Positions 1 to 64,000 of a stretch of DNA of 64,000 bases are shown one piece after another. The notes under the pieces are model-generated. The model worked only from the letters and a program-made list of their open reading frames with translations. It made no database searches and had not been told where the DNA came from. The stretch spans positions 1-64,000 of the forward strand of contig NZ_JAPZVR010000002.1 of the NCBI RefSeq assembly GCF_027622855.1, read 5' to 3'. This DNA comes from Glycomyces algeriensis (GTDB taxonomy: Bacteria > Actinomycetota > Actinomycetes > Mycobacteriales > Micromonosporaceae). Every line of letters starts with the position of its first letter. The stretch's first letter is position 1. A program made the translations under genes and the position numbers.

Positions 1-20
1 CCCCCCCCCCCGCCCCGGCC
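1..20. repeat. C-rich run, possible half of a G/C hairpin
   Basis: The window opens with eleven C residues, then G, CCCC, GG and CCC, just downstream of the MMPL stop codon (which lies at 31-33 on the minus strand). It resembles the right half of the G/C hairpin at 28482-28528, which also lies just downstream of a transporter stop codon. The left half, if it exists, is outside the window. Confidence 0.35.
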
Positions 21-30
21 CTTGCGCCGC

Positions 31-2451
31 TTACGAAGTCGTCACGGACTCCCGGTCGGCGTGCGGGTGGCGGCGTTCCAGCGCCGCGCCCTCCACGTCC
101 ACATCGGGCAGCAGGCGGTCGAGCCACTTCGGCAGCCACCAGACCTTGTCGCCGAAGAGGTGCATGAGCGCCGGGATGATGAGCATCCGCACCAGGAACG
201 CGTCCACGAGCACGCCGAAGGCCAGCGCGAACCCGATGGGCCGGATCATCGCCGAGTGCGAGAACACGAACCCGCCGAAGACGGCGATCATGATGATCGC
301 GGCGGCGGTCACGACCGAGCGCCCGGCGCGCAGGCCGTGCACGACGGCCAGGCGCGCGGGGACGCCGTGGGCGTAGGCCTCGCGCATCCCCGAACCCAGG
401 AACAGCATGTAGTCCATGGCGAGCCCGAACAGGATGCCGACCAGGAGCGTGGGCAGGAAGTTCAGGATCGGCCCGGGGCTGTCGACGCCGAAGACGTCGG
501 CGAGCCAGCCCCACTGGTAGATCGCGACCACGCCACCCAGGGCCGCGAAGTAGCTCAGGACGAACCCGAGGGTGGCGGCCACGGGCACGAAGATCGAGCG
601 GAACACCAGGATGAGGATGAGCAGCGAGAGGCCGACGACGACACCGAGGTAGACCGGGAGCGCGTCCGAGAGCTTCTCGGAGATGTCGATGTTGCCGCTC
701 GCGTTGCCCGCCACGCCGATGGAGTCGACGCCGTCGATCTCGAGGCCGCGCAGGGTGTGCACGAGCGCCTCGGTCGCCTCGCTGGTCGGGCCCGACTCGG
801 GCAGGACCTGGAAGGCGGCGACGGTGCGGTCCTCGGAGGTGCCGATCGGCGCGACGGCGACGACGCCGTCCTGGTCGGCGACGGCCTGCGCGATCTGCAG
901 CTGGGCGGCCTGCGCGGCGGCCTCGTCGGGGCTGCCGGGCAGGGTCGCGACGACGAGCAGCGGCCCGTTCTGGCCTTCGCCGAAGCGTTCGGCGACCGTG
1001 GCGTACGCCTGGTACTGGGTGGTGTCGTGCGCTTCGGAGGAGCCGTCGGGCAGGTTGAGGCGCATGTCCATCGCGGGGATCGCGACGACCAGGAGCGCGC
1101 CGATGCCCACGAGCACGCGCAGGAGCGCGCTCGGCGTGCGCATGGCCTTCACCTCGGGGCCGCCGGCGGTCCCGGGCGCCGGGTGCTCGGCGTCGAGGGC
1201 GGCGCGTTCGGAGCGGCGCAGGATCCTCATGCCCGCCAAGGAGAGCAGGGCCGGTATGAAGGTGACGGCGACGAGGACCGCGACGGCGACGCACAGCGCG
1301 CCGACCGAGCCCATGAGGCCGAGGAACGGGATGCCGGTGACGTTCAGGGCCGCCAGCGCGATGAGGACGGTGGCCCCGGCGAAGACGACGGCGTTGCCGG
1401 AGGTGCCGGTGGCGAGGGCGATCGACTCGTCGAGGTCGTAGCCCTCCTTGAGCTGGCGGCGGTGGCGGTTGACGATGAACAGCGCGTAGTCGATGCCGAC
1501 GGCGAGGCCGAGCATGAGGCCGAGGACCGGGGTCACCGAGGCCATGTCGATCACGCCGGAGAGCGACATCGTGGTCATGGCGCCTACGCCGACGCCGACG
1601 AGAGCGGTGAGCAGCGGCAGCGCCGCGCCGATGAGCGTGCCCAGCATGACGATCAGGGCCACGGCCGCGACGACGAGGCCGACGACCTCGCCGGCGCCGA
1701 AGACGCTCGGCACTGATTCGAGCATGTCGGAGGAGTAGTCGGCCTCGACGCCGTCGATCGGGTCGTCGTCGAAGAGGTCGGTGACCGAGGCCTTGGTCTC
1801 GGGGGTGACCTCCATCTGCGGTTCGGTGAAGGCGATGGAGACGACGGCGGCGCTCCCGTCTGCGGAGACCAGGGTGATGCCCGAGGCGAGGTCGAGCAGG
1901 GTCGCGCCCTGCTCGAGCGCGGCGGACTGGGCGTCGAGTTCGGCGAGCCCGGCGTCGACCTGGGCCTGCTGGGCGTCGAGTTCCGCGGAGTCCCCGGCCT
2001 GCTCGCGGGCGAGGTCGAGCTGGTCCTGCGCGGCGTCGAGTTCGGCTCGGGCCGTCTCGATCTGGGTGCGCCCGTCCGCGATCGCCTGCGCCTGGGCGGC
2101 GCGTTCGGCCTCGGTCGCGAACGGGTCGACGGCGGTCTCGACGCCGTCGAGGTCGCCGGCGCGGGCGACGAGGTCGCTGATCTGCGCCTGCTGCTCCGCG
2201 CTGAACGGCTCACCGCTTGCGGTGCTGAGGACGATGGTGCCGGTGCCGCCCGCGGCGGCGGGGATGGCGTCCTTGAGCTGCTCCGTCACGGCCTCGGTGG
2301 GCGTGTCCGGGATGGAGAACGCGGTGGTGAGCGTGCCGCCGAAGAGGGCGAACGCGGCCGCGGCGGCGGCCAGGAGCAGTGCCCAGGCGGCGATGACCGT
2401 CTTGGCGCGGCGGGCGCACCAGCGGCCCACGCGGTACAGGAATTCAGCCAT
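31..2451 (-). CDS. MMPL/RND-family membrane transporter (806 aa)
   Basis: Proton-driven export protein of the MMPL branch of the RND superfamily, in the cytoplasmic membrane; such proteins usually export lipids, siderophores or drugs. One N-terminal membrane helix (about residues 15-38) is followed by a large extracytoplasmic loop with an unusual Ala/Gln/Glu/Asp-rich coiled-coil stretch (about 115-180). Two blocks of membrane helices follow, carrying the expected Asp-Tyr pairs, GIDYALF (about 319-325) and later GLAMDYMLFL, which form the proton relay in this family. The start at 2451 begins MAEFLYRVGRW; the frame stays open further upstream but runs into the regulator. It lies 28 nt downstream of the TetR gene on the same strand, so the two are probably co-transcribed and the regulator is probably its repressor. 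The substrate is unknown. Confidence 0.9.
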   Translation of the reverse strand: MAEFLYRVGRWCARRAKTVIAAWALLLAAAAAAFALFGGTLTTAFSIPDTPTEAVTEQLKDAIPAAAGGTGTIVLSTASGEPFSAEQQAQISDLVARAGDLDGVETAVDPFATEAERAAQAQAIADGRTQIETARAELDAAQDQLDLAREQAGDSAELDAQQAQVDAGLAELDAQSAALEQGATLLDLASGITLVSADGSAAVVSIAFTEPQMEVTPETKASVTDLFDDDPIDGVEADYSSDMLESVPSVFGAGEVVGLVVAAVALIVMLGTLIGAALPLLTALVGVGVGAMTTMSLSGVIDMASVTPVLGLMLGLAVGIDYALFIVNRHRRQLKEGYDLDESIALATGTSGNAVVFAGATVLIALAALNVTGIPFLGLMGSVGALCVAVAVLVAVTFIPALLSLAGMRILRRSERAALDAEHPAPGTAGGPEVKAMRTPSALLRVLVGIGALLVVAIPAMDMRLNLPDGSSEAHDTTQYQAYATVAERFGEGQNGPLLVVATLPGSPDEAAAQAAQLQIAQAVADQDGVVAVAPIGTSEDRTVAAFQVLPESGPTSEATEALVHTLRGLEIDGVDSIGVAGNASGNIDISEKLSDALPVYLGVVVGLSLLILILVFRSIFVPVAATLGFVLSYFAALGGVVAIYQWGWLADVFGVDSPGPILNFLPTLLVGILFGLAMDYMLFLGSGMREAYAHGVPARLAVVHGLRAGRSVVTAAAIIMIAVFGGFVFSHSAMIRPIGFALAFGVLVDAFLVRMLIIPALMHLFGDKVWWLPKWLDRLLPDVDVEGAALERRHPHADRESVTTS

Positions 2452-2479
2452 GTCGGCCTTTCGGGTTGCTGAGGATCGG

Positions 2480-3112
2480 TCAGGCTTCGGGTTCGCGCAG
2501 GACGGCGACGAGGTGATCGAGCAGGTCGTTCCAGACCCGGCGGGAGGCGGCGGTGTCGGTGCCGCCGGTGGCGGCGGTCCAGCGCTCGACGAGGCCGAGG
2601 AGGCCGCCGCAGAAGGCGGAGACGAGGAGGGCGACCTGGAGCGCGTCGGCGCGCGGGTGCCGCTTGGCGATCGAGGCCGACATCCGCTCGGTGAAGAGCG
2701 CGACGGCCCGCTGCATGAGCACGGCCCCGCGTTCGGACTGCTCCTCAACGGTGCCGCCGAGGACTTCGATGAGGTAGGCGACGGTGGGCACGAGGTGCTC
2801 GGCCGAGCCCGCCGCGGCGAGGTCGCCGAGGACCGTCGCGTCATCGCCGGAGGCGCTGGCGGCTTCGGCCTCCATGGCGTCGACGATGTCGACGAGCATG
2901 CGCCCGGCCGCGGCGGTGACCGCGGCTTCGAGAGAGTCGAAGTGGTTGAACACGGTGCGGCGCGAGACGTCGGCGGCGGCGGCCAGCTCGTCCACGGAGA
3001 AGTGGGTGGAGCGGCGCTCGCGCATCAGGGCCGCGGCGGCGTCGAGGATCGCCTTGCGGCTCCTGGCCTTCAAGGCGGCGCGGCGGTCGACGGGCGCGGG
3101 TGTCGCGGACAT
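2480..3112 (-). CDS. TetR/AcrR-family transcriptional regulator (210 aa)
   Basis: One-component repressor with an N-terminal helix-turn-helix at about residues 18-65 (SVDELAAAADVSRRTVFNHF is a canonical TetR recognition segment) and a C-terminal ligand-binding helical domain. It is the first gene of a two-gene unit with the MMPL transporter, which suggests self-regulated control of that pump. The ATG at 3112 has no Shine-Dalgarno sequence but lies 8 nt after a -10-like TAGTGT, so the message is probably leaderless. The inducer cannot be read from sequence. Confidence 0.9.
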   Translation of the reverse strand: MSATPAPVDRRAALKARSRKAILDAAAALMRERRSTHFSVDELAAAADVSRRTVFNHFDSLEAAVTAAAGRMLVDIVDAMEAEAASASGDDATVLGDLAAAGSAEHLVPTVAYLIEVLGGTVEEQSERGAVLMQRAVALFTERMSASIAKRHPRADALQVALLVSAFCGGLLGLVERWTAATGGTDTAASRRVWNDLLDHLVAVLREPEA

Positions 3113-3149
3113 GGTGATTACACTAAGTGCAACGACGCACGCAGTGCAA
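3112..3149 (-). promoter_or_regulatory. Promoter and candidate operator of the tetR-MMPL unit
   Basis: On the minus strand TTGCAC (3149-3144) and TAGTGT (3125-3120) are 18 nt apart, and the ATG starts 8 nt after the -10 box. The heptamer AGTGCAA (plus strand) occurs at 3126-3132 and 3143-3149, 17 nt apart, so one copy covers the -35 and the other fills the spacer. That is a plausible repressor site. The promoter match is seen; the regulator assignment is inferred. Confidence 0.55.
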
Positions 3150-3372
3150 ATACTTGACGCGTGGTTCCGGCCACAGCGGCGAGTGGTGCCGGAGTGCGGC
3201 TGCCAGAACCGACGTCGAGGAGCCGGCGGGCGACATGCTCACACGACCTCGTCACCGAGCCGCCGCGCACGCGCACCCTCGTGCCCCCCGACCTGCTCGC
3301 ACTCGAAGGCCCCTGAACCCGGATCGGACCTGACCGGCGACATGCCTGCACCGCGTCGTGGAGAATGCTGGC

Positions 3373-3753
3373 ATGCTCATCGCCGTCCAGATCCTCGCCG
3401 GCCTCGCCGGCCTCCTGCACGCCTACATCTGGGTCATGGAGTCCCTGCGGTTCTCCGATCCGAAGGTGCACCGCGGCGTATTCCGGGTAGCCGCCGAAGA
3501 CGTGGAGGCCGTCCGGCCCTGGGCGTTCAACCAGGGCTGGTACAACCTGTTCCTCGCGATCGGGGCCCTCGTCGGCGTCGCGGTCGTGAGGTCCGAAGCG
3601 GCCGTGGGCATGACGCTCATCGTGTCCGCGTGCGGCTCGATGCTCGCCGCGGCGCTCGTCCTGGTCCTGACGGACCGGTCGATGGCCCCGGCAGCGCTGA
3701 AGCAGGGCCTGCTCCCGGCGCTGGCCCTGCTGTTTTCCTTGGCGCTGCTGTAG
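3373..3753 (+). CDS. DUF1304 family small membrane protein (126 aa)
   Basis: Small integral membrane protein with four predicted helices, matching the DUF1304 family: an N-terminal LAGLLHAYIWVMES segment and a central NQGWYNLFLAIGA segment are the typical conserved parts. Function is unknown for the family. The ATG at 3373 is chosen over the upstream GTG at 3358 because GGAG lies about 9 nt before it and the family starts at this helix. It is transcribed divergently from tetR and lies upstream of kptA on the same strand, with 47 nt between. Confidence 0.8.
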   Translation: MLIAVQILAGLAGLLHAYIWVMESLRFSDPKVHRGVFRVAAEDVEAVRPWAFNQGWYNLFLAIGALVGVAVVRSEAAVGMTLIVSACGSMLAAALVLVLTDRSMAPAALKQGLLPALALLFSLALL

Positions 3754-3800
3754 GGCGGCGCGATAATCTGGCGTTCCCCTCGGCGAGAATGGAGAGCGAA

Positions 3801-4343
3801 GTGGACGATCGGCGATTGGTGAAGGTCTCGAAGTACCTCTCGCGGCACCTGCGCCACGAGCCCGAGCGGATCGGGATCGAGCTGGACGAGCACGGCTGGG
3901 TCGAGGTCGACGTGCTGCTCAAGGCCCTCGCCGACCGGAACTTCCAGGTCACCCGCCAGGAGCTGGAAGAGGTCGTGGCCCGCAACGACAAGCAGCGGTT
4001 CGCCATGCGGGACGGCAGGATCCGGGCCAACCAGGGCCACACCGTGGACGTGGACCTCGATCTCACCCCGGCCGTGCCGCCGCCCGTGCTCTACCACGGG
4101 ACCGCCGGCGGCTTCGTCGCGACGATCCGCGAAGAGGGCATCAAGGCCATGGACCGGCACCACGTGCACCTCTCCCCCGACCGCGAGACGGCGGTCAAGG
4201 TGGGCTCGCGGCGCGGCAAGCCCGTGATCCTCGTGATCGACGCCAAGCGGATGGCCGGAGCGGGCCACACGTTCTACAAGTCCGAGAACGGCGTCTGGCT
4301 CACCGACCACGTCCCCGCCTGGGCCGTCATGTTCCCCGGCTGA
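3801..4343 (+). CDS. kptA: RNA 2'-phosphotransferase KptA/Tpt1 (180 aa)
   Basis: Homologue of Tpt1, which in eukaryotes removes the splice-junction 2'-phosphate from tRNA by transfer to NAD+, giving ADP-ribose 1'',2''-cyclic phosphate. Visible are the N-terminal winged-helix part with VSKYLSRHLRH (the conserved Arg/His pair) and the C-terminal ADP-ribosyltransferase-like fold with LYHGT and a following HHVHLS segment. Length is typical. The GTG at 3801 is preferred because GGAGAG ends 4 nt before it and the family motif VSKYLSRHLRH begins at residue 8; an ATG at 3789 would add four residues but lacks a good ribosome-binding site. In bacteria there is no tRNA splicing of this kind, so the natural substrate is unclear. 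Confidence 0.9.
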   Translation: MDDRRLVKVSKYLSRHLRHEPERIGIELDEHGWVEVDVLLKALADRNFQVTRQELEEVVARNDKQRFAMRDGRIRANQGHTVDVDLDLTPAVPPPVLYHGTAGGFVATIREEGIKAMDRHHVHLSPDRETAVKVGSRRGKPVILVIDAKRMAGAGHTFYKSENGVWLTDHVPAWAVMFPG

Positions 4344-4352
4344 ACGGTGAGG

Positions 4353-4392
4353 CGCCCGGGGCCGCCTCCACGCGTGGAGGCGGCCCCGGGCG
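4353..4392. terminator. Perfect 40-bp palindrome, bidirectional terminator
   Basis: Twenty bases starting CGCCCGGGGCCGCCTCCACG are followed immediately by their exact reverse complement, between the convergent ends of kptA and the MFS gene. It is a very stable hairpin without a U-tract, as is common for actinobacterial terminators. Confidence 0.75.
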
Positions 4393-4401
4393 TTCGCGTT
4401 C

Positions 4402-5853
4402 CTAGCCGATGGCGACCGGGACCGGTTCGGCCGCGCCGGCCGTCTTGCGGGTCTTGATGACCGTGATGGCGATGACCAGGGCCGCCGCCGCGAGGCCGGC
4501 GGCGATGCCGTACCCGAGGCGGAAGCCGCCCGTGAGGGCCTCGGCCTGCGCCGAGCCGCCGTCGAGGAGCGTCCCGGTGCGGGCCGAGACCGCGGTGCTG
4601 ATGACCGCGAGGCCGACCGCGCCGCCGACCTGCTGGGCGGTGTTGAACAGGCCGGAGGTGACCCCGGCGTCCTCGGGCTTCGAGTCGGCCATGCCGAGGG
4701 TCATCAGTGCGGGCATCGCCAGGCCGAAGCCGAGCGGCGCGGTGATCATGCCGGGCAGGACGTCGACGAGGTAGTTGCCGTCGGCCCGCATCTGGGCGAA
4801 GAGGATGAAGCCGACGACCATGAGCGAGAGGCCGGCGAGCACCATCGGGCGGGCCCCGAAGCGGGTCAGGAGCCGCGGGGCGAGCGCCATCGAGACCACC
4901 GCGATCACGATCGGGGCGGGCAGGAACGCCAGGCCCGCCGCCAGCGGCGCGAACTCGAGGACCTGCTGGAGGTAGAGGACTGTGAAGAACATGAACCCGA
5001 AGGCCGCGCCGACCATGAGCGACTGCGAGAGGTTCGCCCCGGCCACGTTGCGGGAGAACAGGATGCGCAGCGGGATCAGCGGCGAGGCGGCCTTCGCCTG
5101 GCGGACGAAGAACCCGGCGAGCAGCGCGATCGCGAGGGCGCCCATGCCCAGGGTGCGGGCCGAGGTGAGGCCGTACCGCTCGGTCTCGATCAGGGTGTAG
5201 ACGGCCAGCATCAGGCCGGAGGTCACCAGGGCCGCGCCGATCACGTCCGCCCCGGCCTTCAGGCCGATGCCGCGGTCGGCGGGCAGGAGCTTCCAGGCCA
5301 TCGCGGCCACGATGAGGCCGAGCGGGAGGTTCACGTAGAAGACCGATTCCCAGCCGAGGGTCTCGGTGAGCACGCCGCCCACCACGCTGCCAGCGGCGCC
5401 GCCGCCGGCGGAGGCGAAGCCGTAGACGCCGATGGCCTTCACCTGGTGCTGCGGTTCGGGGAAGATCGTGACGATCATGCCCAGGAGACCGGCGGCCGTG
5501 ATGGCGCCGCCGACGCCCTGCACGAAGCGGGCGGCCAGCAGGAAGCCCTGCGAATCGGCCAGCGCCGCCGCGACGGAGGCGAGGGTGAAGAGGGCCAGTC
5601 CGGCGAGGAACACCTGCTTGCGGCTGACGAGGTCGCCGAGCCGGCCGGCGAGGAGCAGCAGGCCGCCGAAGGGGATCACGTAGGCGTTGACGGTCCACAC
5701 GAGGTTCGCCTGGCTGAACGCGAGGTCCTCGCGGATGGCCGGGAGGGCGATGCTGACGATGTTCTGGTCCAGGACGATCATGACCTGGGCGGCCGCGAGT
5801 GCGATCACCGCGAGCCAACGGGTGCGAAGGCTCTGCGCTGCAATGGGTGACAT
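4402..5853 (-). CDS. MFS drug-efflux transporter, DHA2/EmrB-QacA type (483 aa)
   Basis: Major facilitator with about 14 membrane helices. Family features seen are the N-terminal LDQNIVSIALPAI segment after helix 1, the GRLGDLVSRKQ loop (motif A, between helices 2 and 3) and the exporter motif C region, GSVVGGVLTETLGW, in helix 5. The length fits 14-helix drug:proton antiporters. The ATG at 5853 is preceded by AGGAG at 6-nt spacing. It is divergent from an HxlR-family regulator across 226 bp, which is the usual arrangement for a regulated multidrug or metabolite exporter. Substrate unknown. Confidence 0.9.
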   Translation of the reverse strand: MSPIAAQSLRTRWLAVIALAAAQVMIVLDQNIVSIALPAIREDLAFSQANLVWTVNAYVIPFGGLLLLAGRLGDLVSRKQVFLAGLALFTLASVAAALADSQGFLLAARFVQGVGGAITAAGLLGMIVTIFPEPQHQVKAIGVYGFASAGGGAAGSVVGGVLTETLGWESVFYVNLPLGLIVAAMAWKLLPADRGIGLKAGADVIGAALVTSGLMLAVYTLIETERYGLTSARTLGMGALAIALLAGFFVRQAKAASPLIPLRILFSRNVAGANLSQSLMVGAAFGFMFFTVLYLQQVLEFAPLAAGLAFLPAPIVIAVVSMALAPRLLTRFGARPMVLAGLSLMVVGFILFAQMRADGNYLVDVLPGMITAPLGFGLAMPALMTLGMADSKPEDAGVTSGLFNTAQQVGGAVGLAVISTAVSARTGTLLDGGSAQAEALTGGFRLGYGIAAGLAAAALVIAITVIKTRKTAGAAEPVPVAIG

Positions 5854-5892
5854 CGGGTTCTCCTGTTGGGACGGCTCGGAAGCTCAGCTAGG

Positions 5893-5985
5893 GGAACGTT
5901 TTGTTCCTGGGGTAATCATGTGTTCCAATGGAGCGATCCGTAAGAAGGCACTTTCATGTGCCAGGGGGTACAGGGATGTTCCTGT
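5893..5985. promoter_or_regulatory. Candidate operators between MFS and hxlR genes
   Basis: GGAAC-N5-GTTCC at 5893-5907 is an inverted repeat followed by another GTTCC at 5932-5936, and ACAGG-N6-CCTGT lies at 5970-5985. The cluster of GTTCC half-sites in the divergent region suggests binding sites for the adjacent HxlR-type regulator. This is inferred from position and symmetry only. Confidence 0.4.
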
Positions 5986-6079
5986 CCAGGTCGACCGGCC
6001 TTTTCCCTGCATGTGACGTGCGACATAGGCGCCCCTGGTCTCGGCCCGAGGCGCCGCACCGCTGCTGAGGAGTGGACCG

Positions 6080-6469
6080 ATGAACGACGACGACTGCGTC
6101 CTGCCGAAGTCCGACGTGCAGGCCGAGGCCTGCCCGATCGTCCAGATCATCGACCGGGTGGCGGGCAAGTGGTCGGTCTCGATCCTGGTCGCGGCCATCC
6201 GGAAGCCGGTGCGCTACACCGAGCTCGAGCGCTCGGTCCCCGGCATCAGCCGCCGGATGCTCACCCTGACCTTGCGGAACCTCGAACGGGACGGCCTGCT
6301 CGAGCGCACCGTCTACCCGACCGTGCCGCCGAAGGTCGAGTACAGCGCGACCCCGAGCGCGCGGGAGCTGTACGGGCACCTGACGGGCCTGCTCGATTGG
6401 GCCGAGCGCCACCAGCCCGAGATCATCGAGGCCCGGAAGGCGTACGACGAGCAGGCGCTCGCCGCGTGA
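6080..6469 (+). CDS. HxlR-family winged-helix regulator (129 aa)
   Basis: Small MarR-related regulator. Near the N-terminus it has a Cys (residue 6) and a Cys-Pro (about residues 18-19); the family core follows (DRVAGKWSVSILVAAI, RYTELERSVPGISRRML, LERDGLLERTVYPTVPPKVEY). Some HxlR proteins (HypR, YodB types) sense electrophiles through an N-terminal Cys, so redox sensing is possible but not shown. GAGGAG lies 10 nt before the ATG. It is divergent from the MFS exporter, its likely target. The last codons are part of a 30-bp tandem repeat. Confidence 0.85.
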   Translation: MNDDDCVLPKSDVQAEACPIVQIIDRVAGKWSVSILVAAIRKPVRYTELERSVPGISRRMLTLTLRNLERDGLLERTVYPTVPPKVEYSATPSARELYGHLTGLLDWAERHQPEIIEARKAYDEQALAA

Positions 6470-6531
6470 AGCACAGGCGAGCAGGCGCTCGCGACTTGAG
6501 GCACAGGCGAGCGGGCGCTCGCCGCGTGAGC
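6449..6531. repeat. 30-bp tandem repeat, about 2.8 copies
   Basis: Copies begin at 6449, 6479 and 6509 with GAGCAGGCGCTCGC or GAGCGGGCGCTCGC, each containing a GAGC-N4-GCTC dyad. Copy 1 encodes the last residues of the HxlR protein (EQALAA and stop); the others are intergenic, running up to the start of the next gene. Confidence 0.75.
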
Positions 6532-6533
6532 GC

Positions 6534-6890
6534 ATGAAGCGAAGGAAGCACCGCCGCACTCGCACCCTTAAGCGCTTCATCGTCGTCGGGCGCACACCGC
6601 CCGGCGCGTGGCCCGTGGAAGTGGGGATCCACCCCGCCGGCCGCGACTCCGTCCTCTCGTTCTCGGAGGGGCCGCATCAGATCAACGCGGGGGGCCTGGT
6701 CCACGTCGCGAACGTCCTCGACGAATCGCGGACCGGCGTGCATCCGCTGTTCGCGAGGCAGTTCGACGCGACGGGACTGCACTGGCTCGTGCCGCTGCTC
6801 GTCCGCCTCCACGGCGGCGAGGACGTGGAGGGCGAGATCACGGCGGCCTACCGGGAACGGCACGGCGGGCCGCCCGAGCGGAGGGACTGA
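6534..6890 (+). CDS. Hypothetical basic N-terminal protein (118 aa)
   Basis: No family recognised. The frame has consistent G/C third positions, which supports real coding. The N-terminus is strongly basic (MKRRKHRRTRTLKR), followed by a compact region with PVEVGIHPAG and EGPHQINAGGLVHVANVLDES, and an acidic/basic tail. No signal peptide or membrane helix is clear. It follows the hxlR gene after the 30-bp repeats and ends 29 nt before the convergent IMPase-type gene. The ATG at 6534 lacks a good Shine-Dalgarno sequence, so the start is uncertain. Confidence 0.55.
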   Translation: MKRRKHRRTRTLKRFIVVGRTPPGAWPVEVGIHPAGRDSVLSFSEGPHQINAGGLVHVANVLDESRTGVHPLFARQFDATGLHWLVPLLVRLHGGEDVEGEITAAYRERHGGPPERRD

Positions 6891-6919
6891 CCCCGGTCAG
6901 GGCGTGCTCTCCTTGCGGC

Positions 6920-7708
6920 TCACGCGAGTTCGGCGAGGAGCGCCCGGTGGAGGTGCGGGGCGGCGGCGAGGACCGAGAGGGCCCCGTCGCCGTAGTCGAC
7001 GCCGTCGAGGTCGGTGACGAGCAGGCCGGCCTCGCGGCAGATCACGGTCCCGGCCGCGACGTCCCACAGGTTGACGCGTTCGTGGAAGACCGCGTCGACC
7101 CGGCCGGCCGCGAGCCAGCACATGTCCAGGGCGGCGGTGCCGAGCATGCGGATGCGCTGCACCTTCGGCACGATCCGCTGGAGGGTGGCGAGGCGGCGGA
7201 GGTTGCGCTTGTCGGCGTCCGGGCCGACCGAGAAGTCCCCCATGGCGACCACGGCCTCGGCGAGCTCGGCCGGGCCGGTGGAGTGCAGCGCCTGCTTGTT
7301 CAGGGCCGCGCCGTGGCCGAGCGCGGCGCTGAAGCGCTCTTCGGACATCGGGGCGTGGACGACGCCGACCACCGGCATCCCGTTGCGCACCAAGGCGAGT
7401 GAGACGCCGAACATGGGCGAGCCGTGCGCGAAGTTGATGGTTCCGTCGATCGGGTCGAGCACCCATTCGTAGTGCGACTCCGTGTCGCCGGTGCGGCCCC
7501 GCTCCTCCCCCAGCAGCGGGATCGCCGGGGTCTCCCGCTCGAGGAAGGCGCGGACCGCGTCCTCGGCGGCGTAGTCGAGGTCCGTGGCGAAGTCCCGGTC
7601 GCCCTTGCCGCTGATGGAGCGCTCGCGCCCGATCCCCTCCCGGATCACCGCGACGGCCGTCTCGGCCGCCCGCTCCGCCGTGCCCAGGAATTCCAGCAGC
7701 TCGCTCAT
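6920..7708 (-). CDS. Inositol-monophosphatase family phosphatase (262 aa)
   Basis: Mg2+- or Li+-sensitive sugar phosphatase fold. The two diagnostic metal-site motifs are present: GEE (about residues 67-69) followed by WVLDPIDGTINFAHG (DPIDGT at about 85-90), and the C-terminal LWDVAAG with its metal-binding Asp (about 215). Members hydrolyse inositol phosphates, histidinol phosphate, fructose-1,6-bisphosphate or PAP, and the sequence alone does not decide which. Length is normal. It lies downstream of the GH127 operon on the same strand but is separated from it by a hairpin terminator, so it is probably an independent transcript. Confidence 0.88.
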   Translation of the reverse strand: MSELLEFLGTAERAAETAVAVIREGIGRERSISGKGDRDFATDLDYAAEDAVRAFLERETPAIPLLGEERGRTGDTESHYEWVLDPIDGTINFAHGSPMFGVSLALVRNGMPVVGVVHAPMSEERFSAALGHGAALNKQALHSTGPAELAEAVVAMGDFSVGPDADKRNLRRLATLQRIVPKVQRIRMLGTAALDMCWLAAGRVDAVFHERVNLWDVAAGTVICREAGLLVTDLDGVDYGDGALSVLAAAPHLHRALLAELA

Positions 7709-7831
7709 TATGCAGTTCCCGCCTTTGCTCGACCCACCCCGAAGGATTTCATCCTAAAGGTGCAAGACCATGCGGCACTTGGACTCCCAGTGCGACGTTC
7801 TGCCTGATTTCTCCGGCCCGCCCGGCACGAG

Positions 7832-7868
7832 GGGCCGGTGCGGCCCGGAGTGCGGGTCGCACCGGCCC
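7832..7868 (-). terminator. Terminator hairpin after the GH127 operon
   Basis: GGGCCGGTGCG (7832-7842) pairs with CGCACCGGCCC (7858-7868) around a 15-nt loop, 7 nt past the GH127 stop codon on the minus strand. Confidence 0.6.
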
Positions 7869-7875
7869 GTTCCCG

Positions 7876-9756
7876 TCAGCCGGTCGGCAGCCACACGCGC
7901 ATGGACGCCGGACCCCTGGTCGCCCTGCGGTGGAACGGGATCAGCGCGACCTCGGCGGCCTTCCCCTCTTCGTCCGGTGTGGCCGGTCCGTAGGGCCAGG
8001 CGCCGTCGCGGTCGTGCACCTGTGCGGCGACGTAGACGCGGCCGTCCCGTTCGACCGGCGCGACCGAGGCGTCGACCGTGAGTTCCGCCACGTCCGCGCC
8101 GCCGGGCAGGTCCCACGACTCCGCGCACAGCACGACCGGGCCGCGTTCGACCGCGGCGCAGCCGCGCACGGCGTCGATGCGCGGGTCCGGCACGGTCCAT
8201 CGCGCGGCCACCGGTAGGTGCAGGCGGATCTCGTCGCCGGGCGCGAAGGCCGCGGTGACCGTGGCCGCGGCGCCGGCCTCGACCCCGCGGACCGCGCCGT
8301 CGGGACCCGTGACGCTCGCGCCCTCGGCCCACATCGGCACCCTGAGCGAGACGGTGCGTTCACTGCCCTGGTTGGCTTCCACCCGGACCACCACAGTGCC
8401 GTCGTCCGGGTAGGCGGTCGCCACGGTGAGCGCGAACCGCGAGCCGGCCACGACCGTGTCGATCGATGCCGGAGCGTACTGGTGGATCTGCACCCCGGAC
8501 TCGTCGGCCGTCGCCAGGTACACCGCGAACTGCGCGAACGTGCGGGCCAGGTTGGTGGGGCAGCACGACACGTCGTACCACGGCGCGCGCTGCCCGCCCG
8601 CCGCCTGGTGCGGGAGGGCACCGTCCGAGGGCGGCGCTTGGTCGACGGTGCGCACGTGGAGCGGGTTGGCGTAGAAGAACGACCGCCCGTCCGGGGCGGC
8701 GGCCCCGGAGAGGACGTTCCACGCGACCCGCTCGATCAGGTCGCCGTAGCCCGTGTCGCCGGTGGCGAGCATGAGCCGCCACGCGGTCATGACGGCCGCG
8801 ACCCCAGCGCAGGACTCCGAGTAGGCCCGGTCCGGCGGCAGCGCGAAGTCCGGCCCGAAGGCCTCGTCGATGTAGCGCGAGCCCATGCCGCCGGTGAGGT
8901 GGGTGCGGCGCCGCACGGTGGCGTCCCATTGGCGCCGAACGGCTTCCAGCAGCTCCTCGTCGCCGGTGTCGACGGCGACGTCCACCGCCCCGGCCGCGAG
9001 GTACAGCGCCCTGACGGCGTGGCCGCGCAGCACCTCGGCCTCGCGCACCGGCACGTCGTCCTGGTAGTAGGCGCGGCCGAAGCCGCCGTCGCCGAGCGTG
9101 TGCGTGCCGCGCCGCTCGATGAAGCGCCGTGCCTGCTCCAAGTATCGGGGTTCGCCGGTGGCGCGGGCGAACTCGGCCAGCGCCGCCTCGATCCCGGCGT
9201 GCCCGCAGACCTTCTCGACGCCGCCGCGGCCGAACACCTCGCACACGTGGTCGGCGGCGCGGCGGCACAGCCGGGTGAAGTCGTCCTCGCCGTGGCAGCG
9301 CAGGCGCGCGACCCCGGCCTGGAGGAGGTGGCCGTAGCAGTAGAGCTCGTGCCCCCATTCCAGTTCGGAGTAGCGCGGCGCCTGGCCGGGGTGGCCGAAC
9401 ATGGTGTTGAGGTAGCCGTCCTCCTCCTGGGCGGCGGCGACGGCGGCGGTGAGGCGGGTGAAGTCGGCTTCGAGCCCGGGGTCGCCGGTGCGGCCGATCT
9501 CCCAGGCCATGGCCTCGGCGAGCTTGTAGACCTCGGAGTCGGAGAACTCGCGTCCGGCCCGGTCGAAGGGCGCACCGGTGGCGGCCCGGGTGAAGTTGTC
9601 GATCCAGCCCAGTCGCTCCAGCCAGTTCAGGCAGTGCCCGATGGTGTTGGCGGCGTTGACGGCCTGGCGTTCACCCCAGTGCCCGCCGGTCAGGCGGACC
9701 TCGTGGAGGCCGAGCGGGCGCAGGGTTCCGCGCCCGGGTACGACGGGTGTCGTCAT
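7876..9756 (-). CDS. GH127 family beta-L-arabinofuranosidase (626 aa)
   Basis: (Alpha/alpha)6-barrel glycosidase of family GH127, which releases L-arabinofuranose from oligosaccharides by a retaining mechanism with a Zn-bound cysteine nucleophile. The signatures align with HypBA1 of Bifidobacterium longum: Glu298 (IDEAFGPD), Glu314 and Cys316 (YSESCAG), and the Cys397-Cys398 pair in DVSCCPTN correspond to Glu322, Glu338/Cys340 and Cys417/Cys418. There is no signal peptide, so it acts in the cytoplasm on imported oligomers. The ATG at 9756 overlaps the stop of the upstream permease (ATGA), so translation is coupled. It is the last gene of the sugar operon and has a terminator after it. Confidence 0.93.
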   Translation of the reverse strand: MTTPVVPGRGTLRPLGLHEVRLTGGHWGERQAVNAANTIGHCLNWLERLGWIDNFTRAATGAPFDRAGREFSDSEVYKLAEAMAWEIGRTGDPGLEADFTRLTAAVAAAQEEDGYLNTMFGHPGQAPRYSELEWGHELYCYGHLLQAGVARLRCHGEDDFTRLCRRAADHVCEVFGRGGVEKVCGHAGIEAALAEFARATGEPRYLEQARRFIERRGTHTLGDGGFGRAYYQDDVPVREAEVLRGHAVRALYLAAGAVDVAVDTGDEELLEAVRRQWDATVRRRTHLTGGMGSRYIDEAFGPDFALPPDRAYSESCAGVAAVMTAWRLMLATGDTGYGDLIERVAWNVLSGAAAPDGRSFFYANPLHVRTVDQAPPSDGALPHQAAGGQRAPWYDVSCCPTNLARTFAQFAVYLATADESGVQIHQYAPASIDTVVAGSRFALTVATAYPDDGTVVVRVEANQGSERTVSLRVPMWAEGASVTGPDGAVRGVEAGAAATVTAAFAPGDEIRLHLPVAARWTVPDPRIDAVRGCAAVERGPVVLCAESWDLPGGADVAELTVDASVAPVERDGRVYVAAQVHDRDGAWPYGPATPDEEGKAAEVALIPFHRRATRGPASMRVWLPTG

Positions 9757-10571
9757 CCTTTGATCGCTCCTGACATGAATCCGCGGACGTAGTGGCGCTG
9801 GAGGAGTGCGAAGAGCACCAGGCAGGGCAGGGCCATGACGACCACGCCGGCCTGCGTGGCGCCGAAGTCGACGGCGCCCATCGACTGCTGGCGCAGGTTG
9901 GCGATGGCCACCGGCAGCACGGCCTTGTCGGCCTCGCTGACGAGGATGAGCGGGGCGATGAAGTCGTTCCAGGCGGCGAGGAACGAGAACAGCCCCACGG
10001 TGACGAGCCCGGGCCACACGGCGAACAGCATGATCCGGGTGAGGACGCCGAAGGTGCCGGCGCCGTCGCACATCGCGGACTCCTCGATCTCCTTGGGCAC
10101 GGCCTCGAACGAGATGCGCATCATGAACACCGCGAACGGCAGCTGGTAGAGGGTGAGGACGAGCGCGAGCCCGGTGAGGCTGTTGCGCAGGCCGAGGTCG
10201 CCCAGCATGGAGTACAGCGGGATGAGCAGGGTCGAGTACGGGACCATGAGGATCGCGAGGGTCACGATGAACAGGGTGTCCTTGCCGCGGAACGTGAACC
10301 GCGCGAACGCGTACCCGCCGAGGACGGCGAGCGCGAGGGTGAACGCGACGGTGAGGACCGAGACGTACGTGCTGTTCCACAGGTAGCGGCCGAGTCCGGC
10401 GTCGTATTCGAGGAGGCCGGCGTAGTTGCCGAGGCCGTAGCCGTCCTGCTGCCTGGTGGCCCCGGCGGGGGCGACCGAGGCGTAGCCGGTCCAGACGAGC
10501 GGGAACAGGAACAGGACGGCGAAACCCCCGGCGAGCACGTAGTACGAGGTGCTCCAGAGCTTGGGACGCAT
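9753..10571 (-). CDS. ABC sugar transporter permease, MalG type (272 aa)
   Basis: Inner-membrane permease of a CUT1-type carbohydrate importer with six predicted helices. The cytoplasmic EAA loop that docks the ATPase is clear: EAVPKEIEESAMCDGAG. It ends in the typical QRHYVRGFMSGAIKG tail. The start at 10571 shares one base with the stop of the other permease gene (TGATG), and its stop overlaps the GH127 start by 4 bp. No ATPase gene is in the operon, so the importer probably uses a shared MsiK-type ATPase as in Streptomyces. Confidence 0.92.
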   Translation of the reverse strand: MRPKLWSTSYYVLAGGFAVLFLFPLVWTGYASVAPAGATRQQDGYGLGNYAGLLEYDAGLGRYLWNSTYVSVLTVAFTLALAVLGGYAFARFTFRGKDTLFIVTLAILMVPYSTLLIPLYSMLGDLGLRNSLTGLALVLTLYQLPFAVFMMRISFEAVPKEIEESAMCDGAGTFGVLTRIMLFAVWPGLVTVGLFSFLAAWNDFIAPLILVSEADKAVLPVAIANLRQQSMGAVDFGATQAGVVVMALPCLVLFALLQRHYVRGFMSGAIKG

Positions 10572-11434
10572 CAGGTGTCCTTTCTGAGGGCGCGGAGCTG
10601 GCCGATGTTGACCACGACGAGCGCGGCGAGCACGACGACGGAGATCGCGGCGGCGGCCCCGAGGTCGAAGCGCTGGAAGGCCTCCCGGTAGATGAGCTGG
10701 ACGACGGTGACCGTGGAGTTGTCGGGGCCGCCCTTGGTGAGGATGAAGAACTGGTCGAAGGCCAGGAGCGAGCCGGTGACGGACAGGATGAGGACGAGTC
10801 CGAGCGCGGGCCGCAGGAGCGGGACGGTGACGTGCCGGAAGGACTGCCAGCGGTTGGCGCCGTCGAGGCGGGCGGCCTCGTAGACGTCCGGCGGGATCGA
10901 CTGGAGGCCCACGAGCAGGATGATCATGAAGAACCCGGCGAACTTCCACACGATGAGCACCACTGTGGACCAGAGGGCGGCCGTGGGGGTGCCGAGCCAT
11001 GAGACCGGGCCGAGGCCGAGCGCCTCCAGGAGCGGGTCGAGCGGGCCGATGGCGGGGCTGTAGAACCCGAAGAACAGCAGCGACGCGGAGGCGAGCCCGA
11101 GCGTGGTGGGCAGGAAGTAGGCGGTGCGGAAGAAGCCGGTGCCCTTGCGGCGGTCGGCGACGATGAGCGCCAGGAGCAGCGAGAGTCCGATGAGGAGGAC
11201 GACGACGATCCCGGTGTACTTGAGCGTGAAGCCCACGGCGGGCCAGAACAGCGGGTTGTCGGCGATCCCGGTGTAGTTGTCGGGCATGTTGAGGCCGAGG
11301 TCGCCGGCCAGCAGCGGCCAGTCGGACGCGGACATGCGTCCGACCAGCAGCAGCGGCGCGATGAAGAAGACCAGCACGAAGACCGCCACGGGGGCGGCGT
11401 AGAGGGCGCCGGCCAGCTTGCGCGAGTGTCGCAT
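10571..11434 (-). CDS. ABC sugar transporter permease, MalF type (287 aa)
   Basis: Partner permease with six predicted helices and the EAA loop SIPPDVYEAARLDGANRW, plus the FDQFFILTKGGP segment common in CUT1 MalF-type subunits. AGGA lies about 10 nt before the ATG at 11434. It forms the membrane channel with the MalG-type protein that follows it, and takes substrate from the lipoprotein encoded 17 nt upstream. Its own length is typical, with no long periplasmic P2 loop as in E. coli MalF. Confidence 0.92.
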   Translation of the reverse strand: MRHSRKLAGALYAAPVAVFVLVFFIAPLLLVGRMSASDWPLLAGDLGLNMPDNYTGIADNPLFWPAVGFTLKYTGIVVVLLIGLSLLLALIVADRRKGTGFFRTAYFLPTTLGLASASLLFFGFYSPAIGPLDPLLEALGLGPVSWLGTPTAALWSTVVLIVWKFAGFFMIILLVGLQSIPPDVYEAARLDGANRWQSFRHVTVPLLRPALGLVLILSVTGSLLAFDQFFILTKGGPDNSTVTVVQLIYREAFQRFDLGAAAAISVVVLAALVVVNIGQLRALRKDT

Positions 11435-11451
11435 ATGGAGTTGGTCCTGTC

Positions 11452-12750
11452 TTAGTTCGCCAGTGAGGCCGTGACGTCGCCGTTGAGGTCGGCGAGGTCG
11501 GCGCCCGCCTCGCCGTAGACCGCTTCGCGGACGAGCGGGAGCCAGGGGCCCTGCGGGTCGTTGAAGGTCTGGCCGAAGTTGAGCGAGTAGGGGGTGCGCC
11601 CGACCTGGACGAGGTCGTTCATGATGACGGCGTTCGGGTTGTCCGCGTAGTACTCGTTGTCGCCGAGGTCGGTGCGGGCCATGACGTCGCCGTTGGCGGC
11701 GAGGAGCTCGACCTGCTGCTCCTCCTCGAGGCTCCAGCGCAGGAAGTCCCACGCCTGGTTCGCGTGCTCGGAGTTGGCGCTGATGCCGATCGAGTCGCCG
11801 CCCACGAACGTGGACTGCCCGCCGGTGAGGCCCGGGATGGGGGCGACGCCGATGTCCAGGTCCTCGGGCATGAGGCCGAGCATCGTGGAGGGCATCGGCA
11901 TGACGCCGATGTTCCCTTCGGGGAAGAGCGAGACCCAGGTCGCGCCGGTCTCCTCGTTGTGGCCGGGGGCGACCGCCCCGTCTTCGACGAGGCCGCGGTA
12001 GGTCGCGTACAGCTCCTGCGCCTCAGGGGAGTCCAGGAGTGAGGCGGTGCCCTCCTCGTTCATGACCTCGACGCCTTCGGCCCAGAGCGTGGGCCACCAG
12101 GTGAAGACGAAGCAGCCGCCGCAGTTGCCGCCGAAGAACGTGCCGTTCACGTCCCCGCCGAGCGCGTCCACGGCGCGGGCGTGCTCGGCGAACTCCGCCA
12201 GGGTGGTCGGCGGCTGCTCGGGGTCGAGCCCGGCCTGCGCGTAGAGGGCCTTGTTGTAGAACAGGACCGAGAGGTCGAGCGTGTGCGGCACCAGGTACTG
12301 GCGGTCGTCCACAGTGCCGACGTCGAGGTGCGAGGGCGCGAGGGCGTCCTTGAACTCGAGCGAGTCGATCCGGTCGGTGATGTCGAGGTAGGCGCCGGCG
12401 GTGGTGAAGTTCGGAGCGAACACGACGTCGAGCGCGAACAGGTCGGGGAGCTCCTGGTTGCCCGCGGCGGTGCCGACGCGGGTCTGGTAGTCGTCCGTGG
12501 GGATGACGGTGAGCTCGATCTGGTTCTCGTGGCTCGCGTTGTAGGCGTCCACCAGGGCCTGGGACTGGGCCTCGGTGGCGGCGCGCGTCCACATGGTCAG
12601 GGTGGTGCCGTCGTCGACGCCTTCGAGGACGACCTCGCCGCCGCCCTCGCCGTTCGGGCCTCCGTCGCCGCACCCGGCGGCCAGCAGGGCCGCGGCGGCC
12701 ACCGCCGCCCCCGCGCGCACGGCCCGTGAGGGGCGCTTGTCCATTCGCAT
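11452..12750 (-). CDS. ABC sugar-binding lipoprotein (432 aa)
   Basis: Extracytoplasmic solute-binding protein of family 1 (MalE-like). The signal peptide ends in a lipobox LLAAGC with the lipidated Cys at about residue 27. A Gly/Glu linker leads to the mature domain with TMWTRAATEAQSQALVDAYN and a C-terminal lobe containing WDFLRW. An internal Cys cluster (FFGGNCGGCFVFTWWP) could form a disulfide next to an aromatic-rich cleft. AGGAG lies 7 nt before the ATG at 12750. Its ligand is most likely an arabino-oligosaccharide, given the GH43 and GH127 partners, but this is inference. Confidence 0.92.
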   Translation of the reverse strand: MRMDKRPSRAVRAGAAVAAAALLAAGCGDGGPNGEGGGEVVLEGVDDGTTLTMWTRAATEAQSQALVDAYNASHENQIELTVIPTDDYQTRVGTAAGNQELPDLFALDVVFAPNFTTAGAYLDITDRIDSLEFKDALAPSHLDVGTVDDRQYLVPHTLDLSVLFYNKALYAQAGLDPEQPPTTLAEFAEHARAVDALGGDVNGTFFGGNCGGCFVFTWWPTLWAEGVEVMNEEGTASLLDSPEAQELYATYRGLVEDGAVAPGHNEETGATWVSLFPEGNIGVMPMPSTMLGLMPEDLDIGVAPIPGLTGGQSTFVGGDSIGISANSEHANQAWDFLRWSLEEEQQVELLAANGDVMARTDLGDNEYYADNPNAVIMNDLVQVGRTPYSLNFGQTFNDPQGPWLPLVREAVYGEAGADLADLNGDVTASLAN

Positions 12751-12866
12751 ATCCGGTCTCCTCTGTGTAAGGGATCAAAGGGGTTCGGGCGAGGGCTGTC
12801 GCCGCCGCCGGTAGAGGTGGTACGGGTCGCGGTTCCCGAGGTGGAACGGCACGGAGCTCGACGTTC

Positions 12867-13010
12867 TCAGCAACGGTCTCCGGCTTGCGGGCCGCTGCTG
12901 TCCGGACCCGGAGGCCGCGGGGCGGCCCCCGCCGGGCTCGCGATGAGCCCGGCGGGAGCCGCGGACGCCGAGGCGCCCGCGCGGAGTGCATTGCGGCGGT
13001 TGCGATGCAT
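12867..13010 (-). pseudogene. Truncated secreted-protein remnant (47 codons)
   Basis: The frame starts with an ATG that shares a base with the GH43 stop (TGATG) and has a good AGGGGAG ribosome-binding site 4 nt upstream. It encodes an export signal, MHRNRRNALRAGASASAAPA, then a LIASPAGAAP cleavage-like region, and stops 21 codons later. A working start and signal peptide without a mature domain suggest that a secreted hydrolase gene was deleted here. It sits between GH43 and the sugar-binding lipoprotein. It could instead be a short leader peptide. Confidence 0.5.
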
Positions 13011-14470
13011 CAAGCTCCCCTGGTCTGTACGACCTGCTGCATCGTCCCGTCGGCGTTGAAGTAGAGCGGGTCGATCGCGACCGAGCGGCGGAAGTTCCCG
13101 CCGCCCGGCGCGTCCGCGGTGTGGTAGACCATCCACCACTGGCCGTTGAACTGCTCGATCGCCGGGTGGTTGGTGGTCGCGGTGACCTGGCCGAGGACCA
13201 CGCCCTGGTGCGTCCACGGCCCGGCCGGGCTCGCGGCGGTCGCGTAGCGGATGCAGGCGTAGGCCGAGCTGGTCACGCAGCCCGAGCCGCCGTTGGAGGC
13301 GTAGGCCATGTAGTAGGTGCCGTCGCGCTCGAACATCCAAGGGGCCTCCCAGAACTCGGTCAGGCCCTGGGGGGTCGTGACCGGGCCCGCGAGCGAGGTC
13401 ATGTTCTGGTTGAGCCTCGCCATGCGCGGCTGCCAGTACGAGCCCCAGTACATGTAGATCTGGCCGTCGTCGTCGATGAACACCGTCGGGTCGATGTTGA
13501 GCGCCGAGGAGTTCGGCGTCGAGTCCGAGATCAGCGGGGCGCCGATCGCGTCGACGAACGGGCCGAGCGGGCTGTTCGACACCGCGACGCCGATGTTCAT
13601 CCAGCCGTTGTCGGTCGCCCCGTCCACGGAGACGAACCAGTAGTAGCGCCCGTCCGGGCCCTGGACCACTTCGGACGCCCACGCGTTCGCCCCGGCCCAC
13701 GCGAAGGTGGACAGGGAGAGCCGCGCGCCGTGCGAGGTCCACGCCGCCGGGTCGTTGTCGGGGGCCTTGGAGGAGAACACGTGCCACTCGTCCATCACGA
13801 AGGCCTGCTGGTTCGCGGCGGCCTCGTCGCGGCCCGAGTAGACGTACATGGTGTCGCCCACGACCAGGGTCGCCGGGTCGGCGGTGAAGACGTTCCTGAC
13901 GATCGGGTTGCCCGCCTGCGCCGCCGAGCCCTGGCCCCAGACCTTCCATTCGAGGACGCCCACGGAAGCGGTGCCGCTCTGGAGGACCGCGCGGAGCGCG
14001 GTGGTGGTGACGGCGTTGAAGTTCGTGTGGTTGTACGCGTTCGCGGCCGTGCCGTAGGCGCTGGCGCCGCTCACGCCGGTCCAGGCCCCGTTGCTGAGGT
14101 ACTCGATGCGCCAGCTCGCCGGGACGCGGACGCCGCCGGGGCCGGCGTTGAAGGAGTCGTCGAAGAAGTAGAGGTCCGAGGCGGACACGGTGACCGGGGA
14201 CGCCCAGGTCAGCTGCACCCATTGCGAACCGGTCTGGGGCCAGGTGCCCCAGCGCGGGTTCTGGGCGTCGTTGGAGCCGGGCGGCTCGACCCCGTCGTTG
14301 ACCACGGCGACGGACTCCCACGAGGAGGTGTAGGAGGCCGAGGCGGTCGCCGAGCGGGCGACGTTCACGGTCTGCTGGGCCTGCGCCGGGGTCGCGGTCT
14401 GGACGAGGGTCCAGGCCAGGGCCGCGGCGAGCGCGGCGGCGAACATGCGTCTGACTGCGTTGGGATGCAT
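13010..14470 (-). CDS. Secreted GH43-family glycosidase with N-terminal binding module (486 aa)
   Basis: Exported five-bladed beta-propeller glycosidase of family GH43 (arabinanases, arabinofuranosidases, xylosidases). The signal peptide covers about residues 1-31. A beta-sandwich, discoidin-like module (about 36-178, ending GVLEWKVW) precedes the catalytic domain, where the three family acids are visible: Asp198 (base, TADPA), Asp327 (NIDPTVF) and Glu375 (acid, WEAPWMF). The N-terminal module is closely similar to one in the next enzyme upstream. The stop is fused to the start of the truncated remnant (TGATG). It probably trims side chains or the backbone of arabinan-containing polymers outside the cell; the exact substrate is not decided. 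Confidence 0.9.
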   Translation of the reverse strand: MHPNAVRRMFAAALAAALAWTLVQTATPAQAQQTVNVARSATASASYTSSWESVAVVNDGVEPPGSNDAQNPRWGTWPQTGSQWVQLTWASPVTVSASDLYFFDDSFNAGPGGVRVPASWRIEYLSNGAWTGVSGASAYGTAANAYNHTNFNAVTTTALRAVLQSGTASVGVLEWKVWGQGSAAQAGNPIVRNVFTADPATLVVGDTMYVYSGRDEAAANQQAFVMDEWHVFSSKAPDNDPAAWTSHGARLSLSTFAWAGANAWASEVVQGPDGRYYWFVSVDGATDNGWMNIGVAVSNSPLGPFVDAIGAPLISDSTPNSSALNIDPTVFIDDDGQIYMYWGSYWQPRMARLNQNMTSLAGPVTTPQGLTEFWEAPWMFERDGTYYMAYASNGGSGCVTSSAYACIRYATAASPAGPWTHQGVVLGQVTATTNHPAIEQFNGQWWMVYHTADAPGGGNFRRSVAIDPLYFNADGTMQQVVQTRGA

Positions 14471-14498
14471 GGGAGGTCTCCTAGGTGCCGGTGGGAGA

Positions 14499-17400
14499 TC
14501 AGCTGACGACGATGACGGTGGCTTCGGCGGCTATGGAAGTGCCGGCGATGGTGCCTTGGACGGTGAAGGTGCCGGGTTGGGCGTAGTCGGCCGGATCGAC
14601 CGCCTCCCAGGTCACGGCGGTGCTGACGTTGTCCTTCGAGCCGTCGTTGTAGACGGCGGTGACGGTGGGCGGCAGCTGGGGCGCGGAACCGGCGACGGTG
14701 GTGACCGCCTCCGCTTCGAGCGCGGTGATCGCCACTTGGTCGTGGAGTCGCACATGGACGGTGGCCTGGGCGGGGAGGGCGAGGCCGGTGACGAGGCCGC
14801 CGACTTCGACATGGGTGGCGGGTTCGTCGACGTCGCCCGGGGTGAGCTGCTGCCAGACCACGGGCTGCTCGAGCCGGGTGCCGTCGGCGTACACGCAGGT
14901 CACCGTGGGCGGGAGGTCGGGCACGCTGCCGACGGTCGTGGGCTGGTGCACCGCGCGGACCTGTTGCGGCGCTTCGGCGAAGGCCTTCCATTCGAGGACG
15001 CCGACGCTGGCGCCGCCGCTCTGGAGGACCGCCCGGAGCGCGGTGGTGGTCACGGGCTCGAAAGCCACCTGGTTGTACTGGTCGGCGGCGGTGCCGTAGG
15101 CGTCGGTGGTGGTGACGTCCTTCCAGGTCTCGCCGTCGCGGTACTGGAGCCTCCAGGAGGCCGGGGTGCGGACGCCGCCGCCGTCGTCGAGGAAGTACAT
15201 GTCGCTTGAGTCGACGCGGACGGGTGTGTCCCAGTCCAACTGGACCCACTGCTCGCCTTCCTCGGGCCAGGTGCCCCAGCGCGGGTTGCCGCCGTCGTTG
15301 GAGCGCGGCGGGTCGAGCCCGTCGTTGACCGCGGTGACGTTCTCCCACGGCGAGGTGTAGGAGGCGGTGGGCGCGGCGAAGAGGGCCGCGTTGGTGCGGT
15401 CGTCGGGTTCGGCGACCACGACATCCACTGTGGAGGTCGCTTCGGCGGTGCCGTCGCTCGCGGTCAGCTCAAGCGTGTAGGTGCCCGGCTCGGTGAAGGT
15501 GGCGATGGTGGCCGAGGCGGCGGGGTCCTCGAAGACGACCGCGCCGGGGCCCGCGGCCATGGACCACTCGGAGGTCAGGGCGCCGCTGAGCGGGAGGCCG
15601 TCGTCCTTCACGGTGCCGGTGAGGCGGGCCTGCATCGGCTGGCGGAACTGGAGGTCCTGCCTGGCGAGCGCGTACGGCGCGGTGTTCGCGGGCGGTTCGG
15701 CGCCGTGGCCGCTGTGCACCACTTGGACTTCCTTGAGCCCGGTGGCGTGGCCGTCCTGGTGGTCCATGAGGACGCGGATGCGGTCGGTGCTCACTTCGGG
15801 GAACTGCACGAGGTTGTAGTTGGCCTGCGGGACCGCGGGGGTCTTGGCCTGGTCCTCGATGGTCGCCCAGTCGGTGCCGTCGTGGTACTGGACCTGGTAG
15901 ACGGCGGGTTCGGCGAGGCCGTCCACGGTTCTGTCGCGGTAGAAGTAGAGCCGGGCCTCATCGACTCGCACGGTGCCGCCGAGGTCCACTTCGTACCAGT
16001 CGGTGTCGTTGCCGGAACCGGCGCTGGACCAGTAGGGCGCGTTGACGGTGGTGCCGTCCACGGCGCCGGCGACGCTGCTGCCGTTCGCGGTGTGCGAGGC
16101 GGTGGCGGTGCGGCCTTCGGCGAGGTTCTCGGCGTCGCCTTCGAGGTCGGCGCCGGCCTTGTTGAACACATCGACCACGCGGCCGTCGAGCTCGACCTCC
16201 TCGGGGGCCGAGAGGTCCTTCATCTTCTTGCTCTTGAGGGTCTTGCCGCCTTCGGGGAGCGCCACCCTGCCGGTGTCGGGGTCCCAGACGGCGGGGACGA
16301 GGCTGTCGAGGGTGAAGGCGCGCTTGCCGTCGATGTAGACGGAGTACCCCTCGGGGATGCCCTGGTAGTGGACCTTGCCGTCACCGGGCCGGTCCCAGAT
16401 GATGCTCAGGTCCGAGTCGCGGTAGCGGAGGTTGTTGACGGTGAAGTGGTCCCAGCCGATGTCGATCGGGGAGAGCTCCACTTTGTCGTCGGTGCGGGGG
16501 CGCAAGCCGGCCACGTCCTCCACATAGGTCCAGATGCTGGAGCCGAGGGTGGTGTGGTGGATCCAGGAGCGGTAGTCGATCGACTCGTTCGCGGGGTTCC
16601 AGTCGGCCCAGAACTCGTTCGCGTCCGGCCAGGCGGTGTCGCCGCCGATGTAGGTGGACCAGGCGTTCCAGTAGAGGAGCTGCTTGTAGTCCTCGGGCGT
16701 GATGGAGTCCTGGTCGTAGTCGCGGATCGCGGAGGAGAAGAGCCGGAACTGGACGGTCGAGTTGATCTGCGAGAAGTTGTTGGAGCCCGGATCGCCCTGC
16801 TCGGCGGCCTCGGCCTTGTCGGCCTGGTTGGCGGTGTAGAACGGGAAGACCGGGTACTGGTCCGGGTCCTCGAAGAGGCGGAGCGCGTCGGTGTACGGGG
16901 CCTCGTTCGGGATGGCGCCCACGGAGAACGGGTAGTAATTGTTGATCTCCTTCCACGGCACGTGGTCGCCGGATTCGACGTGGACGTGCTCGAAGAGCTG
17001 CGTGTCGGGGTTCCAGAGGACCTCGGTGAGGGCGGTCTGGATGCTCTCGGCGAGGGCGCGCATCTCGGCGGCCTTCGCGGTGTCGCCGACGAGCTCGTAG
17101 GCCTCGGCGGCGGCCATGGCGCCGGAGTACTGGTAGGCGGACTCGGCCCGGTCGAGGTCGCCGTCCCGCCAGTGGAAGGAGACGGCGTCGGCGTCGTTGC
17201 CGGTCATCGCGCCCCAGTCGTACTCGATGAGGTGGTTGCCGTTGGAGTCGAAGGCCTCGAGCTGGCCCTTCACGTCGCCTTCGGCGTAGCGGGCGAGGTG
17301 CCCCGCGACCTCCTCGGGGCCGCCGTGGACCTGGTAGGAGCGCCAGGCGGCCTCGGCGATGTACTGCGTGTAGGAGTTCGACCAGTTCTCGGGGTCGCCG

Positions 17401-18578
17401 GGGTTGTCCATGAAGCGGCCGCCCTCGGAGGACTCGCCGGTGGAGACCCAGGGGCCGTAGGAGTACGCGGGGTCGCGCAGGTACTTCAGGTCGTCGATGA
17501 ACATCGGCACGGTGAGGGCGATGGCGTTGTTGTAGCCGGTGACGCCCTCGATCGAGGTGGGGAACTGGAAGTCGTTGCCCGGGATGTCCGCGTCGAGGTA
17601 GTTGTAGCGCATCAGCCACCAGCGGTAGTAGATGAACTTCTTGTGGGCCTCGTCGGGGACGTCGAAGTAGGGGAGGTTGTCGGCCCACCACTGGTTGTAG
17701 GTCTGCACGTGGGTGGCGAAGGCGTCGTCCGGGGCGGCCGCCTTGTAGGCCTCGTACTCGGTGGTCGAACCGGGCAGTTCGGTGGCGACCATGCCGAGCT
17801 GGACTTTGAAGGTGGCCGATTCGCCTTGGGCGAGTTCGAGTTCGCCCGTGAGCGCGCCTGCTTCGGGGGCGAGGCCGGTGCCGGAGAGGCGCGGGAAGAC
17901 GGTGGTGAGGCGCTCGCCGCGGGAGTTCTGCACGTCGAGGACGCCGGTGAGCTCGTCTCCCGACGCCTGCCAGGCGAAGTCGGAGTCGACGCGGACCGGC
18001 ACGGTGGCGGCGGCGCCGTCGTTGCGCACGGTCACGTTGGCGACGGCGACGTTCTCGTCCGTGATGAACTTCTGCACTTCGGCGGTGAGGTCGCCGCCCT
18101 CGTGGACGCTGGTCCAGTGACTGGGGGTCTGGCGGCGCTGGGCGGGGACCTCGGTGAAGTCGGCGTCCCCGATGTCGATCGTGAAGCCGTCGGTGTTCGA
18201 GGCGCGGTCGAAGAACGGGTCGTAGTAGGCGAGCTGGCCGCCGAAGCCGATCACGTCGGGGTCGTGGACGCGCATGAGGAGGGCCCGGCCGCGGGTCATG
18301 AGCCACTGGTCGCCGGCGGGGTCGGCGCCTTCGCGGGCGAGCAGGCGGTCCATCCAGAAGTCGGTGCCGTCGGCCTCGGCCTCGAACATGGCGGGCATCA
18401 TGCCGTTCACGTCGTAGGGCACCGGCTCGGGCGGAACGGCGTCGCCGCCGGTGAACTCGGGGTAGCCGATGGTCTGCTGCGCCGAGGCGGGCCCGGCGGC
18501 GGCGACCGCGAGGCCGGAAGCGAGGACCAGGGATGCGGCGGTGGCGAGGAGTCGGGTGGACGTGGGGCGATGCACCAT
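14499..18578 (-). CDS. Large secreted multidomain glycosidase, MGH1-like (1359 aa)
   Basis: First gene of the sugar operon. A signal peptide (about residues 1-34, ending GPASAQQ) leads to an (alpha/alpha)6 catalytic region of about 750 residues resembling the MGH1/GH63-like clan, with TSIEGVTGYNNAIALTVPMF and a C-terminal SIWTYVEDVAGLRPR. After it come a discoidin-like module (about 830-960), a PKD/Ig-like domain (about 970-1060), a second discoidin-like module (about 1065-1190) nearly matching the one in GH43, and two bacterial Ig-like (Big_4-type) repeats, each with an LPPTV segment. The start at 18578 is fixed by GGAGG 7 nt upstream and the signal peptide. The glycosidase family number and linkage are not certain. 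Confidence 0.85.
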   Translation of the reverse strand: MVHRPTSTRLLATAASLVLASGLAVAAAGPASAQQTIGYPEFTGGDAVPPEPVPYDVNGMMPAMFEAEADGTDFWMDRLLAREGADPAGDQWLMTRGRALLMRVHDPDVIGFGGQLAYYDPFFDRASNTDGFTIDIGDADFTEVPAQRRQTPSHWTSVHEGGDLTAEVQKFITDENVAVANVTVRNDGAAATVPVRVDSDFAWQASGDELTGVLDVQNSRGERLTTVFPRLSGTGLAPEAGALTGELELAQGESATFKVQLGMVATELPGSTTEYEAYKAAAPDDAFATHVQTYNQWWADNLPYFDVPDEAHKKFIYYRWWLMRYNYLDADIPGNDFQFPTSIEGVTGYNNAIALTVPMFIDDLKYLRDPAYSYGPWVSTGESSEGGRFMDNPGDPENWSNSYTQYIAEAAWRSYQVHGGPEEVAGHLARYAEGDVKGQLEAFDSNGNHLIEYDWGAMTGNDADAVSFHWRDGDLDRAESAYQYSGAMAAAEAYELVGDTAKAAEMRALAESIQTALTEVLWNPDTQLFEHVHVESGDHVPWKEINNYYPFSVGAIPNEAPYTDALRLFEDPDQYPVFPFYTANQADKAEAAEQGDPGSNNFSQINSTVQFRLFSSAIRDYDQDSITPEDYKQLLYWNAWSTYIGGDTAWPDANEFWADWNPANESIDYRSWIHHTTLGSSIWTYVEDVAGLRPRTDDKVELSPIDIGWDHFTVNNLRYRDSDLSIIWDRPGDGKVHYQGIPEGYSVYIDGKRAFTLDSLVPAVWDPDTGRVALPEGGKTLKSKKMKDLSAPEEVELDGRVVDVFNKAGADLEGDAENLAEGRTATASHTANGSSVAGAVDGTTVNAPYWSSAGSGNDTDWYEVDLGGTVRVDEARLYFYRDRTVDGLAEPAVYQVQYHDGTDWATIEDQAKTPAVPQANYNLVQFPEVSTDRIRVLMDHQDGHATGLKEVQVVHSGHGAEPPANTAPYALARQDLQFRQPMQARLTGTVKDDGLPLSGALTSEWSMAAGPGAVVFEDPAASATIATFTEPGTYTLELTASDGTAEATSTVDVVVAEPDDRTNAALFAAPTASYTSPWENVTAVNDGLDPPRSNDGGNPRWGTWPEEGEQWVQLDWDTPVRVDSSDMYFLDDGGGVRTPASWRLQYRDGETWKDVTTTDAYGTAADQYNQVAFEPVTTTALRAVLQSGGASVGVLEWKAFAEAPQQVRAVHQPTTVGSVPDLPPTVTCVYADGTRLEQPVVWQQLTPGDVDEPATHVEVGGLVTGLALPAQATVHVRLHDQVAITALEAEAVTTVAGSAPQLPPTVTAVYNDGSKDNVSTAVTWEAVDPADYAQPGTFTVQGTIAGTSIAAEATVIVVS

Positions 18579-18627
18579 TGCGTGCCTCCGGGGAAGGATG
18601 CGGGGCGTGCCGAGGGGCCGAAAGGGT

Positions 18628-18698
18628 CCGAAAAGCTTTTCGGTCATTGCGTCGCCACCGATGCTATGGGTCACGCCGCAGCGATGTCAATGCATTGA
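18628..18698 (-). promoter_or_regulatory. Promoter and LacI-type operators of the polysaccharide operon
   Basis: On the minus strand TTGACA (18690-18685) and TAGCAT (18666-18661) are separated by 18 nt, placing transcription start near 18654. A perfect 16-bp palindrome CCGAAAAGCTTTTCGG lies at 18628-18643, about 10-25 nt inside the transcript. A perfect 12-bp palindrome TCAATGCATTGA (18687-18698) overlaps the -35 box. The position fits repression by the divergent LacI protein. Confidence 0.7.
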
Positions 18699-18726
18699 TC
18701 GCCATGAATTCACTCCGAGGAGCGGA

Positions 18727-18768
18727 CCGAAAGCCGGTTCGGCAACGTTTCGGCCGGTCGGCTACAGT
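18727..18768 (+). promoter_or_regulatory. Candidate lacI promoter with operator half-sites
   Basis: CCGAAA (18727-18732) and TTTCGG (18748-18753) form a spaced dyad using the same half-site as the operon operator at 18628-18643. A -10-like TACAGT follows at 18763-18768. This suggests autoregulation of the LacI gene. Confidence 0.4.
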
Positions 18769-18841
18769 CGAGCCCAGCCCGGAGGAAATCCGGCCGCCGC
18801 CGCGGGCGGCGCCGGCCCGGGCTCCGGCAGAAGGAGGACGA

Positions 18842-19870
18842 GTGGCCCGAACCCCCGCGCCGCGCGGCACGCGCGCCGCCACACTGTCCGATGTGGCCCG
18901 ACTGGCGGGCGTCTCGGTGGCGACGGCCTCCAAGGCGCTCAACGGACGCAACCACGTGCACCCCCAGACCCGCGAGCGGGTCATGCAGGCCGCCGCGCAG
19001 CTCTCCTTCTCCCCCAACTCCCTCGCCCGGGGGCTCCTCGCCGGCCGGACGGGCACCGTCGGGCTCCTCACCTCGGACCTCGTGGGCCGCTTCAGCCTCC
19101 CGATCCTCATGGGCGCTGAGGACGCGTTCGGCGCGGGCCAGGTGTCGGTGTTCCTGTGCGACGCGCGCGGCGACGCGATCCGCGAGCGCCACCATGTGCA
19201 GGCGCTCCTGAGCCGCCGCGTGGACGGCCTCATCGTGGTGGGCTCCTCCACGAACCCGCGGCCGCCCCTGGCCGATGCCGTTGACGTGCCGGTCGTGTAC
19301 GCCTACGCCCCTTCCGAAGCGCCCGAGGACCTCTCGATCGTGCCCGACAACGTGAACGCCGGCCGCATGGCCGTCGAGCACCTCATCGCCTGCGGCCGCA
19401 CCAGGATCGCGCACATCAGCGGCGACCGCGAGTACAGCGCCGCCCGCGACCGCGCGGCGGGAGCCCAGGCCGCCCTCGACGCCGCCGGCCTGGAGCTCGT
19501 GGGCGAAGTCGCCTACGGCGCCTGGGAAGAGGGCTGGGGCCGCGCGGCCGCCGGAATGCTCCTCGACCGCGAACCTGACGTCGACGCCGTGCTGTGCGGC
19601 TCCGACCAGGTCGCCCGCGGCGTGCTCGACACGCTGCGCGAGCGCGGCCGCCGGGTCCCCGAGGACGTGGCGGTCATGGGCTTCGACAACTGGGACGTGC
19701 TCGCCACCGGCGCCCGCCCGCAGCTCACCAGTGTGGACATGAACCTCGAGGAGCTCGGCCGCGCCGCCGCCCGGGCCCTGTTCGAGGCGATCGACGCCGA
19801 GCACGGCCGCGCCGTCCACACCGTCCAGTGCCGCGTCGTCGTCAGGGGCTCCACCGCGTCCGCAGGCTGA
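18842..19870 (+). CDS. LacI-family regulator of the polysaccharide locus (342 aa)
   Basis: DNA-binding repressor with the LacI N-terminal helix-turn-helix (TLSDVARLAGVSVATASKAL, about residues 14-33) and a hinge region (SPNSLARGLLAGRTGTVGLL) joined to a periplasmic-binding-like sugar domain. Effector-domain landmarks include GSDQVARGVLDTLRERG and AVMGFDNWD near the C-terminus. The GTG at 18842 is set by AAGGAGG ending 4 nt before it. It is divergent from the GH/ABC operon, whose promoter carries palindromes of the right size, so it most likely represses that operon until an arabino-oligosaccharide or similar sugar is present. Confidence 0.9.
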   Translation: MARTPAPRGTRAATLSDVARLAGVSVATASKALNGRNHVHPQTRERVMQAAAQLSFSPNSLARGLLAGRTGTVGLLTSDLVGRFSLPILMGAEDAFGAGQVSVFLCDARGDAIRERHHVQALLSRRVDGLIVVGSSTNPRPPLADAVDVPVVYAYAPSEAPEDLSIVPDNVNAGRMAVEHLIACGRTRIAHISGDREYSAARDRAAGAQAALDAAGLELVGEVAYGAWEEGWGRAAAGMLLDREPDVDAVLCGSDQVARGVLDTLRERGRRVPEDVAVMGFDNWDVLATGARPQLTSVDMNLEELGRAAARALFEAIDAEHGRAVHTVQCRVVVRGSTASAG

Positions 19871-19904
19871 CACGCCATCCGGGCCGGCGCTCACCGGTCC
19901 GGCT

Positions 19905-20465
19905 CTAGCGCGCGGGCACGTGGCAGTCGGCGAGGTGGTCGTCGACCATGCCGATCGCCTGCATCATCGCATAGGCGGTGGTGGGGCCGACGAACTTGAA
20001 GCCGCGCTTCTTGAGCGCCTTCGCGAGCGCGGTCGACTCGGGGGTCACGGCGGGCACGTCGGTGATCCGCGCCGGGCGCGCCCGCGGTTCGGGGGCGAAG
20101 GACCACACGAAGTCGCTCAGTCCGCCGTCCAGCTCGGCGGCGGCCTTGGCGTTCGCGATGGTCGCGTCGATCTTCATGCGGTTGCGCACGATGCCCGCGT
20201 CGCCGAGGAGCCTCGCCGCGTCGGCCTCGGTGAACGCGGCGACCTTCGCGATCGAGAAGTCCGCGAACGCCTTCCTGAACGCCTCGCGCTTGCGCAGGAT
20301 CACCAGCCAGGACAGGCCGGACTGGAAGGCCTCGAGGCTGACCCGCTCGAACAAGGCGTCGTCGCCGCGGATCGGGCGGCCCCACTCCTGGTCGTGGTAG
20401 TCCCGGTAGACCTCGGGGGTCTCACCCCAGGGGCACCGTGTGAGGCCGTCGCCTGCATTGCTCAC
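19905..20465 (-). CDS. tag: DNA-3-methyladenine glycosylase I (186 aa)
   Basis: Base-excision repair glycosylase that removes 3-methyladenine. The Tag-family landmarks are complete: N-terminal RCPWG with the zinc Cys, YHDQEWG with the zinc His and conserved Glu/Trp, FQSGLSWLVILRKREAFRKAF, and the C-terminal DDHLADCH supplying the last zinc ligands. Length is normal. The GTG at 20465 is preceded by GGGAG at 5-nt spacing. It is convergent with the lacI gene and divergent from a GNAT gene across 145 bp. Confidence 0.93.
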   Translation of the reverse strand: MSNAGDGLTRCPWGETPEVYRDYHDQEWGRPIRGDDALFERVSLEAFQSGLSWLVILRKREAFRKAFADFSIAKVAAFTEADAARLLGDAGIVRNRMKIDATIANAKAAAELDGGLSDFVWSFAPEPRARPARITDVPAVTPESTALAKALKKRGFKFVGPTTAYAMMQAIGMVDDHLADCHVPAR

Positions 20466-20556
20466 CTTGACTCCCGTCCCTCGTGCGAACCGCCCCGAGC
20501 GTACGCGCCGCCACCGACGATTCCCTCCGCCACACTCCTGGACCGTCGGACCCTTG

Positions 20557-20579
20557 TTGCAAGATACTTGCAATAGAGT
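20557..20579 (+). promoter_or_regulatory. Operator TTGCAAG-ATA-CTTGCAA abutting a -10 box
   Basis: A perfect inverted repeat with 7-bp arms (20557-20573) directly touches TAGAGT (20574-20579), the likely -10 box of the downstream GNAT gene. Its size fits a dimeric repressor such as a MarR-type protein, but no regulator gene is adjacent. Confidence 0.5.
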
Positions 20580-20610
20580 CGTGCCAGTCCCCGACGCGAA
20601 GGAGCCCCCA

Positions 20611-21264
20611 ATGACCACCACGCCCACCGGCCACGCCCTCCCCGACCTCGTCATGGCCTGGGGCCGCGGCCGCGCCCACTCGCGGACCACCGCCCGTCCC
20701 GAGCCGATCGACGGCGGGTTCCGGGTCGCGGTCGGGCCGCCCAGCACCGAGGTCCGCGAGGTCCTCCACACGTACACCCCGGAGTCGCTGGCCGCCACCG
20801 CGGCCCGGCTCGACGAGCCCGGTCATCAGGTGATGATCGCGGGGCCCTCCGCGCTGCTCGCGTCGGCGGTGCCCTCGACCTGGACTATGGACGAGGGCGG
20901 CCACCTCATGACCGTCGAGTTCGCCCAGGACCCATACGCGGTGCCCGAGGAGTACCGGCTCCTGCTGGAGACCGAGGGCCCGCTCACCGTCGCGCGCGTG
21001 TTCCACCGCAACGGCGACCTGGCCGGCTCCGCGCGCCTGGGCCGCGACGAAACGTTCGGCGTCTTCGACAAGGTCGTCACCGCCCCCGCCCACCAGCGCC
21101 GCGGCCTCGGCTCGCTCATGATGCGGGCGCTGTCGGGAAACGCTTACGCGCAGGGCATGCGGTTCGGGCTGCTCGTGGGCAGCGACGACGGCCGGGCGCT
21201 GTACGAGCACCTCGGCTGGTCCTTCGTCTCGGACTTCCCCGGGGCGCGCAGCAAGCGCGTTTAG
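20611..21264 (+). CDS. GNAT-family N-acetyltransferase (217 aa)
   Basis: Acetyl-CoA-dependent acetyltransferase. The C-terminal half carries the GNAT core, with TVARVFHRNGDLAGSARL (beta strands), the acetyl-CoA loop VVTAPAHQRRGLGSLMM (Q/RxxGxG/A type) and the terminal ALYEHLGWSF strand-helix. The N-terminal 90 residues are less conserved. AAGGAG lies 7 nt before the ATG. The substrate is not predictable. It is probably controlled by the palindrome overlapping its promoter. Confidence 0.85.
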   Translation: MTTTPTGHALPDLVMAWGRGRAHSRTTARPEPIDGGFRVAVGPPSTEVREVLHTYTPESLAATAARLDEPGHQVMIAGPSALLASAVPSTWTMDEGGHLMTVEFAQDPYAVPEEYRLLLETEGPLTVARVFHRNGDLAGSARLGRDETFGVFDKVVTAPAHQRRGLGSLMMRALSGNAYAQGMRFGLLVGSDDGRALYEHLGWSFVSDFPGARSKRV

Positions 21265-21307
21265 CGATTCGCTTGCCGCCCGTCCGCGGCGCTGCGAAAG
21301 TGTGGCC

Positions 21308-22141
21308 ATGACGAGCGGAAACGAGCACGCCGCGGCATGGATCGCGGCCAACCGCGCGATGTGGGACGAGCGCGTCCCGCTGCACGCCGCCAGCGCCCTT
21401 TACGACCAGGAGGGTTTCCGCGCGGGGCGCGACGAGATCCGCGACTTCGAGGCGGCCGAGGTCGGCGACGTCACGGGCAAGCGCCTCCTGCACCTGCAGT
21501 GCCACATGGGGCAGGACACGCTCTCGTGGGCGCGCCGGGGTGCGGCGAGCGTGGTGGGGCTGGACTTCTCCGCGCCCGCGATCGTGGTCGCGCGGGGCCT
21601 GGCGGCGGACATCGGGTTCGCCGACCGCGCGGTGTTCGTGGTCTCGGACGTGTACGAGGCACCCGCGGCCGTACCGGACGAGGACTACGACATCGTCTAT
21701 ACGGGCATCGGGGCGCTGTACTGGCTGCCGGACATCGAGCGGTGGGCGGCGACGGCCGCGTCGCTGGTCGCGCCGGGCGGCTTCCTGTACCTGGCCGAGT
21801 TCCACCCGTTCCTGAACGTGTTCGGCTGGGAGAGCGTGACCGAGGCCAAGGAGGACTACTTCCGCTCCGATGCGCTGGTCACGGACGAGCCGGGCTCGTA
21901 CGTCGAGATCGAGGCGGAGACCATCGACAACCTGAGCTATGCGCGGATCCACACGCTCGGCGACATCGTCTCGGCGATCTGCGCCGCCGGACTGCGGCTC
22001 GAGTTCCTGCACGAGCACGAGGTGACGGTGTTCCAGCAGTTCCCCGAGCTCGTGCGGGGCGAGGACGGGTACTTCAGGCTGCCGGAGGGGCGGCCGCGGC
22101 TGCCGCTGATGTACTCGCTGAAGGCGTCCCGGCCCGCGTAG
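21308..22141 (+). CDS. Class I SAM-dependent methyltransferase (277 aa)
   Basis: Rossmann-fold methyltransferase. Motif I is LLHLQCHMGQDTLSWARRG, with the motif II Asp in VVGLDFS, and the post-motif region DEDYDIVYTGIGALYWLPDI is typical of Methyltransf_11/25 enzymes. Related actinobacterial proteins of this length are annotated only as methyltransferases; the acceptor is unknown. The ATG at 21308 is chosen; a GTG two codons upstream (21302) is also possible, and neither has a strong Shine-Dalgarno sequence. It lies 43 nt after the GNAT gene and may be co-transcribed. Confidence 0.85.
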   Translation: MTSGNEHAAAWIAANRAMWDERVPLHAASALYDQEGFRAGRDEIRDFEAAEVGDVTGKRLLHLQCHMGQDTLSWARRGAASVVGLDFSAPAIVVARGLAADIGFADRAVFVVSDVYEAPAAVPDEDYDIVYTGIGALYWLPDIERWAATAASLVAPGGFLYLAEFHPFLNVFGWESVTEAKEDYFRSDALVTDEPGSYVEIEAETIDNLSYARIHTLGDIVSAICAAGLRLEFLHEHEVTVFQQFPELVRGEDGYFRLPEGRPRLPLMYSLKASRPA

Positions 22142-22237
22142 GCCCCGTTTCTCCGAGGTTCCTTTGACACGGCTCCGAGTGCGGGCGATGGTTTCGCCCG
22201 CATCATTCGGTGGACGAACTGCCGGAAGGGGCACACG

Positions 22238-23203
22238 GTGAGGAAGAAGCAGCTGGAGACGCCGACGTACGAGGGCCGTCAGTACGCGAAGCGGGACGAG
22301 GAGCTGGTCGACCAGGGCCTGCAATTCGACATCGGGACGCTCCTGAGCCGCCGCGGGGTGCTCTTCGCCGGGGCGGGCGCCGCGGTGGCGGGGCTCGCGG
22401 CCTGCGGTGCCGCGGACACGGAGTCCGGATCGGAGGCGTCGGCCTCCACCGGGGGCCTGGCCGAGATCCCGGAGGAGACCGCGGGGCCGTACCCGGGTGA
22501 CGGCTCGAACGGGCCGGACGTGCTCGAGGAGAGCGGCATCGTGCGCAGCGACATCCGGTCGAGCTTCGGCACGGGCAGCGCGACCGCCGAGGGGGTGCGG
22601 TTGACCCTGCAGTTCACGGTGTACGACATGGCGAACGGGAACGTGCCGTTCGAGGGCGTCGCCGTCTACGCCTGGCACTGCACCCGCGAAGGCGAGTACT
22701 CGATGTACGGCGAAGGGCTGGAGAGCGAGAACTTCCTGCGGGGCGTGCAGATCGCCGACGCGGACGGCGTCGTGTCCTTCACCTCGGTCTACCCGGGCTG
22801 CTATTCGGGCCGCTGGCCGCACGTCCACTTCGAGGTGTACCCGGACGAGGCGTCGATCACCGACAGCGCCAATGCGATCGCGACGTCGCAGCTGGCGTTC
22901 CCCGAGGACGTCTGCGAGACCGTGTACGCGGAGGAGGGGTACGAGAGCTCCGTCGAGAACCTGGCGCAGATCACGCTGGAGTCGGACAACATCTTCAGCG
23001 ACGACGGCGGCGAGTCCCAGATGGGGACCGTGTCCGGCGACGTCGCGAACGGCTACACCGTCACCTTGGCGGTGGGCGTGGACACCTCGACCGAGGCGGG
23101 CGGCGGCGGTGCCGCGCCTTCAGGCGGCGGGGGCGAGCCGCCTTCGGGCGAGATGCCCTCCGGTGAGCCGCCTTCGGGCGAAGCGCCCGCGAACAACGGC
23201 TAG
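22238..23203 (+). CDS. Tat-exported lipoprotein of the intradiol-dioxygenase fold (321 aa)
   Basis: The N-terminus has about 35 cytoplasmic residues, a twin-arginine signal (LSRRGVLFAGAGAAVAG) and a lipobox-like GLAAC, so it is probably exported folded and anchored as a lipoprotein. The mature part resembles intradiol ring-cleavage dioxygenases: ETAGPYPG near the start, candidate iron-ligand Tyr residues in GEYSMYG and VYPGCYSG, and two His in WPHVHFEVY. The tail (about 285-321) is a low-complexity Gly/Pro/Ser/Glu repeat (PPSGE). Related secreted proteins are known in actinomycetes, some acting on catechol-type lignin products. GTG start at 22238 with an AAGGGG site. Confidence 0.82.
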   Translation: MRKKQLETPTYEGRQYAKRDEELVDQGLQFDIGTLLSRRGVLFAGAGAAVAGLAACGAADTESGSEASASTGGLAEIPEETAGPYPGDGSNGPDVLEESGIVRSDIRSSFGTGSATAEGVRLTLQFTVYDMANGNVPFEGVAVYAWHCTREGEYSMYGEGLESENFLRGVQIADADGVVSFTSVYPGCYSGRWPHVHFEVYPDEASITDSANAIATSQLAFPEDVCETVYAEEGYESSVENLAQITLESDNIFSDDGGESQMGTVSGDVANGYTVTLAVGVDTSTEAGGGGAAPSGGGGEPPSGEMPSGEPPSGEAPANNG

Positions 23204-23209
23204 GACGAC

Positions 23210-23236
23210 AGGCCGCTCCCGCGACGGGAGCGGCCT
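23210..23236. terminator. Bidirectional hairpin terminator
   Basis: AGGCCGCTCCCG (23210-23221) and CGGGAGCGGCCT (23225-23236) pair perfectly around CGA, between the convergent dioxygenase-like and glyoxalase-like genes. Confidence 0.8.
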
Positions 23237-23246
23237 TCGGCCCGCG

Positions 23247-23867
23247 TCAGTGCAGGACCACGAGTCCGGTCTCGCCGAAGACCGTAGCCACCAGTGAGGG
23301 CCGGTTCCCGGCCTTGACGGGGAGCTTCGCGCCGACGGCCGTGAGGTGCGGTTCGACCCGCTCGGGGTGCGGGTGCACGGCTTCGAGGCTCACCAGCGGC
23401 ACGACCGGCAGGTTCGCCGCCGGGTGCGCGGCCCGGCCCCAGTCGATGAGGAAGGGGACGAGCCCGGTCTGGCCGCGTTCGACGTCGAGCGTGAGCTTCC
23501 AGGAGAGCTGCTCGCCCCCCGGGGTCTGCCGCGACATCGCGTGCGGTTCGCCCGGGTCGAATCCGGCCTCGCGGGAGGCCGCGACGGCCGCGTCGATGTC
23601 GTCCACGCGCACGGCCCACGTCGCCAGGCGGGCCTCGCTGAGGTTGTCGATCCCGAAAGGCCGCGGCGCCTCCGGCGTCCCCTGCTCGGGGTCGGGGCCG
23701 ATGATCTCGAGGTAGCCGCCCTCGCCGAGGCCGAGCAGGAAGTTCCTGGTACCGAGGCCGGTATGGGCGCCGCCGGGGACCGGCCGGGTCCCGGTCAGGC
23801 GCGCGACTTCGGCGACCGTGGCCGCGAGGTCGGGCGTGGCGAGCACGAGGTGGTCGAGTGAGGACAT
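23247..23867 (-). CDS. Glyoxalase-like domain protein (206 aa)
   Basis: Protein of the vicinal-oxygen-chelate superfamily, closest to the Glyoxalase_3/VOC-like group: it starts MSSLDHLVLATPDLAATV and has the repeated beta-alpha-beta-beta pattern, with YLEIIGPDPEQ and the second-half WAVRVDDIDAAVAASREAGF. Such proteins are metal enzymes or binding proteins; no activity can be assigned. The ATG at 23867 is chosen because the fold begins directly there, although the frame stays open further upstream. It is 58 nt from the start of the gene to the stop of the TetR gene lying upstream on the same strand. Confidence 0.75.
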   Translation of the reverse strand: MSSLDHLVLATPDLAATVAEVARLTGTRPVPGGAHTGLGTRNFLLGLGEGGYLEIIGPDPEQGTPEAPRPFGIDNLSEARLATWAVRVDDIDAAVAASREAGFDPGEPHAMSRQTPGGEQLSWKLTLDVERGQTGLVPFLIDWGRAAHPAANLPVVPLVSLEAVHPHPERVEPHLTAVGAKLPVKAGNRPSLVATVFGETGLVVLH

Positions 23868-23925
23868 AGGCCGCAGTTTAGTCACCGTACGGCACTGGCG
23901 TAACGGGAGTCGCATACGTGCCGCC

Positions 23926-24720
23926 TCAGCGGCGCCCCGGGTCGGTGAGGGTCTGCAGCATGTCGTCCACGGGCTCGGCGAGGACCTGCTCCGCGGCCGC
24001 ACCGACCTCGGACTCGACATGGTGCAGGTAGTCGACGCGGCAGCCGTCCGGGCCGTAGGAGGCGTCGGGCGGAGGCGGCGGCGTCTCGCGGCGCATGAGG
24101 TCGCCGATGCCGTGCTCGAGCAGCCCGAAGGCGTGCTCCGCGGCCTCGACGGCCGCCGCGTGGATCTCCTCGACCGGGTCGCCGGCCAGGATCCGCCTGA
24201 CGTTGCCCTCGACGAGGATGTGCTGGGTGTGCAGCAGCTGCGAGGCGACCAGCCGGGAGGTGAGCGGGGTGTGCCCCTCCTCCATGAGCGCCTCGGCCAG
24301 GAGCACCGCCGACTGGCGGCGGTAGTCCATGGCCTTGATGAGCAGGGACGGGGTGGCGATGAGCAGGCGCTGCACCCGCAGGAACACCGGGCTGTCCGAC
24401 AGTCCCACCTGGGGCGCGCGGCGCTCCAGCAGGTGGAGGTAGTGGCCGCACAGGACCTCGTGCGGGGTCTGCCCGGTGGGGCGCTCGCGCACGATCCGGG
24501 CGGCGTCGCCGGTGTGGTGCTTCATGCCGCCGATGACGAGGTCTTCCTTCGACGGGAAGTAGTTGAACACCGTGGCCTTCGAGACCTCGGCCGCCGCGGC
24601 GATCTCGGCCACGGACACGTCTTCGAAGCCGCTCTCCTCGAACAGTTCGAGCGCGGTCTTCCTCAACAGCTCCCAGGTCGCGTTCTTCTTGCGCTCACGC
24701 AGTCCCGCCTTGTGCTCCAC
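23926..24720 (-). CDS. TetR-family regulator of the ABC exporter (264 aa)
   Basis: Repressor with an N-terminal TetR helix-turn-helix (SVAEIAAAAEVSKATVFNYF, about residues 36-55) after a basic start, and a long C-terminal ligand domain ending in an extra Pro-rich, Asp-rich tail (about 205-264). The GTG at 24720 directly follows a TACAGT -10 box by 7 nt and lacks a Shine-Dalgarno sequence, so the message is probably leaderless. It is divergent from the two-gene ABC exporter across 93 AT-rich bases and is its likely repressor. Confidence 0.9.
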   Translation of the reverse strand: MEHKAGLRERKKNATWELLRKTALELFEESGFEDVSVAEIAAAAEVSKATVFNYFPSKEDLVIGGMKHHTGDAARIVRERPTGQTPHEVLCGHYLHLLERRAPQVGLSDSPVFLRVQRLLIATPSLLIKAMDYRRQSAVLLAEALMEEGHTPLTSRLVASQLLHTQHILVEGNVRRILAGDPVEEIHAAAVEAAEHAFGLLEHGIGDLMRRETPPPPPDASYGPDGCRVDYLHHVESEVGAAAEQVLAEPVDDMLQTLTDPGRR

Positions 24721-24726
24721 TCTTCA

Positions 24727-24806
24727 ACTGTACCAGACCAATATTTACTGAGCCAAAAAATACACTGGGAAAAAACTTGTACCCGGTCAAATTCTACTGC
24801 TATCCT
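24727..24806. promoter_or_regulatory. Divergent leaderless promoters, tetR and ABC exporter
   Basis: Plus strand: TTGTAC (24777-24782), 18-nt spacer, TATCCT (24801-24806), with the ATG 8 nt after the box. Minus strand: TTGGCT (24756-24751), 18-nt spacer, TACAGT (24732-24727), with the GTG 7 nt after the box. The stretch is markedly AT-rich compared with the window. Confidence 0.65.
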
Positions 24807-24813
24807 CGACCAC

Positions 24814-26619
24814 ATGACAGGAAAACCACCCGCACCCCCCGCCCCGAAGGCGGCGGACTCCGACGAGGAGGCCTCGCCCGAAGGCTCGATCGTCCGGCTC
24901 CTCGCCGAATACCTGCGGCCCCACCGGCGCACCCTCGCCCTCACCGTCGTGCTCCAGATCATCGGCACCATCGCGTCCCTCTACGTGCCGACCCTCAACG
25001 CCGACCTCGTCAACCACGGCGTCGCCACCGGCGACACCGCATACGTCCTGCGCCACGGCGCGTTCATGCTCGCCGTCACCGTCGTCCAGATCGCCGCGTC
25101 CGGCTTCGCCGTCTACTTCGGCGCCCGCACCGCCATGGGCCTCGGCCGCGACCTCCGCGCCGACCTCTTCACCCAGGTCCAGCGCTTCTCCGCGACCGAG
25201 ATGGACCGCTTCGGCGCGCCCTCCCTCATCACCCGCGCCACCAACGACATCACGCAGATCGTCACCATGCTCGTCATGGCCCTCACCATGCTCCTGACCG
25301 CGCCCATCGCCGCCATCGGCGGCCTCGCGCTGGCCCTGAGCCTCGACGTCCCCATGACCGGCGTGCTCCTCGCCGCCATCCCCGTGGTCGCCGTCGCCAT
25401 CGCCTTCATCGTCATCGCGATGGTCCCGGCCAGCCGCGTCATGCAGCGGTGCATCGACGGCATCAACCGCGTCATGCGCGAGCACATCACCGGCATCCGC
25501 GTCATCCGCGCCTTCGTGCGCGACGGCCACGAGCAGCAGCGCTTCAGCGAGGCCAACGCCGAACTCACCGCGGCCTCCCTCCGGGTCGGCCGCGTCCAGG
25601 CCTTCTTCGGCGCCACCGCGATGATGTTCGGCAACCTCACCTCGATCGCCATCGTCTGGATCGGCGCCGGCCGCATCGCTGACGGCACCATGCAGATCGG
25701 CGACCTCATCGCCTTCCTCACCTACGCCGGCATGATCCTCGGCGCCGTCATGATGTCCATGGGCGTCTTCATGATGGCCCCGCGCGCCAAGGTCGCCGCC
25801 GGGCGCATCCGCGAAGTCCTCGACACCGACCCGAGCATCGCGAACCCCGCCGAACCGGTCACCGAGCTCGCCGGCCTCGGCGAACTCGAAGTCGAGGGCG
25901 TCACCTTCCGGTACGCCGGCGCCGAAGAGGCCGTCCTCCGCGGCGTCGACCTCGTCGCCCGGCCCGGCCAGACCACCGCCGTCATCGGCTCCACCGGCGC
26001 GGGCAAGACCACCCTGCTCCACCTCATCCCCCGTCTCTTCGACGTCGACGCCGGGCACATCCGGGTCGACGGCGTCGACGTCCGCGAGATGGACCGGGCC
26101 CTCATCGCCCGCACCATCGGGCTCGTCCCCCAGCGCGCCTACCTGTTCTCCGGCACCGTCGGCTCCAACCTGCGCTACGGCGACCCGGACGCGAGCGACG
26201 ACGACCTCTGGCGCGCCCTCGAGACCGCCCAGGCGGCCGGCTTCGTGCGCGCCATGCCCGACGGGCTCGACACGGTCATCGGCCAGGGCGGCACCACCGT
26301 CTCCGGCGGCCAGCGCCAGCGCCTCGCCATCGCCCGGACCCTGGTGGCCCGCCCCAAGGTCTACCTCTTCGACGACTCGTTCTCCGCGCTCGACACCGCC
26401 ACCGACGCCGCCCTGCGGGCCGCACTCGCCCGCGACATCGCCGACGCCGCGCAGGTGATCGTGGCCCAGCGGGTCTCGACCATCCGCGACGCCGACCGCA
26501 TCGTCGTGCTCGACGCCGGCCGCGTGGCCGGCACCGGCACCCACGAGGAACTGCTCGCGGGCAACGCGGTGTACGCCGAGATCGTCAACTCCCAACTCAC
26601 CCTTCAGGAGGCGCTGTGA
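24814..26619 (+). CDS. ABC exporter subunit with degenerate ATPase site (601 aa)
   Basis: Half-transporter of the ABCB/MsbA-like exporter class: six membrane helices (about residues 35-330) fused to an ATPase domain. Walker A is GSTGAGKTT (about 391-399), the signature is VSGGQ (496-500), and Walker B is VYLFDD with Asp521 where the catalytic Glu normally stands. With the partner gene, whose Walker B is normal and signature altered, this matches heterodimeric exporters with one weak ATP site, such as TM287/288. The stop overlaps the next start (GTGA). The start at 24814 is set by the -10 box 8 nt upstream. Confidence 0.93.
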   Translation: MTGKPPAPPAPKAADSDEEASPEGSIVRLLAEYLRPHRRTLALTVVLQIIGTIASLYVPTLNADLVNHGVATGDTAYVLRHGAFMLAVTVVQIAASGFAVYFGARTAMGLGRDLRADLFTQVQRFSATEMDRFGAPSLITRATNDITQIVTMLVMALTMLLTAPIAAIGGLALALSLDVPMTGVLLAAIPVVAVAIAFIVIAMVPASRVMQRCIDGINRVMREHITGIRVIRAFVRDGHEQQRFSEANAELTAASLRVGRVQAFFGATAMMFGNLTSIAIVWIGAGRIADGTMQIGDLIAFLTYAGMILGAVMMSMGVFMMAPRAKVAAGRIREVLDTDPSIANPAEPVTELAGLGELEVEGVTFRYAGAEEAVLRGVDLVARPGQTTAVIGSTGAGKTTLLHLIPRLFDVDAGHIRVDGVDVREMDRALIARTIGLVPQRAYLFSGTVGSNLRYGDPDASDDDLWRALETAQAAGFVRAMPDGLDTVIGQGGTTVSGGQRQRLAIARTLVARPKVYLFDDSFSALDTATDAALRAALARDIADAAQVIVAQRVSTIRDADRIVVLDAGRVAGTGTHEELLAGNAVYAEIVNSQLTLQEAL

Positions 26620-28448
26620 CCATGATGGGAGTCAGGCCGGGCGCACCCAGCTCGACCAGAGCGCAGGACTTCCGCGGCACCGTCCGCCGGATCCTCGACC
26701 TGCTGCGGCGCAACCCGCTGCGCCTCGCCTCGGTCGTCGGTTTCGGCGTCCTCATGGTGGCCGGCATGCTGTCGATCCCCACCGTGCTCGGGCGCGCCAC
26801 CGACCTCGTGATCCAAGACGCGACAACGGAGAGCGGCCTCGACTTCGGGGGCCTGGCCCGGCTGCTCGGGCTCGCGGTGGCGCTGGCCCTGGCGACCTTC
26901 GCCATCACCGTGCTCAACGGCCGCACCATCGCGAAGCTCGCCCAGGAGATGGCGTTCGAGCTGCGCGCGGATGCGGACCGGAAGATCTCGGCGCTCCCGC
27001 TGCGGTACTTCGACTCCCGCTCGCGCGGCGAGGTGCTCTCGCGGGTCACCAACGACATCGACAACCTGACGCAGACCGTGGGGCAGGTGACCCAGCGGAT
27101 CGTGCAGGGCCTGCTGTTCCTCGTCGGCGTGCCGATCATGATGCTCACGATCTCGCCGCTGCTCACCCTCGTGGTGCTCCTGACGATGCCGCTCACCGTG
27201 ATCGCGGCGCGGCTCATCGGCAAGCGCAGCCAGCCGCGGTTCGCCAAGCAGTGGGCGACGACCGGGAAGCTCAACGGCCACGTGGAGGAGATGATCACCG
27301 GGCACCAGCTCGTGACCCTCTTCGGCCGCCAGGCCCAGGGCGCGGCGCGGTTCAAGGAGCACAACGAGGAGCTGTACGACAACACCGTTCGCGCCCAGTG
27401 GGTCGCGGGCCTGCTCGGCCCGGCGATGGCCTTCCTCGGCTCGGTCACGTACGTGCTCGTGGCCGTGGTCGGCGGGCTCCAGGTGGCCGCGGCGGTGCTC
27501 ACCTTCGGGCAGATCCAGGCGTTCATCCAGTACACCGGGCAGTTCTCGAACCCGCTCAACATGCTCGCGGGCATGTTCGGGCAGATCCAGTCCGCGGTCG
27601 CCTCGGGCGAGCGGGTCTTCGAGTTCCTCGACGCCGAGGAGCAGCAGCCCGACCCGGTGTCCGCGGGCACCGAGCTCGACACGGTGCACGGACGGGTCGC
27701 ATTCGAGGACGTCTCGTTCCGCTACCTGGAGGACGAGCCGCTGATCGAGCACCTGTGGCTCTCGGCCGAACCGGGCCAGACCGTGGCGATCGTCGGCCCC
27801 ACGGGCGCGGGGAAGACCACGCTCGTCAACCTCCTCATGCGCTTCTACGACCTCGACGCGGGCCGGATCACCGTCGACGGCGTCGACGTCTCCACGGTCG
27901 AGCGCGAGCGGATGCGGCGGCGGATCGGCATGGTCCTGCAGGACACCTGGCTGTTCGACGGCACCATCGCCGAGAACATCGCCTACGGCAAGCCTGAGGC
28001 CACGCGCGAGGAAGTGGTGGCGGCCGCCTCGGCGGCGCACGCTGACCACTTCATCCGGACCCTCCCTGACGGCTACGACACGGTGGTCGGCGCCGAGGAG
28101 GGCAGCCTGAGCGCGGGCGAGCGCCAGCTGGTGACGATCGCGCGGGCGTTCCTGATCGACCCGTCGATCCTGATCCTCGACGAGGCCACGAGCTCGGTGG
28201 ACACCCGCACCGAGATGCTCGTCCAGCAGGGCATGGTCGCGCTGCGGCAGGGACGCACGAGTTTCGTGATCGCCCACCGGCTCTCGACCATCCGCGACGC
28301 CGACGTGATCGTGGTGATGGAGCACGGCCACGTCGTCGAGCAGGGCGACCACGACGAGCTCCTCGCATCGGGCGGCGCCTACGCCCGCCTCTACGAGGCG
28401 CAGTTCGCGCAGCCCGCGATCGAGGAAGAGGACCCGGCCGGCAAGTAG
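26616..28448 (+). CDS. ABC exporter subunit with canonical Walker B (610 aa)
   Basis: Second half-transporter, with six N-terminal membrane helices and a C-terminal ATPase. Walker A is GPTGAGKTT, Walker B is LILDEATSSVD with the catalytic Glu523, but the signature is LSAGE (498-502) instead of LSGGQ. The GTG at 26616 overlaps the preceding stop by 4 bp and lies 4 nt after AGGAGG; an ATG at 26622 with 10-nt spacing is also possible. The two proteins should form a heterodimer that exports a drug, lipid or peptide. Confidence 0.93.
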   Translation: MTMMGVRPGAPSSTRAQDFRGTVRRILDLLRRNPLRLASVVGFGVLMVAGMLSIPTVLGRATDLVIQDATTESGLDFGGLARLLGLAVALALATFAITVLNGRTIAKLAQEMAFELRADADRKISALPLRYFDSRSRGEVLSRVTNDIDNLTQTVGQVTQRIVQGLLFLVGVPIMMLTISPLLTLVVLLTMPLTVIAARLIGKRSQPRFAKQWATTGKLNGHVEEMITGHQLVTLFGRQAQGAARFKEHNEELYDNTVRAQWVAGLLGPAMAFLGSVTYVLVAVVGGLQVAAAVLTFGQIQAFIQYTGQFSNPLNMLAGMFGQIQSAVASGERVFEFLDAEEQQPDPVSAGTELDTVHGRVAFEDVSFRYLEDEPLIEHLWLSAEPGQTVAIVGPTGAGKTTLVNLLMRFYDLDAGRITVDGVDVSTVERERMRRRIGMVLQDTWLFDGTIAENIAYGKPEATREEVVAAASAAHADHFIRTLPDGYDTVVGAEEGSLSAGERQLVTIARAFLIDPSILILDEATSSVDTRTEMLVQQGMVALRQGRTSFVIAHRLSTIRDADVIVVMEHGHVVEQGDHDELLASGGAYARLYEAQFAQPAIEEEDPAGK

Positions 28449-28481
28449 CCGCTGCGGCAAACGGCGAGGAAACCAGGCCGC

Positions 28482-28528
28482 GGGGGCGGGGGGGGGGGGG
28501 GGGGGCCGGCCCCCCCCCCCCCCCGCCC
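28482..28528. terminator. G-run/C-run hairpin after the ABC operon
   Basis: Eighteen G (28488-28505), CCGG, then fifteen C (28510-28524) form a loopless hairpin of at least 17 pairs, 39 nt after the ABC operon stop. It probably terminates transcription. The exact homopolymer lengths may be unreliable in assembly. Confidence 0.5.
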
Positions 28529-28603
28529 ACGGCTCACTGTTCGTCGGTCAGGACACTCGGCTGACGTGGCACGGCACTACAGATCTTCGCATCGCGCGGC
28601 CGT

Positions 28604-28730
28604 GCCCCTGCTGCGTTCTCCGATAGGCCCGGTCCTTCGCCCCGCGGCGTTTTTCGGAGAGGCCCGGTCCTTCGCCCTGCGGCATTTTTCGGTGAGGGCC
28701 GGTCCGCCGCTCTGCGGCGTTTTACGGTGA
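28604..28730. repeat. 35-bp tandem repeat, three full copies plus a partial
   Basis: Units start at 28626, 28661 and 28696, with a diverged partial copy before them (from about 28604). Each runs GGCCCGGTCC, a CGCCC/T-GCGGC core, then a T-run and CGGAGA or CGGTGA. The first two are nearly identical; the last has ACGG where the others have TCGG. Confidence 0.8.
28723..28728 (+). promoter_or_regulatory. -10 box TACGGT inside the last tandem-repeat unit
   Basis: TACGGT ends 7 nt before the ATG at 28735 and there is no Shine-Dalgarno sequence, so transcription probably starts at the start codon. The corresponding positions of the first two repeat units read TTCGGA and TTCGGT. Confidence 0.5.
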
Positions 28731-28734
28731 AGGC

Positions 28735-29355
28735 ATGCGACTCACCAAGTTCGGCCATTCCTGCGTCCGGTTCGACACCGACGGCGGCGCCTTCGTGATC
28801 GATCCGGGCGTCTTCTCCGACCCCGCGGCCCTCCACGGCGTTGAGGCCGTGTTCATCACCCACCAGCACGCGGACCACTGCAACGACCCGGAACTGCGGC
28901 GGCTCCTCGAAGACCAGCCGGAGACCCGGATCTACGGCCCCGAATCACTCACCGAGACACTCGGGAGCCTCCCCTTCACGACGGTCAGCGACGGCGACGC
29001 GATCCCCGTGGCGGGCACCGAGGTCAAGGTCATCGGAAGGCACCACGCGGTGATCCACCCGGACCTCCCGGTGGTCCCGAACGTCGGCTACCTCGCCGAC
29101 GGGGTCTTCCATCCGGGCGACGCCCTCACCGTCCCCGACGAGCCCGTCCGGGTCCTGCTCGCACCGGTCGCGGCACCCTGGATGAAGCTCTCCGAGGCAG
29201 TCGACTTCATCCGGGCGGTCGGCGCACCGGTCGTGCACCCCATCCACGACGCGATCCTCAGCGAGGACGGCATCGTCATCGTCGACCGCATGCTCACCGA
29301 GCTCATCGGCGACCCGTTCCAGCGCATCGCGAACGGCGACACCGTCACCGCCTGA
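28735..29355 (+). CDS. MBL-fold metal-dependent hydrolase (206 aa)
   Basis: UlaG/YcfJ-like metallo-beta-lactamase-fold protein. It starts with MRLTKFGHSCVRF, the usual opening of this group, and has the metal motif THQHADH (HxHxDH) at about residues 42-48, a second ligand region GRHHAVIHPD and the later FHPGD. Length is typical for a stand-alone hydrolase. Substrate unknown. It is convergent with the ECF transporter operon, and its promoter is embedded in 35-bp tandem repeats. Confidence 0.88.
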   Translation: MRLTKFGHSCVRFDTDGGAFVIDPGVFSDPAALHGVEAVFITHQHADHCNDPELRRLLEDQPETRIYGPESLTETLGSLPFTTVSDGDAIPVAGTEVKVIGRHHAVIHPDLPVVPNVGYLADGVFHPGDALTVPDEPVRVLLAPVAAPWMKLSEAVDFIRAVGAPVVHPIHDAILSEDGIVIVDRMLTELIGDPFQRIANGDTVTA

Positions 29356-29533
29356 TCAATCCATAATGGATGCAATGTTCGGGACGTAACCCGTCCGGAG
29401 CGGTTCGCGATGTCGTACCCCCGGCCCACCCTTGATATCGGGGGCGCGAAACACCGCCTCAGGTCGACTTCCGGCGTGCCCTGCGCCGCAGTCGAACCCC
29501 TGAGCCGTGACCGGTTCACGCCGAGGCGGCGGC

Positions 29534-30334
29534 TCAGTTGAAGGCCGTGAACACGCCGTAGGCGGCGCTGATCCCGATCGCCGCGCCGCACACCAGCAGC
29601 GCCGCTGCGAGCACGATCCAGTCCGCAAGGCGCATCCGCTGCTCGCGCGCATGGGTTCGGGGGATCGCCGAGTCGAAGCCGCGCGCGTCCATCGCGGCCG
29701 CGAGGCGGCCGGCGCGGCGGATCGCGCCGACCAGCAGTGCGAACATCGTCGAGGCGAACAGCCGCGCGCGCCGCACCAGGTTCCAGCCGCCTTCGAGGCC
29801 GCGGGCGCGGCGGGCATTGGTGATCTGCTGCCACTCCGCGCCGAGGAGCGGCAGGAGCCGCAGGGCGGCGAGTGCGCCGAGCGTGAACCGGGCGGGGGTG
29901 CGCAGCTGCTGCGTCAGGGCGTCCGCGAGATCGGTCGGGTCGGTGGTCGCGAAGCCGAGGACTCCTGCGGTGGCGGCGACGAGGACACGCAGGCCGATGG
30001 CCGTGCCGTCGAGGAGCGCGCCGGTGCCGATCTCCAAGGGGCCGAGGGCGATCAAGATGCGGCCGGTCTGCTCGGCGGCGAAGACCGCGTTCACGACGAC
30101 CACGGTGGCGGCGGCGAACCAGAGCCAGCGCAGCCGACGGGCGAGCGCGCCGATGCTGATACCGCTGAACGGCACTACCGCTAGGAGTGCGGCGAGCAGG
30201 ACTAGCGGTGTGAGCCAGTCTGAGGCGATGAGCGCGGTAGTCGAGACGGCCGTGACCGCGGCGAGCTTCGCCACCGGGTTGACGCGGGCGATGGGCGCCT
30301 GGGCGTCGCAGACGGGCGCGAGGGTCATGGTCAT
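29534..30334 (-). CDS. ecfT: ECF transporter transmembrane protein EcfT (266 aa)
   Basis: Energy-coupling membrane subunit of an ECF (vitamin) importer. It has several N-terminal and C-terminal helices and the two Ala-Arg-Gly motifs that contact the ATPases: ARRARGLEGG (about residues 175) and AMDARGFD (about 213). The start overlaps the stop of the fused ATPase by 4 bp (ATGA), so translation is coupled. Third gene of the riboswitch-controlled operon. Confidence 0.9.
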   Translation of the reverse strand: MTMTLAPVCDAQAPIARVNPVAKLAAVTAVSTTALIASDWLTPLVLLAALLAVVPFSGISIGALARRLRWLWFAAATVVVVNAVFAAEQTGRILIALGPLEIGTGALLDGTAIGLRVLVAATAGVLGFATTDPTDLADALTQQLRTPARFTLGALAALRLLPLLGAEWQQITNARRARGLEGGWNLVRRARLFASTMFALLVGAIRRAGRLAAAMDARGFDSAIPRTHAREQRMRLADWIVLAAALLVCGAAIGISAAYGVFTAFN

Positions 30335-31770
30335 CGGCGGCGCTCCTGGGCGATGCGGCCGTGGTCGAGCACGAGTTCGCGTCCGGCGAGGGCGGCGGCG
30401 AAGTCGCGGTCGTGGGTGACGGCGAGGAGCGCGGTGCCTTCGTCGCGGATGTCGGCGGTGAGGTCGACGAGTTCGCCCCAGGTGCGCCGGTCCTGCCCGA
30501 AGGTGGGCTCGTCGAGCAGGAGCACGCCGGGTGCGGCGGCGAGTGCGCCGGCGACGGAGAGGCGGCGGGCCTCACCGCCGGAGAGCGTGTGGGGATTGGC
30601 GTTGGCCAAGGGCGCCAGGCGGAGCCGCTCGAGGAGTTCGGCGACGCGGGCTTCGATGCGGTCCTTCGGCCAGCCGGCCTGGCGGGGTCCGAAGGCGAGC
30701 TCGTCCCGGACGCTCGCGGTCACGAACTGGTGCTCGGGGTCCTGGAAGACCGAGCCGACGCGGGTCGCCAGGCGGCGGGCGGGCAGCTTGTGGAGCGGCC
30801 GGGGTTCGCCGGGCACGGTGGCGGCGCCGCGGGTGGGTCTGGCGAGGCCGCCGGCGAGGAGCGCCAGTGTGGACTTGCCGGAGCCGTTCGGTCCGGTGAC
30901 TGCGAGCAGTTCGCCTTGGCGCAGTTCGAAGGAGACGTCGTCGAGGGCGGGCCGGTCGGCGCCGGGGCGGACGAGGGCGAGTGCGTCGCCGCGCAGCGCG
31001 ATGTCGCCCGGGCTCGCGGGGGGCCGGGTGGGGAGCGGGACGCCGGGGACCCAGACGCCTTGGGCGGCAAGGTGGTCGCCGTGCTCGGCGAGGACGGCCG
31101 CGGCGGGGCCGTCGGCGAGCAGGGTGCCGCCGGGGCCGAGGGCGATGACGCGGTCGACCAGGTCGAGGATCTCGGCGACGCGGTGCTCGACGACGATCAG
31201 GGTGGCCCGGGTGTCGGCCAGCGCGGCCCGGAGAGCTTCGCGGACGTCTTGGGCCCCTTCGGGGTCGAGGTTCGCGGTGGGCTCGTCGAGGAGGATGAGG
31301 TCGGGGCGGCGGGCGAGGACGCCGGCGAGGGCGAGTCGCTGCTGCTCGCCGCCGGAGAGGGCGTGGGTGGGGCGGTCGAGGCCGTAGGGGAATCCGACGG
31401 CTTCGAGGGCTTCGTGGACGCGGGGCCAGATCCGGTCGCGGGGGGCGGCCTGGTTCTCGAGGCCGAAGGCGACGTCGTCGCCGCTGCGGGCCATGACGAG
31501 TTGCGTCTCGGGGTCCTGGAAGAGGATGCCGACGCGGTCGCGCTGCTCGGCGGCGGGCTTGCCGTCGATGAGGACGTCGCCGTCCTGCTCGCCGGAGTCC
31601 TCGGTGAGGAGTCCGGCGAGCGCGGCGAGCAGGGTGGACTTGCCGGACCCGGAGGGGCCGAGCAGGAGGACCCGCTCGCCGGGTTCGACGCGGAGGTCGA
31701 CTCCCGCGACCGCCTGGGCGCGGCGGCCGGCGTGGCGCCAGGCGAAGCCGCGGAATTCGACCGGGATCAT
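30331..31770 (-). CDS. ECF transporter fused double ATPase EcfA-EcfA' (479 aa)
   Basis: Two ABC ATPase domains in one chain. Domain 1 has LLGPSGSGKSTLL, signature LSGGEQQR and Walker B LILLDEPTANLD; domain 2 has VTGPNGSGKSTLA, signature LSGGEARR and Walker B VLLLDEPTFGQD. Both Walker B motifs keep Asp-Glu. It replaces the separate EcfA1/A2 pair, as in the YkoD-type ATPases of thiamine-related ECF systems. The ATG at 31770 follows the S-component stop by 7 nt; the frame stays open upstream, but those residues are not part of the ATPase. Confidence 0.92.
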   Translation of the reverse strand: MIPVEFRGFAWRHAGRRAQAVAGVDLRVEPGERVLLLGPSGSGKSTLLAALAGLLTEDSGEQDGDVLIDGKPAAEQRDRVGILFQDPETQLVMARSGDDVAFGLENQAAPRDRIWPRVHEALEAVGFPYGLDRPTHALSGGEQQRLALAGVLARRPDLILLDEPTANLDPEGAQDVREALRAALADTRATLIVVEHRVAEILDLVDRVIALGPGGTLLADGPAAAVLAEHGDHLAAQGVWVPGVPLPTRPPASPGDIALRGDALALVRPGADRPALDDVSFELRQGELLAVTGPNGSGKSTLALLAGGLARPTRGAATVPGEPRPLHKLPARRLATRVGSVFQDPEHQFVTASVRDELAFGPRQAGWPKDRIEARVAELLERLRLAPLANANPHTLSGGEARRLSVAGALAAAPGVLLLDEPTFGQDRRTWGELVDLTADIRDEGTALLAVTHDRDFAAALAGRELVLDHGRIAQERRR

Positions 31771-31777
31771 GGCGGGG

Positions 31778-32380
31778 TCAGATCCGGGCCCGTTCGCGGC
31801 CGGCGGGGAAGCGGTCGAGGACGCCGGTGGGGAGCATGGCCTTGACCAGGGCCTTGGAGCCGAGGCCGGCGATGATCGCACCGGAGAGCATCGCGAAGGC
31901 GATGTAGGGGACCTTGTAGGCCCAGAGGTCGGCGGTCGGGTAGTAGGCGATGACGTCGTAGAGGGTCGCGGCGAATCCGGCGAGGGCGCCGCCGGCGGCG
32001 GCGGTCGCGGTGCCGAAGCGGCGGTAGCGTCCCGCGGCGAAGGGCAGTTCGCCGCCGAGGCCCTGGAGGAGGCCCTGGTAGACGACGAAGATGCCCCAGA
32101 CGGAGCCGAGGAGCAGGGAGATCGAGGCGGCGATCGCCTCGGTGAAGACGCCGGCGCCGACGCGGCGGACGATGAGCGGGGCGAGGACGGCCGGGATCAG
32201 CCAGACGCCGTAGAGGATGCCTTTGAGCGGGGGCAGGAACGCGAGGGCGGGCTCGAGGCCGACCCAGACGAAGTTCCAGGCCCAGAAGACGACGCCGAAG
32301 GCGACGGCCAGGACGGCGCAGGTGAGGATGTCGACGGTGCGCCAGCGGCCGGGGGCGGCGAGGGCGGGGCTGTCGGGCAT
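31778..32380 (-). CDS. ykoE: ECF S-component, YkoE family (200 aa)
   Basis: Membrane substrate-binding subunit with six helices, matching the YkoE group: TVDILTCAVLAVAFGVVFWAWN near the start, then GVWLIPAVLAPLIVRR and the later YQGLLQGLGGELPFA loop. YkoE proteins are predicted to bind the thiamine precursor hydroxymethylpyrimidine. The ATG at 32380 is preferred because GAAAGG lies 7 nt upstream; ATG codons at 32386 and 32404 and a GTG at 32410 are alternatives. A TPP riboswitch precedes it. Confidence 0.88.
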   Translation of the reverse strand: MPDSPALAAPGRWRTVDILTCAVLAVAFGVVFWAWNFVWVGLEPALAFLPPLKGILYGVWLIPAVLAPLIVRRVGAGVFTEAIAASISLLLGSVWGIFVVYQGLLQGLGGELPFAAGRYRRFGTATAAAGGALAGFAATLYDVIAYYPTADLWAYKVPYIAFAMLSGAIIAGLGSKALVKAMLPTGVLDRFPAGRERARI

Positions 32381-32435
32381 GGGCATGCCTTTCACGAAAT
32401 TCATGGACACGACGCGACAGCGGTCGACGAACGAC

Positions 32436-32516
32436 TTCCTCCGCCGGTATTACCCGGATCAGGTGTGAGGGTCTGCGGTCGGTTCCGCACTCTCAGCCAA
32501 TCGGCTCCCCTGTCGC
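32436..32516 (-). promoter_or_regulatory. TPP riboswitch (THI element)
   Basis: Read on the minus strand, the leader contains ACAGGGGAGCC, GGCTGAGAG, then ACCCTCACACC and TGATCCGGGTAATACCGGCG, the two conserved sensor-helix regions of the thiamine-pyrophosphate aptamer in the right order and spacing. It ends about 55 nt before the ykoE start, so TPP should switch the ECF operon off. Confidence 0.95.
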
Positions 32517-32631
32517 TTCCGACGTTAACACCAGGCGGCGGGTCGTGACCCGAGGCGATCCCGTCAGGTGGCGCCGGACGCCCGCCGCGAGGGGACGCGG
32601 GGGCGCCGCCGGGGCTCGGTAGATTGCGGTG

Positions 32632-33009
32632 GTGACGACTGAACGGGATTGGGAGCGGGTGCGGCGGGTCGTGGCGGCGCTGCCGGAGGGCACCTGGACC
32701 TCGTACGGGGACCTCGCGGAGCTGATCGGCACGGGCCCGCGGCAGGTCGGGGCGTACATGCGGGACGGCGATGTCCCACGGGCGTACCGGGTCCTCACCG
32801 CGGGCGGCACGGTCTCGGAGGGCTTCCGCTGGGCGGACGGCCGCACCGGCCGCGATGTGCCCGACCTCCTGCGCGCCGACGGCGTGACGGTGAGCGCGAA
32901 GGGCCGCGCCGACCGCGCCCAGCGCATGTCGGTCTACGACCTCAAGCTCCTCGCGGCCGAACTCGACGAGGACGAGCCAGCACCAGACGGTGAAGAAGAC
33001 TGGAAATAA
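32632..33009 (+). CDS. MGMT-family alkyltransferase-like protein (125 aa)
   Basis: Short protein made of the DNA-binding domain of O6-alkylguanine-DNA alkyltransferases: TWTSYGDLAELIGTGPRQVG carries the helix-turn-helix. The reactive PCHR motif is absent (here DVPRAYRVL), so it cannot accept the alkyl group itself. It resembles alkyltransferase-like (ATL) proteins, which mark O6-alkylguanine for excision repair, but lacks the usual Trp of their PWHR motif. A GTG at 32632 follows the -10 box TAGATT by 7 nt and has no Shine-Dalgarno sequence; an in-frame GTG at 32629 is possible. Confidence 0.75.
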   Translation: MTTERDWERVRRVVAALPEGTWTSYGDLAELIGTGPRQVGAYMRDGDVPRAYRVLTAGGTVSEGFRWADGRTGRDVPDLLRADGVTVSAKGRADRAQRMSVYDLKLLAAELDEDEPAPDGEEDWK

Positions 33010-33016
33010 TCAGCTA

Positions 33017-33093
33017 TATCGTGATATTTCCGGCCTTAAGGACCCGGTCTTGGCGAAGCTTGCGAGCCATAAATTCGCAGAGCGCAAAAGTAC
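33017..33093 (+). repeat. Dispersed intergenic element, copy 1
   Basis: A 77-bp block beginning TATCGTGATATTTCC and containing GGCGAAGCTTGCGAGCC matches 40182-40258 without gaps (66 of 77 identical by hand count); weaker similarity continues to about 33130. It is AT-richer than its surroundings and starts 7 nt after the alkyltransferase-like stop codon. No reading frame in it looks coding. Confidence 0.8.
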
Positions 33094-33143
33094 CTGGCAG
33101 GTATGACATCGCTCTTTCGAACAAGATCCGAAAGACCTTCAAG

Positions 33144-33773
33144 CTAGTGCAGCGCCGCGTCCGGTTCCGTGAGACGCCAGGAAGTGAAGGCCACGGTGAG
33201 GCCGGCGCGGCTCGGCGCGCAGCAGTACGGCCCGGCCTGGGCCGAGGCGGCGGGGTCGAGCGGGGCGAGGCGCACGAGCCGCCAGGGCTCCTCCTCCACA
33301 CGGGCGCGCACGATGACCGCGTCCTCGAGGCGGCTGGCCCGGATGGTGACCTCGCGGCCGGCCCATTCGGGCACCGGCGCGACCGACCAGTCGGACTTCC
33401 CGGCGGTGACCACGGCGCCGACCTGCGGCGCGCCGTCCGCGAACTCGACCCCGGCCTTGATCCAGTGCTCCGCGTCGACGCGGATCATCAGACCGGCCTG
33501 GTCGAACTGCGCCTCGAACGCGGCGACGAACCGCACCTCGACCGCGCTGCCGCGGTCCCAGTCGTCCAGGAGCGCGTGCTCGTCCTCGTGGACGAACCCG
33601 TACCCGGTGTGCCGCCACGCGTCGCTGCCCTCGGCCGCGGTGACCAGCAGCCCGCCGTCGTCGGACTCCTTCGCCGCGACCGGCAGCGTCGTCCACGCGC
33701 CGCACTTCCATGCCAGTTCACGTCCCGCGAGCGTCGCCACGGCCGGATTGTCGATCGGTGCTGCATCGTCCAT
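33144..33773 (-). CDS. DUF1349 family protein (209 aa)
   Basis: Concanavalin-A-like beta-sandwich protein of the DUF1349 group: WKCGAWTTLPVAA at the start, a central DQAGLMIRVDAEHWIKAGVEF that is the family hallmark, and SVAPVPEW. No signal peptide. Family members are often annotated as regulators of chromatin (yeast YbfG/YtnI-type), but the role in bacteria is unknown. The ATG at 33773 lies 8 nt after a TAGGCT -10 box, again leaderless-looking. It is divergent from the RecQ-like gene. Confidence 0.82.
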   Translation of the reverse strand: MDDAAPIDNPAVATLAGRELAWKCGAWTTLPVAAKESDDGGLLVTAAEGSDAWRHTGYGFVHEDEHALLDDWDRGSAVEVRFVAAFEAQFDQAGLMIRVDAEHWIKAGVEFADGAPQVGAVVTAGKSDWSVAPVPEWAGREVTIRASRLEDAVIVRARVEEEPWRLVRLAPLDPAASAQAGPYCCAPSRAGLTVAFTSWRLTEPDAALH

Positions 33774-33780
33774 CGCTCCG

Positions 33781-33822
33781 AGCCTACTGTCGTCACGGGC
33801 CGTCACACCAGTGCGGTACAAC
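33781..33822. promoter_or_regulatory. Divergent leaderless promoters, DUF1349 and recQ-like
   Basis: Minus strand TAGGCT (33786-33781) ends 8 nt before the DUF1349 ATG (33773); plus strand TACAAC (33817-33822) ends 8 nt before the helicase ATG (33830). Neither gene has a Shine-Dalgarno sequence at normal spacing. Confidence 0.45.
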
Positions 33823-33829
33823 CGTCCCT

Positions 33830-35938
33830 ATGGCAGGAACAGCGACGCTCAGAGACGAAGCCGAGACACTGCTGCGCGCCCTCGCGGGCGAGCACGCGCG
33901 GCTCCGCGAAGACCAATGGCGGGCGATCGAGGCGCTCTGCGACAAGGAACCGGAGGACAGCGGCAGCCGCGTGCTCCTGGTGCAGCGCACCGGGTTCGGC
34001 AAGTCCGCGGTCTACTTCACGGCCACCTCGCTCCTGCGCCGCCGCGGCGCGGGCCCGACGGTGATCGTCTCGCCCCTGCTCGCGCTCATGCGCAACCAGA
34101 TCGAGGCCGCCGAGCGCGCCGGGGTGCGCGCCCGCACCATCAACTCGGCCAACCCCGAGGACTGGGACGCGATCGCCGAGGCCATCGCCGAAGACAGCGT
34201 GGACGTGCTGCTCATCAGCCCCGAGCGGCTCAACAACCCGGCGTTTCGCGACTACCAGCTGCCCAAGCTCGCCGCCGGGTGCGGCATGCTCGTCGTCGAC
34301 GAGGCCCACTGCATCTCCGACTGGGGCCACGACTTCCGGCCCGACTACCGGCGCATCGCCACCTTCATCGAGGACCTGCCCGACAGCGTCCCGGTCCTGG
34401 CGACCACCGCCACCGCGAACGCCCGCGTCTCCGACGACATCGCCGAGCAGCTGGACAAGAAGGACGCCGCCACGCTCGTCCTCCGCGGCAGCCTCGACCG
34501 CGAGTCCCTGCGACTGTCCGTAGTGGACATGCCCGACAACGCCCACCGCCTCGCCTGGCTCGACGAGCAGCTCCCCCGCATGGACGGCTCCGGGATCATC
34601 TACACCCTCACCGTGGCCGCCGCCGAGGAGGTCAGCGACTACCTCGCCTCGCGCGGCCACGCCGTCGGCTCCTACACCGGCCGCACCGACAACGCCGAAC
34701 GCCTCGAGCGCGAAGAGGAGCTGCTCGGCAACCGCATCAAGGCGCTCGTCGCCACCAGCGCCCTCGGCATGGGCTTCGACAAGCCCGACCTCGGGTTCGT
34801 CGTCCACTTGGGAGCGCCCTCCTCCCCCGTCGCCTACTACCAGCAGATCGGCCGCGCCGGCCGCGCCCGCGACCGCGCCGAGGTGGTACTCCTGCCCGGC
34901 AGCGAGGACCAGGCCATCTGGGACTACTTCGGCTCGCTCTCCTTCCCGGCCGAAGACGCGGTGCGCCGCACCCTCGAGGTGCTCGCCGCCGAGGGCCGCG
35001 CGCTGTCGACGGCCGCACTTGAGACGCGGGTCGACCTGCGCCGCACCAGGCTCGAGATGATGCTCAAAGTGCTCGATGTGGACGGCGCGGTGCACCGGGT
35101 GAAAGGCGGCTGGGAGGCCACCGGCCGGCCGTGGGTCTACGACGCCGAGCGGTACGCGAAGGTCGCCGCGGCCCGCACCCACGAGCAGCGGCGGATGCTC
35201 GCCTACGAGGCCACGACCGAATGCCGGCTCGAGTTCCTGCGCAAGGAGCTCGACGACGCCGAGGCCGCGCCGTGCGGGCGCTGCGACAACTGCACCGGCA
35301 CCCGCACCGAAGCGGGCGTCTCGGCCGAGGCGGCCGCCGGCGCGGCGGCGGCACTGTCGAAGCCGGGCGTCCCGGTCGACCCGAAGCGCATGTGGCCCAC
35401 CGGCCTGCAGGCCATCGGCATCGACCTCAAGGGGAAGATCCCGGTCGAGTCGAGCGCCGAACCGGGCCGGGCGCTGGCGCGCCTGTCGGACATCGGCTGG
35501 GGCGGCCCGCTGCGCGAGCTGCTCTCGGACGGCGCCGACCGAGAGGTGCCGGAAGACGTGTTCAAGGCAGTTGTGCAGGTCCTGGCCTCGTGGGACTGGG
35601 CGCAGCGGCCCGCCGCGGTCGTCTCGATGGGGTCGCTCTCGCGCCCGCGGCTGGTCGACGGGCTGGCCCAGCGCCTCGCGCAGCTCGGCCGCATGGAGTA
35701 CCTCGGCGCCCTCGGCCGCGCGAGCGGCACCGGCGGCGGTGCCCACCGCGCCAACAGCGCCCAGCGCCTCCAGCAGGTGCTGCACGCGTTCACTGTGGAC
35801 TTCCCGGTGCCCGCGTCGAGCGTGCTGCTCGTGGACGATGTGCGCGACAGCGGCTGGTCGATGACCGTGGCCGCCATGCGGCTGCGCGAGGCCGGGGCCA
35901 CAGCCGTGTACCCGCTCACGCTCGCCCTGCAGGCCTGA
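33830..35938 (+). CDS. RecQ-family helicase fused to a phosphoribosyltransferase-like domain (702 aa)
   Basis: 3'-5' DNA helicase. The N-terminal part carries REDQWRAIE (motif 0), VQRTGFGKSAVYF (Walker A, TGFGKS), DEAHCISDWGHDFRPDY (motif II and the RecQ aromatic loop) and YYQQIGRAGRARDRAE (motif VI). A zinc cluster follows (ECRLEF, then CGRCDNC, about residues 465-485). The last about 130 residues contain SSVLLVDDVRDSGWSMT, the PRPP-binding-type loop of type I phosphoribosyltransferases, as in ComF. The fusion couples DNA unwinding with a nucleotide-binding domain of unknown role. The start has no Shine-Dalgarno sequence but is 8 nt from a -10-like box. Confidence 0.92.
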   Translation: MAGTATLRDEAETLLRALAGEHARLREDQWRAIEALCDKEPEDSGSRVLLVQRTGFGKSAVYFTATSLLRRRGAGPTVIVSPLLALMRNQIEAAERAGVRARTINSANPEDWDAIAEAIAEDSVDVLLISPERLNNPAFRDYQLPKLAAGCGMLVVDEAHCISDWGHDFRPDYRRIATFIEDLPDSVPVLATTATANARVSDDIAEQLDKKDAATLVLRGSLDRESLRLSVVDMPDNAHRLAWLDEQLPRMDGSGIIYTLTVAAAEEVSDYLASRGHAVGSYTGRTDNAERLEREEELLGNRIKALVATSALGMGFDKPDLGFVVHLGAPSSPVAYYQQIGRAGRARDRAEVVLLPGSEDQAIWDYFGSLSFPAEDAVRRTLEVLAAEGRALSTAALETRVDLRRTRLEMMLKVLDVDGAVHRVKGGWEATGRPWVYDAERYAKVAAARTHEQRRMLAYEATTECRLEFLRKELDDAEAAPCGRCDNCTGTRTEAGVSAEAAAGAAAALSKPGVPVDPKRMWPTGLQAIGIDLKGKIPVESSAEPGRALARLSDIGWGGPLRELLSDGADREVPEDVFKAVVQVLASWDWAQRPAAVVSMGSLSRPRLVDGLAQRLAQLGRMEYLGALGRASGTGGGAHRANSAQRLQQVLHAFTVDFPVPASSVLLVDDVRDSGWSMTVAAMRLREAGATAVYPLTLALQA

Positions 35939-35943
35939 GAGTG

Positions 35944-35977
35944 CCGCGGCGGCGGGACCTCGGCCCCGCCGCCGCGG
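35944..35977. terminator. Hairpin terminator after recQ-like gene
   Basis: CCGCGGCGGCGGG (35944-35956) pairs with CCCGCCGCCGCGG (35965-35977) across an 8-nt loop, 5 nt after the stop codon. Confidence 0.8.
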
Positions 35978-36069
35978 ATGTCCAAGCGCTGCAAGGCTTC
36001 TCCCGGTGAGCCGTCCATCGGTCAGGATTGCACGTCGGTCCGGTGGACGGGCCGCGCTAGGGTCGCCCG

Positions 36070-36660
36070 ATGGTCATCTCCTTCAACACCAGTGGTCTCC
36101 AGCAACAGGACGCGACGACCTGGACCGACCCGCGCACCGGCGACCTCGTCAAAGTCGTGGTCGCGCAGGGGACGCCGTTCCCGGGCGAATGGCTGCGTGA
36201 CCAGTACACGCTGCAGCGCGGCTTCGCCGGCATGTACGCGGAGCAGGGCTGCGCGATCGAGATCGAGCTCGTCAACCTCGGCGGCGTGACCGCGGTGCGG
36301 CAGCTCGTCAAACTGCCGCTCCCGAACGCGCCCAGCGGGCAGTACTTCATGGCGATGTTCACCCTGGCCAAGGCACCCCAGTACGCCCAGGTCATGTACG
36401 TCGCCAAGGAGCAGGGCATGACGGGCCTGCGCGAGGCGACCCTCATGGCGCAGCTCGGCTTCGACAACTGGACGATGCCCCACCCGTTCGACCCGCAGCT
36501 CCAGACCCGCCTGCCGTTCCACCGCGGCGACGACCCCGCCTACGACGCCCAGTTTCCCGACCACCCGCTCTCGCGCGCCCGGGCCTGGACGTGGAACGTC
36601 GGCCGCTACGCGACCGTCGACCCCGGCTTCGCCGCCGTCCCTGACAACTGGAACGCCTGA
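36070..36660 (+). CDS. Hypothetical protein (196 aa)
   Basis: No family recognised. A soluble protein with no signal peptide or membrane helix. Visible are a Gln-rich start (MVISFNTSGLQQQDATTW), a central region LVNLGGVTAVRQLVKLPLPN and an aromatic, Pro-rich C-terminal half (NWTMPHPFDPQLQTRLPFHR). Strong G/C third positions support coding. The ATG lies exactly 7 nt after the -10 box TAGGGT (36058-36063), so it is probably leaderless. It stands alone between two terminators. Confidence 0.7.
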   Translation: MVISFNTSGLQQQDATTWTDPRTGDLVKVVVAQGTPFPGEWLRDQYTLQRGFAGMYAEQGCAIEIELVNLGGVTAVRQLVKLPLPNAPSGQYFMAMFTLAKAPQYAQVMYVAKEQGMTGLREATLMAQLGFDNWTMPHPFDPQLQTRLPFHRGDDPAYDAQFPDHPLSRARAWTWNVGRYATVDPGFAAVPDNWNA

Positions 36661-36674
36661 CCCCCGCGCACGCA

Positions 36675-36704
36675 ACGGGCCCGGCGGCGGTCCACCGGGC
36701 CCGT
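36675..36704. terminator. Bidirectional hairpin terminator
   Basis: ACGGGCCCGG (36675-36684) pairs with CCGGGCCCGT (36695-36704) around a 10-nt loop, between convergent genes. Confidence 0.75.
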
Positions 36705-36757
36705 CCTCAGATCACATCACCACGTCAGCCGCCGGATCGAATCGCCGCAGGCGGCCG

Positions 36758-37546
36758 TCAGGCGACCGCCCGGCCCAGCGCCGGGTAGTAGCCGTTGAGG
36801 TGTCCCATCTCGTTCGGATGGTAGGACTCGGACGGCGGGTAGGCCAGGCCGTTCAGGTAGGGGACGTCGTCGCAGATCGCGTGCCCGGCGAACGCGTCGC
36901 GCACGTCCACATAGGTGAACCCGTGCTCCTCGGCCTTGTTCTGCACCACCGCGGCGAGGCGGTCGGCCGCGTCGTTCATCCGCATCTGCTCGGCGACGTT
37001 GGGCTGCTTCAGCGGGCCGCAGGTGGTCGCGCCGTTGAACAGGCGCGGGTAGCCGAGCACGTAGACGGCGGCGTTCGGCGCGCGGTTCGCGATTGCGGCG
37101 TACGCGCCGTCCAGGAGGCCGGGGAGCCGGTCCTGGACGAGGGCCTCGGAGGCCTCGATCTCGTCCATGCAGTTGGCGAGGGGCGTGATGCAGGCCGTGA
37201 CGGCCTCCGCCCAGCCGATGTCGTTGCCACCGATGGTGACCGTGACGATGTCGGTCTCGGCGTCGAGCGAGCCGAGCTGCTCGGCGAGGAGGTCGCTGGT
37301 CGTCGCTCCGGAGCAGGCCTCGAAGGCGAGTTCGGCGCCGAGGCCGTCGGCGAGAAGCCGCGGGTAGGCCTCGTTCGAGCGCATGCACGCCTCGTCGAAG
37401 TAGTCGCCGGTGCCGGTCCCTGAGGAGTACGAGTCCCCGAGCGCCACATACCGTTTCGGTTCGACATCGGCCTGGGCCGCCGTGTCGGGCAGGACGGCGA
37501 GTGCGGCGGCGGCGAGGGCCGCGGCCGCGAGGCGCGCAGGGATCAT
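36758..37546 (-). CDS. Secreted SGNH-hydrolase lipase/esterase (262 aa)
   Basis: Exported serine esterase of the GDSL/SGNH type found in actinomycetes. A signal peptide (about residues 1-27) is followed by the four conserved blocks: GDSYSSG with the nucleophile Ser, SGATTSDL with Gly, IGGNDIGW with Asn, and YHPNEMGH with the His (Asp is three residues before in this family). Six Cys are spaced as in disulfide-bonded Streptomyces lipases. The ATG at 37546 has CGGAG at 5-nt spacing. The substrate is probably a lipid ester or acetylated sugar. Confidence 0.9.
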   Translation of the reverse strand: MIPARLAAAALAAAALAVLPDTAAQADVEPKRYVALGDSYSSGTGTGDYFDEACMRSNEAYPRLLADGLGAELAFEACSGATTSDLLAEQLGSLDAETDIVTVTIGGNDIGWAEAVTACITPLANCMDEIEASEALVQDRLPGLLDGAYAAIANRAPNAAVYVLGYPRLFNGATTCGPLKQPNVAEQMRMNDAADRLAAVVQNKAEEHGFTYVDVRDAFAGHAICDDVPYLNGLAYPPSESYHPNEMGHLNGYYPALGRAVA

Positions 37547-37738
37547 GCGGACTCCGTTCCGATCGGGTTCGTGGAGGACGTTAATGCCCGAACTGCCGTA
37601 ATCACGGCCGAAACCACCGCAAACGGCGAAAACTGTAGGCGAGCTGACACCCCGGCGCCGCCGCGCGGGGGAATTCGCCGCGGGGCCTTCTGGCCGATGG
37701 GGCGCCCGCGTCACGCTCTCCTCCCCTACGCTGGAGCC

Positions 37739-38299
37739 ATGGGTGCATCGACGTCGCCGCGCCGCCTGACCATGTCCGACCAGGCCCTGATCGAGGGCAC
37801 TGGAGCGGACTGGAAGACCTGGCTGGCGCTTCTCGACGAACGCAAGGCGGCGGCGCTCGACCATGCCGCGATCGCGCGGATGCTGGTGCAGGAGTTCGAG
37901 GTCGACGGGTGGTGGGCCCAGTCCATCACCGTCGGCTACGAGCAGGAGCGGGGCCTGCGCGAGCCGGGGCAGCGGGCCGACGGCACGTTCAGCGCCAACG
38001 CCTCCAAGACCGTGGCCGCCTCCGTCACCGAGGCCTTCGAGCAGCTCGCCGACCCGGACGCGCAGGCCGGATGGCTCGGCGGCATCGAGCTGACCCAGCG
38101 CAGCGCGTCCCCGCCGAAGTCGGTGCGGTTCGACGCCTCGGACGGCACGCGCGTCCTCGCGAACCTCACCGCCAAAGGCGAGGGCAAGACCGCCGTGCAG
38201 GTGGAGATCGCCAAGCTCGGGTCGGCCGAGGAGGTCGCCGCCGCGAAGGCGGACTGGAAGACCCGCCTCGACCGTCTCGCGGAACGCTTGGCCGGCTTA
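37739..38299 (+). CDS. DUF4287/SRPBCC-type protein without a stop codon at its expected end
   Basis: The N-terminal part (ADWKTWLALLDERKAAALDH, then VDGWWAQSITVGYEQERGLR) matches the DUF4287 helical domain, and the rest (ANASKTVAASVTEAFEQLAD and after) resembles an SRPBCC/AHSA1-like domain of stress-type proteins. Homology ends about residue 186, where a stop would be expected, but the codon is TTA (38297-38299). The frame then stays open antisense through the EamA gene to 39799 (686 aa in all). The TTA is the reverse complement of the EamA stop codon TAA. The end given here is where family similarity stops, not a true stop. The ATG lies 7 nt after the -10 box TACGCT (37727-37732). Confidence 0.6.
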
Positions 38300-39238
38300 G
38301 GACTTCACCGCCGGGGCGGCGGCGTCGGTCGCCTCGACCGGCGGCTTCGGTGCGTCGTTCGACTGCTTGCGGCCCCTGGAGCGCGAGATCGCGACACCGA
38401 CCAGTGCGAGCGCGCCGCCCGCGAGGGTCAGCCAGGTCGGGATCTCGTCGAGGAGGATCCAGGAGAGGCCGACCACGATCGCCGGGACCACGTAGGTCGT
38501 CGCGCCCAGCTTGCCCGCGGTGGTGAAGCGGAGGGCGTATCCCCAGGTGAGGAATGCCAGCGCGGTCGGGAACAGGCCGAGGTAGAGGACGTGGAGCGTC
38601 GCCGAGGACGGGGCGGCCTCCAGCTCGCTGAACAGGAGCGGCGCGAACGGCAGGCAGAGGACCGCGGCGATGGCGTTGCCGAAGGCGGTGAACTGGAGCG
38701 ACGTGCAGTGCTTCAGGGTCGGCTTCTGGACGACGACGCTGATGGCGTAGGTGATGGCCGAGACCAGGCAGAGCAGGACCCCGAGGACCGAGGCGGCGCC
38801 GTCGCGGGACATCGAGAGGCTCACGACCGCGACGCCGGCGAAGGAGACGGCCATGCCGAGGAACAGGCGGGGCGGGAAGCCCTCCTTGAGGAGCCAGCCG
38901 CCGAGGAGCGCGATGAGGATGGGTCCGATGTTGACGATGAGGGCGGCGGTGCCGGCGTCCACGAGCTGCTCGCCCCAGTTGAGGGCGACCATGTACAGGC
39001 CGAACCAGAGGATGCCGGCGGTGAGGATGCCGGGCCAGGCGGCGCGTTTCGGCAGGCCTTCGCGGCGGATCGCCCAGACGGCGAGGAGGACGACGGCGGC
39101 GACGCCGGCCCGGCCGAGGGTCAGCGGGCCGGGGTCGAGGTGGCGGCCGGCGTCGCGGATGGACACGAACGCCGAGGCCCAGCACAGAACGGTGATGCCG
39201 ATGGCGATGGCGGCGCGGGCATTGAACTTGTCGCTCAC
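38297..39238 (-). CDS. EamA/DMT-superfamily permease (313 aa)
   Basis: Ten-helix drug/metabolite transporter with two EamA repeats: the first covers about residues 8-140 (ITVLCWASAFVSIRDAG at the start), the second about 150-285 (CLVSAITYAISVVVQK and PTWLTLAGGALALVGVAISR). The GTG at 39238 is preceded by GAGGAG at 9-nt spacing. Family members export amino acids, purines or other metabolites; the substrate is unknown. Its stop codon lies in the coding frame of the DUF4287 gene running the other way. Confidence 0.9.
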   Translation of the reverse strand: MSDKFNARAAIAIGITVLCWASAFVSIRDAGRHLDPGPLTLGRAGVAAVVLLAVWAIRREGLPKRAAWPGILTAGILWFGLYMVALNWGEQLVDAGTAALIVNIGPILIALLGGWLLKEGFPPRLFLGMAVSFAGVAVVSLSMSRDGAASVLGVLLCLVSAITYAISVVVQKPTLKHCTSLQFTAFGNAIAAVLCLPFAPLLFSELEAAPSSATLHVLYLGLFPTALAFLTWGYALRFTTAGKLGATTYVVPAIVVGLSWILLDEIPTWLTLAGGALALVGVAISRSRGRKQSNDAPKPPVEATDAAAPAVKS

Positions 39239-39485
39239 GGGCAGTGGCTCCTCACGGTGGGGCGGGCGGAGCGCCTTGGGTGGGCGGGCGGCTCCGGCCT
39301 GGGGGCGCTGGTGGCACCGGGGCCAAACCTAGCATCGGGGGTATGGATCCGGTTATCCGTTATTCGACTGTGTTTCATGGCGACCGGAAGACCGGTCGAC
39401 TGTGTCTCGCGGAGACCGTATCGCGGTCGGATTTTCAGATGGTCCGCGCGGGGAACCCGATATCGGTGGGCGGCGTCGAAGGGAC

Positions 39486-40163
39486 ATGATGGGACACAAG
39501 ACTATGCAACGGTTGATCCCGCTCGCGGCGCTGCTGATGCTGGCGGCGTGTGGACAGGGCGCGGAGGACGCGGGTTCGGACGGGACCGGTTCGGCCGCGG
39601 ACAGCTCGCAGTCCGGGGACGCGTCGGACGGGCCGACGGTGCCGTCCGACCAGGTCGTCTACCAAGGGATGCTCACGGTGCTCCAGGGCGTCGAGCGCGA
39701 CGCGGCGGAGCTGTGCGGCGCGGTGGCGGAGTCGTATCCGCCGCAGTGCGGGGGCCTGCCGGTGACGGGCTGGAGCTGGGACGCGGTCGAGCACGATGAA
39801 GCGCAAGGCGTGCGCTGGGGCTCGTACCTCGTGACGGGGACGTTCGACGGGAAGTCGTTCCTGCTCACCGAGGACCCGGTGCCGACGTCGGAGATCGACA
39901 TGGCCGACTACCCGGAACTCCAGTACCAGGAGCCGGAGATCGGCGACCCGGCCGAGGACTTGAGCGCGGTCGAGCTGCAGGCGATCGCCGACGAGATCAC
40001 CGCCGAGTTCCCGCGATACGTCTACGGCGGCTGGGCCGACGACCAGAACGGCGTCGCGCTGATCGACGCGCTTCTCGTGACCCCGGAGCTGGAGGCCTAC
40101 GCGGCGGAGCATTTCCCGGCGGACACGGTGGCGTTCTCGTCGATGCTCAAGCCCGTGGAATAG
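39486..40163 (+). CDS. Putative lipoprotein (225 aa)
   Basis: A signal peptide with a lipobox (PLAALLMLAACGQG, Cys at about residue 22) is followed by a Ser/Gly/Asp-rich linker and an acidic globular domain with two Cys (CGAV and PQCGG). No family recognised. A second ATG lies directly after the first and another at 39507; the first is chosen with AAGGGA 5 nt upstream. It is divergent from the EamA gene and is followed 18 nt after its stop by copy 2 of the intergenic repeat. Confidence 0.72.
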   Translation: MMGHKTMQRLIPLAALLMLAACGQGAEDAGSDGTGSAADSSQSGDASDGPTVPSDQVVYQGMLTVLQGVERDAAELCGAVAESYPPQCGGLPVTGWSWDAVEHDEAQGVRWGSYLVTGTFDGKSFLLTEDPVPTSEIDMADYPELQYQEPEIGDPAEDLSAVELQAIADEITAEFPRYVYGGWADDQNGVALIDALLVTPELEAYAAEHFPADTVAFSSMLKPVE

Positions 40164-40181
40164 AGCGACGTATCGCGTTGT

Positions 40182-40258
40182 ATAGCGATATTTCCGCCCT
40201 TAGGGACCCGGCCTCGGCGAAGCTTGCGAGCCGTAAATCTGCAGAGCACAAAAATACT
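40182..40258 (+). repeat. Dispersed intergenic element, copy 2
   Basis: Gap-free counterpart of the block at 33017-33093 (66 of 77 identical by hand count), sharing the same orientation and the exact run GGCGAAGCTTGCGAGCC. It begins 18 nt after the lipoprotein stop codon and lies upstream of the beta-galactosidase promoter. Weaker similarity continues to about 40293. Confidence 0.8.
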
Positions 40259-40311
40259 CCTGGGGTCCGACATCTATGTTCACTCTTAGAACATGAACGT
40301 CTCCCGGGTAT

Positions 40312-40353
40312 TGACACCTCAGCGACCGCCCCTAAGATAGAAACCGGTATCTA
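40312..40353 (+). promoter_or_regulatory. Beta-galactosidase promoter with LacI-type operator
   Basis: TTGACA (40312-40317) is 15 nt upstream of TAAGAT (40333-40338). An imperfect 16-bp palindrome TAGAAACCGGTATCTA (40338-40353, 7 of 8 pairs) begins at the last base of the -10 box, covering the expected transcription start. About 200 nt of leader follow before the GH2 start. Confidence 0.6.
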
Positions 40354-40423
40354 CCTGGTCGGCCTGCCGTGTACTTCGACAGGCCGGGCGCTGTAGACGC
40401 GTCCGCATCATGGCGGACAATGA

Positions 40424-43465
<3,042 letters not shown>

Positions 43466-43470
43466 GACCC

Positions 43471-43550
43471 ATGCGACGGGTCCGCGCGCAATGACGTGCT
43501 CACAAAGGAGTATGCGAGCGTGCACTACCCTGGGTGCGGACCCGTCGCAT
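43471..43550. repeat. 15-bp inverted repeat flanking the lacI promoter region
   Basis: ATGCGACGGGTCCGC (43471-43485) is the exact reverse complement of GCGGACCCGTCGCAT (43536-43550), with 50 nt between. The interval holds the only room for the promoter of the downstream LacI gene, with a -10-like TACCCT at 43526-43531. The stem could end transcription from the GH2 gene or be an operator pair. Confidence 0.65.
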
Positions 43551-43577
43551 CCCCCGAGAACGGTGAGAGAAGGCCCA

Positions 43578-44642
43578 GTGCCCAAGAAGTCGAATGCGGA
43601 TACCGGCAAGCGCCCCACGATCAGGGACGTGGCCGCCCGGGCCGGAGTCTCGGTGCCGACGGTCTCCCGCGTGCTCGCCGGGAACTACCCGGTGGCCCCC
43701 GCGACCCGCGCCAAGGTGCTGCGCGCCATGCGCGAACTCGACTACGTGGTCAACGCGCACGCCCGCGCGCTGGCCGGGGCGACGACCAAGACCGTGGCGT
43801 TCGTCGTCGACGACGTCACCGGGCCGTTCTACGCGTACATCGCGCGCGGCGTCGAGCAGCAGGCCGCCTCCGAAGGGCGGCTGTGCCTCCTGTGCACCAC
43901 GCACGGCGACCCCGAGCGCGAGCTGGCGGTCGTGGAGCTCATGCGCGAGCAGCACGCCGAGGCCGTGATCGTCGTGGGCGGCGCCTGGGACGACGGGAAG
44001 TACAACGAGCGGATGCGCTACTTCGCGTCGGCACTGGACCGCTCGGGCTCGCGGCTGGTGCTGTGCGGGCGGCCCTCGCTCGGCGAGGACGTCCCGGCCA
44101 CGGTCGTCCACTACGACAACGAGGGCGGGGCGTACGCCATGACCTCGCACCTGCTCTCGGCCGGGCACCGGACCATCGCGTACCTGGGCACGGGAGTCGG
44201 GCACTCCACTACGGACGAACGCATTCGGGGCTTCCGGCGCGCGCACGCCGACTACGGCGTGGAAGTCGACGAGTCGCTGCTGATCCCGGGCGAGTTCTCG
44301 AAGCAGAGCGGCTTCGAGATGACCCGGGAGCTCATCGCGAAGCGCGACGACGTGACGGCCGTGTTCAGCGCGACCGACATGGTCGCCGCGGGCGTCCTGA
44401 AAGCCCTCCGCGAGGCCGGGATCGACGTCCCCAAGGACATGTCCGTGGTCGGCTTCGACGACATCCCGCTGGCCTCGGACCTCACCCCGGCGCTCACCAC
44501 CGTGCACGTCCCGCACGAGGAGCTGGGCCGCGAAGCGGTGCGGCTCGGGCTGCGCCGCGAGGCTTCCGCGCCCGACCAGGTCGTCCTCGGCACCCACATC
44601 GTGGTGCGCGAGACCGTGGCCCCGCCGCCCCGCCGGGGCTGA
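43578..44642 (+). CDS. LacI-family regulator of the beta-galactosidase gene (354 aa)
   Basis: Repressor with the LacI helix-turn-helix (TIRDVAARAGVSVPTVSRVL, about residues 12-31) after a Lys-rich start, the hinge ARALAGATTKTVAFVV and a sugar-binding domain with ATDMVAAGVLKALREAG and VVGFDDIPLAS. It sits 112 nt downstream of the GH2 gene and probably represses it through the palindrome at 40338-40353. The GTG at 43578 is placed by GAGAAGG at 5-nt spacing; the frame extends further upstream, but that part overlaps the inverted repeat. Confidence 0.9.
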   Translation: MPKKSNADTGKRPTIRDVAARAGVSVPTVSRVLAGNYPVAPATRAKVLRAMRELDYVVNAHARALAGATTKTVAFVVDDVTGPFYAYIARGVEQQAASEGRLCLLCTTHGDPERELAVVELMREQHAEAVIVVGGAWDDGKYNERMRYFASALDRSGSRLVLCGRPSLGEDVPATVVHYDNEGGAYAMTSHLLSAGHRTIAYLGTGVGHSTTDERIRGFRRAHADYGVEVDESLLIPGEFSKQSGFEMTRELIAKRDDVTAVFSATDMVAAGVLKALREAGIDVPKDMSVVGFDDIPLASDLTPALTTVHVPHEELGREAVRLGLRREASAPDQVVLGTHIVVRETVAPPPRRG

Positions 44643-44666
44643 AACCGGGACAGGACGCACGTATTT

Positions 44667-44698
44667 CGGGGCCGAGCCGCTGCTGCGGCCCGGCCCCG
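44667..44698. terminator. Bidirectional hairpin terminator
   Basis: CGGGGCCG, A, GCCGC pairs with GCGGC, C, CGGCCCCG around TGCT, with one internal A/C mismatch, between the convergent LacI and CsbD-like genes. Confidence 0.7.
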
Positions 44699-44726
44699 TT
44701 GGTTCAGAGTGCCGAGCGGGTTCCGG

Positions 44727-44948
44727 TCAGTGCCGGCCCTCGTCGTCGGTGAGGCCCTTCTTGGCGTCGTGGAGCTTGTCGTCCCCCTTTTCCTTGAGGT
44801 CGTGCCACTCCTCCTTGCCCTTGCCCTTCAGCTCCTGACCGCGCCCCTCGTTCGCGAGGCTCTCGTTGTCGGTCGCATCGCCGACTTTCTCCTTGGCGCT
44901 GCCGATGAGCTGCTCGGCCTTGTCCTTGGCCTTGTCAAAACCACCCAT
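44727..44948 (-). CDS. CsbD-like stress protein (73 aa)
   Basis: Small hydrophilic, charged, probably disordered protein of the CsbD family: MGGFDKAKDKAEQLIGSAKEK and a Lys/Gly/Glu-rich middle (ANEGRGQELKGKGKEEWHD) match the family. CsbD-type proteins accumulate in general stress and stationary phase; no activity is known. The start at 44948 agrees with the family length. A sigma-B-like promoter motif lies upstream. Confidence 0.88.
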   Translation of the reverse strand: MGGFDKAKDKAEQLIGSAKEKVGDATDNESLANEGRGQELKGKGKEEWHDLKEKGDDKLHDAKKGLTDDEGRH

Positions 44949-44989
44949 GACTATCCGTCCCTTCTCGAACGGTGATTGGCTCCAAGGGT

Positions 44990-45014
44990 GTACCCACTCG
45001 CGGATCGGCCACAC
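44990..45014 (-). promoter_or_regulatory. Sigma-B-like promoter of the csbD-like gene
   Basis: On the minus strand GTGTGG (45014-45009), a 13-nt spacer and GGGTAC (44995-44990) resemble the general-stress sigma factor consensus GTTT...GGGTAT. It is about 42 nt upstream of the start codon. Confidence 0.5.
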
Positions 45015-45033
45015 ATTCCCCAGGTCAGACGGG

Positions 45034-46584
45034 CTATTCCACCGGCGTGACATACGTGGCCTCGGCGGGCGGCTCCTGCGGGTACGGCAGCGACACCACC
45101 GGCACCCACTTGCCGCCCGGATTGCCCCCGCGGTTGCTCGCGAAGCTCAGCGCCCCGGTCGCGCCCCGCACCACCTGCTCGCTGTTGAGCAGCAGCAGGT
45201 GCTCGCGCACGTCCTCGGGCTGCGGCGCCTCCACCTCCCAGGGGTTGGTGATCCGCACCGCGCCGATCGCCGTCGCCAGCGCGTCGTGGTAGGTCACGGC
45301 GTACCCGTCGGACAGGCCCGCGGGGCCGGGGTCGACGAGCCGGGAGTAGTGGCCGAGGAAGGCCGCGAAGTCGGCGGGGGCCTCGGTCGCACCGGTGGCC
45401 CAGCCCGGGTCGGAGCCGGCGGCGTAGCGGACGTCGAGGCCCGCCTCGCTGATGCGCTCGCCCAGCTCCTGGTCCTGCTGCATGTCGGTGCCGGTGACGC
45501 CGAACAGGACCGTGAGGGGCCGGTCGACGCAGGCGCGCACGGCAAGCGCCTCCAGGAAGACCCTGAGGTCGGGCTCGCGTCCGGCGAAGAGGACCGCCTC
45601 GGACTCGGCCGCGCAGATGTTGCGGGTGATGGGGTCGAAGACCTCGGGTCCGCCGGTGGCGATGGACCGGCCGGGGAACGGCTGGTGGGAGCCGGCGATG
45701 TACTCCCCCAGCTCGGCTTCGTAGGCGGTGCGGAGGGTCGTCGTGTAGCGGTCCTCGGCGGTGCTGTCGTAGACGAGGATCGCCGAGTCGATGTCGCCGC
45801 GGGCGTCGAGGTGGCGGCGCAGGGCGACGGCGAAGTCGGTGTTGCTGGGGGCGGCGCGGATGAGGCCGTCGATGTGGTCGTGGTCGATGCCGTCGGCGGT
45901 GGTCACGCCGGTGACCATCGGGATGCCGGCGGCGGAGAGCCGTTCGGCGGCGGCCACGGTGCGGTCGCTGCTGACGCCCTGGCCCATGACGGCGACGAGC
46001 GGCACGTCGTCGTCGACCATGTCCTCGAGCCGGTCGACGGCGAACTCCCAGTGGGCCTGGCGTGCGCCTTCGTTGGCGAGGTAGAGCTGGACGAGGCGGG
46101 TGCGGTCGCCGAGCTCTGCGGTGCGGTTGGCGCGGTGGAGGGCGACGTAGGCGCCTTCGAGGGCGCTCTGGATCTTGTCGGCGCTCATGGCGCTGTCTGC
46201 GGTGGTGGTCATGGTGGTGAGCATGGCGATCCGCACGAGCGGCAGGCCTTCGGCTTCGGCCTGCTGTGCGGCCCAGTCGTTCTCGGCCTTGATGTTTTCC
46301 TGGACCGCGGCGAACTGGTCCTGGAAGACGAACGAGCCGTCGGTGACGCCGACGCATTCGTCGTCGATCTCGCGCACGCCGTCGCCGATGCCGCCGCACC
46401 GGACGTCCCCGACGATGCCCGGTCCGAACACGACGGCGGCGGCGATCACAACGGCAGTGGCGGCGAGGAGCGACAGCCGGCGTATGCGGCGCCGGAGCCG
46501 GGCCCAGCGCAGCGCGCCGTCACTGGGCGGGAGGTAGAGGGCCGCACTGCGGTCGGCCCGGTCCGTTGCGGAGGTGGAGGTCAT
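45034..46584 (-). CDS. Membrane-anchored type 1 periplasmic-binding-fold receptor (516 aa)
   Basis: The N-terminus is cytoplasmic (about residues 1-38), followed by one membrane helix (SLLAATAVVIAAAVVFGPGIV, about 38-58) and a large extracytoplasmic domain of the LivJ/ANF-receptor type: VRIAMLTTMTTTADSAMS, DDDVPLVAVMGQGVSSDRTVA and SDPGWATGATEAP are typical of the two-lobe fold. There is no cleavable signal peptide or lipobox and no ABC permease or ATPase near it, so it may sense rather than transport. The start overlaps the stop of the preceding gene (ATGA). Ligand unknown. Confidence 0.75.
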   Translation of the reverse strand: MTSTSATDRADRSAALYLPPSDGALRWARLRRRIRRLSLLAATAVVIAAAVVFGPGIVGDVRCGGIGDGVREIDDECVGVTDGSFVFQDQFAAVQENIKAENDWAAQQAEAEGLPLVRIAMLTTMTTTADSAMSADKIQSALEGAYVALHRANRTAELGDRTRLVQLYLANEGARQAHWEFAVDRLEDMVDDDVPLVAVMGQGVSSDRTVAAAERLSAAGIPMVTGVTTADGIDHDHIDGLIRAAPSNTDFAVALRRHLDARGDIDSAILVYDSTAEDRYTTTLRTAYEAELGEYIAGSHQPFPGRSIATGGPEVFDPITRNICAAESEAVLFAGREPDLRVFLEALAVRACVDRPLTVLFGVTGTDMQQDQELGERISEAGLDVRYAAGSDPGWATGATEAPADFAAFLGHYSRLVDPGPAGLSDGYAVTYHDALATAIGAVRITNPWEVEAPQPEDVREHLLLLNSEQVVRGATGALSFASNRGGNPGGKWVPVVSLPYPQEPPAEATYVTPVE

Positions 46585-47453
46585 TCGTCGTCTCCTCTGT
46601 CGGTGCCCGGGGTGCGTCCGTCCGCGACGACCAGCAGCGGGGGCGGCGCGACGCCGAGGCGCTCGAGTTCGGCGAGCTCGGATCGCAGGCGCTCGCGGAA
46701 CACCGCGCCGGCCCGGGTGCGGGAGTGCTTGAGGAGGATGACGCAGCGGTACCAGTCGTGCTTGGCGAGGCGCCCGCGGCTGTAGGCGTGGCGGATGTCG
46801 GCGAGCATGGCCTCGATCAGCTGGCGGTCGCGGTTGCGGCGCTTGGGGATGCCGTGCTCCCCCGCGGGGTGGGCCCAGTTGTTGAGCTCCCCGAGGCGGG
46901 ATTCGGGCACGTGGCGGGGACCGGGCCGGTCGCGGTGCCCGTACCACTTGTAGAACTCGTACAGCGACGGGAAGCGGCGTTCGAAGAGCCAGACGCCGAT
47001 CGCGCCCATCAGGGCGATCCTCGGGCCGACCTGGGACAGGAGCGCCACGAGGCCCTGCGTGCTGCGCTTGGAGGCCGCGGGCCGCGCGATGATCTTGCGG
47101 GCCGCCTCCTTGAACGCCTTGGTGTAGGCGATCTGGGAGGTCTCGTCGATGCGCCGCTCGATGACCACGAGGCCCACTTCGAGGCGGCGGAACCACAGGC
47201 GCGGGTAGTTCGGGCAGGGCATCGCGAGGCGGGCCTTCGCGGCGGCGAGCAGCTTGGGGAGGTTCTCGTGGTTGAAGTCCCGGCAGTCGATGACCACGTG
47301 CGGTGCGCGGCCGTCCAGGGCCTCGGCGATGCGGTCGAGGAGGTCGGCGGGGGCCGATGCCGACAGCTCCACGTCGTGCTCGGCGGGGGCCGCGGGGCGG
47401 CCGAGGAGCGCTTTGACGGTCTCGAACTCGTCCTCGAGGGTCGCTGAAGGCAA
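46581..47453 (-). CDS. Uncharacterised partner of the membrane receptor (290 aa)
   Basis: No family recognised with confidence. It has an alpha/beta-looking N-terminal part (HVVIDCRDFNHENLPKLLAA, then WFRRLEVGLVVIERR), a short hydrophobic stretch (VGPRIALMGAIGVWLFERR, about residues 155-173) and a C-terminal helical region rich in Arg (YSRGRLAKHDWYRCVILLKH). A TTG at 47453 is chosen because GAAGGGA lies 6 nt before it; the frame stays open upstream to 47642, with GTG options that lack ribosome-binding sites. It is translationally coupled to the receptor gene. Confidence 0.65.
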   Translation of the reverse strand: MPSATLEDEFETVKALLGRPAAPAEHDVELSASAPADLLDRIAEALDGRAPHVVIDCRDFNHENLPKLLAAAKARLAMPCPNYPRLWFRRLEVGLVVIERRIDETSQIAYTKAFKEAARKIIARPAASKRSTQGLVALLSQVGPRIALMGAIGVWLFERRFPSLYEFYKWYGHRDRPGPRHVPESRLGELNNWAHPAGEHGIPKRRNRDRQLIEAMLADIRHAYSRGRLAKHDWYRCVILLKHSRTRAGAVFRERLRSELAELERLGVAPPPLLVVADGRTPGTDRGDDE

Positions 47454-47698
47454 GGTGGTTCCCTTCGGGGTGGCCTGGGGGTGAGGCAGGGAGGTCACGT
47501 CGTCGTGAGGTGTGGCATCGATCCTAGACGATATCGGTTGCCCGCCGGGACCTGTCCCGGTCCGGAGACGGTCGGTGACGACCCCTGGTTCTGCCTGCGG
47601 GGGAAGCGGATTCGGCGGCTCCTGTGTCGACTGGGGCGTCACCCGGAAGGCTGGGAGCGGCCTGGTCCGGCGGGGACGGCGCGAGGCAGAATTCTCTG

Positions 47699-48289
47699 GT
47701 GACTTCCAGCGACTTCCAGATCCGTCCCGTCCTCCCGGCCGAGCACGATGCGCTCGGCGAGTTGTCGGTCCGCTCCTACCTCCACGGCGACCTGCTGATC
47801 GGCGGGCTCGACGACCCGTACGCCCCGAACCTGCGCGATGTGGCCGTCCGGGCCGCGGCCGCGACGGTGCTCGTCGCTGTAGATGAGAGCGCTGTCGAGG
47901 AGGGCACTGTCAAGAAGGGCACCGTCGAGGAGCGCGCTGTCGAAGGGGACTCCGGTACGAACGGGAGCGGCCCGGCGCTGCTCGGCGGGGTCACGCTCGC
48001 GTTCCACGGCAGCCCCATGGCGCAGCTGGCCGGGCCGGGCGAGGCCGAGGTCCGGATGCTCGCCGTCGACCCCGCCGCGCAGGGCCGCGGCGTCGGTTCG
48101 GCGCTCGCGGCCGCGTGCGTTGAGCGGGCCCGCGCCGAACCCGGCACCAAGCGCGTCGTCCTCTGCTCCCAGCAGGCCATGACGACCGCGCACCGCGTGT
48201 ACGCGCGCCTCGGGTTCGAGCGCGCGCCCGACCTCGACTGGTACCCGCTGCCGGAGATCCGCCTCTGGGGCTTCCGGCTCGAACTCTAG
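47699..48289 (+). CDS. GNAT-family N-acetyltransferase (196 aa)
   Basis: Acetyltransferase with the acetyl-CoA core VRMLAVDPAAQGRGVGSALA (R/QGxGxG) and C-terminal HRVYARLGFERAPDLDW. A charged insertion (about residues 64-85) between the strands comes from a 15-bp repeat. The GTG at 47699 lies 7 nt after CAGAAT and has no Shine-Dalgarno sequence. It is divergent from the receptor unit. Its stop codon (48287-48289) and that of the convergent sulfotransferase (48286-48288) share the same CTAG. Substrate unknown. Confidence 0.85.
   Translation: MTSSDFQIRPVLPAEHDALGELSVRSYLHGDLLIGGLDDPYAPNLRDVAVRAAAATVLVAVDESAVEEGTVKKGTVEERAVEGDSGTNGSGPALLGGVTLAFHGSPMAQLAGPGEAEVRMLAVDPAAQGRGVGSALAAACVERARAEPGTKRVVLCSQQAMTTAHRVYARLGFERAPDLDWYPLPEIRLWGFRLEL
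47891..47950 (+). repeat. In-frame 15-bp minisatellite in the GNAT gene
   Basis: Four 15-bp units at 47891, 47906, 47921 and 47936 encode AVEEG, TVKKG, TVEER and AVEGD, a charged loop inserted in the acetyltransferase. Confidence 0.75.
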
Positions 48290-49464
48290 ATCAGCGCCCC
48301 GAACGCCCGCTTGTACTCGCCGAGCGCCCGGTCGACCTCGCCCTCGCTGAGGCCGTACCGGGCCAGGTCGTACTTGTGCTCGCTCGGCCGGCCCGCCAGC
48401 GCGGCGTCGAGCGCGTCCGCTTCGGGGCGGCCCCACGGGGCGTCGAGCTGCTCGAAGAGCTGCGGGAGGCGTTCGCGGGCGTCGTCGGTGAGGTCGCGGT
48501 AGGGCACGTCGACGACGGCGTAGGCGGGCAGGCGCTCGCGGGCGGCGCGGGCGCGGTCGATGCCGGTCGCGAAGAGCCCCAGCCAGGTCCGGCCGATCGC
48601 GAGCGGGTCGGTCTCGCCGGTGTTCATGGCGCTGGCGCTCTCGGTCATCGAGCAGAGCGAGGCGAGGGCGGCGGCCGGGTCGCGGTGGGTCCACAGGATC
48701 TGGGCGTCCGGGAAGGCCTTGACGAGCGCTCCGAGGTTCCAGAGGTGGGCGGCTGCGCGCAGGACCCAGCGGCGGCGCGGGCGGCCGTGCTGGAGCACCT
48801 GGAGGGTCTGCTTGAGGTAGCGGTAGTCCGGGGTGTAGTCGCGTTCGAGCATCCACTGGACGTAGCCGGGCGGCTGGGCGCGCACGAGGTGGCCGATGCC
48901 GTGCGGGAGGACCCAGACGTCGGCGTCGGGCTTGTGCGGGTGCATGTCGTAGACGGTGCTGAACGTGGGGACGGCCTTGCCGAGGAAGTCGGTGGCGCGT
49001 TCGGCGCGGCGCAGGTGGTCGGCGTGGTCGAGGTCGGGGTGCATGAGCTCGTGCATGAGCGGGGAGCGGTGGGCCGCGGGGACGGCGAGGAGCCGCTGGA
49101 GCATGGTCGTGCCGGTGCGGGGGACGCCGGTGATGACGATGGGGCGGTCGATGGGCTCGTCGGCGATCTCGGGGCTGAGGGCGTGGAGCTTGCGGACGCG
49201 CAGGCGGTTCTCGAGGCGGTCGGTGACCTCCTGCTGGACGGCGACCCAGCCGGTGAGGGTGAGGCCGTCGATGTCGGCGTAGCCGGCGAGGAGGACGCGC
49301 ATGTCCTCGACGAATGCCTCTTCGCCGTGGGCGGTGGAGCCGGTGCGGTGCTCGGCTTCGCGCACGGCGCGGTCGAGGAGGCGGTCGATCTTCTTGCGGC
49401 GCCCGGCGATCGCGGGCGTGAGGACGTTGTTCACGGCCTTGAGCCAGGGTGAGACGCGTTCCAT
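48286..49464 (-). CDS. Sulfotransferase family protein (392 aa)
   Basis: PAPS-dependent sulfotransferase-like protein of the type often fused or linked to lipid metabolism in actinobacteria. The 5'-phosphosulfate loop is VITGVPRTGTTMLQRLL (about residues 109-125), and ILWTHRDPAAALASLCSM carries the 3'-phosphate-binding Arg/Ser. Length is normal for the mycobacterial Stf-like group. The ATG at 49464 has AAGGAG upstream. The acceptor is unknown. Its stop overlaps that of the convergent GNAT gene. Confidence 0.88.
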   Translation of the reverse strand: MERVSPWLKAVNNVLTPAIAGRRKKIDRLLDRAVREAEHRTGSTAHGEEAFVEDMRVLLAGYADIDGLTLTGWVAVQQEVTDRLENRLRVRKLHALSPEIADEPIDRPIVITGVPRTGTTMLQRLLAVPAAHRSPLMHELMHPDLDHADHLRRAERATDFLGKAVPTFSTVYDMHPHKPDADVWVLPHGIGHLVRAQPPGYVQWMLERDYTPDYRYLKQTLQVLQHGRPRRRWVLRAAAHLWNLGALVKAFPDAQILWTHRDPAAALASLCSMTESASAMNTGETDPLAIGRTWLGLFATGIDRARAARERLPAYAVVDVPYRDLTDDARERLPQLFEQLDAPWGRPEADALDAALAGRPSEHKYDLARYGLSEGEVDRALGEYKRAFGALI

Positions 49465-49479
49465 CCGTACCGCTCCTTG

Positions 49480-49524
49480 TGTGCCGCTTGCGCTGTGCCT
49501 CTTGCACTGTGCTTCGAACGAAGC
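49480..49524. repeat. 14-bp direct repeats upstream of the sulfotransferase gene
   Basis: TGTGCCGCTTGCGC (49480-49493) and TGTGCCTCTTGCAC (49494-49507) are adjacent, and a GCTTCG-AA-CGAAGC dyad follows at 49511-49524. The sites lie in the region where the sulfotransferase promoter should be. Confidence 0.4.
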
Positions 49525-49586
49525 GAGGTGAGCCTACATTCAGGTTCGAATGCGGGCCCACCTCAGTGCTCGAAGTGTGTTCCGGG

Positions 49587-51821
49587 CTATCGGGTGTCGA
49601 CCCGCTGGGCCTCAAGCGGAATCGCGGCCGCCACTTGTGGAGTGAGCTCGGCGACGAAGCGCGGCGACAGGTGGTTGCCGTCGCGGTAGACCAGGAAGTT
49701 GCCGACGACGACGGGGCAGGTGTCGTTCTGCACGTCGCACATCCACGGGATCGGGTCGACCACGGTGGCATCGGTTTCCGCCTCGATCGTCTCGATGGCC
49801 GCGGCCCGGCGCTCGGGCCTGGTGGTGGCCGCTTCGACGTCGACGACGCATTCGGTCACGTTGTCGGAGTGCTCGGCGAGGCACGCGGGGGTGTCGCCGG
49901 GCGGGTTGGCCGAGTCGGCCAGGTAGTAGACCTCGCCGGCCGCTTCGTCGAGGCGGTTGAGGCTCTCGGCCCAGCCGTCGGCCCAGGCCTGGTCCGGGTC
50001 GTCGGCGAGGATCTCCTTCTCGTCGTAGGCGGAAGTGACGACGACGTCGGGTTCGAGGCTCTCGATCTCGGCGAACGCCTTCTCTTTCCACTCCTCGCAT
50101 TCGGTGTAGCGGCGGTCGAGGTGGCTGTCGTGCTCGCTCACGGCGGCGACGCTGCAGCCGGCCTTGGCGAGCGGCAGGAGCTTCCAGCCGGAGGCCTCGG
50201 CGAGCTGGTTGAACGCCGGGAACCACTGGGCGGCATGGGAGTCGCCGAACAGCACGATGGTCTTCTCGCCGTCGGGGTCGCCGAACCGGCAGTCCTTCAG
50301 GTCGGTGCCCTCCCACGCGGTGACGCAGTCCTCGGCGTAGAGCGCGGGCTCGTCGGTGCCGGCCTCGTCGAGCGACGGGGTGAGGTTGGCGGGGACCGAC
50401 TCCACATCGGAGGACTCGCCGATCATCTCCCAGACGGTGCTGTCGTCACCGGTGATCTCGGCGGCCTCGCCGTTCTCCTCGGCGGGCATCGGCTGCTGCA
50501 CCATGAAGATCGACACGGCGAGCATCCCGGCGATGAGGCCGCCGCCCAGCGCCAGCGCCCGGGACGGCACCTGCACGAGCGTCCGCCTGGTGCGGATCGG
50601 GTTCTCCACCAGGTAGAACGTGGCGATGGTGAGCAGGAACGCCACGGCCATGAGCAGCAGGTAGTGGCGCACCCGCACCTCCTCCAGGCCCATGACGGCG
50701 GGGCCGATCATGATGAGCGGCCAGTGCCATAGGTAGAGCCCGTACGAGATCTTGCCGACGAACTGGGCCGGCCTGATGCCGAGCAGCGCTTGGGCGCCGA
50801 AGCGGTGCGGGACGCACCCGGCGGCGATGACGAGCGCGCACCCCGCGACGGGCAGCATCGCCGCGGTGCCGGGGAAGACGGTGTGCTCGTCGAGCCAGAA
50901 CACCGCGGCCACGATGAGCGCGAGCCCGGCCCAGGAGGCGAGCGCGGCGGCCCACGTCGGCGTCCAGGCGCGGATGCGGCCCGCGGCCACGGCGATGAGG
51001 GCGCCGACGGCGAGTTCCCATGCGCGCGTGTGGATGCCGAAGTAGGACCAGACGGGGTCGCCGGCGGTCCAAGTGGCGCTGGCCCAAAGGGACGCGCCGC
51101 CGGCGACGACGAGGAAAGCGGTGATCGCTGCAGTGCGGCCGGGGCCGCGGTTGCGGTGGCGCGCCAGGGTGAACTTGCCCGGCCTGCCGAATCTGGCGCC
51201 CAGGAGGGCGATCGCCAGGAGCACGAGCGGCCAGACGATGTAGAACTGCTCCTCGACCGCGAGCGACCAGAAGTGCTGCAGCGGCGAGGGCGGGACCTCG
51301 GCGTTGAGGTAGTCGGTGCCCTCTTGCGCGAGGCGGATGTTGATGACGTTCAGCGCGGCGGCCGCCGCGTCGGCGGCGATCTCGCCGAGCCTGGTGCGCG
51401 GCAGCCAGAGCCAGGCGGCGACGAGCGTCGCGACCAGGACCGTGGCGGCGGCCGGGAGGAGCCGCACGGCGCGGCGGGCGTAGAACCCCGCGATGGAGAC
51501 GGTGCCCGTCTTGTCGATCTCGCGCAGGAGCAGCGAGGTGATCAGGAAGCCCGAGATGACGAAGAAGACGTCGACGCCGACGAATCCTCCAGCCATGTAC
51601 GGGAAGCCGATGTGGGCGGCGATGACGACGCCCACGGCCACGGCCCGGAGGCCTTCGATGTCGGGTCGCCAGTGGCTGGGGCGCGCACTGGACGACTGGT
51701 CGGTCCTCGTTTCCTCCCGAGTGCTCCGCTTGTTCGCGGCGGTCTCGGGGTCTCGCTTCGGTGCGGTGCCGGCGGCGTCAATGGACGTCTTCGCCGGTTC
51801 GTGTGCGTTGGTCAGACGCAT
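49587..51821 (-). CDS. Acyltransferase 3 fused to an SGNH domain (744 aa)
   Basis: Membrane O-acyltransferase of the OafA/YrhL type. A cytoplasmic N-terminal tail (about residues 1-52) precedes the acyltransferase-3 domain with RPDIEGLRAVAVGVVIAAH (conserved Arg and His), GGFVGVDVFFVISGFLIT and a further eight or so helices ending near residue 440. A C-terminal extracytoplasmic SGNH domain has LFGDSHAAQWFP (Ser) and a DGNHLSPRF Asp-His block. Such proteins O-acetylate cell-wall polysaccharides or glycolipids. Four to six Cys are in the SGNH part. Start at 51821. Confidence 0.9.
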   Translation of the reverse strand: MRLTNAHEPAKTSIDAAGTAPKRDPETAANKRSTREETRTDQSSSARPSHWRPDIEGLRAVAVGVVIAAHIGFPYMAGGFVGVDVFFVISGFLITSLLLREIDKTGTVSIAGFYARRAVRLLPAAATVLVATLVAAWLWLPRTRLGEIAADAAAAALNVINIRLAQEGTDYLNAEVPPSPLQHFWSLAVEEQFYIVWPLVLLAIALLGARFGRPGKFTLARHRNRGPGRTAAITAFLVVAGGASLWASATWTAGDPVWSYFGIHTRAWELAVGALIAVAAGRIRAWTPTWAAALASWAGLALIVAAVFWLDEHTVFPGTAAMLPVAGCALVIAAGCVPHRFGAQALLGIRPAQFVGKISYGLYLWHWPLIMIGPAVMGLEEVRVRHYLLLMAVAFLLTIATFYLVENPIRTRRTLVQVPSRALALGGGLIAGMLAVSIFMVQQPMPAEENGEAAEITGDDSTVWEMIGESSDVESVPANLTPSLDEAGTDEPALYAEDCVTAWEGTDLKDCRFGDPDGEKTIVLFGDSHAAQWFPAFNQLAEASGWKLLPLAKAGCSVAAVSEHDSHLDRRYTECEEWKEKAFAEIESLEPDVVVTSAYDEKEILADDPDQAWADGWAESLNRLDEAAGEVYYLADSANPPGDTPACLAEHSDNVTECVVDVEAATTRPERRAAAIETIEAETDATVVDPIPWMCDVQNDTCPVVVGNFLVYRDGNHLSPRFVAELTPQVAAAIPLEAQRVDTR

Positions 51822-51962
51822 GCTTGTCGGTCTCCGAACGGTTCACCGGGCATCGGACTCCCCAGCCGGGCAAGGCTGGGCGGACTGGGGTCGGGGGTCT
51901 TACCGGGGATGAGTGCAGACCATAACATTGCCCGGTTAATGGGATCTACCCCCTCTAAAGCG

Positions 51963-51974
51963 GTGATATATCAC
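51963..51974. promoter_or_regulatory. Perfect palindrome GTGATATATCAC, candidate operator
   Basis: A 12-bp perfect palindrome in a short AT-rich stretch, about 140 nt upstream of the acyltransferase start. The region between carries a CCCAGCC/GGCTGGG hairpin (51880s), so the transcript may have a structured leader. Confidence 0.35.
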
Positions 51975-52014
51975 TCAATCACCATGTTTACCGAGGGTGG
52001 TCGCCGCAGCGAGA

Positions 52015-52056
52015 ACGGCGAGGGCGCACCCGTTGTGCCGGGTGCGCCCTCGCCGT
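52015..52056 (-). terminator. Strong hairpin terminator after the thioesterase gene
   Basis: ACGGCGAGGGCGCACCCG (52015-52032) pairs perfectly with CGGGTGCGCCCTCGCCGT (52039-52056) around TTGTGC, 30 nt after the stop codon on the minus strand. Confidence 0.85.
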
Positions 52057-52086
52057 TTCGTCCGCCCCAGGGGTGCGTCAACACCC

Positions 52087-52995
52087 CTAAGGAACGCCGG
52101 GCGGCTCCGGGGTCTCCCGGAGCAGTCCCTCCTGCGTGGCCGAGGCGAGGTGCACCCCGTCCGCGTCGAAGAACCGGCCCTGGGCCAGCCCGCGCCCGTC
52201 GGCGGCGGTCGGCGACATCGAGTCGTAGAGGATCCAGTCGTCGAAGCGGAACGGCCGGTGGAACCACAGGGCGTGGTCGAGGCTCGTCCCGAGGTAGCCC
52301 CCGGGGCCCCAGACCGCGCCGTGGCGGGACAGGACCGAGTCGAGCAGCGTCAGGTCGGAGGCGTACGTGAGCACGCACACGTGGATGAGCGGGTCGTCCG
52401 GGAGCCGGCCGTCCGCCTTCATCCACACCCGCTGGTGCTCCTGCGCCGGGCGCTCGCCCGAGGCCGAGAAGCCCGAGCCGCCCCCGGCGTAGCGCATGTC
52501 GATCGGGCGCGGCACGCGCGCCCACATGCCGAGCCGGTCCGGGTGGGACTTGAGCTGCTCGCTGAGCGGCGGGATCTCCTCGGGCCGGGCCAGGCCGTTC
52601 GGGGCCGGGTCCGAGTGCCCGAGGCCGCGCTCGCCGGTGTGGAACGAGGCGGACATGAAGAAGATCGTCTGCCCGTTCTGCAGCGCCACCGTACGTCGTA
52701 CGGAGAAGGAGCGGCCGTCGCGGATGTCCTCGACCTGGTAGACGATCGGCTTCGTCGAGTCGCCGGGGCGCACGAAGTAGCCGTGCAGCGAGTGCACCCG
52801 GCGGTCGGCCGGGACGGTCCGCCCGGCCGCGACGAGCGCCTGGCCGGCGACCTGGCCGCCGAAGACCCGCTGGAGGCCCACTCCCGCGCGCGGTCCCCGG
52901 AAGAGGCCCTTGTCGATCTCCTCCAGGTCGAGGACGCCGAGGAGCGAGTCCACGGCGTCCTGGCCCACGAGGACTTCCCGCCCTGAGCTGTTCAA
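52087..52995 (-). CDS. tesB: Acyl-CoA thioesterase II (302 aa)
   Basis: Double hot-dog thioesterase hydrolysing acyl-CoA to free acid and CoA. TesB landmarks are RVFGGQVAGQALVAAGRTV, HSLHGYFVRPGD, SFSVRRTVALQNG, and in the second half LTYASDLTLLDSVL and SLDHALWFHRPFR, with Asp, Gln and Ser/Thr typical of the active site. The TTG at 52995 gives the longest version; a GTG at 52968 (VGQDAVDSLLGVLDLEEI) fits the family better but neither has a clear ribosome-binding site. It lies 4 nt downstream of the pyruvate kinase gene and is probably co-transcribed. Confidence 0.9.
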   Translation of the reverse strand: MNSSGREVLVGQDAVDSLLGVLDLEEIDKGLFRGPRAGVGLQRVFGGQVAGQALVAAGRTVPADRRVHSLHGYFVRPGDSTKPIVYQVEDIRDGRSFSVRRTVALQNGQTIFFMSASFHTGERGLGHSDPAPNGLARPEEIPPLSEQLKSHPDRLGMWARVPRPIDMRYAGGGSGFSASGERPAQEHQRVWMKADGRLPDDPLIHVCVLTYASDLTLLDSVLSRHGAVWGPGGYLGTSLDHALWFHRPFRFDDWILYDSMSPTAADGRGLAQGRFFDADGVHLASATQEGLLRETPEPPGVP

Positions 52996-52999
52996 GGGA

Positions 53000-54409
53000 T
53001 CAGGAGCCGATTCGGTGGACCCGGACGGTGTTCGTCGAACCGGGGGTCCCGGCCGGCGTGCCCGCCACGATGACCACGAGGTCGCCGGGCTCCGCCAGGT
53101 GGTGCTCCTGCACGGTCTTGTCGACCAGTTGGAACATCTGGTCGGTGTGGTCCACGTGCTCGACCAGGTAGGAGTCGGTGCCCCAGGACAGCGCCATCTG
53201 GTTGCGGACGCTCTCGATCGGGGTGAGGCCGTAGATCGGGCGGTCCGGCTTGAGGCGGGCCAGGCGCTTCACGGTGTCACCGGTCTGGGTGAACGCCACG
53301 AGGGCCTTCGCGCCGATCGCCTCGGCGATGTCGGCGGCCGCGTGGGTCACCGCGCCGGACTTCGTCTTCGGGTCGTGGAGCAGCTCGCGCAGGCCGATGG
53401 GGCCGCCCTCGGTGGTCTCCACGATCTTGGCCATGGTGCGGACGGTGCCGATCGGGTACTTGCCGACCGAGGTCTCACCGGAGAGCATCACCGCGTCGGT
53501 GCCGTCGAGGACGGCGTTGGCGACGTCGGAGACCTCGGCGCGGGTGGGCCGGGCGTTCTCGATCATCGAGTCGAGCATCTGCGTCGCCACGATGACGGGC
53601 TTCGCGTTCTCGCGGCAGAGGCGCACGATCTCCTTCTGCACGATCGGGACCTCGTCGAGGGGCATCTCGACGCCCAGGTCGCCGCGGGCGACCATGACGC
53701 CGTCGAAGGCCCGGACGATCTCCTCGAGGCGCGCGACGGCCTCGGGCTTCTCGACCTTGGCGATGATCGGGCGGCGCACGCCGACCTCGTCCATCACCTT
53801 GTGGCCCAAGCGGACGTCGTCGGGGCTGCGCACGAACGACATCGCGATGAGGTCGACGCCGAGGTTCAGCGCGAACTTCATGTCGGAGATGTCCTTCTCC
53901 GACAGCGCCGGGACCGAGATGTTCACGTTCGGCAGCGACAGGCCCTTGTTGTTGGAGACCGGGCCGCCCTCGACGACGAGGCACTCGACATCGGTGTCGT
54001 CGGCGCTGAGCACTTCGAGCGCCAGCTTGCCGTCGTCGACCAGGAGGCGGTCGCCCTTGGTGACCTCGGCCGGCAGCTTCTTGTAGGTGCAGGACACGCG
54101 GTCGTGGGTGCCGTCGATGTCGTCGGAGGTGATCTTGATGCGGTCGCCCGCATCCCACTGCTCCTTCCCGTTCAGGAAGGTGCCGAGGCGGATCTTGGGG
54201 CCCTGCATGTCGGCGAGGATCGCGACCGGCTTCCCGGCGGCGTCCGCGGCCTCGCGGACCATCTGGTAGACGGCCTCGTGGTCGGCCTGGGCGCCATGGG
54301 AGAAGTTCATGCGGGCGACGTTCATGCCGGCGTCGATCAGGCCGGCCATACGCTCGGGCGTGGCCGTGGCAGGCCCGATGGTGCAGACGATTTTTGCTCT
54401 ACGAGTCAC
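53000..54409 (-). CDS. pyk: Pyruvate kinase (469 aa)
   Basis: Glycolytic enzyme making pyruvate and ATP from phosphoenolpyruvate and ADP. It has the N-terminal TRRAKIVCTIGPAT, the loop MNFSHG, the B-domain (about residues 70-165), the signature IIAKVEKPEAV and MVARGDLGVEMP with the Mg2+-binding and catalytic residues, MLDSMIENARPTRAEVSDVANAV and the C-terminal allosteric domain. Length is normal. GTG start at 54409, with TATAAG 9 nt before it and no Shine-Dalgarno sequence, so the leader is very short. Confidence 0.96.
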   Translation of the reverse strand: MTRRAKIVCTIGPATATPERMAGLIDAGMNVARMNFSHGAQADHEAVYQMVREAADAAGKPVAILADMQGPKIRLGTFLNGKEQWDAGDRIKITSDDIDGTHDRVSCTYKKLPAEVTKGDRLLVDDGKLALEVLSADDTDVECLVVEGGPVSNNKGLSLPNVNISVPALSEKDISDMKFALNLGVDLIAMSFVRSPDDVRLGHKVMDEVGVRRPIIAKVEKPEAVARLEEIVRAFDGVMVARGDLGVEMPLDEVPIVQKEIVRLCRENAKPVIVATQMLDSMIENARPTRAEVSDVANAVLDGTDAVMLSGETSVGKYPIGTVRTMAKIVETTEGGPIGLRELLHDPKTKSGAVTHAAADIAEAIGAKALVAFTQTGDTVKRLARLKPDRPIYGLTPIESVRNQMALSWGTDSYLVEHVDHTDQMFQLVDKTVQEHHLAEPGDLVVIVAGTPAGTPGSTNTVRVHRIGS

Positions 54410-54499
54410 CCTGCGAGCTTATATCGGACGCCTACTCGCACTCGCAGGGTCTCCGCAGTTGAGAGGTGGAATTCACCGCTGCCGGAATGCAAATCGGAG

Positions 54500-54550
54500 A
54501 TAGGCGGAATTGAGCGCAAGTAAATATTTACTCCGCTCAATTCCGCCTAT
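54500..54550. terminator. Hairpin with an inner palindromic loop after gltD
   Basis: ATAGGCGGAATTGAGCG (54500-54516) pairs perfectly with CGCTCAATTCCGCCTAT (54534-54550). The 17-nt loop itself holds the palindrome AGTAAATATTTACT. It starts 6 nt after the gltD stop on the minus strand. Confidence 0.75.
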
Positions 54551-54555
54551 TGCAC

Positions 54556-56017
54556 TTACGCCGCGAGTGCCTGTGCGTTCGATTCGACCGGCGCCGGAAG
54601 CGCGGTCTGGCCACCCAGGAACTTGTGCGCGGCCGCGGCCGCGGCGCGGCCTTCGGCGATCGCCCATACGATGAGCGAGGCTCCACGATGGGCGTCGCCC
54701 GCGACGAACACGCCGGGCGCGTCCGTCTGCCAGTCGTCGCCGCAGTCGATCACGTTGCGGCGCGAGCGCTCGATCCCGAACTGCCGCAGCAGCGGCTGGT
54801 CCTCGGTGCCCGCGAAGCCGATGGCCAGCAGGACGAGGTCGGCCGGGACGATCTGCTCAGTGCCCTCCACGGGGAGGATGTCGCGGCGGCCCTGGGACTT
54901 GTCGACCCGGACCTCGCTGAAGCGCATCTGGCGCACGTGCCCGTGCTCGTCGCCGATGAACTCGGCGGCCGCGGACGCGTAGTTGCGCTCCCCGCCCTCC
55001 TCGTGCGCCGGGTAGTTGCGCACGATGACCGGCCAGGTCGGCCACGGGTCGCGGCCGGCGTCGCGCAGGTCCGGCGGCGTCGGGTACAGGTCGAGCTGGC
55101 GCACCGAGGCCGCGCCCTGCCGGTGGGCCACACCCAGGCAGTCCGCGCCGGTGTCGCCGCCGCCGATGATGACGACGTGCTTGCCCTTGGCGTCGATCGG
55201 CGCGAACGGGGCCTTGCCCGCGACCACCTGGTTGGCGCCCACGAGGTGCTCCATCGCCTGGTGGATGCCCGCGAGCTCGCGGCCCGGCTGCTCCGTCTCG
55301 CGCCCTTCGAGCGCGCCCACGGCCAGGATCACCGCGTCGTGGCGTTCACGCAGGTCCTCGGCGGTGATGTCCACACCGACGTTCACGTTGCACGCGAACT
55401 CGACACCTTCGGCCCGCATCTGCTCGACCCGGCGGTCGATCTGGTGCTTCTCCAGCTTGAAGTCCGGGATGCCGTAGCGCAGCAGGCCGCCGGGGGCGTC
55501 GTCGCGCTCGTACACCGTGACCGCGTGGCCCGCGCGGGCCAGCTGCTGGGCCGCCGCCAGGCCCGCCGGGCCCGAGCCGACGACCGCGACGGACTTGCCG
55601 CTGGAGGCCTCGGCCGGCTCCGGCCGGACGTTCGCGTCGTCGAACGCGCGGTCGATGATCTCGACCTCGATGTTCTTGATGGTCACCGGGTCGTCCCCGA
55701 TGCCCAGCACGCACGCCGCCTCGCACGGGGCGGGGCAGAGCCGCCCGGTGAACTCCGGGAAGTTGTTCGTCGCGTGCAGCTGCTCGATGGCCGCGCCCCA
55801 CCGGCCGGTGCGGGCCAGGTCGTTCCACTCGGGGATCCGGTTCCCCAGCGGGCAGCCGTTGTGGCAGAAGGGGATGCCGCAGTCCATGCAGCGCGACGCC
55901 TGGGCCGTCACCAGCTCCTTGGAGGTGCGGGTGTAGACCTCGCGGTTGTCGAGGATGCGCACCGGGACGGGGCGCTTCTTCGGCACGGCCCGGCCGTGCT
56001 CGAGGAATCCGCTCGGA

Positions 56018-56025
<8 letters not shown>
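54556..56025 (-). CDS. gltD: Glutamate synthase (NADPH) small subunit (489 aa)
   Basis: FAD/NADPH-dependent, Fe-S subunit that passes electrons to GltB for making glutamate from 2-oxoglutarate and glutamine. The N-terminal Cys clusters are ASRCMDCGIPFCHNGCPLGN and RLCPAPCEAACV, the FAD site is VVGSGPAGLAAA and the NADPH site is IIGGGDTGADC, then FVAGDAHRGASLIVWAI near the end. AAGGAGG lies 6 nt before the ATG at 56025. It overlaps the gltB stop by 8 bp. Confidence 0.96.
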
Positions 56026-60529
<4,504 letters not shown>

Positions 60530-60886
60530 CCGTGGCCTCCTTCGTCGTCGAGGGCTCCAGCAGCAGGTGGGGGCGCGGAGCACTACGGTGTTTCATACGG
60601 GACGACGTCGGCCCGAGAGAATGCAAAGTGTCAGACGAGTGTAATGCATCGCTCATCTGATGGACACCATCGTCCTACGATCCGAGCAGGTGGAGCGGTT
60701 TTTCTCACCTGTGCGGCGGAAACCGCGCAACCGGTTCGTAATGGCCGCGTAACGCGTCCGCACAGGCGGGGCGGGCGGCGCGAACCGGTGGCGGCCGGTG
60801 GTTAGAGTGAAGGCACATTCGCGCGGTGCCCATCCCCCGTGCAGGGACACCCCTTCCACAGTACGTTCGCAAGGAGCAATGCACCA
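60530..60886. other. Intergenic region between gltB and the LppU-like gene
   Basis: A 357-bp divergent gap. It holds a 9-bp inverted repeat CCTGTGCGG (60708-60716) and CCGCACAGG (60758-60766), whose loop contains a GCGGAAACCGC hairpin and an ACCGGT palindrome, so it may fold as an RNA. A -10-like TAGAGT at 60803-60808 probably belongs to the plus-strand gene. No coding frame is convincing. Confidence 0.55.
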
Positions 60887-61840
60887 ATGAGCTATCCCCC
60901 GCCCCCTGGCTACGGGCAGCAGTCGCAGCCGCAGCAGCCGGGCTACCCGCCCCAGCAGCCGGGCGGGTACGCCCCCCCGTCGGCGCAGCAGCCTTACGGC
61001 CAGCCGTCCCAGCCCGGCGGCTACGGCGCCCCGCAGCAGCCCGGTTTCCCGCCGCCCCAGCAGCCGGGCAACCCCTACGGCCCGCCCCCGATGCCGCCGC
61101 CCACCTCGCGCGGCGGCGGCGGCCTCGTCGCGAAGATCCTCGGCGGCGTCGGCGTCCTGGTCATCGGCGTGATCATCGTGATCGTCCGGGCCTTCGCCGG
61201 CGGCGACTCGGGCAACGACTCCGACAGCACCGGCACCGACACCACCCTCTCCAACGAGGAGATGGACGCCGCTGAGGCGGCCGCGGTCGGCGACTGCATG
61301 TCCGACGCCCTGACCAGCGTCGACGCCGACCTGGTCGTCCCCTGCGACGACCCGGCCGCGTACTGGACGATCACCCAGGTCTCCGACGACTCCGGCGCCG
61401 AAGTCGACTTCTCGGGCGAGCTGACCGACCCGTCGATCGCCGCCTCGGTCTGCGGCCAGGAGTACATGGGCTGGACCCCGGGCGCGCTGTGGCAGTCGTA
61501 CCAGTACGTCTACACCGAGGACATCTCGGGCGTCGGCGGACCGGTCGACTACCTCTACTGCGTCGAGGCGATCGACAAGGAGGACGCCGAAGGCGGCCGC
61601 CCGGTCACGCCCGACACCGGCGCCTGCACCGACACCAGCCTGCGGACGTTCGACTGCTCGAACGCCCTGGCCACCTACCTCGTCGACGAGGTCGAGACCT
61701 ACGACCCGCCGATCGACGAGCTCTCGTTCGACTCCACGACCGCGCTGGGCGGCTGCCCGGACTCGGACTACTACGCCACCCCGGTCACCGGTGCGGACGG
61801 ACTCGTCTACTTCGCCTACTGCAGCAGCGACAACGCCTAA
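60887..61840 (+). CDS. Pro-rich membrane protein with LppU-like domains (317 aa)
   Basis: A Pro/Gln/Gly/Tyr-rich cytoplasmic N-terminus (about residues 1-78), one membrane helix (ILGGVGVLVIGVIIVIVRAF, about 84-104) and an extracytoplasmic part with paired Cys. AAVGDCMSDALTS followed by VVPCDDPAAYWTITQV fits the LppU/SCO3897-like domain, and a second copy-like part (ACTDTSLRTFDCSNALATY) follows. ATG at 60887 with AAGGAG at 10-nt spacing. The role is unknown; homologues lie in the cell envelope of actinomycetes. A paralogue follows downstream. Confidence 0.78.
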   Translation: MSYPPPPGYGQQSQPQQPGYPPQQPGGYAPPSAQQPYGQPSQPGGYGAPQQPGFPPPQQPGNPYGPPPMPPPTSRGGGGLVAKILGGVGVLVIGVIIVIVRAFAGGDSGNDSDSTGTDTTLSNEEMDAAEAAAVGDCMSDALTSVDADLVVPCDDPAAYWTITQVSDDSGAEVDFSGELTDPSIAASVCGQEYMGWTPGALWQSYQYVYTEDISGVGGPVDYLYCVEAIDKEDAEGGRPVTPDTGACTDTSLRTFDCSNALATYLVDEVETYDPPIDELSFDSTTALGGCPDSDYYATPVTGADGLVYFAYCSSDNA

Positions 61841-61859
61841 CCGAACACCGCTAGCAGCG

Positions 61860-61889
61860 AAGGGCCGCCCCCGTTCGGGGGCGGCCCTT
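61860..61889 (+). terminator. Hairpin terminator between the LppU-like genes
   Basis: AAGGGCCGCCCCC pairs with GGGGGCGGCCCTT around GTTC, 20 nt after the stop codon. Confidence 0.85.
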
Positions 61890-62065
61890 CCGCTTGCGCC
61901 GGTGCCGATTCGCCCGTGCCTCCACGAGGTACTGAGGGACCGCCGGGTGTCACGTCGAGCGCCTGCGGAGACTGGTGGGACGAGGACATCGCACGAGAGC
62001 AATATGATGGAACCCAAGCGCATCCATAACGCCCTCGAGCCCTCGGCCACGCGACGGAGAACCCC

Positions 62066-62845
62066 ATGACCTATCCCCCGCCGAACCCCTACGACCCCAA
62101 CCAGTCGCCTGGATACGGTCAGCCCTCGCCCGCACCCCAGCACTACACGACCGACGCCGACCCGTACTCCCGCCCCGACCCGTACGGCCCCGGCGTCGGC
62201 TACCAGACCGCCCCGAGCCACCCCGGCAGCGCCCCGCCCGGGCAGCCCTACTCCCCCGGCCCCGCGTACCCGCAGACCGGCGGCTACCCGCAGCCCCCGG
62301 TGGGCCCCGGCGGCGCCTTCCAGCCCGGCCAGGCCGCGCCCCCGCCGCCGGGCGGGAACTCGAACACCCCGCTCATCATCACCCTCGTCGTGGTCGTCAT
62401 CGCCGTCATCGGCGGCGGGATCATGCTGGGCCTCAGCATGAGCGGCGACGACGACCCCGACCCGACCGAGTCGACCTCCGCCGCGGAGGAGACCAGCGAA
62501 GCGGCCGAGGAGACCACCGCCGCCGAGCCGACCGAGGAGGCGACCACCGAGGGCGAGTCGGTCTACCGCGTTCCGGCCGAAGGCGAGTGCATCGAGAACA
62601 ATCCCGAGGGCTTCTACGTCGTCGACTGCGGATCGGACCTGGCCTACTGGGAGGTCCTGCGGGTCGTCCAGAGCCCCGAGGACCCCGAACCGACCGACGC
62701 CGGCCACGCGGTCGCCGCCGCCAATGCCTGCGACGGCAGCGGCAACACCAACTACTACTACACGGACACCGCGATCGCGGCCGGCCGCGACTGGGACCCC
62801 GAGCTCGACTCGATCACCGCGGTCTACTGCGTGAAAGAGGTCTAG
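62066..62845 (+). CDS. Pro-rich membrane protein, LppU-like paralogue (259 aa)
   Basis: It has the same layout as the previous gene: a Pro/Gly/Tyr-rich cytoplasmic start (about residues 1-105), one membrane helix (LIITLVVVVIAVIGGGIMLG, about 106-126), an acidic Glu/Thr-rich linker and a C-terminal domain with four Cys (GECIENN, YVVDCGSDLAYWEV, ANACDGS, YCVKEV). The domain matches the same LppU-like pattern with one copy. ATG at 62066 with GGAGA at 6-nt spacing. Function unknown; it may be co-regulated with the neighbour, but a terminator lies between them. Confidence 0.78.
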   Translation: MTYPPPNPYDPNQSPGYGQPSPAPQHYTTDADPYSRPDPYGPGVGYQTAPSHPGSAPPGQPYSPGPAYPQTGGYPQPPVGPGGAFQPGQAAPPPPGGNSNTPLIITLVVVVIAVIGGGIMLGLSMSGDDDPDPTESTSAAEETSEAAEETTAAEPTEEATTEGESVYRVPAEGECIENNPEGFYVVDCGSDLAYWEVLRVVQSPEDPEPTDAGHAVAAANACDGSGNTNYYYTDTAIAAGRDWDPELDSITAVYCVKEV

Positions 62846-62847
62846 GG

Positions 62848-62882
62848 CCGCAGCCGGACTCGACGCTCGCGTCCGGCTGCGG
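62848..62882 (+). terminator. Hairpin terminator before the sigma-factor gene
   Basis: CCGCAGCCGGAC (62848-62859) pairs with GTCCGGCTGCGG (62871-62882) across 11 nt. The -10 box TACGAT (62885-62890) of the next gene starts 3 nt later. Confidence 0.8.
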
Positions 62883-62896
62883 GATACGATCGGCCC

Positions 62897-63844
62897 ATGC
62901 CCGTCACCGCCACCGAACTCGACCGGTTCGAGGCCTCCAGGCCCCGCCTGGAGGCCATCGCCTACCGCCTCCTCGGCTCGGCGGCCGAAGCCGAGGACGC
63001 CGTCCAAGAGGCCTTCCTGCGCTGGCAGGCGACCGACCGCGACCGCATCGAGGTGCCCGAGGCGTGGCTGACGAAGGTGCTCACGAACCTGTGCCTCAAC
63101 CAGCTCACGTCGGCGCGGGCGCGGCGTGAGACCTATGTGGGCGAATGGCTGCCGGAGCCGCTGTTCGCGGGCGACCCGATGCTCGGCCCGGCCGACACCG
63201 CCGAGCAGCGCGAATCGGTGTCCTTCGCGGTGCTGACCCTCATGGAGCGGCTGGCCCCGGTCGAGCGCGGCGTGTACGTGCTGCGCGAGGCGTTCGGCTA
63301 CACGCACCGCGAGATCGCCGAGTTCATCGAGATCACCGAGGCGTCGAGCCAGCAGATCTTCCACCGCGCCAAGAAGCACCTCGCGGACGGCAAGCCCCGC
63401 AAGGAGATCGACGAGGCGGACGCCCGCCGGATCGTCGAGGAGTTCCTGGCCGCCGCGACCGGCGGCTCGGTCGCGCCCCTGGTGCAGCTGCTCACCGAGA
63501 ACGCCGTGTCGATCGGCGACGGCGGCGGCCGGGTCCCCGCCCGCACCAAGCCGTACCAGGGCGCGACAGCGGTCGCGAAGTTCCTCTGGGGCCTGTTCCG
63601 GCCCGCCCAGGCCAAGCGGAAGATCGTCGGCGGCTCGCCCGAGGTCTACGCGTGGACCGCCAACGGCGAGCCCGCCGCGGTCGCGGTCCTCGACGGCCGC
63701 GTCATCGGCGTCATGTGCATCGAGGTCGGCGAGGACGGCATCGCCGTGTTCCGCAACCAGGTCAACCCGGACAAGCTCGAGCGCGCGACGGCCCAGTGGG
63801 CCGCGGTCGACCACGGCGAACCGCTGATCCTCGCCGCCTTCTAA
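62897..63844 (+). CDS. sigJ: ECF41-group RNA polymerase sigma factor, SigJ type (315 aa)
   Basis: Extracytoplasmic-function sigma factor with sigma-2 (about residues 8-75, AIAYRLLGSAAEAEDAVQEA), sigma-4 (about 110-165, FGYTHREIAEFIEITEASSQ) and a C-terminal SnoaL-like domain (about 180-315) in place of an anti-sigma factor. All three ECF41 signatures are present: WLPEP between sigma-2 and sigma-4, DGGGRV in the extension and NPDKL near the end. The ATG lies 7 nt after TACGAT with no Shine-Dalgarno sequence. The gene next to it starts an oxidoreductase, the usual partner class (COE genes). Confidence 0.93.
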   Translation: MPVTATELDRFEASRPRLEAIAYRLLGSAAEAEDAVQEAFLRWQATDRDRIEVPEAWLTKVLTNLCLNQLTSARARRETYVGEWLPEPLFAGDPMLGPADTAEQRESVSFAVLTLMERLAPVERGVYVLREAFGYTHREIAEFIEITEASSQQIFHRAKKHLADGKPRKEIDEADARRIVEEFLAAATGGSVAPLVQLLTENAVSIGDGGGRVPARTKPYQGATAVAKFLWGLFRPAQAKRKIVGGSPEVYAWTANGEPAAVAVLDGRVIGVMCIEVGEDGIAVFRNQVNPDKLERATAQWAAVDHGEPLILAAF

Positions 63845-63935
63845 CACCATGTGACGTGCTTCACTCTCAGCTCCTGTCAGGAATCGCGGGGCCGCCCGGT
63901 TCAAGTGGCGAACCCGAACCAGACAGGAGCACGCC

Positions 63936-64000
63936 ATGTTCCATGGCCAGAAGCACAGCATGCAGCACCGCATCCTCGTCCTCGGCGCCGGCTATGCCGG
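63936..64000 (+). CDS. FAD/NAD-dependent oxidoreductase, start only (cut by window)
   Basis: Only 21 codons are in the window: MFHGQKHSMQHRILVLGAGY, continuing with a further Gly. ILVLGAGYAG is a dinucleotide-binding GxGxxG loop, as at the N-terminus of NDH-2-type NADH dehydrogenases and related flavoproteins. AGGAG lies about 7 nt before the ATG. Its position beside the ECF41 sigma gene suggests it is the sigma factor's target. Confidence 0.65.
   Translation, partial: MFHGQKHSMQHRILVLGAGYA

Follow-up and report, generated by a model that had tools for sequence, protein, structure and literature searches.

Mycobacterial MIRUs are tandem repeats of actinobacterial intergenic regions, with units larger than the one considered here. 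The small dispersed repeats (SDRs) of cyanobacteria are reportedly, from Elhai's work of 2008, a very small mobile unit. Repetitive extragenic palindromic sequences (REPs) are found in more than 100 copies, and Di Nocera 2013 (PMC3733652) describes the GTAG and CGTC superfamilies as hairpins of 20-40 bp that are mostly intergenic, with some located within genes. According to the same paper, CGTC REPs have a CGTC-like tag, a stem of 8-9 bp that opens with A-T pairs, a 4-5 nt loop and a CCA tail; HT dimers are negligible, and these REPs are apparently without a dedicated transposase (PMC3733652). Rickettsia palindromic elements (RPEs) occur in frame in unrelated protein genes, and those that have been reviewed are about 150 bp in length (PMC10969869, PMC3733652). 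An SDR termed SDR5 inserts at one point within another repeat, HIP1 (PMC4390886).

A repeat of comparable kind occurs twice in the window, the 64,000-nt stretch of Glycomyces algeriensis DNA analysed here. A first-pass annotation had described it as one 77-bp intergenic element present at 33017-33093 and 40182-40258. Agreement at 66 of 77 positions was indeed found, at an offset of 7164, which places the second block at 40181-40257, one base earlier than claimed; at the original offset of 7165, only 20 of 77 positions agree. BLASTN extends the match to 33017-33110 and 40181-40274 (82% identity, E about 2.5e-21). As described, both blocks start close to the 3′ side of plus-strand stop codons (the genes end at 33009 and 40163), both are AT-rich relative to the window (G+C 0.51 for 33017-33093 and 0.53 for 40182-40258, versus 0.71), and the conserved run is a 17-mer, GGCGAAGCTTGCGAGCC, identical between them. 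The 77 bp are nevertheless composite, with an apparently mobile part of 33 bp lying inside an older 3′-side element, H. The ATATC/GATAT dyad is present too, but it is part of the surrounding H and falls outside the 33-bp unit. The features of the two sites are as follows:

32671..33009, plus strand: gene for an alkyltransferase-like protein with an MGMT DNA-binding domain, upstream of site 1 (PF01035, E 2.1e-6)
33018..33045, plus strand: left half of H at site 1, ATCGTGATATTTCCGGCCTTAAGGACCC, 96% match to the empty H query
33048..33080, plus strand: apparently mobile 33-bp unit, copy 1, TCTT-GGCGAAGCTTGCGAGCC-ATAAATTCGCAG, exact core 33052-33068
33051..33069, plus strand: copy 1 hairpin, closed by a T-A pair, with a GGC/GCC stem and presumed inner GA..GA and G(CTTG)C
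33082..33110, plus strand: right half of H at site 1, GCGCAAAAGTAC...GACATC, joined to the left half in empty orthologues
33144..33773, minus strand: gene for a DUF1349 protein, converging on site 1 (PF07081, E 1e-60)
39486..40163, plus strand: gene upstream of site 2, without a Pfam match, matched in 22 of 22 Glycomyces genomes
40187..40209, plus strand: left half of H at site 2
40212..40244, plus strand: apparently mobile 33-bp unit, copy 2, exact core 40216-40232
40215..40233, plus strand: copy 2 hairpin, closed by a C-G pair, stem and loop as in copy 1
40246..40274, plus strand: right half of H at site 2
40553..43465, plus strand: beta-galactosidase (GH2) gene, downstream of site 2 (PF02836 and others)

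The comparison of filled and empty orthologous sites suggests that the 33-bp unit is mobile. Of the site-1 loci that were read, only the one in the window's genome is filled; in ten other Glycomyces genomes, H is present at this position but lacks the unit. Site 2 is filled in five genomes (G000, G007, G015, G005 and G018) and empty in two (G002 and G009). The net gain is +33 bp at site 1 versus G005 and again +33 bp at site 2 versus G002. Six junction fits were made, with G007/G009 and G013/G016 too diverged for breakpoint placement; in the four placeable comparisons, 1-3 target bases are replaced and a target-site duplication is not visible. The unit at site 1 has an exact 30-nt match to a copy at C32:12630 in an unrelated context, while its flanks match the site-1 orthologues, and so the unit has apparently travelled independently of the sequence around it. 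H, the older element, exists without the unit in orthologues of both sites, and in the window the unit has apparently entered two H copies at an identical point, CCC/CTG. Short-tract gene conversion could be an alternative source of this shared insertion point. The mobile-element remnant that had been suggested is thus better described as a mobile element whose copies look recently mobile, given that site 1 is filled only here and that in-frame units have empty orthologues.

These in-frame units are found in conserved proteins. A NuoN-like protein has gained 44 residues (4 x 11; +132 bp, or 4 x 33) that are absent from 19 of 21 orthologues, and RibF carries an in-frame insert of 11-12 residues in 4 of 22 genomes, with a net gain of +36 rather than +33 in both comparisons. 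Orthologous sites therefore differ by one unit (net 33 bp; 36 bp for RibF) or by four (132 bp). In both proteins the unit is read antisense, in one frame, which gives blocks of the type PIDGSQASPK. Head-to-tail arrays also occur, with 38 same-strand pairs spaced exactly 33 bp and further same-strand peaks at 66 (20 pairs) and 99 (9 pairs), which derive partly from the same arrays.

The unit consensus starts with YCTC- and ends with -GTMAATNNGCAC, and both loop and tail are strongly conserved. Among 223 collapsed copies, the closing pair of the hairpin covaries (CG 164, TA 24, TG 13, CA 7; Fisher p 3e-16), a pattern that may in part be due to inherited subfamilies; the inner pairing is presumed. 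An asymmetry of wobble pairs could reveal the strand, but across five stem pairs it is weak (29 G-T/T-G versus 17 A-C/C-A). At the next pair out (-2/+19), wobbles stand at 17 to 1, yet 133 of the 223 copies have T-T there, which makes this pair doubtful. Single units, folded as RNA or as DNA, did no better than shuffled sequence, and RNAalifold on 29 H copies returned only a 3-bp invariant hairpin, with no covariation. In subfamily A (12 aligned copies), the unit lies midway in a longer element that has ends of the CTAGGG...CCCTAG type as well as inverted end sequences.

The family is concentrated in one genus. In the window's genome the core is matched 131 times when up to two mismatches are allowed (reversed control: 5), and 93 copies have at most one mismatch; it is present in all 22 Glycomyces genomes tested. 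A stricter pattern, searched over a collection of genome contigs, returned 51 stretches, all of them Glycomyces. Matches at one mismatch or fewer occur in 4 of 39 other genomes (1, 1, 2 and 5 matches), and among these four a unit-like tail accompanies the G046 matches only; core position 5 is T or C in the related G046 copies, so that the proposed inner A.G pair is lost there. A search of 394 Actinomycetes genomes, including that of the window (G000), found one match each in three others and six for the reversed control; it required an exact core except at position 5, and thus covered copies without the frequent C variant of position 6. No match was found in the plasmids, phages and viral contigs searched. 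As to the literature, searches found no paper linking Glycomyces with repetitive extragenic palindromic sequences or RAYT with Actinobacteria and REP sequences, and none containing the core sequence; Glycomyces is not named in the papers that a broader search listed, and no title listed for Glycomyces and repeats is a study of such an element.

Several other explanations can be weighed against a mobile mini-element. Local duplication of a single intergenic region would account for the 77 bp common to both window copies, but it is refuted by some 130 copies in the genome and by the orthologous empty H at both sites. Further copies and conservation in relatives were the check set beforehand in the first-pass annotation, and both were found, which confirms its alternative suggestion of a repeat family. 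A selected regulatory site at gene ends, be it an RNA element, a terminator or a protein-binding site, would be in keeping with the conserved loop and tail, with the intergenic location of 76 of 87 non-edge clusters, and with the 42 sense versus 24 antisense sites between co-directional genes. It is improbable, however, because the unit is found in either orientation, in convergent, tandem and divergent intergenic regions alike, and in frame within conserved proteins, with an occupancy that varies between close species and is patchy at the four sites tested. Neither site matched Rfam at gathering thresholds on the window, and site 1 and one empty H gave no match for the repeat in E-value mode. 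The two orientations, the spread over all intergenic classes, the locations inside coding sequence and the folding of single units likewise leave the proposed small RNA unsupported.

A REP mobilised in the gamma-proteobacterial manner, by a Y1 tyrosine transposase (RAYT), would fit the size, hairpin, copy number and intergenic preference of the unit, and 7 of the 22 Glycomyces genomes do have Y1_Tnp matches. Such a system is nonetheless very improbable. No Y1_Tnp (RAYT/IS200-type) was found in the window's genome (a draft of 34 contigs), and eight of the 15 listed Y1_Tnp matches, taken with up to 1.5 kb on each side, hold no copy, the best core match there having 4-6 mismatches. Moreover, the GTAG tag is absent and copies form direct tandems rather than inverted pairs. 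Movement might also be independent of a dedicated enzyme, with replication template switching at hairpins and short matches copying the unit and slippage then amplifying it. The tandem arrays and the 1-3 replaced bases without target duplication in the four placeable comparisons are compatible with this, as are larger inverted repeats, with stems of 8 or more around 6 of 76 clusters versus 2.0 expected (full flanks were available for 89 of 91 clusters; 13 were dropped as subfamily A or duplicated-contig copies). That excess is small, however, and a near-constant unit length with similar ends at unrelated sites goes beyond what random template switching would produce, making this route unlikely on the whole. 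With stems of at least 8 at so few clusters, insertion within hairpin loops was rejected as a general rule.

The repeat is thus probably a mobile mini-element of Glycomyces, non-autonomous and 33 bp long. In the general sense it is a REP, given its 33 bp, its 131 matches, its covarying closing pair and its mainly intergenic location, but it lacks the unpaired terminal GTAG of GTAG REPs. The YCTC at its 5′ end is similar to the CCTC variant of CGTC REPs, whereas its outer stem consists of the closing pair and GGC/GCC only and its tail is TMAAT rather than CCA; the 33-bp head-to-tail arrays and the actinobacterial host further set it apart from the CGTC REPs. Inverted pairs as in REPINs or BIMEs are scarce (5 opposite-strand pairs within 150 bp, versus 38 direct pairs at 33 bp), and the missing Y1_Tnp, together with the core-free flanks of the eight matches in relatives, separates the unit from RAYT-mobilised REPs and REPINs. 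In-frame insertion with empty orthologues, in NuoN-like and RibF, is shared with RPEs, although the Glycomyces unit differs from those reviewed in its 33 bp, its 11-residue steps and its arrays. Insertion inside H is like that of SDR5, whose hosts belong to a different phylum. MIRUs have tandem intergenic arrangement in actinobacteria in common with it but larger units. The unit alone, with no terminal inverted repeats and no target-site duplication seen, is unlike a MITE, while the longer subfamily A does have inverted ends. The best reading is that it works like REPs, RPEs and small dispersed repeats, outside the GTAG/CGTC REP and RAYT families tested.

As for mechanism, the recognised part would be the conserved hairpin (covarying closing pair, GGC/GCC stem, flanking GA..GA and CTTG loop) and the tail TMAATnnGCA. 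A putative trans-acting enzyme could recognise both in single-stranded form and then insert the unit, with slippage subsequently lengthening the arrays. In-frame insertions would presumably survive because a length of 33 keeps the reading frame and the peptide encoded in one of the frames is soluble and flexible. More tentatively, the 33-bp hairpin might by itself be one of the smallest complete transposable units, with single-stranded DNA or RNA as the form in which a putative non-Y1 enzyme inserts it, with a preferred landing point in another repeat and 11-residue steps in conserved enzymes.

Very small mobile repeats are known already, but the movers of many are not. The present family appears to be young, with a site-1 insertion in the window's genome that is unseen in the relatives read. 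Since it looks young, has empty sites in relatives and lacks the usual candidate enzyme, its mover can be sought by genome comparison and passage. NuoN-like and RibF proteins, with their in-frame steps of 11 residues, also offer a natural test of insertion tolerance in conserved proteins.

The two look-alike blocks of the window agree at 66 of 77 positions, just as the first-pass annotation had reported; the offset between them is 7164. The placement of the first (33017-33093) also stands, while the second lies one base earlier than given there, at 40181-40257; BLASTN lengthens the match to 94 bases with 82% identity. The suggestion of a repeat family was borne out by a 17-base core, GGCGAAGCTTGCGAGCC, which (with up to two mismatches) has 131 matches in the genome of Glycomyces algeriensis (G000) versus 5 for the reversed pattern, and which was found in every one of 21 same-genus relatives. 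The core belongs to a 33-bp unit with the consensus YCTC-GGCGAMGCTTGCGAGCC-GTMAATNNGCAC, derived from 209 distinct sites with up to three mismatches in the sequence of this and named Glycomyces genomes. On sequence comparison, this repeat is best described as a 33-bp mobile mini-element with both filled and empty sites, and the window copies are units inside an older element, H. The features concerned are as follows.

Features in and around the two window sites
32419-32521 (-), TPP riboswitch (RF00059, 66.2 bits), located upstream of a run of minus-strand genes, which by eye appears to include ABC transporter components
33018-33045 and 33082-33110, H at site 1
33048-33080, unit at site 1
40187-40209 and 40246-40274, H at site 2
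40212-40244, unit at site 2
40300-40370, before a beta-galactosidase gene, boxes resembling TTGACA and TAAGAT together with a GATA..TATC dyad, conserved in the site-2 alignment; possibly the promoter and operator of that gene

Evidence for mobility comes from the same loci in related genomes. Of the 19 loci fetched for site 1, orientation was possible for 17: G000 carries the unit, ten genomes (G002, G015, G005, G007, G012, G009, G018, G014, G006 and G011) have the site empty with the same flanks, and the remaining six loci show no H over the 330 nt examined. Comparison with G005 gives a net difference of exactly 33 bp, with 36 bases inserted and three (CTG) replaced. Site 2 is filled in G000, G007, G015, G005 and G018. 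G002 and G009 have H alone, and neither unit nor H is seen at the remaining 14 oriented loci (21 in all), one locus being unorientable and a second G006 match, outside this count, being possibly the true orthologue. Here too, comparison of G000 with G002 gives 36 bases inserted and CTG replaced.

H itself, defined from the empty sites, is about 60 nt long (...TAAGGGACCCCTGGCGCAAAAGTAC...GGGTnCGACATC), and 16 of the 22 Glycomyces genomes have 2-10 matches to it; among the ten of G000 are the left halves at both window sites. The ATATC/GATAT dyad noticed earlier does exist, but as part of H, not of the unit. Among 29 H copies taken from 30 fetched loci (L295-L324), many of them site-1 orthologues and so fewer independent cases, a crude frame finder placed the nearest upstream frame on the same strand in 27, and in 23 of these within 120 nt. 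H looks like a 3′-side element; one empty copy had no match in Rfam.

The unit occupies the same position of H at two loci, suggesting that this is a point where it prefers to land. The rival explanation is short gene conversion; against it, the site-1 unit shares an exact 30-nt match with a copy whose surroundings differ (C32:12630), whereas the site-1 flanks match those of site-1 orthologues. As for what moves the unit, the Y1 transposase of known REPs (RAYT; Y1_Tnp, PF01797) matched in 7 of the 22 genus genomes and had no match in the 34-contig draft of G000, and the core was absent from the flanks at eight fetched loci of the 15 matches listed. These results speak against a RAYT as mover, at least for the site-1 insertion and subject to the draft state of the G000 genome. 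Four comparisons allowed the junctions to be placed; in these, 1-3 bases were replaced and no target duplication was seen (the insertion in ribF, for example, has 37 bases inserted and one replaced). Such junctions would be compatible with a single-strand-type transposase and equally with template switching.

The unit sits within three longer contexts, the remainder being single units or arrays. Subfamily A (12 copies aligned) is about 230 bp long, and its CTAGGG...CCCTAG-type ends, inverted end sequences and central unit make it look like a MITE-like element with the unit as cargo. In type B, and likewise in type C, to which both window copies belong, the unit precedes a second conserved block ending in GGGTnCGACAT. 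Contig ends or G/C runs are close to some subfamily A copies.

Subfamily A copies in G000 (contig:position)
C1:154382
C23:434708
C7:77293
C29:162672
C1:701533
others

Within 389 kb of the G000 genome, 116 sites (up to two mismatches) fell in 88 clusters, including two apparently duplicate loci (four clusters) on contigs C13 and C31. C13 around 101 and 6047 is identical to C31 around 136517 and 142463 over the 817 and 1417 bp compared, possibly through assembly duplication. Where two copies lie no more than 150 bp apart, they are nearly always on the same strand (five opposite-strand pairs) and keep a 33-bp period, with 38 pairs at 33, 20 at 66 and 9 at 99 bp; spacings of 32, 34 and 35 bp account for 7, 5 and 5 pairs. 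All 51 stretches with a stricter pattern in a species-level genome collection were from Glycomyces, and in a wider draw of 394 genomes, matches outside G000 were no more than at control level. G046, from another family of the order, has five copies (L328, L330-L333) whose hairpin and tail, CCC-GGCGYAGCTTGCGAGCC-GRCMATNNR, resemble those of the unit; their core position 5 is either T or C, and four share a longer right-hand context.

A hairpin is suggested by the bases flanking the core, which covary in 223 copies left after close relatives were collapsed (C-G 164, T-A 24, T-G 13, C-A 7; Fisher p 3e-16; 189 Watson-Crick pairs versus a permuted mean of 151). This closing pair encloses GGC/GCC, two GA steps (GA..GA) and GCTTGC. 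No other core position varies as much as position 6 (A 62%, C 30%), as a bulge there would lead one to expect. With putative G.A pairing and a CUUG-type loop, both modelled on known RNA motifs, the unit could be read as C-GGC-GA-n-G(CTTG)C-GA-GCC-G. Folding programs give the outer four pairs only, and stability was not greater than that of shuffles. Wobble asymmetry over the five stem pairs is weak (G-T/T-G 29 versus A-C/C-A 17) and does not indicate which strand or nucleic acid matters; at the next pair out, it is 17 versus 1, but most copies there have an unpaired T-T.

Units also lie in frame within proteins. A four-unit array (C29:364940-365039) adds 44 residues (4 x 11; WPIYGSQASPK...) to a NuoN-like protein (Proton_antipo_M), where one K or R stands in 19 of the 21 orthologues, G020 yielding only a 30% relative. 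RibF (FAD_syn and Flavokinase) has 11-12 extra residues ahead of SSTRVR in G000, G013, G018 and G004, and lacks them in 18 of 22 genomes, among which G020 is longer by two residues. The NuoN-like (L183) and RibF (L161) proteins of G018 show decayed in-frame inserts at the G000 positions, suggesting that the insertions are old and shared, or else that the same loop was used more than once. Three more cases occur in G000.

Units at protein termini
PurN-like formyltransferase, unit at the start
NuoG-like protein, unit at the end
Rhodanese-like protein, three units at the end

These five G000 insertions are all read antisense and in the GSQASP frame. The unit also provides the final residues, in other frames, at the ends of three more genes, which we take to encode isocitrate dehydrogenase-like, guanylate kinase-like and MFS-like proteins. 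A further case on C34, a core lacking the tail, may be chance. A search with the peptide gave matches in 13 of 22 genomes; several contain stop codons or lie in short frames, and some are therefore not coding.

By simple gene calls without annotation, 52 of 90 clusters lie between co-directional genes, 12 between convergent and 12 between divergent genes, 11 in called genes (one a doubtful long frame) and 3 at contig ends; intergenic sequence makes up about 15% of the bases examined. Co-directional intergenic sites are 42 sense and 24 antisense. Together, these counts show a mild sense preference and no fixed relation to genes.

The unit family works like REPs, Rickettsia palindromic elements and cyanobacterial small repeats. 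The Rickettsia elements are about 150 bp long and inserted in frame (PMC10969869), and SDR5 inserts precisely within HIP1 (PMC4390886). The Glycomyces unit lacks the tested defining features of the GTAG REPs, the CGTC REPs and the RAYT group, and the main text of PMC3733652 makes no mention of 'actinobacter', Streptomyces, Frankia, Stackebrandtia or Glycomyces. The repeat is ordinary in kind, and what is unusual is its size, its arrangement and its host.
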